NCBI GenBank assembly: GCA_002400885.1
Contig: NVRM01000019.1
Span: 1 to 33,844, forward strand
Length of the DNA stretch: 33,844 nucleotides
Direction of reading: 5' to 3'
Source of the DNA: Flavobacteriaceae bacterium
Lineage (GTDB): Bacteria > Bacteroidota > Bacteroidia > Flavobacteriales > Flavobacteriaceae
The notes below the pieces were generated by a model. It was not told the DNA's origin. It was given only the letters and a program-made list of their open reading frames with translations, and made no database searches. Below, in pieces: positions 1-33,844 of this stretch (position 1 is its first letter; each line of letters opens with the position of its first letter). The translations under genes were made by a program, and so were the position numbers.

Positions 1-1683
1 AGTTCTCAAACACAAACGATTATTATTCAGGACACTATCGCTCCCGTCCTAGACATTGTTGAACTTCCAACAATAACAGCTCAATGTGAAATAACAACTT
101 TGACAAAACCCACAGCCACAGATAATTGTACAGGAACAGTCACTGCTTCGCATGATGTCACCTTACCAATCAATACACAAGGAACTACAATTATTACATG
201 GACTTTTGAAGATGGCAATGGGAATAGTAGTTCTCAAACTCAAAATATTATTATTATTCAAGACACTACCGCTCCAGTACTTGACATTGTTGAACTTCCA
301 ACAATAACAGCTCAATGTGAAATAATCACTTTGACAAAGCCCACATCCACAGATAATTGTGCAGGAACAGTCACTGCTTCGCATGATATCACCTTGCCAA
401 TCACAACACCAGGAACCACAATTATTACCTGGACTTTTGAGGATGGCAATGGGAATAGTAGTTCGCAAACACAAAAGATCATTATTCAAGACACTACCGC
501 TCCAGTACTTGACATTGTTGAACTTCCAACGATAACTGCCCAATGTGAAATAACCACTTTAACAAAACCCACAGCCTCAGATAATTGTACAGGAACAGTC
601 ACTGCTTCGCATGATGTCACCTTGCCAATCACAACACAAGGATCCACAATTATTACTTGGACTTTTGAAGATGGCAATGGGAATAGCAGTTCGCAAACAC
701 AAATGATTATTATTCAATTCACTACTGACCCCTTACTTGATGTTTCTGAACTTCCTACAATAACTGCCCAATGTGAAATAGTAAGTTTGACAAACCCCAC
801 AACCACAGATAATTGTATAGGAACAGTCACTCCTTCACACAATACCACCTTACCAATCAACACACAAGGAACCACAATTATTACCTGGACTTTTGAAGAT
901 GACAATGGGAATAGCAGTTCGCAAACTCAAACGATTATTATTGAAGACACTACCGCTCCGGTTCTTGATATTGTTGAACTTCCAATACTATCTGCCCAAT
1001 GTGAAATAACAACTTTAACAAAACCTACAGCCACAGATTATTGCGCAGGAACAGTCATTGCTTCACATGATATCACCTTACCAATCAATACACAAGGAAC
1101 AACAATTATTAACTGGACTTTTAAAGATGGCAATGGGAATAGCAGTTCGCAAACTCAAACGATTATTATTGAGGATACTACCGCTCCAATAGCTGACGAG
1201 GTTTTTCTTAGCGATATATCAATCCCCATTAACACAGAAATAATAAGACCAACTGCTACAGACAATTGTCAGCAAGAAGTAAAAACAAGTACATTTGATA
1301 CCACTATTTTCACTAGCCCAGGGAATTTTATAATTATTTGGTTTTACACAGATACGCTTGGAAATCAAAATTCACAGAAACAGAAAGTCACAGTTCTTGA
1401 GAATACCTTCAAAAAAAAACACAATTACATCACTCCTAATGATGATGGCGTAAACGATTATTTAATATTAAAAAACATCCTCAAGTTCCCTGAAAATAGT
1501 GTCCAAATCTACTCAAGAAATGGGACTCTTATTTATAAACAATTAAATGCACAACAAGATTGGGATGGTTATGGAAATATTAAATTTAGAGAACTGGTTC
1601 CTAGAGGAATTTATTACTACATCATAAATTTTAAGGGAAAGAACTCCCTTAATAGTGTTGGTTGGGTTTATGTAGATTACTAA
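1..1683 (+). CDS. T9SS-exported tandem-repeat surface protein, 3' part
   Basis: The reading frame is open from base 1, so the start lies outside the window; the ORF track's Met at 100 is internal. Five modules of about 76 residues (228 bp) begin near bases 31, 262, 490, 718 and 946. Each carries DTTAPVLDIVELP, QCEI, DNC and WTFEDGNGNSSSQ motifs, with two Cys per module that could form a disulfide. A sixth, diverged module follows (about 1174-1410). This resembles HYR/Ig-like beta-sandwich repeats of flavobacterial adhesins. The last ~90 residues (YITPNDDGVNDY, a WDG, and a C-terminal GWVYVDY) match the gliding-motility-associated 'type B' sorting domain recognised by the type IX secretion system. 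The product is therefore probably exported and cell-surface attached; an adhesive role is inference. A terminator hairpin follows directly. Confidence 0.9.
   Translation, partial: SSQTQTIIIQDTIAPVLDIVELPTITAQCEITTLTKPTATDNCTGTVTASHDVTLPINTQGTTIITWTFEDGNGNSSSQTQNIIIIQDTTAPVLDIVELPTITAQCEIITLTKPTSTDNCAGTVTASHDITLPITTPGTTIITWTFEDGNGNSSSQTQKIIIQDTTAPVLDIVELPTITAQCEITTLTKPTASDNCTGTVTASHDVTLPITTQGSTIITWTFEDGNGNSSSQTQMIIIQFTTDPLLDVSELPTITAQCEIVSLTNPTTTDNCIGTVTPSHNTTLPINTQGTTIITWTFEDDNGNSSSQTQTIIIEDTTAPVLDIVELPILSAQCEITTLTKPTATDYCAGTVIASHDITLPINTQGTTIINWTFKDGNGNSSSQTQTIIIEDTTAPIADEVFLSDISIPINTEIIRPTATDNCQQEVKTSTFDTTIFTSPGNFIIIWFYTDTLGNQNSQKQKVTVLENTFKKKHNYITPNDDGVNDYLILKNILKFPENSVQIYSRNGTLIYKQLNAQQDWDGYGNIKFRELVPRGIYYYIINFKGKNSLNSVGWVYVDY
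31..1173 (+). repeat. Five tandem ~228-bp coding repeats
   Basis: Copies start near 31, 262, 490, 718 and 946, and a sixth diverged one near 1174. Spacing is 231, then 228 four times. The extra codon in the first interval is a fourth ATT in an (ATT)n run near 247-258, where the other copies have three. Most differences between copies are scattered single bases, which suggests recent duplication or gene conversion. The copy at 718 is the most altered at its junction (QFTTDPLLD instead of QDTTAPVLD). Confidence 0.9.
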
Positions 1684-1688
1684 TCACA

Positions 1689-1719
1689 AAAAAAGGGCTT
1701 CCAACGGGAAGCCCTTTTT
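1689..1719. terminator. Bidirectional terminator
   Basis: Stem GGGCTTCC / GGAAGCCC with loop AACG, flanked by an A-run on the left and a T-run on the right, so it works on both strands. It lies between the convergent repeat protein and aminopeptidase genes. Confidence 0.9.
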
Positions 1720-1736
1720 ATACATTAAAATTCGTT

Positions 1737-4175
1737 TTACAATAATTTAGACAAGCCCATTTTAATAGTTCTAATAAGCATGTTTTTATTCGTATTATCA
1801 CCTTTTTTCTGTATCTGAACCATACGATTCAACATATTGACAGCGATTTTATCAAAATCGTATTGCTTATAAGTAGTTCCTAATTCTACAAATTTATTCA
1901 CGATTACTTGAATAGCCTCCGTGTTATCACTTTCCGCAATCCACATAAACGCTTCCCCGTATTTTGCTTGAATTTCAGGGTCTTGATTCAAGAACATTCC
2001 TTCAAGCACATAGTTGGCAATAAAAGGCAACTTACTTTTATCTTGGGCCATAATATACATATTGGTCAATGGTTCTGCCAAGTCCGATTGTTGCTTTTTA
2101 TCAAATCCTTTGATTTTCAACATCGCAGCTTCCTTGTCTATTCGGTATAAAGCAACTAAAGATTTCCCTACAACGGCAAAAGAAACAGCATCTACTCCTC
2201 GTATAAATATCGGCGTATAAACAGGGTTTAATAATTTTCCTAACACCTGAATTGCCGCCGCTTTTACCAAGGTGTTTTTCGACCGAGTTGCCAAAAGTTC
2301 AATTTTCTTAATGACAGCTTTTTTATTGTACTTATTAAATAAATCAATTTCATTTAACACTTTGACCTGTATACTTGGATTTACATCACTCAAGGCTTTT
2401 ACCATCATATTAAAGACAACTTTCTGATCTTGTTTTTTTGATAAAAATGTAATTGCCTCTATCTTGTCTACAAAGTTTTCCGCATGTTCATATTGAAACA
2501 AATAATTATCCAAACTTTTTTTAACGGTAATTTCCGCTAATAAATCACGATGCGCACCTACTTGAATTAATTCAGGAAACGTTGTATAAGCATAAGTAAA
2601 CGAATGTTCTTTTTCATCAATCCAAACATCGTTGGTTTCTTTTCCTTTTCCAGTATAGATAGCGATCGTCAATGGAAATTTAAAAATTTCTCCTTGCTGT
2701 TTCAGTGTCACTGTAACCGTTTTATTTAGTGTATTGTAATCATAATTTACTTTAAGTCTAATGTGTCCCTTTCCAAAATACCATTGATTAAAAAACCAGT
2801 TCAGATCTTTTCCCGTCACTTTCTCAAAGGCCAAACGCAGTTGATGTGCCTCTGCTGAGCCATACTTATTGTCTGTCAAATAAACGTTCAAACTGGCGAA
2901 AAAAGCAGCATCCCCAACATAACGTCGCAACATATGTAAAATAATGCTCCCTTTGTGATAGCTCACAGGATCGAACATGTTTTCACGATGTGGATAATTA
3001 AACCTCACCAAATTCAAATCCGATTTTCCACTTGAAAAATAGATATTCATCGTTTTGTATAAGTGCTCATCTGCCGTTTCTTTTCCATAGGCATGCTCCA
3101 GCCACAAATATTCTCCATAGGTAGCAAAGGATTCATTGACCGTTAAATTTGACCAACTTTCTGCAGTCACCAAATCACCAAACCAATGATGAAACAGTTC
3201 ATGTGCAATAGTGTTTTCCCATTCATTTTTATCTACTAATTGTCCTTTGGTTTGCTGTGCTGCTTCTCCATGAATTACTGCAGTTGTATTTTCCATCGCG
3301 CCACTCACATAATCGCGCATTACGATCTGACTGTACTTATCCCAAGGAAAAGGAATACCCGTAATTTCCGAATAGAAATCGAGCATTTGAGGTGTTTTTC
3401 CAAAAATATCTTTAGCAACAGCTTCATATTCCTTTTCAACATAATAGTTAACTTCCTTTCCGTTCCAAATTTCTTTAATTTCAGAAAACTCGCCCACCCC
3501 CATAAAAAAGAGATAAGGAGCATGCTTTTGATCCATTTTCCAGTAATCTGTGCGTGTTCCATCTCCATGTTCCTTTTTACTAATTAATGTCCCATTAGAT
3601 AAAGTCATAAACTTAGAAGGCACAGTCATATAAATTTCCTGACTTGTCTTTTGGTTCGGTGCATCAATCGTAGGAAACCAACAACTACTTGATTCCGTTT
3701 CTCCTTGCGTCCAAATCTGTGTTGGTTTTTCTGGATCTTCCTCCTTTGGATCAATAAAATACAGGCCTTTCGCATCTGTTATCGCTGCACTTCCTTGTTG
3801 TTCTACCAACTCTGGTTGTGCGGTATATTTCACATAGACTTCATAAGATTCCTCTTTATTAAAGATTCTCCCTAGATTTATAATTAGCTTATTATCAGTA
3901 TTACTATAGTCTACTAATTCATTGTTTACTTTAACTTGATGAATTTTAAAAGCTTTTGCATCTAATATAATTTTATCTGAGGGATAAAAGTGTGGGGATG
4001 CCCTTATCCACGCCTCACCATTCATGGTGCTATTTTCAAAATTAAAACTAACTTTTAATTTTGTATGTGACAAATCCGTAAGTGTCTCTTTGGCAGCTCT
4101 ATAGATATTTGACTCCTGACCTTTTACAAAAATCGCACTAAAAAGCAGGATTAAAAGGCTTATTTTCTTTACCAT
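1737..4175 (-). CDS. Secreted M1 family aminopeptidase
   Basis: Zinc metallopeptidase that removes N-terminal residues from peptides; the signal peptide (MVKKISLLILLFSAIFVKGQ) puts it in the periplasm or outside. From the ATG (812 aa) the M1 signature is complete: exopeptidase motif GAMEN at about 292-296, zinc site HELFHH at about 325-330 and the third ligand Glu about 348 in NESFATYGEY, i.e. HExxH-X18-E. An N-terminal beta domain precedes the catalytic domain and a helical HEAT-like C-terminal region follows. The ORF track starts 7 codons earlier at a TTG. That TTG is the end of a TATTTTTG promoter -7 element, so I use the ATG at 4175. Transcribed alone; the sigma-factor operon upstream ends in its own terminator. 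Likely role is scavenging extracellular peptides. Confidence 0.93.
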   Translation of the reverse strand: MVKKISLLILLFSAIFVKGQESNIYRAAKETLTDLSHTKLKVSFNFENSTMNGEAWIRASPHFYPSDKIILDAKAFKIHQVKVNNELVDYSNTDNKLIINLGRIFNKEESYEVYVKYTAQPELVEQQGSAAITDAKGLYFIDPKEEDPEKPTQIWTQGETESSSCWFPTIDAPNQKTSQEIYMTVPSKFMTLSNGTLISKKEHGDGTRTDYWKMDQKHAPYLFFMGVGEFSEIKEIWNGKEVNYYVEKEYEAVAKDIFGKTPQMLDFYSEITGIPFPWDKYSQIVMRDYVSGAMENTTAVIHGEAAQQTKGQLVDKNEWENTIAHELFHHWFGDLVTAESWSNLTVNESFATYGEYLWLEHAYGKETADEHLYKTMNIYFSSGKSDLNLVRFNYPHRENMFDPVSYHKGSIILHMLRRYVGDAAFFASLNVYLTDNKYGSAEAHQLRLAFEKVTGKDLNWFFNQWYFGKGHIRLKVNYDYNTLNKTVTVTLKQQGEIFKFPLTIAIYTGKGKETNDVWIDEKEHSFTYAYTTFPELIQVGAHRDLLAEITVKKSLDNYLFQYEHAENFVDKIEAITFLSKKQDQKVVFNMMVKALSDVNPSIQVKVLNEIDLFNKYNKKAVIKKIELLATRSKNTLVKAAAIQVLGKLLNPVYTPIFIRGVDAVSFAVVGKSLVALYRIDKEAAMLKIKGFDKKQQSDLAEPLTNMYIMAQDKSKLPFIANYVLEGMFLNQDPEIQAKYGEAFMWIAESDNTEAIQVIVNKFVELGTTYKQYDFDKIAVNMLNRMVQIQKKGDNTNKNMLIRTIKMGLSKLL

Positions 4176-4193
4176 GGAATGTGTGTTTTTTTT

Positions 4194-4201
4194 CAAAAAT
4201 A
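4194..4201 (-). promoter_or_regulatory. Promoter -7 element for M1 aminopeptidase
   Basis: TATTTTTG on the minus strand matches the Bacteroidota TAnnTTTG -7 box, about 20 bp before the ATG at 4175. No good TTG -33 element is visible at the right distance. Confidence 0.5.
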
Positions 4202-4236
4202 GAATTTTTATAATTACTACTCGTTAATAGGACGTT

Positions 4237-4273
4237 AAAAAGCCATATACCGCAAGGGTATATGGCTTTTTTT
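4237..4273 (-). terminator. Terminator of the sigma-factor/DUF4252 operon
   Basis: Near-perfect 14-15 bp stem AAAAGCCATATACC / GGTATATGGCTTTT with a 5-nt loop and T-runs on both strands. On the minus strand it closes the four-gene operon before the aminopeptidase gene. Confidence 0.9.
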
Positions 4274-4295
4274 ATAGAAATAACTAACTATAATT

Positions 4296-4844
4296 TTAGT
4301 TTTTCGAACTCAAAATATCTTTTAATTGATTGAAATTTAAATTGTCTTCGTCAATTTTTACGTTTTTCAACATTTTAAAAATAGATGCAGGGTTCATGTC
4401 AGTTCCCAAAACACGCATAACTAAAAAACCCTTTTCTTTATCGGCTCCATAAATAACGACTTCATCGATAGCGTCTTCATTTCCTAAGAACTTGACCATC
4501 AGTTCTATTTTCCCACTATTAATTCTCATTAATTCATGGTAAGTCTCTTGTTTTAAAATTGCTTTTACCTTTGTTTTTTCAGCTAAAAATGAAACTTTAC
4601 TATCTTCCGTCAATTGAAAACCTAAAAAATTAATTTTACGGATTGTTTTGGCGATATCTATCATTTCCTGACTAGGATTTTGATCTTTCATTTCCAGTAT
4701 ACTACTCGGTATATCCAAGGCCAAATAATAATCATTCTCTTTACTATCAATAAAAAAACGTTGCAATGACAATTCGTTTGTACAAGAAAGGAAGCTTAGT
4801 ACTGTCATCATTAGTACACTGTATATCTTGATTTTTTGTAGCAT
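4296..4844 (-). CDS. DUF4252 lipoprotein
   Basis: 182-residue predicted lipoprotein: a hydrophobic leader ends in the lipobox LSFLSC, with Cys about position 21. The rest resembles DUF4252, a Bacteroidota family of unknown function. It shares a pattern with its upstream neighbour: a helical stretch, then YHELMRINSGKIELMVKF, a V(I/V)YG strand and a C-terminal segment (NFNQLKDILSSKN). Its ATG lies one base after the stop of the other DUF4252 gene, implying translational coupling. It is the last gene of the ECF sigma operon and a strong terminator follows. I know of no biochemical function for the family; an envelope role is inferred from the lipobox and operon partners. It is probably a diverged tandem duplicate of the neighbour. 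Confidence 0.8.
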   Translation of the reverse strand: MLQKIKIYSVLMMTVLSFLSCTNELSLQRFFIDSKENDYYLALDIPSSILEMKDQNPSQEMIDIAKTIRKINFLGFQLTEDSKVSFLAEKTKVKAILKQETYHELMRINSGKIELMVKFLGNEDAIDEVVIYGADKEKGFLVMRVLGTDMNPASIFKMLKNVKIDEDNLNFNQLKDILSSKN

Positions 4845-4845
4845 C

Positions 4846-5379
4846 TTAATGTTTATTTTTTAATTGATTCCCTGAAATGTGTGGTTCAATAAGAGAAGAT
4901 ATCTTATTTAAATCTATGTTTCCTGTTAAGGATAAAATAACTGCTTCTGGCTTCATTCCATTGAAGTTTATGTTGTTTTTCCCTGTCACCTTCGAGATTC
5001 CATTTACAAACATTAATAATTCCTTTACATGGTCTTCATCCTTCCCTTCTCTCACGTAAATTTTCACATTGGTTCCTTTGTCTTTCACACGCATCAATTC
5101 CGTAAGTTTTGAACTTTTCAAATACGAATTAATCGTTGCTATCATTTTTTTTATCACGATAGGGTCTTCTGCAGTAAACACCTTTAAAGACTCTAAATTT
5201 GCGAGCATCTGTACTTCTTCGTTATCTCCGCTAAATTTACCTAACATTCTAAAGGCGCTTTTACTCACTATTACACTTGTAACTTCATCCATATCTTCGA
5301 ATTTATCAAAGATGGAGGTTTGTGCATAGTTGGTATATGACACCAGGGTTATTGCTAATATAAATAATACTTTTTTCAT
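4846..5379 (-). CDS. Exported DUF4252 protein
   Basis: From the ATG at 5379 this is a 177-residue protein with a classical signal peptide (MKKVLFILAITLVSYTNYAQ) and no lipobox Cys, so a soluble periplasmic product is expected. The mature part fits DUF4252: it opens FDKFEDMDEVTSVIVSKSAF, then has LTELMRVKDKGTNVKIYVR, and ends with SLTGNIDLNKISSLI. The ORF track adds 24 residues from a TTG overlapping the upstream gene; the signal peptide shows the real start. It lies 7 bp after the putative anti-sigma gene and 1 bp before a second DUF4252 gene. Function unknown; it is presumably a target or signalling partner of the sigma factor that heads the operon. Confidence 0.82.
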   Translation of the reverse strand: MKKVLFILAITLVSYTNYAQTSIFDKFEDMDEVTSVIVSKSAFRMLGKFSGDNEEVQMLANLESLKVFTAEDPIVIKKMIATINSYLKSSKLTELMRVKDKGTNVKIYVREGKDEDHVKELLMFVNGISKVTGKNNINFNGMKPEAVILSLTGNIDLNKISSLIEPHISGNQLKNKH

Positions 5380-5386
5380 CACTTTT

Positions 5387-5812
5387 CTATTTTGAACTGT
5401 TAAATATTTTGTTTTTTGTATTTTCAAATTGTTGTAAATGACCGATTGCAACGGTTCCTTTATTTAAATTTGATGCGAGCATTTTTAATGCTACTTGCGT
5501 TTCTGCATATAATTTCTCATTTGCTTTATGCTGTTCATTTTGTTGGTATCCACCATAGACTCCAACCATTAATACGATGGACGCTGCTACTGACAACCAT
5601 TTCCATTTCTGATTTTTACGATTTAAATGGATGGTTTTTGTAAAACGTTCGTTTTTCTCGGTTGCAAAAAATGTGAATAACGCTTGGTACTCTACTAAAT
5701 GTGCTGCTACATTATCGCCAGTAAAATATGTTTGTAACACTTTTTCCTCTGCCAACGTTGTTTCCGCATTCAAATATTTTTCCAACAACTTTTCTATGTT
5801 AAATAATTCCAT
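5387..5812 (-). CDS. Putative membrane anti-sigma protein
   Basis: 141 residues with one transmembrane helix at about 69-87 (WLSVAASIVLMVGVYGGY). The cytoplasmic N-terminal part (LLEKYLNAETTLAEEKVLQ...YFTGD...YQALFTFFATEK) is the form seen in many Bacteroidota proteins encoded beside ECF sigma factors. It lacks the HxxxCxxC zinc motif of classical ZAS anti-sigma factors. The C-terminal ~50 residues would face the periplasm and contain no recognisable sensor fold. Its start overlaps the sigma gene by 14 bp, so translation is probably coupled and the pair made stoichiometrically. Anti-sigma function is inferred from topology and position. Confidence 0.75.
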   Translation of the reverse strand: MELFNIEKLLEKYLNAETTLAEEKVLQTYFTGDNVAAHLVEYQALFTFFATEKNERFTKTIHLNRKNQKWKWLSVAASIVLMVGVYGGYQQNEQHKANEKLYAETQVALKMLASNLNKGTVAIGHLQQFENTKNKIFNSSK

Positions 5813-6308
5813 AATTGTGCTGTTTTATTAATTGTTCTTTTATCGTTTTTCTTGCCCTTGACAGGGATACTCTCACTGCTGTAGGTTTCATTGCAAGCAT
5901 CTTGCCAATCTCCTCAAATTCATACTGCTCCACATCTCTCAATTGTATTATTAACTTTTGTTGTTCTGGCAAATCATCAATGAAACGATGAACTAAACTC
6001 ACACTATCTTTGAGTTCAATCACTTTTTGTAGCGATGTTCCATTCTCTTTATAATTACTGTGTATCAAGGTGAGGTTTGATGCTTGTTTCGATTTCAATC
6101 TATCAAAACAGTAATTCTTAGTCATGGTCATAGCAAAAGCCTCTACACTCCTATACTTGGTCAGTTTTCCTTTATTTTTCCACAACTTAAAAAACAATTC
6201 TTGCGTTGCATCTTCGGCTTCTTCGGTACTCACCAGAAGACGTTTTGCAAGTCGAAAGACTTTATCTTTAAAGGGCATTACTTGATGTAAAAACTCCGAT
6301 TGATTCAT
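5799..6308 (-). CDS. ECF RNA polymerase sigma factor
   Basis: 169-residue two-domain sigma factor. Region 2 covers about residues 10-80 (AEDATQELFFKLWKNKG, then a -10 recognition segment ending NYCFDRLKSKQ). Region 4 covers about 105-160 (LPEQQKLIIQLRDVEQYEFEEIGKML and the helix-turn-helix AVRVSLSRARKTIKEQL). It directs RNA polymerase to stress or envelope promoters. It heads an operon with a membrane putative anti-sigma protein and two DUF4252 proteins. Upstream are a TATTTTTG housekeeping -7 box and one arm of an inverted TTGTAACA pair that could be its own -35 type site. The stimulus is unknown. Confidence 0.93.
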   Translation of the reverse strand: MNQSEFLHQVMPFKDKVFRLAKRLLVSTEEAEDATQELFFKLWKNKGKLTKYRSVEAFAMTMTKNYCFDRLKSKQASNLTLIHSNYKENGTSLQKVIELKDSVSLVHRFIDDLPEQQKLIIQLRDVEQYEFEEIGKMLAMKPTAVRVSLSRARKTIKEQLIKQHNYGII

Positions 6309-6327
6309 TTGATAGTTTGGTTAAAAG

Positions 6328-6335
6328 CAAAAATA
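6328..6335 (-). promoter_or_regulatory. Possible -7 element for the sigma operon
   Basis: TATTTTTG on the minus strand, about 20 bp before the sigma ATG, fits the housekeeping -7 box. A TTG occurs upstream, but only 14 bp away, so the -33 assignment is weak. Confidence 0.4.
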
Positions 6336-6344
6336 TATATGCTT

Positions 6345-6382
6345 TGTTACAATTATGACGAGTCTATTTCGTTTTTGTAACA
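6345..6382. promoter_or_regulatory. 8-bp inverted TGTTACAA / TTGTAACA pair between divergent genes
   Basis: TGTTACAA at 6345-6352 and TTGTAACA at 6375-6382 form a perfect 8-bp inverted repeat around a 22-bp spacer, between the ECF sigma operon and the S41 protease gene. The GTAAC core resembles ECF-type -35 elements (inference), with one copy pointing each way. Confidence 0.5.
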
Positions 6383-6442
6383 TAGGTCGTTAAAAAAAAC
6401 TTATTTTTACCAGAACAAAATTAACAAATATTAGTAAACCAT

Positions 6443-7912
6443 ATGAAATCCAAGAGAAACTTATTTCCAATTGTATTTATTTTCCTAATGATTGCAGGAC
6501 TTACAAGCTGTGACAATGATGAAACAAATGACGTCCCTAAAAATTTAGAAGTTCAAAATTTTGTTTGGAAAGGACTAAATTTATATTATTTATGGCAGCC
6601 AGAAATTCCTATATTACAAGATGACGCCTTTAAAACTCAAGCAGCTTTAAATGCTTATTTAGAAGATTATTCCGATCCAAGTGAGCTTTTTGAAACTTTA
6701 TTATTTGAACGCGGACGTAAAAAAATAGCAGGAGTTACCGATCGGTTTTCATGGTTTATTAATGATTATATCGTTCAGGAAAATGCATTTAAAGGAATTA
6801 AAGAAACCACAGGTATTGCCTTAGGGTTGATACGAATTAAAGATTCAAAAAAGATATTCGCTTCTGTACGCTATGTCATTCCTGGATCTGATGCTGCTGC
6901 AAAAAACATTCAACGTGGAGCTATTTTTACCGGAGTAAATGGCGTCCTCTTAACCGACACTAATTACAAGGACTTATTGTTTGGAAAAAACTTGGATCTC
7001 ACCTTAAATTTTGCAGATTATAATAATGGTGACCCTCAATTAAACGGAACCTCCATTACTGTGAGCAAAACACTTATAGGAGAAAACCCAGTTCACACAA
7101 AGGTAGTACATGAAATTGATGGTAAAAAAATAGGCTACCTTATGTACAATGCATTTACAAGTAAGTATGATCAAGAATTAAACAATGCTTTCGGCTATTT
7201 TAAAACCGAAGGTATCGATGCATTGGTTTTAGATTTAAGGTATAACGGTGGAGGATCTGTCAGAACGGCCACTTACCTTGCCAGTATGATTACAGGTCAG
7301 TTTACGGGAGAATTATTCGCCAAAGAAAACTGGAATCCAAAATGGATGAGTTATTTTAAAAACAACCATCCGGACTATGTTTTAAATAATTTCACTGATA
7401 AATTTAAAAATAACACGACCATAAACAGTTTAAATTTGACAACCATTTATATTTTAACCTCTAGTAGATCTGCATCTGCAAGTGAATTAATCATTAATGG
7501 ATTACTACCTTTTATAGAGGTGAAAATGATTGGAGAAACCACTTACGGGAAATATGTTGGTTCTGTAACCGTATACGATGCTCCTAATTACAGTAGAAAT
7601 AATGCCAACCCTAATCATAAATTCGCCATGCAACCGATTGTGTTAGAAATGGTTAATAAACTAGGCAAGAATAACAAAAACGGTTTCGACCCTAACATCT
7701 CTTTATCAGAAGATTACGGAAATTTAGGTGTACTAGGAGAGGTTTCAGAACCAATGCTAGCCAAAGCCATTCAGCAGATTACTTCTGGAAGTAAGACTTC
7801 CTCTACAAAAACGTCTACTCATTTCATAATGCATAAAACATTGAGTGATAGTAATGAAAACGCTCCTTTAGGAATGAATATGTTCATCGAAAAAGCACTA
7901 CCACAACGCTAA
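6443..7912 (+). CDS. S41 family C-terminal processing peptidase-like lipoprotein
   Basis: 489-residue predicted lipoprotein (lipobox AGLTSC, Cys about 23) of the tail-specific protease family. Order: helical N-terminal region (about 35-110), PDZ-like segment (about 120-190, with GSDAAAKNIQRGAIFTGVNG), then the protease core with LVLDLRYNGGGS near 261-272. The catalytic pair is Ser345 in SRSASASE and Lys370 in GETTYGK, 25 residues apart as in Prc. A Ser/Thr/Lys-rich tail follows. Expected to act at the envelope on unfolded or tagged proteins. It is divergent from the ECF sigma operon and shares the inverted TTGTAACA motif with it, so co-regulation is plausible but unproven. A terminator follows. 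Confidence 0.9.
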   Translation: MKSKRNLFPIVFIFLMIAGLTSCDNDETNDVPKNLEVQNFVWKGLNLYYLWQPEIPILQDDAFKTQAALNAYLEDYSDPSELFETLLFERGRKKIAGVTDRFSWFINDYIVQENAFKGIKETTGIALGLIRIKDSKKIFASVRYVIPGSDAAAKNIQRGAIFTGVNGVLLTDTNYKDLLFGKNLDLTLNFADYNNGDPQLNGTSITVSKTLIGENPVHTKVVHEIDGKKIGYLMYNAFTSKYDQELNNAFGYFKTEGIDALVLDLRYNGGGSVRTATYLASMITGQFTGELFAKENWNPKWMSYFKNNHPDYVLNNFTDKFKNNTTINSLNLTTIYILTSSRSASASELIINGLLPFIEVKMIGETTYGKYVGSVTVYDAPNYSRNNANPNHKFAMQPIVLEMVNKLGKNNKNGFDPNISLSEDYGNLGVLGEVSEPMLAKAIQQITSGSKTSSTKTSTHFIMHKTLSDSNENAPLGMNMFIEKALPQR

Positions 7913-7922
7913 TACAAGCCTT

Positions 7923-7962
7923 AAAAAACTCGAAGATGTCGCTACATTTTCGAGTTTTTTTT
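7923..7962 (+). terminator. Terminator after the S41 peptidase gene
   Basis: AAAAAACTCGAAGATG pairs with CATTTTCGAGTTTTTT around a 6-nt loop, followed by a T-run. Confidence 0.85.
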
Positions 7963-7981
7963 ATAAAATAAATTTCACTTT

Positions 7982-9019
7982 ATGCGAACACTTCTTCTCC
8001 CTCTAATCACTTTTTGTTGTTGTTTTATTTCTTGTAAAAAAACATACCTCCCTCGCAACACAATTAAAGTACACATTCAAACCTTTCATAAACCAGGAAC
8101 AAGTATCCGAGCCTTGACTATTTTAAGTGACAGCACAATGATATATGCTGGTTCCCAAGGAGATATAACGACTACGACAGATCTTGGAAAAACATGGAGC
8201 AGTCTCCAAATAAAAACAGATAGTATCGTCCCTCATTTTAGGGCAATTTCTAGCACAAATAATGCTTTTTATGCACTGTCGATTGGAAACCCTGCACTCC
8301 TCTATCAATCCAAAGGAAACGGGTTTAATATTGTTTATAAGGAAGTACACGAAAAAGTGTTTTATAATAGCATGGCGTTTTTTGATGATTTAAATGGCAT
8401 CGCTATGGGAGACCCTACGGATACATGCCTATCTTTGTTAATTACCAGAAATGGTGGAGAATCATGGGCTAAAATAAATTGTGAATTCTTACCGAATATA
8501 CTTCCAGGAGAAGCTGCATTTGCAGCGAGTAATACGAATATTAGCATTGTAGGAAGTCATGCTTGGATCGTAACTGGAGGTACAGCAGCTCGTATTTTCC
8601 ACAGCGAGGACAAGGGCCTTACTTGGGAAGTTTTTCAGACTCCAATCACACAAGAAATTTCTACTACAGGAATTTATACAAGTGCGTTTTTTAACGAGAA
8701 TCAAGGTATTATAATGGGAGGAGATTACACCCGTAAAAGCGAAATAATGCCCAGTAAAGCCCTCACTTATGACGGAGGAAAAACATGGAAAATAATTCCT
8801 CAAGCACAGCCTAGCTTTATTAGTTGCGTTCAATACATTCCTCACACTCAAGGCATGGAGCTATTGGCCACATCCACCCAAGGCATCTATTATTCTAATG
8901 ACCAAGGAAATACCTGGAAAAAAATTAGCGATAAAGGTTTCTTCAGTTTTAGAATGATCGATAAAAATACCGCTTGGATGGCGGGAAATGAACAAGTAGC
9001 ACTCCTAAGAATTCAATAA
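7982..9019 (+). CDS. Asp-box (BNR) beta-propeller lipoprotein, Ycf48-like
   Basis: 345 residues starting with a lipoprotein signal (lipobox CCFISC). Five Asp-box motifs of the S/TxDxGxTW type are spread through the chain: TTDLGKTWSS, TRNGGESWAK, SEDKGLTWEV, TYDGGKTWKI and SNDQGNTWKK. They mark the blades of a sialidase/Ycf48-like propeller. Flavobacterial relatives are often labelled 'oxidoreductase', which nothing in the sequence supports: no cofactor motif is visible. It probably acts as an envelope scaffold or binding protein; its ligand is unknown. The next lipoprotein gene begins one base after its stop, so the two are likely co-transcribed and translationally coupled. Confidence 0.82.
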   Translation: MRTLLLPLITFCCCFISCKKTYLPRNTIKVHIQTFHKPGTSIRALTILSDSTMIYAGSQGDITTTTDLGKTWSSLQIKTDSIVPHFRAISSTNNAFYALSIGNPALLYQSKGNGFNIVYKEVHEKVFYNSMAFFDDLNGIAMGDPTDTCLSLLITRNGGESWAKINCEFLPNILPGEAAFAASNTNISIVGSHAWIVTGGTAARIFHSEDKGLTWEVFQTPITQEISTTGIYTSAFFNENQGIIMGGDYTRKSEIMPSKALTYDGGKTWKIIPQAQPSFISCVQYIPHTQGMELLATSTQGIYYSNDQGNTWKKISDKGFFSFRMIDKNTAWMAGNEQVALLRIQ

Positions 9020-9020
9020 T

Positions 9021-9581
9021 ATGAAAATAATTTATATCCCCATCATACTGAGCTGTTTACTCTGTATTTCCTGTCATAAAAAATCGGAACTAGCACAGTT
9101 GTTAGACTGTGACGTTCTTGAAAACACTGTTTTAAACAAGGAAAGTACTGATTTTAATAAAACATTTAGTATCCTAACTTCTAAGCACTGGAAAACCAAC
9201 CTATATTACGATAATTTTCAGTCCTCCATTATGACTGCGGATACAACGAAGTCATTATCCAAAACATTTATTTTTGAAGCGGCTTTGTATCATGGAGACT
9301 TGTCGTTTACCGAAAAATTTAATGCATCTATCAAGGTGAAATTAGTCGAAAAAAAACTAGAATTAGTACAAGAGAACTATTTTAATTGGCAGGAAAAACC
9401 TGCCTATTACATCCTTGTAAAAGGGATGAAAAACAAGCGAAACTATCAAGAGCTTACGATCTACATAAACCACAGTTCCCATGCATATTTAAAGGCTCAA
9501 ACTCAGGTTTATGGAGACATAAACATTCAAGAACGTCTCTGCAGTAGCCTGCAACTTTTTAATACTTTAAAAATAAAATAA
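9021..9581 (+). CDS. Unknown lipoprotein
   Basis: 186 residues with a lipoprotein signal (IILSCLLCISC, Cys about 18). I recognise no family. The mature part looks mixed alpha/beta and fairly charged, with one more Cys pair (about 30 and 178). Its ATG follows the stop of the Asp-box propeller lipoprotein by one base, so the two proteins may work together at the envelope. pepT downstream has its own promoter between the genes and is probably not part of this unit. Coding status is supported by the leader, the coupling and the unbroken frame. Confidence 0.72.
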   Translation: MKIIYIPIILSCLLCISCHKKSELAQLLDCDVLENTVLNKESTDFNKTFSILTSKHWKTNLYYDNFQSSIMTADTTKSLSKTFIFEAALYHGDLSFTEKFNASIKVKLVEKKLELVQENYFNWQEKPAYYILVKGMKNKRNYQELTIYINHSSHAYLKAQTQVYGDINIQERLCSSLQLFNTLKIK

Positions 9582-9594
9582 ATATACCTAAGTA

Positions 9595-9627
9595 TTGATG
9601 AATATCAGTAGCGAATATGTACTTTTG
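9595..9627 (+). promoter_or_regulatory. pepT promoter
   Basis: TTG (9595-9597), a 22-bp spacer and TACTTTTG (9620-9627) match the Bacteroidota promoter consensus and predict a transcript starting near 9633. This makes the ORF-track start at 9595 (the -33 TTG itself) impossible for that transcript and supports the ATG at 9643. Confidence 0.7.
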
Positions 9628-9642
9628 AAAAAAACAATTAGT

Positions 9643-10875
9643 ATGCAACATATCATAGATCGATTTGTAAAATACATTACTATCGATACCCAATCAGACC
9701 CCAACAATCCTGCGTTTCCAAGTACTGAAAAGCAATGGAACTTAGGTAAATTACTTGTTGAAGAATTAAATGAAATAGGAATGCAAGATGTTTCTATTGA
9801 TGACAACTGCTACGTAATGGCAACATTGCCATCGAATGTGGATCATAAAGTACCTACCATTGGCTTTATTGCTCACATGGATACCAGTCCTGATTTTACA
9901 GGGACCAACGTAAAACCTCAATTTCATGAGAATTACGATGGTAAAGACATCATTTTAAACAAGGAAAAAAACATCGTGTTATCTCCAAGTTATTTTGACG
10001 ATCTTTTATTATACGTAGGTCAAACTATAATTACTACGGATGGAACTACCTTGCTTGGTGCAGATGACAAAGCTGGAATTACGGAAATAGTTAGTGCCAT
10101 GGAGCACTTGATCAAAAACCCACAGATTAAACACGGGGAAATTAAAATAGGATTTACACCGGACGAAGAAGTAGGGAAAGGTGCACACTTATTTGATGTT
10201 AAGAAATTTGGCGCAGAATGGGCTTATACCATGGATGGTAGCACCGTTGGTGAATTAGAGTATGAAAACTTTAATGCAGCATCTGCTAAAGTAACCATTA
10301 ATGGTACTATAGTACACCCTGGTACTGCTAAAGGGAAAATGATCAATTCACAAACTATTGCTGCGGTATTTATCAATGCAATGCCTGCAAAAGAAGTTCC
10401 TGAATCTACCGAAGGTTATGAAGGATTCTTCCACTTACACGGTATGAAAGGAGAAGTAGAAATTACTGAGCTAGAGTACATTATACGTGATCACGACATG
10501 GATTTATTCATGAAACGTAAAGCTAAAATGGAAGAAATAGTCGCTGATTTCAATAAAACATACGGAGATGGAACTGTTGAACTTGAAATAAAAGATCAAT
10601 ATTTTAACATGAGAGAAAAAGTAGAGCCTGTAATGCATATTGTTGATATTGCTGAAGAAGCAATGAAACAATTAGACATTAAACCTATAATTAAAGCAAT
10701 TAGAGGTGGAACTGATGGTTCTCAACTATCTTACATGGGATTACCTTGTCCTAATATTTTTGCTGGTGGACATAATTTCCACGGTCGTTACGAATTTGTA
10801 GCTGCTGAATCTATTGTAAAAGCAACGAATGTTGTGGTAAAAATAGCGGAATTAACTGCTGAAAAATACAAATAG
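9643..10875 (+). CDS. pepT: Peptidase T (tripeptide aminopeptidase)
   Basis: 410 residues from the ATG at 9643 ([19 protein letters not shown]), the usual PepT length and N-terminus. Cytosolic dizinc M20 enzyme that releases the N-terminal residue from tripeptides. Metal-site motifs are complete: [10 protein letters not shown] (His and catalytic Asp), GADDKAG (bridging Asp), [10 protein letters not shown] (general base Glu and metal Glu), MDG, and GGTDGSQLS near the C-terminus, then [11 protein letters not shown]. The dimerisation domain lies between about residues 210 and 320. The ORF track's 16 extra residues come from promoter sequence. The gene has its own promoter and a strong terminator, so it is monocistronic. 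No leader peptide is present, consistent with the cytosolic end of peptide use. Confidence 0.95.
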
Positions 10876-10883
10876 ACATTAAT

Positions 10884-10929
10884 AAAAACAACAATATTTA
10901 ACACAATGTTAAATATTGTTGTTTTTTTT
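10884..10929 (+). terminator. pepT terminator
   Basis: Perfect ~20-bp stem AAACAACAATATTTAACA / TGTTAAATATTGTTGTTT with a 3-nt loop, then a T-run. Confidence 0.92.
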
Positions 10930-10986
10930 ATAATTAATTTTTACTTCCCTACTTTCATCTTATTTTAGCTCTATAAAATTATCAGG

Positions 10987-12192
10987 ATGAACAACCAACT
11001 ATTACTAGACTTAGTGGCCGAATACAAAAGCCCTTTATATGTATATGATGCAGAAAAAATAACTGCTCAATACCAAAAAATAACCAGTGCTTTTTCTTCT
11101 GTAAAGAATGTACGTATTAACTATGCCGTAAAGGCATTGTCCAATATTAGTATTTTAAAGCTATTTCGTAGTCTTAATTCAGGTATCGACTGTGTGTCAT
11201 TTCAAGAAGTGACCCTCGGGTTAAAAGCGGGTTTTGACCCCAAAGACATCATATTTACACCTAATGGCGTTTCATTATCCGAAATAGAGGAAATCGCCGC
11301 CTTGGGAGTACAAATAAACATAGACAACCTTTCTATATTAGAACAGTTCGGAAATGCACACCCGAAGATTCCTGTGTGTATTCGTATCAATCCACATATT
11401 ATGGCTGGTGGACACAGTAAAATATCCGTTGGTCATATCGATTCTAAATTCGGAATATCGGTACATCAAGTACCTCATATCATGCGAATTACAGAAAACA
11501 CTGGCATGCATGTAAACGGAATTCATATGCATACGGGATCTGATATTCTAGACATAGAAGTCTTTTTATTAGCGACTGAAATTCTATTTAATACAGCCGA
11601 AAAATTCAAACAATTGGACTTTATAGATTTTGGAAGTGGTTTTAAAGTAGCCTATAAACCAGGAGATGTCGGTACTGATATCGAAGAATTAGGGATTAAA
11701 TTAGGAGAACGCTTCAATCAATTTTGTGACGATTACGGAAAAGATATTGCGTTGATGTTTGAGCCTGGAAAATTCTTAGTGAGTGAGTCTGGAAAGTTTT
11801 TAGCCCATGTAAATGTGGTAAAACAAACCACTTCCACCATTTTTGCCGGAATAGATAGTGGTTTTAATCACTTGATTCGTCCGATGATGTACGATGCGTA
11901 TCATCACATTAACAATATTTCAAACCCAAATGGGAAAGAACGCTATTATTCGGTAGTTGGGTATATCTGTGAAACGGACACCTTCGCTACCAACCGTCGT
12001 ATCCAAGAAATTCGAGAGGAAGATATATTGTGCTTTGACAATGCAGGTGCGTACTGTTATTCGATGTCAAGTAATTACAACAGTCGTTTTCGTCCCGCAG
12101 AAGTACTTATCAATAAAGGGAAATCACATTTAATAAGAAAGAGAGAAACGATGGATGATTTAGTAAGAAATCAAATCGAAGTAGACTTATAG
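10987..12192 (+). CDS. lysA: Diaminopimelate decarboxylase
   Basis: 401-residue PLP enzyme of the alanine racemase-fold type III group, catalysing the last step of lysine synthesis (meso-diaminopimelate to lysine and CO2). The PLP lysine is Lys49 in NYAVKA. HMHTGSDI and DFGSGFKV supply phosphate-binding and barrel residues, FEPGKFLV carries the EPG(K/R) motif, and GYICETDTF holds the CE(S/T)D active-site Cys that completes the neighbouring subunit's site. NAGAYCYSMSSNYN near the C-terminus is also typical. Cytosolic dimer expected. It appears transcribed alone after the pepT terminator; a large hairpin 135 bp downstream is its likely terminator. Confidence 0.96.
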   Translation: MNNQLLLDLVAEYKSPLYVYDAEKITAQYQKITSAFSSVKNVRINYAVKALSNISILKLFRSLNSGIDCVSFQEVTLGLKAGFDPKDIIFTPNGVSLSEIEEIAALGVQINIDNLSILEQFGNAHPKIPVCIRINPHIMAGGHSKISVGHIDSKFGISVHQVPHIMRITENTGMHVNGIHMHTGSDILDIEVFLLATEILFNTAEKFKQLDFIDFGSGFKVAYKPGDVGTDIEELGIKLGERFNQFCDDYGKDIALMFEPGKFLVSESGKFLAHVNVVKQTTSTIFAGIDSGFNHLIRPMMYDAYHHINNISNPNGKERYYSVVGYICETDTFATNRRIQEIREEDILCFDNAGAYCYSMSSNYNSRFRPAEVLINKGKSHLIRKRETMDDLVRNQIEVDL

Positions 12193-12558
12193 TTGTTAGA
12201 GTATAACGATGTAAGAAAAAATCAATCTAAAAAAATTAACACCTCGTTATTAATTTAAATTATAATACTCATTTAAAAAAGCAGGACGTCTTAAAAGCGT
12301 ATTCAACACGACAAGACGTGAAAATAAAATCATGCGATTCTCAGGGCTTAAAAAACTGGAATTGCGTGATTTTTCACTTTCAAACAATTACTAGTCAGCT
12401 ACTTTGAATGTTAAATTTCAAAAATAATAGAAATCGTATTTCCGCAAGGAAACAAAAACATATCGTGCATACGTCTGACTAGCAGTTAATTACAAAAATA
12501 AGGTGTATTTTACATAACTCTATACATCTCTCCTACCACCATTCATAACCTACTCTAA
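12193..12558. other. Intergenic region with hairpins
   Basis: 366 bp between convergent lysA and the GATase-like gene. It holds the lysA terminator-like hairpin (12327-12374), a short ATTTCC-GCAA-GGAAA hairpin (about 12437-12453) and an 8-bp inverted repeat CTAGTCAG (12391-12398) / CTGACTAG (12475-12482). ACGTCTT/AAGACGT arms also flank about 12284-12319. I find no convincing ORF. Confidence 0.6.
12327..12374 (+). terminator. Likely lysA terminator hairpin
   Basis: AAAATCATGCGATTC pairs with GAATTGCGTGATTTT over 15 bp (two G-U wobbles) around an 18-nt loop, followed by TTTTTCACTTTC after a run of A on the 5' side. It could act on both strands. Confidence 0.7.
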
Positions 12559-13854
12559 CTATGTTTTCTGTTCCTTCTTCTTCGCTGCAGGAAACAGTAC
12601 ATTGTTCAAAATAAGGCGATAACCAGGAGAATTTGGATGTAAGTCTAAATCAGTTTTTGGGTCTCCCACTAAATGCTGATAATCCTCAGGATCATGACCT
12701 CCATAAAAAGTCCACATTCCCTTGCCTTTTGTGCCATGAATATATCGTGCCTCATTATTCAGCTTACTTTGGCCCATCACCAAAACGGTAGATTTGATAC
12801 TTTCTCTGTCAAAAGATGTGGTTTGTCCCATAAATCCTTTGACCAACAAGGTGTGATTTTGACACAGCATGGTAGGGATTGGATCCCATTTCGCAGAATA
12901 TTCCATCAAAGAGAAGTAATCTTGAGTTCTTTTAATTTTTCTTTTCCGTGTCATATCAATGGAAGAAAACTCATATTCGGTAGGACTCCTTACCAATTTA
13001 AAATCTTTAAATGCCAAGGTCTTAGAGAAATCTATTTTTGATTGATAATTGGCTTCGGAAGGATCTCCGTCAAACATAGTTTCACAAATATCCACGCCTT
13101 CTGCCGCAAGGGCAATATCAAAACTATCAGTAGCAGAACACATGGCAAACATAAAGCCACCTGCCTGTACAAACTCTTTTATTTTTAAAGAAACAGCTAA
13201 TTTAACATCCGCTACACTACTATAACCTAACTCCTTAGCTCCTACTTCTGCATTTAACTTATCCTGTACATACCAGTTTGCAGCTCTATAAGAGCCATAA
13301 AACTTACCAAATTGTCCTGTAAAATCTTCGTGATGTAAATGCACCCATTCGTATATTTTCAAAGTATCATCTAGGACTTCCGCGTCATAAATAACATCAA
13401 ACGGAATCTCCGCATATTTTAAGACCATGGTTACTGCATCGTCCCAAGGTTTTTTCCCTTTCGGAGAATACACGGCTATTTTAGGCGATTTTTCCAAAAG
13501 TACCGCCTCCATATTTTTAGAAGGACTCGCTATTTCTATAAGTATTTGTTCCGCTTCCAAGTTGGAAAGAACAATATAAGTAACATCTCTAATTTGACAT
13601 TCCTTACGGGTGGCTTCAGAATCCTCTAACAGGAAAGAACCACCTCTATAATTAAGTAACCACTGTGCTTTTTGTCCCTGCTCCAGGGTCCAAAAAGTGA
13701 TACCGTAGGCTTTTAAATGATTTTTTTGAATTTCTGCATCCATGGGCAACAAAATAAATGATGCCCAAGAACTCATCGTTCCAAGTAAAAACACAAGTAC
13801 AAACGTTAGACTTCTATGCTTCTTTCTTAATGCCGTCTTAAAATGGTGTATCAT
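12559..13854 (-). CDS. Membrane-anchored GATase-like protein (often labelled 'asparagine synthetase B')
   Basis: 431 residues with an N-terminal hydrophobic segment at about 16-34 (LTFVLVFLLGTMSSWASFIL), a signal anchor or signal peptide. A central segment (about 130-270) looks like a class I glutamine-amidotransferase/ThuA-type fold: PKIAVYSPKGKKPWDDAVTMVLKYAEIPFDVI, then EWVHLHHEDFTGQ and GGFMFAMCSATDSFD with a Cys at the nucleophile-elbow position. Relatives in Flavobacteriia are often called asparagine synthetase B, but I see neither the N-terminal Cys2 glutaminase nor the SGG(L/V)DS ATP-pyrophosphatase motif, so that name is unsupported. Its ATG overlaps the end of dnaB by 17 bp, implying co-transcription and coupling. 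The true activity is unknown. Confidence 0.72.
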   Translation of the reverse strand: MIHHFKTALRKKHRSLTFVLVFLLGTMSSWASFILLPMDAEIQKNHLKAYGITFWTLEQGQKAQWLLNYRGGSFLLEDSEATRKECQIRDVTYIVLSNLEAEQILIEIASPSKNMEAVLLEKSPKIAVYSPKGKKPWDDAVTMVLKYAEIPFDVIYDAEVLDDTLKIYEWVHLHHEDFTGQFGKFYGSYRAANWYVQDKLNAEVGAKELGYSSVADVKLAVSLKIKEFVQAGGFMFAMCSATDSFDIALAAEGVDICETMFDGDPSEANYQSKIDFSKTLAFKDFKLVRSPTEYEFSSIDMTRKRKIKRTQDYFSLMEYSAKWDPIPTMLCQNHTLLVKGFMGQTTSFDRESIKSTVLVMGQSKLNNEARYIHGTKGKGMWTFYGGHDPEDYQHLVGDPKTDLDLHPNSPGYRLILNNVLFPAAKKKEQKT

Positions 13855-15352
13855 TCCCTCCTATATCAAATGCTTGATTGGCTGTCGGCATACTCCCTGA
13901 ACCAATCTCGCTGTTAAAATCTGTATTCATTTTAGATTCAAATTCAGTACCTGTCCCTTCTTCTAAATCAGAAAACAAGGCCAAATGTCCGGTAAATTTC
14001 ATGCGTATATTCTCCAATCCACCGTTACGATGCTTTGCTATAATAAATTCTGCTTGTCCCTCACAAGGAGATCTCTCGTCATCATCCCACTCCATAAGTC
14101 CGTAATACTCCGGTCTAAAGATAAATGAAACAATATCCGCATCCTGCTCGATCGCCCCAGATTCACGTAAATCCGAAAGCAACGGTCGTTTACTCCCTCC
14201 ACGTGTTTCCACTGCACGAGATAGCTGAGACAAGGCGATTACTGGAATGTTCAATTCTTTTGCCAATGCTTTTAAATTTCGGGAAATTAATGAAATTTCT
14301 TGTTCACGATTTCCTCCTGTCCCTCCGGCTGTCATCAACTGTAAATAATCAATCACAATACATTTAATTCCGTGCTGCGAGGCCAATCTTCGTGCCTTCG
14401 CACGTAAATCAAAGATTGAAAGAGAAGGTGTGTCATCAATAAAAATAGGCGCATTTGAAAGGTTTTTCACCTTTACATTTAGCTGTTCCCATTCATGTGG
14501 TTCCAAATCTCCTTTTCTCAATTTACTCGATGAAATCCCCGTTTCAGAAGAAATCATACGTGTAATTAATTGTATAGATGACATCTCTAGTGAAAACACC
14601 GCACAAGGCTGGTTAAAAAGTATGGCCATGTTTTTTGCCATGGAAAGGACAAAGGCCGTTTTTCCCATCCCAGGACGTGCTGCAATAATAATTAAATCCG
14701 AAGGTTGCCATCCAGAGGTTAGTGCATCTAATTTTGTAAAACCTGTGGCGACACCACTCATTCCTTCCTGATTGGAAATCTCTTCAATCTTTTTAATAGC
14801 CTCATTTACCAATGATTCCGCACTGTCGGCTCCTTTTTTCAAATTCCCTTGCGTAATTTCAAACAATTTTGTCTCCGCACTATCTAACAAATCAAATACA
14901 TCGATAGATTCATCATAGGCTTCTTCTATAATATCTGAAGAGATACTAATTAAACTACGCTGAATGGATTTTTGTAAAATTATACGCGCATGGAACTCTA
15001 TATGGGCAGAGGATGCCACTTTCTGAGTTAAGGAAATAATGTAATAATCTCCTCCTGCTTTTTCTAAATTCCCTTCTTTTTTTAATTGATTTGCTACGGT
15101 CAATAAATCTGTAGGTTCGGAATTCTGAAATAATGTAAATATGGCTCCGTAAATTAACTTATGTGCTTTTTTATAAAAGGCTTCGGGAGACAAGATATCA
15201 ATCACATCATCCACTCCTTTTTTATCAATCATCATAGCACCCAAAACGGCTTCCTCTAGGTCCAAAGCCTGTGGAGGGACTTTTCCTTTCTCTAAATTAA
15301 TAACTGGATTTTTTTTCTTCCAATTTCCTTTTTCTGGTTGCTTTTCTTCCAT
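13838..15352 (-). CDS. dnaB: Replicative DNA helicase DnaB
   Basis: 504 residues, the usual length, with no intein. The N-terminal helical domain (about 25-130, PPQALDLEEAVLGAMMID) binds primase and forms the hexamer collar. The RecA-like motor follows a linker: TGFTKLDALTSGWQPSDLI, Walker A ARPGMGKT at about 225-232, Walker B CIVIDYLQLM, ALSQLSRAVE and DLRESGAIEQDADIVSF. It unwinds DNA ahead of the replication fork. The 3' end overlaps the next gene by 17 bp. A TACTTTCG element (minus strand, plus coordinates 15442-15449), one mismatch from the -7 consensus, is a weak promoter candidate about 90 bp upstream. Confidence 0.97.
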   Translation of the reverse strand: MEEKQPEKGNWKKKNPVINLEKGKVPPQALDLEEAVLGAMMIDKKGVDDVIDILSPEAFYKKAHKLIYGAIFTLFQNSEPTDLLTVANQLKKEGNLEKAGGDYYIISLTQKVASSAHIEFHARIILQKSIQRSLISISSDIIEEAYDESIDVFDLLDSAETKLFEITQGNLKKGADSAESLVNEAIKKIEEISNQEGMSGVATGFTKLDALTSGWQPSDLIIIAARPGMGKTAFVLSMAKNMAILFNQPCAVFSLEMSSIQLITRMISSETGISSSKLRKGDLEPHEWEQLNVKVKNLSNAPIFIDDTPSLSIFDLRAKARRLASQHGIKCIVIDYLQLMTAGGTGGNREQEISLISRNLKALAKELNIPVIALSQLSRAVETRGGSKRPLLSDLRESGAIEQDADIVSFIFRPEYYGLMEWDDDERSPCEGQAEFIIAKHRNGGLENIRMKFTGHLALFSDLEEGTGTEFESKMNTDFNSEIGSGSMPTANQAFDIGGNDTPF

Positions 15353-15758
15353 CTATATTTTACCTATATTATTTCTAACTCACTAAAAATACGCCTATTA
15401 CAAACCGTGATTTTATCCGTGAATTTCATAAACTTATCTGACGAAAGTAGACTAAATTAAAAGAAAATTTTCCCAATTTCACATCTTTTTTTTCATTTCC
15501 ATATTTAATAAAAAAAATAAATGATCTTAAATAATTCTCAATTATCCCAGTGATTCCGTCATCGTTGTCCTTAGAATAAGGTACACTTTTTTATGACAAC
15601 AAGAAATTATCACCTATAATATTTTCTATAATAAGCTGTACATCAATAAAAAAAAGGAGCCTTTTCATCTGACCTCTTCCTTTTTTCACCTAAAAAAAAG
15701 CCAAATTCCTTTATAGAATTTGGCTTTTTAGTACTATTTTTTTGTTTTTTACCCAAGC
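15353..15758. other. Intergenic region upstream of dnaB
   Basis: 406 bp, very AT-rich. The left half should hold the dnaB promoter (candidate TACTTTCG on the minus strand). The right end has the strong terminator of the FKBP gene and, just before it, a weaker AAAAAAGGA...TCCTTTTTT inverted repeat (about 15649-15686). I see no gene. Confidence 0.6.
15692..15729 (-). terminator. Terminator after the FKBP/TSP3 lipoprotein gene
   Basis: GCCAAATTC / GAATTTGGC stem with a 7-nt loop, flanked by an A8 run and a T-run, so active on the minus strand and possibly both. Confidence 0.9.
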
Positions 15759-16613
15759 TTATTTTACTGGATCTGTATCGAGATAATCTGGAATTCCGTC
15801 TGCATCACTATCGTCATTCGTTGGATCACCATCCTTATTCGCATCTTCATTCCTTGTTAGGATACCATCGCCATCATCATCACTATCCGCGAAATTAGGA
15901 ACACCATCCTTATCAGTATCATCATTATAGATATTACCATCCTTATCAATATCTTCATTTTTAGTATCCACACCATCGTTATCATGGTCAGAAGTATTCA
16001 TGGACATCAACTCAATTTTAAACACTAAAGGAGAATTTTCTGGAATCACCTTCTGTGCACGATTTTTATATCCTAATCCAGAAGGGAAGAAAATCCAACC
16101 AGCACCATTGTTCTTAAAGTAAAAAGAATCATCTGGATTCTTTACTAGTTCTCCCGTCGTAAAATTAACAAACCCATTAGACCATCCTGGCACAACTTTT
16201 AACAAATCAAACCAAATAGGACTGATTCTTTTATCAAAAATTGTACTGTCTAATAAAGCTCCTCTATAGGTCGTATATACCGAATCTACTTTTGTAGGAG
16301 CAGTACCTACACCTTCAGCAGTGTTTAGGTAATATAATTTATAAGCAATATCATCCAACGTAACCTTTTGTACAGACACTTGATCTGTCAATGGAATTTG
16401 TTTATCAGCGGTCACTGCACCTTTCACCTCTCCAATGGTCCATATTTCACCATCACTATGTATGTAATGTTCATCAAAATAAGTCAATAGTTCAGCATCG
16501 TCTAACTCAGCCTGTGCAGCTGCATCAAAATTATCATCACTACTGGACTTACTACAGGCCAAGCCTAAAAAGGCAACTGTACATAAAACAACTATGTTTT
16601 TTAATTTCATCAT
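15759..16613 (-). CDS. FKBP-type peptidyl-prolyl isomerase lipoprotein with TSP3 tail
   Basis: 284-residue lipoprotein (lipobox LGLAC, Cys about 20, followed by SKSSSDD). Residues about 95-207 form an FKBP domain: LLDSTIFDK, the VVPGWSNGF active-site strand, FFPSGLGYKNRA and IPENSPLVFKIEL. The last ~75 residues are Asp-rich thrombospondin type 3 calcium-binding repeats (DHDNDGVD, DKDGVPNFADSDDDGDG, DADGIPDYLDTDP). The expected role is proline isomerisation and folding of exported proteins at the outer membrane, with the calcium tail as a rigid, possibly surface-exposed extension. Single-gene unit with its own terminator. The second Met (16610) is an equally possible start. Confidence 0.9.
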   Translation of the reverse strand: MMKLKNIVVLCTVAFLGLACSKSSSDDNFDAAAQAELDDAELLTYFDEHYIHSDGEIWTIGEVKGAVTADKQIPLTDQVSVQKVTLDDIAYKLYYLNTAEGVGTAPTKVDSVYTTYRGALLDSTIFDKRISPIWFDLLKVVPGWSNGFVNFTTGELVKNPDDSFYFKNNGAGWIFFPSGLGYKNRAQKVIPENSPLVFKIELMSMNTSDHDNDGVDTKNEDIDKDGNIYNDDTDKDGVPNFADSDDDGDGILTRNEDANKDGDPTNDDSDADGIPDYLDTDPVK

Positions 16614-16718
16614 TTATTTTTTAGCTATCAATATTAGAAAATGAATTCAATTTCACGAATAAACCATTCGAGATGACATTCATTTCAATGTTTTCTACGT
16701 CGCAAGATAGTATTTTCA

Positions 16719-16726
16719 TACCTTTG
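16719..16726 (+). promoter_or_regulatory. Promoter -7 element for the S4-domain gene
   Basis: TACCTTTG fully matches TAnnTTTG, 31 bp before the ATG. The -33 region has only TTTTC at 22 bp, a weak match. Confidence 0.5.
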
Positions 16727-16757
16727 TTTAAAGAGAAAAAATAAATTTTAACTTTTT

Positions 16758-17126
16758 ATGAGAATTGATAAATATTTATGGTGCATTCGCATGTTTAAAA
16801 CACGTAGTTTGGCCACTGAGGCATGTAAAAAAGGGCATATAAAGATGGATGGTAACAACCTGAAACCTTCTAAAACACTCTTCGGAAATGAATTGCTTTT
16901 AATACGTAAAAATCAAATAAATTACAAAATACAGGTATTAGACATTCCTAAAAATCGTGTTGGCGCTAAATTAACAGATTTATACCGGAAAGATTTAACT
17001 CCTAAAGAAGAATTTGAAAAACAAGAACTTTTGAAATATTCTAAGGATTATTACCGTAAGAAAGGTGCTGGAAGACCTACTAAAAAAGACCGTCGTGAGA
17101 TTGATGATTTCACTTATGAAAATTGA
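16758..17126 (+). CDS. hslR: S4-domain RNA-binding protein, Hsp15-like
   Basis: 122 residues. The S4 RNA-binding domain occupies about residues 1-60 (RIDKYLWCIRMFKTRSLATEACKKGHIKMDG), the arrangement of Hsp15, which in E. coli binds 50S subunits carrying stalled nascent chains to free them. The basic C-terminal tail (YYRKKGAGRPTKKDRREIDDF) is also typical. It is slightly shorter than E. coli Hsp15 (about 133 aa). Cytosolic. It stands alone behind a matching -7 promoter box, with no clear plus-strand terminator after it. Assignment to the family is firm; the exact role in this organism is inferred. Confidence 0.88.
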   Translation: MRIDKYLWCIRMFKTRSLATEACKKGHIKMDGNNLKPSKTLFGNELLLIRKNQINYKIQVLDIPKNRVGAKLTDLYRKDLTPKEEFEKQELLKYSKDYYRKKGAGRPTKKDRREIDDFTYEN

Positions 17127-17202
17127 TTCTTCGAATTTCAATAAGGAAAGGATTAGAACACCTGCACTTCTGAAATTTAAGTATGAAAATTAATCTTTAA
17201 CT

Positions 17203-17236
17203 ATAAAAAAAGGGACTTCACCGTGGTGAAATCCCT
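17203..17236 (-). terminator. Orphan terminator, minus-strand orientation
   Basis: On the minus strand AGGGATTTCAC-CACG-GTGAAGTCCCT is fully paired (one G-U) and followed by TTTTTTTATAG. On the plus strand it has a C-A mismatch and no T-tail. No minus-strand gene is known to feed into it. Confidence 0.6.
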
Positions 17237-17414
17237 AATGTACTTGTTACGCATAAGTTAAAACCCATGCATTGTATAATTGGTTAAATAATTACAGTGC
17301 AATTTAATCAAAAAAAACGTTTCTCTAACTATTGAATCGCTATTAGTACACGTGTTTTATAAATTTCGTGTCTTTTTTTTAACTTTATCACGTAAAATAC
17401 ACCCTTAATTTTTA

Positions 17415-17422
17415 GTTTTGTG
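17415..17422 (+). promoter_or_regulatory. Promoter -7 element for the CarboxypepD_reg-like gene
   Basis: TAGTTTTG matches TAnnTTTG, 78 bp before the ATG; no TTG lies 17-23 bp upstream. A 5-bp hairpin (GTGAG/CTCAC) would sit at the transcription start. Confidence 0.4.
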
Positions 17423-17499
17423 AGCAGCCTCACGAAAAAAGAAAAATTTCTTCACAAATCTTTAACTATTCTTAGCGCTAATATTCTTATTTTTACGAC

Positions 17500-18303
17500 A
17501 TGATAAAAAATTTAATTATTTGTTTTATTTGCTTTTCTTGCTACCAAGCCATTGCTCAAGAAGAAATAGAACAGCAAAGGACCGTGTCTTTAAAAGGACA
17601 GATTATTAATATCAAAAGTAAAAGCGGCTTGAGCGGTGCGCATTTATTTAATTTAAATACGGTGAACGGTGCCGTTGCTAATAAACAAGGTTACTTTGAT
17701 TTTCCTGCACAAGTAAACGATACCATCTATATATCTTATCTAGGATTTCAGTCTATTAAACTAAAAATAACAAATGATTTACTCCGCGGTAATGAATTGC
17801 TGATAGAACTTCATGAAAAACGAGAACAGATAGACGAAGTCGTTGTGCGATCACATAAATTAGTTGGTGTGCTGGAAATCGATGCTAAAAACATCCCGAT
17901 TGACAAATATGCTCGTATTCATATTAGTGGTTTGGCCCAAACCTATGAAGTTGGCGCGCCAAAAACACGCTACACCTCTCCTATTGCAGCCCTATTTAAT
18001 CCGGTGGATGCTATTTATAATATGTTTGGAAAAAAACCAAATCGTCTTAAGAAATTAAAAAAACTACGTGACCAAGATAATCTACGTAGTATGATGGAAG
18101 GTAAATTTAACCGTGAACTAATGATGGAGTATTTAGATTTAAATGCCCAGGAATTAGCAACACTTTTAAATGAGTGTAATTATTCAGATTATTTTATACG
18201 ATCCGCAAGTGACTTACAATTAACAGAGGCCATTTTACTTTGCTACGAAAACCATAAAGCCATTAAAAAGGGGAGTACGATTAAAAAACGAGAAAAAGAA
18301 TAA
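17500..18303 (+). CDS. CarboxypepD_reg-like domain protein
   Basis: 267 residues with a signal peptide ending near AIAQ. Residues about 28-115 form a carboxypeptidase-regulatory-like beta-sandwich (VSLKGQIINIKSKSGLSGAHLFNLNTVNGAVANKQGYF...ISYLGFQSIKL), the same module found at the N-terminus of SusC/TonB receptors. Here it ends with IDEVVV, which would normally lead into the TonB plug, but no plug or barrel follows. Instead there is a ~150-residue helical, basic C-terminal half (NMFGKKPNRLKKLKKLRDQDN). Stand-alone proteins like this are common in Flavobacteriia and uncharacterised; a periplasmic location is expected. It converges on the NTF2-like gene with a shared terminator. Confidence 0.82.
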   Translation: MIKNLIICFICFSCYQAIAQEEIEQQRTVSLKGQIINIKSKSGLSGAHLFNLNTVNGAVANKQGYFDFPAQVNDTIYISYLGFQSIKLKITNDLLRGNELLIELHEKREQIDEVVVRSHKLVGVLEIDAKNIPIDKYARIHISGLAQTYEVGAPKTRYTSPIAALFNPVDAIYNMFGKKPNRLKKLKKLRDQDNLRSMMEGKFNRELMMEYLDLNAQELATLLNECNYSDYFIRSASDLQLTEAILLCYENHKAIKKGSTIKKREKE

Positions 18304-18324
18304 ATACTATTTTATAATTTTTTG

Positions 18325-18359
18325 AAAAAGGTGAGAATTTAATAATTCTCACCTTTTTT
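18325..18359. terminator. Bidirectional terminator
   Basis: Perfect stem AAAAGGTGAGAATT / AATTCTCACCTTTT with loop TAAT, between convergent genes. Confidence 0.92.
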
Positions 18360-18363
18360 GTTG

Positions 18364-18807
18364 TTATTCACTATGGTCTACAATAATTTTCCATTGCCCA
18401 TCTATCCTCTTAAATAGTAGGCTGAAAATCCCATTGGCTTCACCAACCGTTCTTTCCAACTTATATTTCCCGATAACGCTATAGACGTCTTTTGCTAAGA
18501 AATCGACATGTATAATATCAAAAGTTAAGGTACCTGTATGTGCTGCCGTCGGATATCCTTTTTTATAATTAGTAAGTGTTTGTTGCCAACCATAGGTGAC
18601 GCCGCTACTTCCTATAAATTTCAAATCTTCTGACTCCCAGTATGCATTCATATAGGCCTCTAGATCTCCTTTGGTCCAATCACTTGCTGACTGTGCTAGT
18701 ACCTGCCTAATATCTGTACTGTCTTTATCAATATTTACTGTTGAAGCAACTTGCTCACATCCTATACTCACCAATAAAAGGAAAAGTATTAATTTGTTTA
18801 TATTCAT
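18364..18807 (-). CDS. NTF2-like (SnoaL/DUF4440-type) lipoprotein
   Basis: 147 residues from the ATG at 18807, with a lipoprotein signal (LLLVSIGC). The mature part looks like a small cone-shaped NTF2-like domain: SASDWTKGDLEAYMNAYWESEDLKFIGSSG is the typical helix plus strand opening, and SLLFKRIDGQWKIIVDHSE the typical ending. The family includes enzymes and ligand-binding proteins, so function cannot be assigned from fold alone. The ORF track adds 17 residues from a TTG inside the upstream gene. The ATG lies one base after the stop of the double-GNAT gene, so the pair is very likely co-translated. Confidence 0.82.
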   Translation of the reverse strand: MNINKLILFLLLVSIGCEQVASTVNIDKDSTDIRQVLAQSASDWTKGDLEAYMNAYWESEDLKFIGSSGVTYGWQQTLTNYKKGYPTAAHTGTLTFDIIHVDFLAKDVYSVIGKYKLERTVGEANGIFSLLFKRIDGQWKIIVDHSE

Positions 18808-18808
18808 C

Positions 18809-19741
18809 TTATATTTTTTTAAACATGGTATAATGTTTACCAATATACTCAATTTCAAAAGGATTGCCTATTATTTCAAAACCTTGTTTTCGGTAAAAAT
18901 CCAGCGCAATTTCACGTGCATTACACCATAAATACTCACAATGCATTCTTCCCAATCTTTGAACTGCATCGAGCAGTAATAATGTCCCAATTCCAAGCCC
19001 TTGAGATGTTGCCGAAATCGCCATTCCCCGCAACTGAAACTGCTTCCCTTTGAGCCCAGGCAATTTCATCTTTACAAAAGTTGCCACGCCTACCATTTCA
19101 GAAATTCCATATTTAACCGCTCCTAAGTGAAACGTATCCGCTAGGGTGTCATTTTTAAAAACGATAGGTAACGGAATGTTTTCTCGAAGAACCTTAGCTC
19201 TAAGAGGATGTGTTTCTTTCGGACTAATTATCTGTATCTCAATATTTTTTATACGGTACAAAAATGCATCTTTACCATCATAAACTATATTTTTACTGAA
19301 TTTCATAGCGCATTTTTCCAATACATGGATAGAGGCGCCATTTTCACGATACACATGTGCTATTATTGATGATAATTTTAAGATTTCAAAACCATACTTC
19401 AAGCACATCTTTGCCGCTTCCGTAGCATATCCTAAGCCCCAATACTTCCGAAAGAATCTAAATCCTAAGTCCGTTTCTCCCGTATTTATGGACTTATTTA
19501 AACCACACCATCCTATAAAAACATCTCCCTCTCGAAGGCAAACAGCCCATCTTCCATAAGTATCACGCTCATAATTGGGGTAATTATTCAAGAACTCAAG
19601 TGCTTCTTCCTGATTTTGAAAAGCAGTATCTCCTGTATACTTTAACACTTCCTTGTCCTTATTTAAATCATAAAAACTAACAGCATCATACTTTAAAAAC
19701 TTCCGTAAGTACATCCTGGAATTTGCCATTATTTGCGTCAT
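18809..19741 (-). CDS. Tandem double-GNAT acetyltransferase
   Basis: 310 residues from the ATG at 19741. Two acetyl-CoA-dependent GNAT domains lie in a row. The first (about 5-165) is RimJ/RimL-like with DLGFRFFRKYWGLGYATEA as motif A and YRENGASIHVLEKCAMKF as motif B. The second (about 168-310) has RGMAISATSQGLGIGTLLL as motif A and CNAREIALDFYRKQGFEI as motif B. Both acetyl-CoA loops look intact, so both may be active. The ORF-track start (19828, TTG) would add a hydrophobic segment, but a consensus promoter lies across that segment, so it is not translated. ATG 19729 is another option. Substrates are unknown; the coupled lipoprotein gene follows after one base. Confidence 0.85.
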   Translation of the reverse strand: MTQIMANSRMYLRKFLKYDAVSFYDLNKDKEVLKYTGDTAFQNQEEALEFLNNYPNYERDTYGRWAVCLREGDVFIGWCGLNKSINTGETDLGFRFFRKYWGLGYATEAAKMCLKYGFEILKLSSIIAHVYRENGASIHVLEKCAMKFSKNIVYDGKDAFLYRIKNIEIQIISPKETHPLRAKVLRENIPLPIVFKNDTLADTFHLGAVKYGISEMVGVATFVKMKLPGLKGKQFQLRGMAISATSQGLGIGTLLLLDAVQRLGRMHCEYLWCNAREIALDFYRKQGFEIIGNPFEIEYIGKHYTMFKKI

Positions 19742-19759
19742 AATCGGGTGTGTTTTTAA

Positions 19760-19791
19760 CAAAATTAAAATTGCACAAGCAAGATAAGCAA
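19760..19791 (-). promoter_or_regulatory. Promoter of the double-GNAT/NTF2-like operon
   Basis: On the minus strand TTG (19791-19789), a 21-bp spacer and TAATTTTG (19767-19760) match the consensus and place the transcript start just before the ATG at 19741. Confidence 0.65.
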
Positions 19792-20197
19792 TCAAAAACA
19801 ACTGCATGGTGATGACACCTGAAAACAACTATCTCAGTAATCTTTCAAAACTGTATTTTTAACATAACTAAGAACAAAACCCAGTAAACCCAAGCCTAGA
19901 TCATGGATTCCAGCCTATTCAACTGAGCACCTTACTCATTGACAGTTATCCTGAGCTTGCTTTATAACATTCCTACCCTAGTAAATTATTATGTTTGGGG
20001 AGACCTGTAAAGTACAGTCCGGAAACACAGCTCCTAAAACTCCTTAAGCTAAGAACCATACCTAGAGAGCACAGTAAATACTATAAAAACTGAATGGCTT
20101 TTTAAAGTAGATGCCGTCTCTAAAAAAAGTCATTCTATTTAAAATACAAAGTCTATTTAAATGTACTAGTAGCAGCGATGCGTATAGAATTGTTTAG

Positions 20198-20205
20198 TAT
20201 CTTTG
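20198..20205 (+). promoter_or_regulatory. Promoter -7 element for the phosphoribosyltransferase gene
   Basis: TATCTTTG matches the -7 consensus. The ORF-track start TTG (20203) is the end of this box, so translation must begin at the ATG at 20224. Confidence 0.55.
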
Positions 20206-20223
20206 AAAAAAATACGTAATTTC

Positions 20224-20721
20224 ATGGAACGATCAATCATATTAAACAATACTCAAATTCTACATAAAATAAAGCGTATTGCTTATCAGATTTATGAAGA
20301 AAACGTGACTGAATCTGAGATTATATTGGCTGGAATTAATGGGAATGGATATGTTTTCACACTTAAAATAGCCGAGGCCCTAAGAAAAATCTCTAATTTA
20401 GAAGTTAAAGTTTGTGAAGTTATTATCGATAAAAAACACCCTTTAAACCCTGTAACCACCTCATTGGCACCTGCTGAGTACCAACAAAAATCACTGGTAC
20501 TAATAGACGATGTTTTAAATTCTGGTACCACCTTGATTTATGGAATCAAACATTTTTTAGACGTACCACTAAAACAATTTAAAACAGCTGTATTGGTCAA
20601 TAGAAACCATAAGAAATACCCTGTAAAGGCAGATTTTAAAGGAATTTCACTTTCTACATCACTTAGAGAGCATATAGATGTTGTCTTTAAAAACGATGTT
20701 GCCACTGTGTATCTAAATTAA
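20224..20721 (+). CDS. PyrR/Hpt-like phosphoribosyltransferase
   Basis: 165 residues from the ATG at 20224. Type I PRTase fold with the PRPP loop LVLIDDVLNSGTTL at about 91-104. A PPi-loop equivalent occurs near GINGNGYVF (about 38-46) and a hood-like segment in the middle (EVIIDKKHPLNP). It could transfer ribose-5-phosphate to a purine or pyrimidine base in salvage, or be PyrR-like; the substrate cannot be read from the sequence. The track's first seven residues come from the promoter box. The last 35 bp overlap the 3' end of aroK on the opposite strand, with no terminator between them. Confidence 0.85.
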   Translation: MERSIILNNTQILHKIKRIAYQIYEENVTESEIILAGINGNGYVFTLKIAEALRKISNLEVKVCEVIIDKKHPLNPVTTSLAPAEYQQKSLVLIDDVLNSGTTLIYGIKHFLDVPLKQFKTAVLVNRNHKKYPVKADFKGISLSTSLREHIDVVFKNDVATVYLN

Positions 20722-21226
20722 GTAAGGCTTTTATCTCTTTGACAACCGTATCAATAGATTTATCGTCAATTTTAAGTTCATGTTGTGCTCTGTTGTAAAA
20801 GAAAGCACGTTCAAATAAGTGTTTCGCCATAAACTCTTGTAAATTTTCTAAGCCTATGGTTTGAATAAGAGGACGGCTATCCATTTCATTTTTTAAGCGC
20901 TCATACAATGTAGACACTCCTGCCTTTAAAAAAAAGGAAGTACTGTTTAATTGTATGACCTCCATGTTTTCTCCATAACAAGGGGTCCCTCCTCCTACAG
21001 AAACAATAGGATGTTCCGTATCATTCATTAGTTCCTTTAAATATATCGCTTCGATCTTTCGAAAATATATTTCTCCTTTTTTTTCGAAAATTGTTGCTAC
21101 AGAAGCATTCTCTTTCTCCTCTATAAATGCATCTAAATCCACAAACTTAAGTTGTAATTCATTCGCAATAGCTTTCCCAATAGTGGATTTACCACATCCC
21201 ATATACCCTAATAATACAAGTTTCAT
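20687..21226 (-). CDS. aroK: Shikimate kinase
   Basis: 179-residue P-loop kinase that phosphorylates shikimate with ATP in chorismate and aromatic amino acid synthesis. Walker A is GYMGCGKST at about 8-16. The shikimate-binding residues are in place: Asp in VDLDAFIEE, Arg in EIYFRKIE, and the GGG of SVGGGTPCYG. The lid Arg is in EMDSRPLI and the adenine-side Arg in FERAFFYNRAQHEL. Cytosolic. Its C-terminal residues (DTQWQHRF) are encoded antisense to the end of the phosphoribosyltransferase gene, a 35-bp convergent overlap, so the two mRNAs are complementary at their 3' ends. Confidence 0.95.
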   Translation of the reverse strand: MKLVLLGYMGCGKSTIGKAIANELQLKFVDLDAFIEEKENASVATIFEKKGEIYFRKIEAIYLKELMNDTEHPIVSVGGGTPCYGENMEVIQLNSTSFFLKAGVSTLYERLKNEMDSRPLIQTIGLENLQEFMAKHLFERAFFYNRAQHELKIDDKSIDTVVKEIKALLNLDTQWQHRF

Positions 21227-21362
21227 CGCTTTTGTTTCTATTTATAAAAAAATCTTTCATTTCAAACACATATCATTTATTTGGCTACCAAATCCTTAGC
21301 TCAAAACACCGTTGTATTCCTGAAATATATTACAAATATCAGTAAAAAAACTTAAAAACTAC

Positions 21363-21392
21363 TTGTTATATTGCTTTAACATTGTATCTTTG
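21363..21392 (+). promoter_or_regulatory. Promoter of tRNA-Lys
   Basis: TTG (21363-21365), a 19-bp spacer and TATCTTTG (21385-21392): an ideal match to the Bacteroidota consensus. Predicted start near 21398, about 19 nt before the tRNA. Confidence 0.8.
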
Positions 21393-21416
21393 CAACCGCA
21401 ATCATAGATTGTTAAT

Positions 21417-21489
21417 GACCTGGTAGCTCAGTTGGTAGAGCACCTCCCTTTTAAGGAGGTGGTCCTGGGTTCGAGCCCCAGCCAGGTCA
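21417..21489 (+). tRNA. tRNA-Lys(UUU)
   Basis: Complete 73-nt cloverleaf: acceptor GACCTGG/CCAGGTC, D-arm GCTCAGTTGGTAGAGC, anticodon stem-loop CCTCC-CTTTTAA-GGAGG with anticodon TTT, T-arm CTGGG-TTCGAGC-CCCAG, discriminator A. CCA is not encoded. A consensus promoter lies just upstream. Confidence 0.97.
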
Positions 21490-21494
21490 CAAAT

Positions 21495-21522
21495 AAGTTA
21501 AGCACTAGCTTAGCTTTTTTTG
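21495..21522 (+). terminator. Hairpin with T-run between the two tRNAs
   Basis: AAGTTAAGC / GCTTAGCTT stem (one wobble), loop ACTA, then T7. It looks like a terminator, which would leave tRNA-Leu dependent on read-through or its own unseen promoter. Confidence 0.65.
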
Positions 21523-21532
21523 TTTAATTACT

Positions 21533-21616
21533 GCGCACGTGGCGGAATTGGTAGACGCGCCAGCTTGAGGGGCTGGTGGAGGCAACTCTGTGGAAGTTCG
21601 AGTCTTCTCGTGCGCA
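21533..21616 (+). tRNA. tRNA-Leu(GAG)
   Basis: 84-nt class II tRNA: acceptor GCGCACG/CGTGCGC, anticodon stem-loop CCAGC-TTGAGGG-GCTGG with anticodon GAG (reads CUU/CUC), long variable arm (GGAGGCAACTCTGT), T-arm GGAAG-TTCGAGT-CTTCT, discriminator A. CCA is not encoded. Confidence 0.96.
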
Positions 21617-22165
21617 CAATAACAACTTACTCCCCTTTCTTCAAAATGAGTAGGTCATAAAGTTTGTTTTCACACTTACTTTGTCAAGTCAAATTCAATT
21701 ATATTTTCAGGCTGTTTTACATGTTTCCTGTAGAAAAATATTTTTTACAGTAATGCTCATTACGCATGAATAAATCACATTCCTAGCATTTTAAGGTTAC
21801 AACTCAGCGCAATCTATCTCAATTATAAAACAACAAGTATCTAATAATCGTGTGTTCTTTTATTTTAAAGTTTCCCTGGGGATTTTAGTATTCGTTCCAA
21901 ATATCACTGCCGTTTTTATAGTAAATGTAATTCCCATGGATAAAACGAGAGGTCGATTGTAAAATCGTCGCATACCAGTTGAGGAATTGAGACGACATGC
22001 AGTTTATTTTTCAGTAGAGTCCTATCTTTTGATTTTGATCCATGAATAGGCCGTTAAAACTTTATCATTCGTCATATATTACGCGATTCAAACGCACAAA
22101 AAAGCTCGTTTAAATAAACGAGCTTTCAGTATTCATTTTACAGAAAAAGTGACACGCTTATCGCT
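21617..22165. other. Long intergenic region after tRNA-Leu
   Basis: 549 bp. Its right end holds the osmC terminator. The rest contains a short CGATT-GTAA-AATCG hairpin near 21955-21970 and scattered AT-rich sequence. I see no ORF with coding features and no RNA family I can name. Confidence 0.5.
22098..22126 (-). terminator. osmC terminator
   Basis: AAAGCTCGTT / AACGAGCTTT stem around TAAATA. The minus-strand side ends in TTTTTT. Confidence 0.88.
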
Positions 22166-22609
22166 TTACTTTGATCGCTTCACTTTGATTACGATATCTG
22201 TAGTGTTTTTTAAATTATCTCCAACAGGACATCTATTTACCACATCTTTAATCCATAAATCCAAGGTTGCGTCATCTGCATCACAATCAGCCTTTAAAAC
22301 CACTTTAATCCCTTTGTAACCCGCTCTGTCCTCAAAAGATTTTCCAAACAATCGATTTGGATTTAAGTTCCCTTGTAAGTCTATTTCAACACCTCTCAAT
22401 GTAATTCCAAATTCTGGAGCACACACATGCGCCATTACATTTAAGCACCCCGCATACGCCGCTAAAATATATTCAACAGGGTTTGCTCCTTCATCTGTTC
22501 CTCCGAGTCCTGCAGGTTCATCTACAATCATTTCAAAACCTCTTGCTTTTACAATAGTCTTGGTTGCATTTACACTTTTCGCTTTAACTCTAAATTTCAA
22601 ATCTGGCAT
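22166..22609 (-). CDS. OsmC/Ohr family peroxiredoxin-like protein
   Basis: 147 residues of the OsmC fold. The two reactive cysteines are present: Cys55 in ILAAYAGCLNVMA and Cys127 in NRCPVGDNL, the thiol pair that reduces organic hydroperoxides. NPVEYILAAYAGC places it nearer the general OsmC/YhfA branch than classical Ohr. Cytosolic, with no leader. It is divergent from a Crp/Fnr regulator gene, a common arrangement for locally regulated stress genes. A TAAATTTG -7 box (minus strand, 22642-22649) lies 33 bp before the ATG, and it has its own terminator. Confidence 0.9.
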   Translation of the reverse strand: MPDLKFRVKAKSVNATKTIVKARGFEMIVDEPAGLGGTDEGANPVEYILAAYAGCLNVMAHVCAPEFGITLRGVEIDLQGNLNPNRLFGKSFEDRAGYKGIKVVLKADCDADDATLDLWIKDVVNRCPVGDNLKNTTDIVIKVKRSK

Positions 22610-22641
22610 AATATTATCTTTTATTTCGTTAAGTTCTTCTT

Positions 22642-22649
22642 CAAATTTA
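22642..22649 (-). promoter_or_regulatory. Promoter -7 element for the OsmC gene
   Basis: TAAATTTG on the minus strand matches TAnnTTTG. The nearest TTG is 24 bp upstream, slightly long. Confidence 0.5.
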
Positions 22650-22790
22650 AAGAGATTTTAAATAGTATTTTTACAAAAACCATACTTTAAATACATCCGT
22701 TAAAATGGAGTTTATTAGCACTAATAATGTATTTTTACAGGGTTGATAATGTAAGTTAATGGTCTTAATCTATACAAATATTAATAAGGA

Positions 22791-23489
22791 ATGTTAAACG
22801 ACTTTAAGAATAATAAAACCGAATCGAAGCCTACTCTAATTACTGCTGATAAATGCCTAAAAACATTAACAGATGACGAGAAAAACGAGCTAATCTCTAA
22901 TAAAACTACGATTGAATTTGAAGCAGGAGAAACCATCATCAAGCATGGTTTTGTAGCAAACAACATCATGTACCTAGAGAAAGGTTTGGCAAAACTAGAA
23001 ATAATGACCGATGGAAAAATGTCCACAGTCAATCTTATTTCACCCAATTCATTTATTGGAATTGTATGTACGTTTGCAAATCACAATGTGAATTTCTCAG
23101 TAACCGCACTGGAAAAAACAACCATCAGTATTATAGATATGAGTTTGTTTGAAAAATTTACACGTGAAAATGGGAATTTTGCATTTCACATCATTCGCCA
23201 TATGTCGAGTGTTACAAACGAATTAGTACATAAAATACTCCGTTACGCTCATAAAAACATCGAAGGAGCAATTTCCATACTTTTAGACGACTTTAGTAAA
23301 GTATACAAATCTGATGAATTTACCTTACCTATAAAACGAGTGGAAATGGCAAAAATGCTGGGTTACTCTAAGGAGAGTGTCATTAATACGATTTCAAAAT
23401 TCAATAAACAAGGAATTCTAGAAGTACAAGAAAAACGTATCAAAATACTGGACAAAGAACGCTTGCTCAAGATCGCTAAAAATTGTTAA
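22791..23489 (+). CDS. Crp/Fnr family transcriptional regulator
   Basis: 232 residues. An N-terminal cyclic-nucleotide-binding beta-roll (about 30-130: TIEFEAGETIIKHGFVANNIMYLEKGLAKL) is followed by the long dimerisation helix and a C-terminal winged helix (about 170-225) with recognition region VEMAKMLGYSKESVINTISKFNKQGIL. Cysteines occur only at about 22, 84 and at the last residue, so the FNR-type iron-sulfur cluster ligands are missing. The beta-roll also lacks an obvious cAMP phosphate-binding RxS motif, so the ligand is unknown. It is divergent from the OsmC gene and may control it; two ATAATGTA direct repeats 22 bp apart lie upstream of the start. Confidence 0.9.
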   Translation: MLNDFKNNKTESKPTLITADKCLKTLTDDEKNELISNKTTIEFEAGETIIKHGFVANNIMYLEKGLAKLEIMTDGKMSTVNLISPNSFIGIVCTFANHNVNFSVTALEKTTISIIDMSLFEKFTRENGNFAFHIIRHMSSVTNELVHKILRYAHKNIEGAISILLDDFSKVYKSDEFTLPIKRVEMAKMLGYSKESVINTISKFNKQGILEVQEKRIKILDKERLLKIAKNC

Positions 23490-23660
23490 AACACATTACA
23501 CTTTGTTAGGGGGTATCTGTTTGTGATTTTAAGAATAAAAACAAGACTGATTGCGCTTCTTTCCTTCCTGATTACGACGTTTAATTTGCGGAATCCCACA
23601 AGTAAACACAAAGGACTACTGGTCAATTACTTAGTGGTCTTTCGTGATTTTAATGATTTA

Positions 23661-23687
23661 TTGTACTGATTATAAACAGTACATTTG
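23661..23687 (+). promoter_or_regulatory. Promoter with embedded 7-bp inverted repeat
   Basis: TTG (23661-23663), a 16-bp spacer and TACATTTG (23680-23687). TGTACTG (23662-23668) and CAGTACA (23677-23683) form a perfect inverted repeat with an 8-bp centre, overlapping both promoter elements. It is a good operator candidate for an unknown dimeric repressor. Confidence 0.6.
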
Positions 23688-23710
23688 CGGAAGAAACAAA
23701 TCCCTAAATA

Positions 23711-24175
23711 ATGAGTGACCCTAAAGACTCTAGCTACACAATACTGAAAGAACTAGGTTTAGTAATTCAGTGCCACACCAGGGAAATTTCCCCTGAAAAA
23801 GGAAAATACAGCAGACTTAAAATCTATTTAGATCAAGACTACGACAAAAAATTTATGTTGTTAGTAGATATACGGACGACTAACTTTGTAAGTAAGACCT
23901 CTGAGCTTGACATCCATTTATATGCTGACTTTCTAATTGAGATGCAGCAGAATTATGGATGTAACAGAACTGCAGTATTAACTGATAATCCAGCACAAGT
24001 CGCAAACTCCATGCGCATCATCAGTATTTTAAAAGATTACGGAATGGATTGTCACATTTTCAGCACTTTAGGTGCCGCCAGCAATTGGTTAGGAATTTAC
24101 AATAAAGACAGGCTAAAAGTAGCCGAAAGCCTGCAAGTACTCACGCAGACACTTTCGGCATCTTTCATATTATGA
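23711..24175 (+). CDS. SpoIIAA/STAS-like small protein
   Basis: 154 residues, no leader, cytosolic. The pattern of alternating strands and helices (FMLLVDIRTTNF, a helix LYADFLIEMQQNYG, TAVLTDNPAQVANSMRII, DCHIFSTLGAASNWLGI) looks like the SpoIIAA-like/STAS-related family, whose members typically end in an 'F.t...A..WL' segment. No enzymatic motif is seen and the partner is unknown. It has a promoter with an embedded inverted repeat. Its 3' end overlaps hutG by 6 bp on the opposite strand, and a 12-bp stem inside its last 55 bases may serve as terminator for both genes. Confidence 0.72.
   Translation: MSDPKDSSYTILKELGLVIQCHTREISPEKGKYSRLKIYLDQDYDKKFMLLVDIRTTNFVSKTSELDIHLYADFLIEMQQNYGCNRTAVLTDNPAQVANSMRIISILKDYGMDCHIFSTLGAASNWLGIYNKDRLKVAESLQVLTQTLSASFIL
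24122..24159. terminator. Hairpin inside coding sequence, possible shared terminator
   Basis: GCCGAAAG (24122-24129) pairs with CTTTCGGC (24152-24159), and CTGC with GCAG inside. On the minus strand it is followed by TACTTTTAG. It lies 11 bp beyond the hutG stop, within the neighbouring gene. Confidence 0.45.
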
Positions 24176-25198
24176 TGGACTACTGATCTTTGAAATATTC
24201 ATAACCATATAATCTACAATTTTAGCAACCAAGGTTGCAGTTACATTGTCCCTGTCTAAAGAAGGGTTTAATTCTGCAATATCACAGGAAATTACCTTTT
24301 TCGACGCGAATAGAAAATCGAGCATTTTAAACAAAAAATACGGTGTAAATCCCAAGGCCGATGGTGCACTCACTCCAGGTGCATACGCAGATGAAAAAGC
24401 ATCCATATCTACCGTAATGTAAATCGCATCATTTTTTGCAATAAAATCTGTTAGACGGTCTTTTAAAACGTTCATTTCATGACTTGTGGATTCACATTCA
24501 TAATTAATTGCATAGCTAACATTCTTTTTTTTCGCTATCTCAAATAATTCACGTGTATTAGATTGTTGTTGAATACCAATCGCAAAATAATCCACCTCTT
24601 GACCTTCAGCTCTTAATTCCTTAATGATCTGATTAAAAGGAGTTCCAGAATTAGGACGTCCTTCTACAGGTCTTAAATCAAAATGGGCATCGAAGTTAAT
24701 AATTCCAACCTTCTTTTTGTCTGTGTTTTTTACAGCATCCCAAATCCCCATAAAGTGCCCATAAGACATATCATGACCACCACCGATGGCTATAGGGAAA
24801 ATTTGTTGTTTTAACATGGTGCTAATCACGGCACTTAAAGCGTCTTGACAATTTTCCATATCATCCTCTATACAGTAAACGTCACCGACATCGGCAATAC
24901 GCTTGTTTGTAAAGTGAACGGGGTGTTTTGCCAGGCGTTCACGTATCGCTTTTGGCCCTAGCGCTGCTCCTATTCTCCCTCTATTTCTTCGCACTCCTTC
25001 ATCGCAGACATAGCCCAGTAGCGCAATGTCAATATTTTCATCTACCAAGGCTGTAGTATCCATAGAGGTCAAATCCAATAACTTAACCTCTTGATACCAA
25101 TATTGATTCCCCATATCTGGGTTAGACGCTCGTCCTTCCCAGTTGGATTGTTGTGCAGCCTTATAATGTGCCTTTGTACTTTCCGAAATCACTTTCAT
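24170..25198 (-). CDS. hutG: Formimidoylglutamase (arginase family)
   Basis: 342 residues of the ureohydrolase fold. Manganese-binding motifs are present: GGGHDMSYG, NFDAHFDLRP and VDMDAFSSAYAPGVSAP. From its place in the hut operon it should hydrolyse N-formimidoyl-glutamate to glutamate and formamide, the last step of histidine degradation; agmatinase or arginase activity is less likely. Cytosolic. Third gene of the operon, 34 bp after hutU. The 3' end overlaps the convergent SpoIIAA-like gene by 6 bp. Confidence 0.92.
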   Translation of the reverse strand: MKVISESTKAHYKAAQQSNWEGRASNPDMGNQYWYQEVKLLDLTSMDTTALVDENIDIALLGYVCDEGVRRNRGRIGAALGPKAIRERLAKHPVHFTNKRIADVGDVYCIEDDMENCQDALSAVISTMLKQQIFPIAIGGGHDMSYGHFMGIWDAVKNTDKKKVGIINFDAHFDLRPVEGRPNSGTPFNQIIKELRAEGQEVDYFAIGIQQQSNTRELFEIAKKKNVSYAINYECESTSHEMNVLKDRLTDFIAKNDAIYITVDMDAFSSAYAPGVSAPSALGFTPYFLFKMLDFLFASKKVISCDIAELNPSLDRDNVTATLVAKIVDYMVMNISKISSPS

Positions 25199-25232
25199 TA
25201 TCTCTTTACTATTTTTCGTTGTTTTATTAATT

Positions 25233-27233
25233 TTAAAACAGTTTGTTTATCAAGCTGTCATCCACCAAATTTGGTAATGTCACCTTTAGATTTGGTTCGA
25301 TAGCCATTGCTCTTTTAATGGCGAATATGGCGCCTTCATTTCTTGCCCAGCTACGACGGGATATTCCATTGTTTACATCCCAATGCAACATAGATTTTAA
25401 CCTTCTATCTGCTTGGTCGGTTCCGTCTAATAGCATCCCAAAACCACCATTGACAACTTCTCCCCAGCCAACACCTCCACCATTGTGAATACTTACCCAA
25501 GTCGCACCCCTAAAGGCGTCACCAATTACATTTTGTATGGCCATATCTGCAGTAAATTTAGAGCCGTCATAGATATTAGAAGTTTCTCTATATGGAGAAT
25601 CTGTACCTGAGACATCATGATGATCTCTTCCTAGTACTACAGGTCCTATCTCATCATTGGCAATGGCATTGTTAAATGCTTCTGCTATACGCATACGCCC
25701 TTCGGCATCGGCATATAAAATTCTGGCCTGAGACCCCACTACAAGTTTGTTTGCTCTAGCTCCTTTTATCCATTGGATATTATCGGCCATTTGCTGTTGA
25801 ATTTCGTCAGGGGACGTTTCTTTTAACTCCTCTAGAATAGTTGCCGCAATAGCATCTGTTTTTTCTAAGTCTTTCGGATCACCGGAAGCACAGACCCATC
25901 TAAAAGGACCAAAACCATAGTCAAAACACATAGGTCCCATAATGTCTTGTACATAACTCGGGTACCTAAAATCAATTCCATTGGCTGCCATTACATCGCC
26001 ACCTGCTCTGGAAGCTTCTAATAAAAAGGCATTTCCATAGTCAAAGAAATAAGTTCCTTTTGCGGTGTGATTGTTCACTAAAGATGCGTGCTTACGCAAC
26101 GTTTCTTGAACCTTTACTTTAAACAATTCCGGGTCATTTGCCATCATCTCATTGGCTTCTTCAAAGCTAATTCCCTGAGGATAATAGCCACCTGCCCAAG
26201 GGTTGTGAAGTGATGTTTGATCCGAACCTAAATCCACATAGATGTTTTCGGTATCAAATTTCTCCCACACATCTACGACATTCCCTAAATAACCGATAGA
26301 GACCACTTCTTTGGCTTCCTTGGCTAATCTTACACGTGCTACCAAGGCATCGATATCAGAAATTACTTCGTCTATCCATCCTTGTTCATGTCTTATTTTA
26401 GTGATCTTAGCGTTTACTTCGGCACAAACGGTAATACAACCTGCAATGTTACCCGCTTTTGGCTGTGCACCACTCATACCTCCTAAACCAGCAGTTAAAA
26501 ACACCTTCCCGGCTAAATCCTCTCCGTTCTTCGCTATTTTTCGACCTGCATTTAACAAGGTAATGGTAGTTCCATGTACGATTCCCTGAGGACCTATATA
26601 CATAAACGAACCAGCAGTCATTTGACCATATTGACTCACTCCCAAAGCATTGAACTTTTCATAGTCGTCCTGCTTAGAATAATTAGGAATTACCATCCCG
26701 TTTGTAACCACTACTCGAGGTGCATCTTTATGAGATGGATACAAGCCCATTGGATGTCCAGAATACATGACCAAAGTCTGCTCATCTGTCATTTCCGACA
26801 AGTACTGCATGGTTAGTAGGTACTGTGCCCAATTGGAAAATACCGCTCCATTTCCTCCATAGGTAATCAGTTCAAGCGGATGTTGTGCAATTTCATGACT
26901 CAAATTATTCTGAATCATAAGCATAATGGCCTGTGCTTGCAAAGATTTCCCTGGATATTCACTGATAGGTCTAGCAAAAAGTTCATAATCGGGATGAAAA
27001 CGATGCATATATATACGTCCGTATTCTTTTAATTCCGCTGCAAACTCCTTTGCCAATACAGGGTGATGTTTCGCTTCAAAATACCTTAGGGCGTTTCTAA
27101 TGGCTAATTCCTTCTCTTCTTTCGATAAGATGTCTTTCCGTTTCGGAGCTCTGTTAATGGCGGTGTCAAACGTTTTTAACGCAGGCAACTCAGATGGAAT
27201 CCCCTGCTGAATTTGTTCTTTAAATGTCATCAT
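25233..27233 (-). CDS. hutU: Urocanate hydratase
   Basis: 666 residues; converts urocanate to imidazolonepropionate using tightly bound NAD+ as an electrophile. Family motifs include TYGGNGAVFSNWAQYLLTM, MYSGHPMGLYPSHKDAPR, TAGLGGMSGAQPKAGNIAG, and the C-terminal VSIHNGGGVGWGEVVNGGFGMLLDGT. It is clearly longer than the ~555-residue proteobacterial HutU and close to the ~676-residue animal form, with an extended N-terminal region (about 1-90). Cytosolic. Six bases after hutH and 34 before hutG, so one operon. Confidence 0.95.
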   Translation of the reverse strand: MMTFKEQIQQGIPSELPALKTFDTAINRAPKRKDILSKEEKELAIRNALRYFEAKHHPVLAKEFAAELKEYGRIYMHRFHPDYELFARPISEYPGKSLQAQAIMLMIQNNLSHEIAQHPLELITYGGNGAVFSNWAQYLLTMQYLSEMTDEQTLVMYSGHPMGLYPSHKDAPRVVVTNGMVIPNYSKQDDYEKFNALGVSQYGQMTAGSFMYIGPQGIVHGTTITLLNAGRKIAKNGEDLAGKVFLTAGLGGMSGAQPKAGNIAGCITVCAEVNAKITKIRHEQGWIDEVISDIDALVARVRLAKEAKEVVSIGYLGNVVDVWEKFDTENIYVDLGSDQTSLHNPWAGGYYPQGISFEEANEMMANDPELFKVKVQETLRKHASLVNNHTAKGTYFFDYGNAFLLEASRAGGDVMAANGIDFRYPSYVQDIMGPMCFDYGFGPFRWVCASGDPKDLEKTDAIAATILEELKETSPDEIQQQMADNIQWIKGARANKLVVGSQARILYADAEGRMRIAEAFNNAIANDEIGPVVLGRDHHDVSGTDSPYRETSNIYDGSKFTADMAIQNVIGDAFRGATWVSIHNGGGVGWGEVVNGGFGMLLDGTDQADRRLKSMLHWDVNNGISRRSWARNEGAIFAIKRAMAIEPNLKVTLPNLVDDSLINKLF

Positions 27234-27239
27234 CCCTTT

Positions 27240-28730
27240 TTATTTTACAATGAATTTTTCTTCTTTTACCATGTCTATCATAGCATTAATATCATCTTTT
27301 AAGATTCTATCGTCTTCTAATTTATCTACTTTACTTCGTATGATCGCAAAGTTGGCCTCTATAATTTTAGAAAATTTGTTTGGTTTTCTAAATTCAAGTG
27401 CTTGTGCACCATACATCAACTCAATGGCCAATATTTTTTCTATATTCCCTAATATCTGATTAAATTTTCGTCCAGAAATACTTCCCATAGACACGTGATC
27501 TTCTTGTCCTAAAGAGGTAGGAACACTATCCGCTGAAGGAGGAAAACATAAAGATTTGTTTTCTGTAACTAAGGCTGCCGTGGTGTATTGTGGAATCATA
27601 AAACCTGAATTCAACCCTCCAGCTGCAGTTAATAAACGAGGCAATCCATACAGGCCTTCTAATAATAAATAACAGCGTCTGTCTGCTATATTCCCTAATT
27701 CCGAAGAAGCCAATGCACAGTAATCAATGGCCATTGCCAAGGGTTGTCCATGGAAGTTCCCTCCCGAAATAGCTTCCGTATCACTCAAAATAATTGGATT
27801 GTCGGTTACGGAATTTAATTCCACTTCCGCCAATTCATTCAGGTGGAAAAAAGCATTTCTAGAAGCTCCATGTACCTGAGGGATACAACGTAATGAATAC
27901 GGATCCTGAACACGTTCACAATTTATATGAGATTTTAAATTGGGAGAATCTTTTAATAGCATACGCATGCGTTCTGCTACCAGTAACGTTCCTTTAAAAG
28001 GACGGATTCTATGTAATTCTTCTCTAAATGGTGAGGCACTTCCTTGGAAACCTTCCAAACTCATCGCACCCGCTACATCAGCAAGGTTTAATAAGTATTC
28101 CATTTTTTGCAAACCTACTACCGTATGAGCTAAAATAAATTGTGTCCCATTAATCAAGCCCAAACCTTCTTTGGCTTCAAGGACTATGATGTCTAGACCA
28201 TGTGCTTTTAATACTTCTTTTGCAGGTATAATTTCATCGTTTTTCCAAAATTCTCCTTCTCCTAATAAAGGTAAGAACAAATGTGATAAGGGCGCCAAAT
28301 CTCCGGATGCACCTACCGACCCTTGTTCTGGAACTACGGGTAATAGATCGTTTTCTATAAAGTATAAGATGCGTTCAATTACAGACAATCGCACCCCTGA
28401 ATAACCTTGACATAAGGCGTGAACCTTACAAATCATCATTATTTTAGAGAATTTTTTATCAATTGAATTCCCCACACCTACTGCATGCGTTATCAATAAG
28501 TTTTTTTGTAGTTTACTCGTATCGTTTTTCGAGATTTGAGTATCACATAAAGGACCAAATCCTGTATTAATTCCATACACTGCCTTGTCGCCATTGGCCA
28601 TCTTTTCTACTTTAGCGCGACATGTATTTACCTTTTCTATAGCAAGGTCTGTTAATGAGGTTTTCAATTCGCCCGAGGCGATCTTTAAAACTTTAGAGAC
28701 TGTAAGTTGATCTATTCCGTATTTAAACAT
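27240..28730 (-). CDS. hutH: Histidine ammonia-lyase
   Basis: 496 residues; deaminates histidine to urocanate and ammonia. The Ala141-Ser142-Gly143 triad that cyclises into the MIO cofactor lies in GSVGASGDLAPLSHL. YGINTGFGPL near 52-61 carries the catalytic Tyr, and SVTDNPIIL, GGNFHGQPLA and QEDHVSMGS are other active-site segments. Cytosolic tetramer expected. First gene of the hut operon, with a consensus promoter about 12 bp before its ATG that overlaps the divergent LysR promoter. Histidine or urocanate induction via the LysR protein is an inference. Confidence 0.97.
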   Translation of the reverse strand: MFKYGIDQLTVSKVLKIASGELKTSLTDLAIEKVNTCRAKVEKMANGDKAVYGINTGFGPLCDTQISKNDTSKLQKNLLITHAVGVGNSIDKKFSKIMMICKVHALCQGYSGVRLSVIERILYFIENDLLPVVPEQGSVGASGDLAPLSHLFLPLLGEGEFWKNDEIIPAKEVLKAHGLDIIVLEAKEGLGLINGTQFILAHTVVGLQKMEYLLNLADVAGAMSLEGFQGSASPFREELHRIRPFKGTLLVAERMRMLLKDSPNLKSHINCERVQDPYSLRCIPQVHGASRNAFFHLNELAEVELNSVTDNPIILSDTEAISGGNFHGQPLAMAIDYCALASSELGNIADRRCYLLLEGLYGLPRLLTAAGGLNSGFMIPQYTTAALVTENKSLCFPPSADSVPTSLGQEDHVSMGSISGRKFNQILGNIEKILAIELMYGAQALEFRKPNKFSKIIEANFAIIRSKVDKLEDDRILKDDINAMIDMVKEEKFIVK

Positions 28731-28736
28731 GAGTAA

Positions 28737-28769
28737 TTGTTATTTTTTGTAAAGTTATTCTTATTTTTG
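28737..28769 (+). promoter_or_regulatory. LysR gene promoter
   Basis: TTG (28737-28739), a 22-bp spacer and TATTTTTG (28762-28769). It runs through the same bases as the hut promoter on the other strand. Confidence 0.65.
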
Positions 28770-28780
28770 ATACTTACCAA
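28750..28780 (-). promoter_or_regulatory. hut operon promoter
   Basis: On the minus strand TTG (28780-28778), a 20-bp spacer and TAACTTTA (28757-28750), one mismatch from TAnnTTTG. The transcript would start about 12 bp before hutH. Confidence 0.6.
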
Positions 28781-28800
28781 TATCAATAATGACAGTTATT
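28767..28800. promoter_or_regulatory. Putative LysR operator dyads
   Basis: TTGATA-N8-TATCAA (28767-28786) is a perfect dyad and AATAA-N6-TTATT (28785-28800) follows directly. The first covers the -33 element of the hut promoter and touches the LysR -7 element, as expected for a LysR-type binding region. Neither is an exact T-N11-A box. Confidence 0.5.
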
Positions 28801-28807
28801 AATAACT

Positions 28808-29686
28808 ATGAGTAATCAAATAGAAGTTAGACATCTTAAATATTTCTTGGCAGTCGCTGAGGAGCTGCATTTTAGAAAGGCCGCTGAGCGCTTGTTTATA
28901 TCTCAACCCGGATTGAGTAGGCAAATAAAACAACTAGAAGAATCCTTGGGAACACGTCTTTTTGAACGTAACAACCGAAAAGTACAATTGACAAGTGCAG
29001 GGGTGTATTTAAAAAATGAAACCCAGCTACATTTGAAGCATTTAGACCATATGCTTAAACATACCAAACTTTTAGGAGGAGGCTTAGAAGGACAATTAAA
29101 ATTGGGTTATGTAGGTTCTGCCATGCAGAACTTTATTCCGGAATTATTACTGAAATTCAGGAGATTACACCCAACTATTCATTTTAAATTAGCGGAATTA
29201 GACAATCAAAAACAAATAGAAAGTTTAATTTCACACGACATCGACTTAGGTTTTATTAGGCTTGATCACGTCCCAAAAGGACTTCAAACAAAAACCGTTT
29301 TTAAAGATACTTTTTCATTGGTACTTCCTAAGAATCACCACTTAAACAAAGACAATTTTAAGGGATTGTTTCAGTTAAAAGAGGCGCCTTTTATCTTGTT
29401 CGAGAAGTCCTATAGTCCCGCTTATTTTGAGAAAGTAATGCAATTATTTGAACAAAGTGGTTTTCAACCCATTGTTTCCCATACCTCGGTCAATGCGAGT
29501 ACTATTTTTAGATTGGTAGAAAACAATTTTGGCGTTTCCATTGTTCCTACCTCCTTACAATTGGGCTATGCCATGGACATTCAGTTTATAGAATTAATAC
29601 ATGTACCGCAGCGGACTGTCTTATCGGCTGTTTGGAATAGTGAAAACAGAAACCCAGTGTTGCAAAAAATGTTAGAATTACTTTAA
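28808..29686 (+). CDS. LysR-type regulator, probable regulator of hut
   Basis: 292 residues. N-terminal winged helix at about 5-65 (VRHLKYFLAVAEELHFRKAAERLFISQPGLSRQIKQLEESLG), a linker helix, then a type 2 periplasmic-binding effector domain (about 90-290: GQLKLGYVGSAMQNFIPELL...). Resembles the BenM/CatR-like branch in length and N-terminus. It is divergent from hutHUG with only 77 bp between start codons and fully overlapping promoters, so autoregulation and control of hut by urocanate or histidine are likely. This is inferred from position; the effector is not readable from sequence. Confidence 0.93.
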   Translation: MSNQIEVRHLKYFLAVAEELHFRKAAERLFISQPGLSRQIKQLEESLGTRLFERNNRKVQLTSAGVYLKNETQLHLKHLDHMLKHTKLLGGGLEGQLKLGYVGSAMQNFIPELLLKFRRLHPTIHFKLAELDNQKQIESLISHDIDLGFIRLDHVPKGLQTKTVFKDTFSLVLPKNHHLNKDNFKGLFQLKEAPFILFEKSYSPAYFEKVMQLFEQSGFQPIVSHTSVNASTIFRLVENNFGVSIVPTSLQLGYAMDIQFIELIHVPQRTVLSAVWNSENRNPVLQKMLELL

Positions 29687-29743
29687 TCGCTGTTTAAAAA
29701 GAAAAAGTGGCCATTAGGAACTTGGCAATAGGTGGAGATAAAA

Positions 29744-29782
29744 CAAAAAAAGCTGACAATATATTTCATATCATCAGCTTCT
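29744..29782 (-). terminator. Terminator after the RadD-like helicase gene
   Basis: On the minus strand AAGCTGA / TCAGCTT stem with a 17-nt loop, then a T-run. It may also serve the convergent LysR gene. Confidence 0.75.
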
Positions 29783-29806
29783 CTCTATTATATATTCTAA
29801 AAAAGT

Positions 29807-31366
29807 CTATTCTTCGGGCGGAAACCCATGAATTTCTTCAAAGTCTTTATCAAAGTTATCACGCAGGTAAAAACGTAATTTTGTACGATAGTCTTCTCTT
29901 AGCCAATCCACAAAATTATGGGTTGAGCGGCTAATACATTTGGTGTATCTGCCAATTCTAAAATCGATGTCATCCCCTAATTTACGGGCTAAATCCATCG
30001 CGTCATAGACATCTTCACTGTTTTCTATACAAATCTTTGCCTGTTGCTTAATCGAACGTTCTAACACAACTTTAGAAGATTCTCCTTTAGCAATCGCAGC
30101 GATATATACTTTTCTAATATCAAAAGAAACATCTTCGGTTTTAGAAAATTGTGCACGAAGTTCCTTAGGCATCTCATAAGAAAAATGGCTTTCAATTTCC
30201 TCATCATCCGCCAAGCGCTCTAAGTAATAATTAGGTGATCTAAATATTTTTTCCCAATCTAAATCTGCTCCCCAAGGACCAAAACGTTGAAAGTTATTTC
30301 CAAAATCTAGAATTTTAAAACTTGATTTGTCTTTTAAAATACGAGAACCACGACCAATCATCTGATAATAAAGCGACAATGATTTTGTGGCTCTATTTAA
30401 AATGATGGTATTAATGGTTGGTTCATCAAAACCAGTCGTTAAAATACTTACAGAAGTTAAAATAGCCGATGGGGTATTTTTAAACCAATCAAGAATTTGT
30501 CTACGTTCCGTTTTTGATGCTGTATTGTCTAAATGGGCAATTTCATAACCCGCTTCTTTAAACGTGTTATACACGTGAATAGAAGTGTTAATACCATTAT
30601 TAAAGATCAAGGTTTTCTTGCCTAACGAATGTGTTTGATACGCTTGCACCAGTTTGTGAAGCATGTCGTTATTCGTATACAAATCCTCCGAAGATTTCAC
30701 GGTATAATCACCATTAGACCCTACCACTAGCGAAGTCAATCCTACATTGTAAGAAAACGTTTCTGGACGTGCTAAAAATTCACTCTCAATTAGAGATTCA
30801 ATAGTCTCTCCTACCAACAGTTCCTGGTAATTATCCGTCATCGGTAATTTCACATTGGAACTCAAAGGCGTTGCTGTCACTCCAAGGATAAATGATTTAT
30901 CAAAAAACTTAAACAACTTGGTAAACGAGTTGTAATGGGCCTCATCAATAATCACCAAACCGATATCTGAGATATCTAATTTACCGTCATTTAAACGATT
31001 ATTTAAGGTCTCTACCATGGCAACAAAACAGCTGTATTTGTCTTGATCATCCAGGTTTGCCTTACTGTCAATAACTTTATTATCTACTCCAAAACCATCA
31101 AGCATCCCTGATGTTTGTCTACAAAGCTCTACACGGTGAGTCATCACTAATACACGCTTTTTGTGATGTTTTAGATACTGACGAACTATTTCTGAAAAAA
31201 TCACTGTTTTCCCTCCTCCCGTAGGAAGTTGGTATAACAAATGATAATCCTCCGCAGCATCTTCAAAGCGTCTAAATATTTCATTTATAGCCCCCTTCTG
31301 ATAGGAATATAATTCCTTTCCTGTTTTCTTTTCCGTAGATTCTCCAGCTGATACGTTCTCCGACAT
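29807..31366 (-). CDS. SF2 DEAD/DEAH helicase, RadD-like
   Basis: 519 residues. First RecA domain: YQKGAINEI (Q-type motif), Walker A LPTGGGKT at about 47-54, MTHRVELCRQ, DEAH at about 141-144 and TATPL. Second domain: TLIFNNGIN, SVSILTTGFDEPTINT and the arginine-finger motif QMIGRGSRILKD. The order and the C-terminal FGNNFQRFGPWG segment fit the RadD/YejH-type branch of SF2 ATPases, which act on DNA in recombination and repair. A small helical C-terminal domain follows. It has its own consensus promoter, downstream of two hairpins that separate it from the DUF1456 gene. Confidence 0.85.
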   Translation of the reverse strand: MSENVSAGESTEKKTGKELYSYQKGAINEIFRRFEDAAEDYHLLYQLPTGGGKTVIFSEIVRQYLKHHKKRVLVMTHRVELCRQTSGMLDGFGVDNKVIDSKANLDDQDKYSCFVAMVETLNNRLNDGKLDISDIGLVIIDEAHYNSFTKLFKFFDKSFILGVTATPLSSNVKLPMTDNYQELLVGETIESLIESEFLARPETFSYNVGLTSLVVGSNGDYTVKSSEDLYTNNDMLHKLVQAYQTHSLGKKTLIFNNGINTSIHVYNTFKEAGYEIAHLDNTASKTERRQILDWFKNTPSAILTSVSILTTGFDEPTINTIILNRATKSLSLYYQMIGRGSRILKDKSSFKILDFGNNFQRFGPWGADLDWEKIFRSPNYYLERLADDEEIESHFSYEMPKELRAQFSKTEDVSFDIRKVYIAAIAKGESSKVVLERSIKQQAKICIENSEDVYDAMDLARKLGDDIDFRIGRYTKCISRSTHNFVDWLREDYRTKLRFYLRDNFDKDFEEIHGFPPEE

Positions 31367-31386
31367 AATTTGTTTTTATAAGTCTA

Positions 31387-31420
31387 CAAAAATATAATTT
31401 TAAAGGTACTTTGATCGCAA
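31387..31420 (-). promoter_or_regulatory. Promoter of the RadD-like helicase gene
   Basis: On the minus strand TTG (31420-31418), a 23-bp spacer and TATTTTTG (31394-31387). The -33 element lies in one arm of an 11-bp inverted repeat. Confidence 0.6.
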
Positions 31421-31438
31421 TTTTAATAAAATTACGAT
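31414..31438. repeat. 11-bp inverted repeat at the helicase promoter
   Basis: ATCGCAATTTT / AAAATTACGAT with a 3-bp centre and one mismatch (G-U on the minus strand). It overlaps the -33 element, so it is operator-like or a hairpin. Confidence 0.5.
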
Positions 31439-31454
31439 ATTTTTTCACACCTAC

Positions 31455-31491
31455 AACTGTTTGATTCTTATAAATTGAGAATCAAACAGTT
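31455..31491. terminator. 14-bp perfect hairpin between DUF1456 and helicase genes
   Basis: AACTGTTTGATTCT / AGAATCAAACAGTT with a 9-nt loop. It sits where a terminator for the DEAD-box/DUF1456 unit is expected, but a T-rich tail follows only on the plus strand, so its function on the minus strand is uncertain. Confidence 0.5.
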
Positions 31492-31547
31492 TTGATATAT
31501 TTTTTATGTTATTCGTTAACCTAGATTTGATTAACGGTATATGCAAT

Positions 31548-31814
31548 TTAGTTGTTTTGGTCCTTTTCAGGTGCTTTCTCTCCTTTTTTAGGCATCGGTC
31601 CACGTAAATGTACCACTAAACCATTTAAAAAGTTACGTAAAATCTGATCTCCACACTCTACATATTTTGCATGATTTTCATTTCTGAAAAAAGCATTCAA
31701 TTCACTTTTAGATACTTTAAAATCTACCAAGCCACAAATGGCTACGATATCGGTATCTCTTAATTTAAGAGCAACTCTTAATTTTTTAAAAATATCGTTA
31801 TTCGTCAATCCCAT
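31548..31814 (-). CDS. DUF1456 (YehS-like) protein, single-domain form
   Basis: 88 residues. The first ~70 (NNDIFKKLRVALKLRDTDIVAICGLVDFKVSKSELNAFF...CGDQILRNFLNGLV) fit one DUF1456 repeat and look most like the second repeat of E. coli YehS, which has two and is about 156 aa. A charged tail (KKGEKAPEKDQNN) follows. The frame is clean with no remnant of a second repeat, so this is probably a genuine one-repeat version and not a broken gene. Function unknown. Its ATG lies one base after the stop of the DEAD-box helicase gene, implying coupled translation and perhaps a role in RNA metabolism. Confidence 0.82.
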   Translation of the reverse strand: MGLTNNDIFKKLRVALKLRDTDIVAICGLVDFKVSKSELNAFFRNENHAKYVECGDQILRNFLNGLVVHLRGPMPKKGEKAPEKDQNN

Positions 31815-31815
31815 A

Positions 31816-32931
31816 TTATTTAATTTCTTTAAATTGAATTCCTAAAGCTTCTTGTATTTCTTTAATCTTTTCAACTTCATTTGGAATGATAAACGCGATA
31901 GAAACACCTGTTTTCCCTGCTCTTGCAGTTCTTCCACTACGGTGCGTATAGTATTCCATTTTTTCTGGTAACTGGTGATGTAATACAAAACCTAAATTCT
32001 GAACATCTATTCCACGTGCCGAAACATCCGTAGAAATCATTACCTGAATGGTTTGATTTTTAAAAGCACGCATTACTTTATCGCGTTCCTTTTGTTGCAT
32101 ATCGCCTTCTAAGGCACCTACAGAAAACCCGTCTTCAAGCAGTTGTTCGCATAAATTTCTAGTTCCAGCTTTGGTTCTACAAAAGATAATTCCACGAGCA
32201 TCATCTGCTCCTTCTAAGAAACCTACAATATCATTGTATTTTTCCTTAATCGTAGTTTTAATATATCTATGGGTAATGTTTTCGTTAACCGCTCTGTTTT
32301 TGGTGATTTCCACACGTTCAGCATCAGAAGTCATGTATTTTTTAATAATACCTCTAATTTCTTCTGGCATTGTTGCAGAAAACAACCATGTTTTACTTGT
32401 TTTAGCACAGTAACGTAACACTGTATTAATATCCTGCTTAAATCCCATACTTAACATTTCGTCTGCCTCGTCTAAAACAACAGTATTTACCTGTTTTAGA
32501 TTGATGCTTCCGCGTTCAATTAAGTCAATTAAACGTCCTGGAGTCGCCACAACAACATGTGTAGTACGGCTTAAATTTGACATTTGCTTGTCTATCTTTT
32601 CTCCTCCATATACCGCTTCAATAAAGATTTTATCTTCGGTATATTTCGTATAACGGAACAATTGTTTCTTGATTTGCTGCACCAATTCTCGTGTTGGAGA
32701 CAACACTAAAGTTTGGATAGCTCCTAATTCTGGATTTATATGATGTAATATTGGCAATCCAAAAGCAGCAGTTTTCCCTGTTCCTGTTTGGGCTAAACCA
32801 ATAAAATCGGTTGGTTTTTTTAATAAGATTGGAATGGTGAGTTCCTGAATTTCAGTAGGTGATTTAATGTTCAGCTCTTTTAAAGCTTCCATATATTTTT
32901 TATCTACCCCTAATTCTAAAAATGTTGACAT
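31816..32931 (-). CDS. DEAD-box RNA helicase, core-only
   Basis: 371 residues with all DEAD-box motifs: Q motif PTEIQ, Walker A AQTGTGKT (about 47-54), PTRELV, TPGRL, DEAD (about 154-157), SAT (about 185-187), TDVSARGID and HRSGRTARAG. It ends soon after the second RecA domain, without the basic or RNA-binding tails of DeaD, RhlE or DbpA. It unwinds short RNA duplexes in ribosome assembly or mRNA turnover; the specific substrate is unknown. Consensus promoter upstream; DUF1456 follows after one base. Confidence 0.93.
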   Translation of the reverse strand: MSTFLELGVDKKYMEALKELNIKSPTEIQELTIPILLKKPTDFIGLAQTGTGKTAAFGLPILHHINPELGAIQTLVLSPTRELVQQIKKQLFRYTKYTEDKIFIEAVYGGEKIDKQMSNLSRTTHVVVATPGRLIDLIERGSINLKQVNTVVLDEADEMLSMGFKQDINTVLRYCAKTSKTWLFSATMPEEIRGIIKKYMTSDAERVEITKNRAVNENITHRYIKTTIKEKYNDIVGFLEGADDARGIIFCRTKAGTRNLCEQLLEDGFSVGALEGDMQQKERDKVMRAFKNQTIQVMISTDVSARGIDVQNLGFVLHHQLPEKMEYYTHRSGRTARAGKTGVSIAFIIPNEVEKIKEIQEALGIQFKEIK

Positions 32932-32950
32932 GATATTATTTTAATGGCTA

Positions 32951-32983
32951 CAAAGATACGGTTAATCCTCTTTATTTCACCAA
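32951..32983 (-). promoter_or_regulatory. Promoter of the DEAD-box helicase/DUF1456 operon
   Basis: On the minus strand TTG (32983-32981), a 22-bp spacer and TATCTTTG (32958-32951), a full consensus match 20 bp before the ATG. Confidence 0.75.
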
Positions 32984-33110
32984 TTTTAAAACGTAGTTTT
33001 ATCAGCCTGTATTTTAGCCTCCTCTTTTAGGTCGATTTCTCGGTAATTTAAACCTTGTTTATTTTTACTATCTTAAACTATAAATGGGACAATCATTCTA
33101 AAACAAAGAC

Positions 33111-33118
33111 TATTTTTG
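33111..33118 (+). promoter_or_regulatory. Promoter -7 element for the glycosyltransferase-like gene
   Basis: TATTTTTG, 29 bp before the ATG at 33147; no clear TTG -33 element. Confidence 0.5.
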
Positions 33119-33146
33119 CCCTAAATAATCCAATGAACAGTATCCC

Positions 33147-33844
33147 ATGAATGTAAAACAACTTCTTATCATAGGCTTAGTATGGCCTGAACCAACTTCT
33201 ACAGCAGCAGGAATTAGAATGTGTCAATTGATGGATTTTTTCACCCTCCAAGGATATCAGATTACTGTGGCTTCTGCGGCTGGAACAAGCGATAACTCCT
33301 TAGATTTAGAAGGCATCAATATCACACAAAAAAAAATAATTCTAAACGACCCTTCTTTTGACGATTTTATTACAACATTGAAACCGAGTGTTGTCATATT
33401 TGACCGTTTTTTAATAGAAGAACAATACGGATGGCGGGTTGCAGAGCACTGCCCTACCGCCTTACGGATTTTGGACACCGAAGATTTACATTTTTTAAGA
33501 AACGCACGTCACAAGGCATTAAAAAAAGGAATTACATGCAATGATGACCTCTTATTTACCGACGATGCAAAACGGGAGATTGCAAGTATTTATAGGTGTG
33601 ATCTAAGCTTAATTATTTCTACTGTTGAAATGGACCTGCTTAAAAACACGTTTAATATAGACGAATCCCTATTGTTTTACTTGCCATTTCTATCACCTAA
33701 ACTACCAACGGACATCTTTTCTAGCTACCCGAAATTTAATGAACGTATAGACTTTATGACCATCGGTAATTTTAGACATGCCCCGAACTGGCAGTCTATT
33801 TTATACTTAAAACAAGAAATTTGGCCCTTGATTCGCAAAAAACT
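33147..33844 (+). CDS. Glycosyltransferase-like protein, 5' part
   Basis: Absent from the ORF track because it runs off the window without a stop. The frame from ATG 33147 is open for 232 codons. It begins MNVKQLLIIGLVWPEPTST with AAGIRMCQLMDFF, the first strand, glycine-rich turn and helix of a GT-B fold glycosyltransferase. Later segments (VVIFDRFLIEEQYGWRVAEHC, LRILDTEDLHFLR, SLIISTVEMDLL, and MTIGNFRHAPNWQSI at the start of the second domain) resemble family 4-like enzymes of Bacteroidota. The catalytic C-terminal domain lies outside, so donor and acceptor cannot be guessed. Its reverse-strand ORF (33257-33478) is a shadow. Confidence 0.78.
   Translation, partial: MNVKQLLIIGLVWPEPTSTAAGIRMCQLMDFFTLQGYQITVASAAGTSDNSLDLEGINITQKKIILNDPSFDDFITTLKPSVVIFDRFLIEEQYGWRVAEHCPTALRILDTEDLHFLRNARHKALKKGITCNDDLLFTDDAKREIASIYRCDLSLIISTVEMDLLKNTFNIDESLLFYLPFLSPKLPTDIFSSYPKFNERIDFMTIGNFRHAPNWQSILYLKQEIWPLIRKK

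Follow-up and report, generated by a model that had tools for sequence, protein, structure and literature searches.

A conserved Bacteroidota ECF sigma factor operon encoding two DUF4252 proteins that may act as periplasmic partners of a putative anti-sigma factor

The window analyzed here, a stretch of 33,844 nucleotides from a Flavobacteriaceae bacterium (contig NVRM01000019.1), carries an operon in which an ECF sigma factor is followed by a putative anti-sigma factor and two DUF4252 proteins, a module that is real, conserved across the phylum Bacteroidota (in the GTDB sense throughout) and partly catalogued. We consider it highly probable that this is an autoregulated ECF envelope-stress operon, and give about even odds to this frame taken together with an action of the DUF4252 proteins on the anti-sigma factor's periplasmic tail, as comparison of the loci suggests. 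The most specific reading, to which we assign a probability of roughly one in three, is that the DUF4252 pair represents a new kind of periplasmic anti-sigma partner: a soluble and a lipid-anchored copy would dock on the tail of a zinc-less anti-sigma factor and control when a dedicated S41 peptidase, transcribed divergently, cleaves it, in a feedback loop as old as the base of the Bacteroidota.

Results

Organization of the operon

The minus strand carries all four genes, in the order sigma factor (5799..6308, 169 aa), one-pass membrane protein (gene 2; 5387..5812, 141 aa), DUF4252-1 (4846..5379, 177 aa) and DUF4252-2 (4296..4844, 182 aa). The packing described in the initial annotation is reproduced exactly, with a 14-bp overlap between sigma gene and gene 2 and then gaps of 7 bp and 1 bp, as are the gene types that it proposed: sigma factor, one-pass membrane protein, exported DUF4252 protein and DUF4252 lipoprotein. 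The strong terminator that it placed at the operon end is borne out by folding energies; a hairpin of 15 base pairs followed by a T tail, located at 4237..4271 (minus strand), closes the operon as an intrinsic terminator, at −22.1 kcal/mol and a z-score of −6.15 for the 63-base stretch folded, and none of 200 shuffles was as good. For DUF4252-1 we take the ATG at 5379 as the start; the longer open reading frame from a TTG at 5451 is disfavored, since the shorter form is matched by the NCBIfam model from its first residue onward.

The sigma factor contains Pfam sigma-70 regions 2 and 4 (E 2.8e-12 and 1.9e-11) and scores 233.2 bits against the NCBIfam model sigma_PG0214, over the equivalog cut-off of 130; by this match it is a member of the family of Porphyromonas SigCH. 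Both DUF4252 proteins are well over the Pfam gathering cut-off of 23.9 for PF14060, DUF4252-1 with 99.8 bits (E 1.6e-28) and DUF4252-2 with 69.8 bits (E 3.1e-19). DUF4252-1 has a signal peptide without a lipobox and matches NCBIfam GFO_1090 with 180.5 bits (cut-off 150), and DUF4252-2 has the lipobox LSC at Cys21 and matches the GFO_1091 lipoprotein model with 182.4 bits (cut-off 115).

NCBIfam, as of June 2026, thus covers three of the four operon genes and also the divergent S41 peptidase gene, under the identifiers NF058627 (GFO_1087, the S41 peptidase), NF058625 (GFO_1088, the sigma factor), NF058626 (GFO_1090) and NF058619 (GFO_1091), and all four modelled proteins pass the curated cut-offs. 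The names in this GFO set carry no function, and no model matches the anti-sigma factor. A full-text literature search for DUF4252 returned no paper describing the unit, no paper was found to use the names GFO_1088 or GFO_1090, and a function for DUF4252 is not assigned in the sources searched. The unit had been called poorly described; this stands for its function, but the family was already known, as the NCBIfam models exist and the P. gingivalis sigma factor is SigCH (PMC5607195).

Conservation across the Bacteroidota

The phylum was surveyed in 198 genomes, from which loci were retrieved and searched with profiles built for this analysis. DUF4252 is present in 61 of the genomes, and in 57 of these 61 it lies downstream of a sigma factor of this family at a distance of at most 3 kb; at the level of single open reading frames, 107 of 120 sit in sigma-linked clusters. 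A linkage of this kind would be expected for about 1% of random genes, a rough estimate from some 30 ECF genes per 4 Mb. The possibility that DUF4252 genes show no conserved linkage to ECF sigma/anti-sigma pairs, which the initial annotation had named as fatal to its proposal, is thus clearly rejected. Two DUF4252 copies per sigma-linked cluster are the rule (42 clusters), with three copies in 4 and one in 11. A second, named set comprises 81 loci, 80 from named genomes plus the window, mostly of Flavobacteriaceae and including Lutibacter, Tenacibaculum, Polaribacter, Flavobacterium and Zobellia; here the order sigma, anti-sigma, DUF4252, DUF4252 is found in 61 loci, and 10 more have a third DUF4252 gene.

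Gene 2, a putative anti-sigma factor

The window's gene 2 product matches no Pfam or NCBIfam family over threshold, and we regard it as a putative anti-sigma factor from its position and layout. Its 79 orthologues share a cytoplasmic domain (IEKLLEKY..GETTL.EE..LK.YF), a single transmembrane helix and a periplasmic tail. In the window the helix spans residues 69-92 (5537..5608, minus strand) in the AlphaFold model, and the conserved tail, identified in the alignment, spans residues 98-138 (5399..5521, minus strand) with the motif A-x-E-T-x-K-A-L-x-L-x-S-x-N-x-N-K-G. The model also has confident N-terminal helices at residues 3-14, 20-31 and 37-51 and two outer helices. The lack of a zinc motif, reported previously for the window, extends to the whole group, with no CxxC in any of the 79 orthologues, setting them apart from the ZAS type (HxxxCxxC). 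With about 45 aa outside, gene 2 does not span both membranes as proteins of the Reo and Dma1 type do; no FecR match was found in Pfam or NCBIfam, and the neighbors are S41 and M1 peptidases, so that the locus does not have the form of FecR-type signaling.

The absence of a recognized anti-sigma family in Pfam or NCBIfam would suit an alternative in which gene 2 is a membrane anchor for DUF4252 and the sigma factor is controlled by transcription alone, as would one locus (L085, described below) that retains the anchor and DUF4252 without the sigma factor. We judge this highly improbable. The anchor explanation sits poorly with the translational overlap of gene 2 with the sigma gene, which is exactly 14 bp in 18 clusters, with the three-helix cytoplasmic domain, and with loci in which the outer tail is swapped independently while the cytoplasmic domain stays; moreover, distant members match anti-sigma models with E values of 1.6e-9 and 1.3e-7, under the curated cut-offs. 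Structural comparison of the gene 2 model with the RsiW anti-sigma domain by Foldseek gave a very weak match (E 6.8, probability 0.13), and profile-profile comparison of the Flavobacteriaceae with the distant anti-sigma factors yielded just a 27-column match in the tail (E 0.013, probability 3%).

A conserved promoter and a predicted regulon

An ECF-type promoter, TGTTACA-N15-CGTC, is located at 6357..6382 on the minus strand, 48 bp before the sigma ATG, and is the predicted site of autoregulation. The pattern TGTAACA-N15/16-CGTC is common to the regions upstream of the sigma genes: a form of it precedes 53 of the 57 DUF4252-linked sigma genes, with a spacer of 15 or 16 in 51, and the strict form TGTAAC-N14-17-CGTC occurs in 40 of the 57 clusters as compared with 0.035 expected in shuffles. 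The motif also precedes 76 of the 81 sigma genes of the named set. Thus the operon is predicted to be autoregulated through its own conserved promoter. A scan for sigma-70-type promoters is not informative for Bacteroidota and was set aside.

Elsewhere in the window's own genome the motif precedes genes for a solitary DUF4252 lipoprotein, a DUF4395 membrane protein, an ABC ATPase, a DUF5686 protein and a TolC channel, predicted assignments that rest on few sites. Among 13 genomes, certain genes directly behind sites recur from genus to genus, the ABC ATPase in eight genomes, TolC in four, and DUF5686, DUF456 and solitary DUF4252 in three each; the ABC ATPase most resembles lantibiotic-protection and drug-export subunits, but scores under their cut-offs. 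The strict pattern gave 47 sites in 12 Flavobacteriaceae genomes versus 3 for the reversed pattern, and in 13 genomes without a linked sigma factor the figures are 4 and 6, which is chance level. The predicted regulon is one of export and envelope genes. Outside the Flavobacteriaceae the signal is weaker (24 matches versus 16) and several genomes have no target besides the operon itself, although the motif again precedes genes for an ABC ATPase and a CarboxypepD-type protein in one genome from another class.

The promoter also precedes five solitary DUF4252 open reading frames in four loci, and is absent from six others. Such genes look like plain regulon members and, together with the genomes in which the operon is the sole target and DUF4252 would be the main output, they fit an explanation in which the DUF4252 proteins are effectors alone, protective envelope proteins made under the active sigma factor and having no contact with the anti-sigma factor. 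There is a published parallel in CirYZ-Spy of Phocaeicola vulgatus, in which an ECF sigma factor, an anti-sigma factor and an exported stress protein likewise share an operon (PMC13114119), the downstream protein there being the Spy chaperone whereas in the window it is DUF4252. We consider the effector explanation rather unlikely, as it leaves unexplained the joint inheritance described below.

First- and last-position DUF4252 proteins

The two DUF4252 proteins had been noted to differ in localization signal, and this is a general property of the operons: a lipobox marks 70 of 74 last-position proteins but 0 of 78 first-position ones, and the exported/lipoprotein split is found in Flavobacteriaceae and in distant classes. 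The suggestion drawn from it, a duplication with split roles, is not supported in its simple form. In a tree of the Flavobacteriaceae the first- and last-position copies form separate old clades (support 100/97 and 100/99), the separation is seen again within distant classes, and the window's pair shares just some 25% identity across 95 residues; the old clades and the low identity rule out a recent duplication. Recent doubling is seen instead in the middle copies of three-copy Flavobacteriaceae operons, which derive from the first copy. AlphaFold predicts an alpha/beta domain for the exported copy (pLDDT 85, pTM 0.78). It has no match in the PDB or among viral structures below E 0.001, with TM-scores of about 0.3 or lower for the best matches, and a PDB sequence search with DUF4252 gave no relative worth keeping. 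None of the 120 DUF4252 open reading frames is fused to an anti-sigma domain; the sole fusion encountered is to a head-GIN domain, and some long DUF4252 open reading frames in GC-rich genomes carry spurious N-terminal extensions and do not represent fusions.

Joint inheritance of the anti-sigma tail and DUF4252

A tail-only profile was built from Flavobacteriaceae gene 2 and used to score other anti-sigma factors. Many DUF4252-associated anti-sigma factors of other families score 20-36 bits, and scores of 8.6-36.5 bits are reached by 12 of the 14 DUF4252-associated members outside the Flavobacteriaceae whose cytoplasmic domain is detectable; the tail of one of the two low scorers (L104) is similar by eye and that of the other (L094) is not. 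By contrast, all 25 anti-sigma factors without DUF4252 score at most 1.6 bits, in a comparison that covers two sigma clades. Five of these 25 (L132-L136) are clearly homologous in the cytoplasmic domain (22-69 bits), and their sigma factors nest in the same tree, but their tails are replaced, in some cases by HEAT repeats, with a DUF4097 protein and another exported protein alongside, and in others by different sequence adjoining an exported plug-domain protein. The difference between 12 of 14 tails with DUF4252 and 0 of 5 without it gives a Fisher p of 0.002, uncorrected for relatedness.

Two loci are of particular note. In L085, which belongs to the same genus cluster as Flavobacterium-like loci, the sigma gene and the cytoplasmic domain are missing within an unbroken contig, and the transmembrane helix, tail and DUF4252 are kept beside the S41 gene; the best sigma match anywhere in that genome is just 2e-25, and no strict promoter site is found. 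In L094 the anti-sigma and DUF4252 genes retain the promoter without an adjoining sigma gene. Across these comparisons tail and DUF4252 are inherited jointly, being retained, lost or exchanged as a pair. It is this joint behavior, and the survival of tail and DUF4252 without a sigma factor in L085, that the explanation of DUF4252 as effectors alone leaves unaccounted for. The earlier proposal that the DUF4252 proteins modulate the anti-sigma factor from the periplasm gains indirect support from the same comparisons.

The divergent S41 peptidase

On the other side of the promoter, at 6443..7912 on the plus strand, is a gene for a C-terminal-processing peptidase of family S41 and probable lipoprotein, scoring 602 bits against the NCBIfam model S41_Gfo1087 (cut-off 455). 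It has an S41 domain (PF03572, 66 bits) with a conserved Ser/Lys active site (SAsE, T-x-GK), as in peptidases of the Prc/CtpA type. The gene begins one base beyond the span of the initial annotation, which ended at 6442 and mentioned neither the peptidase nor the promoter and regulon. Of 75 named loci, 66 have it divergently placed next to the sigma gene, and distant loci lack this adjacency; a lipobox is present in 59 of 67 S41 neighbors. None of 68 intergenic regions carries the promoter motif in the S41 direction, ruling out the gene as a regulon member. The downstream M1 aminopeptidase gene is kept in 10 of 72 loci and is not part of the unit.

The S41 neighbor is a plausible candidate for a protease that would cut the anti-sigma factor, by analogy with the S41 protease Prc, to which the periplasmic domain of FoxR falls victim when no partner shields it (PMC11637429).

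Discussion

ECF/anti-sigma operons with exported partners are a known kind, and members of the present family have been seen in expression studies. The P. gingivalis member PG0214 (PGN_0319, SigCH) has been reported to target cdhR and hmuYR in hemin use (PMC5607195). PG_0214 to PG_0218, which comprise the sigma gene, gene 2, DUF4252 and two further genes, show a joint 5- to 11-fold rise when a PG_0686 mutant is exposed to peroxide (PMC10101095). SigCH is the same equivalog sigma factor as that of the window, with the putative anti-sigma and DUF4252 genes adjoining and co-regulated (PMC10101095), whereas its reported targets cdhR and hmuYR (PMC5607195) differ from the export and envelope genes predicted here. 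A second P. gingivalis set, PG0985-0987, is annotated as sigma, hypothetical and DUF4252 (PMC10434189), and Prevotella bivia has a run of consecutive locus tags, made up of a sigma gene, one hypothetical gene and three genes for DUF4252, whose expression drops jointly by 3- to 4-fold in mixed biofilm (PMC11410844).

Other systems offer partial likenesses. EcfO-Reo and Das1-Dma1 of Bacteroides are likewise ECF envelope-stress pairs from the Bacteroidota, and their regulons include surface or exported proteins, but Reo and Dma1 cross both membranes, whereas gene 2 of the window has 141 aa and one transmembrane helix; EcfO-Reo was rejected as the closest system for this reason. In FoxI-FoxR-FoxA and Prc a periplasmic partner shields the anti-sigma factor from an S41 protease (PMC11637429), parallel to the model proposed below, although the FoxR partner is a TonB-dependent receptor domain and no such gene is present at the window locus. 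As far as we have found, the arrangement of DUF4252 and tail, the promoter and the regulon have apparently not been described before.

We propose that in the resting state the N-terminal three-helix domain of gene 2 would retain the sigma factor at the inner membrane, and that the short periplasmic tail would be the docking site for both DUF4252 proteins, one soluble and one lipid-anchored. A disturbance of the envelope would alter this outer complex such that the tail is cut, with the S41 neighbor as the best candidate for the periplasmic cut; the released sigma factor would then read TGTAACA-N15-CGTC promoters, that of its own operon first and, in the Flavobacteriaceae, those of additional DUF4252 genes and of genes for an ABC exporter, a TolC channel and various membrane proteins. 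Newly made DUF4252 would rebind the tail and reset the switch. Of these elements, the operon and its conservation, the promoter, the predicted regulon and the shared inheritance of DUF4252 and tail are read from sequence, and the hold of gene 2 on the sigma factor, the docking, the S41 cut, the feedback and the kind of signal are inferred.

The sign of the effect is not set by sequence, and the same genetic data would also accommodate DUF4252 proteins that are direct inducers, which pull or unfold the anti-sigma factor when damage occurs or a ligand binds, and so act as activators instead of protectors. We think this improbable; an autoinduced activator would exert positive feedback that would presumably tend to lock the switch on.

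The operon, with its promoter and the tail, provides concrete handles on DUF4252: a 26-bp promoter, a 40-residue tail as a defined candidate partner, and natural tail swaps as controls. If true, the preferred model would explain how the envelope is sensed by an ECF pathway that ranks among the most conserved in the Bacteroidota, including P. gingivalis SigCH, and would supply this pathway with a predicted regulon of export genes.

Natural variants of the sigma/anti-sigma/DUF4252 operon

One of the loci retrieved from other Bacteroidota, L085 (positions 219-1013, genome G154), has naturally lost both its sigma gene and the cytoplasmic domain of the putative anti-sigma protein; the transmembrane helix, the periplasmic tail and DUF4252 are retained next to the S41 peptidase gene. 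Three further loci (L132, L133 and L134) contain related sigma/anti-sigma pairs without DUF4252, in which HEAT repeats take the place of the anti-sigma tail and the anti-sigma gene is followed by those for a toastrack DUF4097 protein and another exported protein. Both L132 and L133 also carry an additional, divergently placed sigma/anti-sigma pair.

The first DUF4252 protein is joined to a head-GIN (DUF2807) domain in L090 (4336-5601) and L091 (4488-5759), the sole domain fusion partner seen among 120 DUF4252 ORFs. In L107 (1018-2274), L111 (4312-5649) and L124 (4492-5775) it is extended at the C-terminus by a long series of DDDEDCIE-type repeats, which are acidic and contain cysteine; the extension of L107 has no Pfam match. 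Some solitary DUF4252 genes, found in the same genome as the window (L065, C137) and in L081, L083 and L089, form a distinct clade, and the predicted ECF-type promoter motif is absent before them. In L083 and L089 they follow immediately after another gene and are thus perhaps under different control.

In the window, a YCF48/BNR-repeat protein is encoded downstream of the S41 peptidase (7982-9019, plus strand). The tRNA-Lys(ttt) and tRNA-Leu(gag) genes (21417-21617, plus strand) and the histidine-utilisation row of arginase-family enzyme, urocanase and aromatic amino acid lyase genes (24170-28730, minus strand) are ordinary content.

Putative anti-sigma proteins with repeated domains

The putative anti-sigma proteins of L096 (3795-4589) and L101 (5513-6304) have their cytoplasmic domain in three tandem copies, scoring 166-167 bits against the cytoplasmic-domain profile, whereas single-copy proteins score about 60 bits. 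This arrangement suggests that each such molecule might have room for up to three sigma factors.
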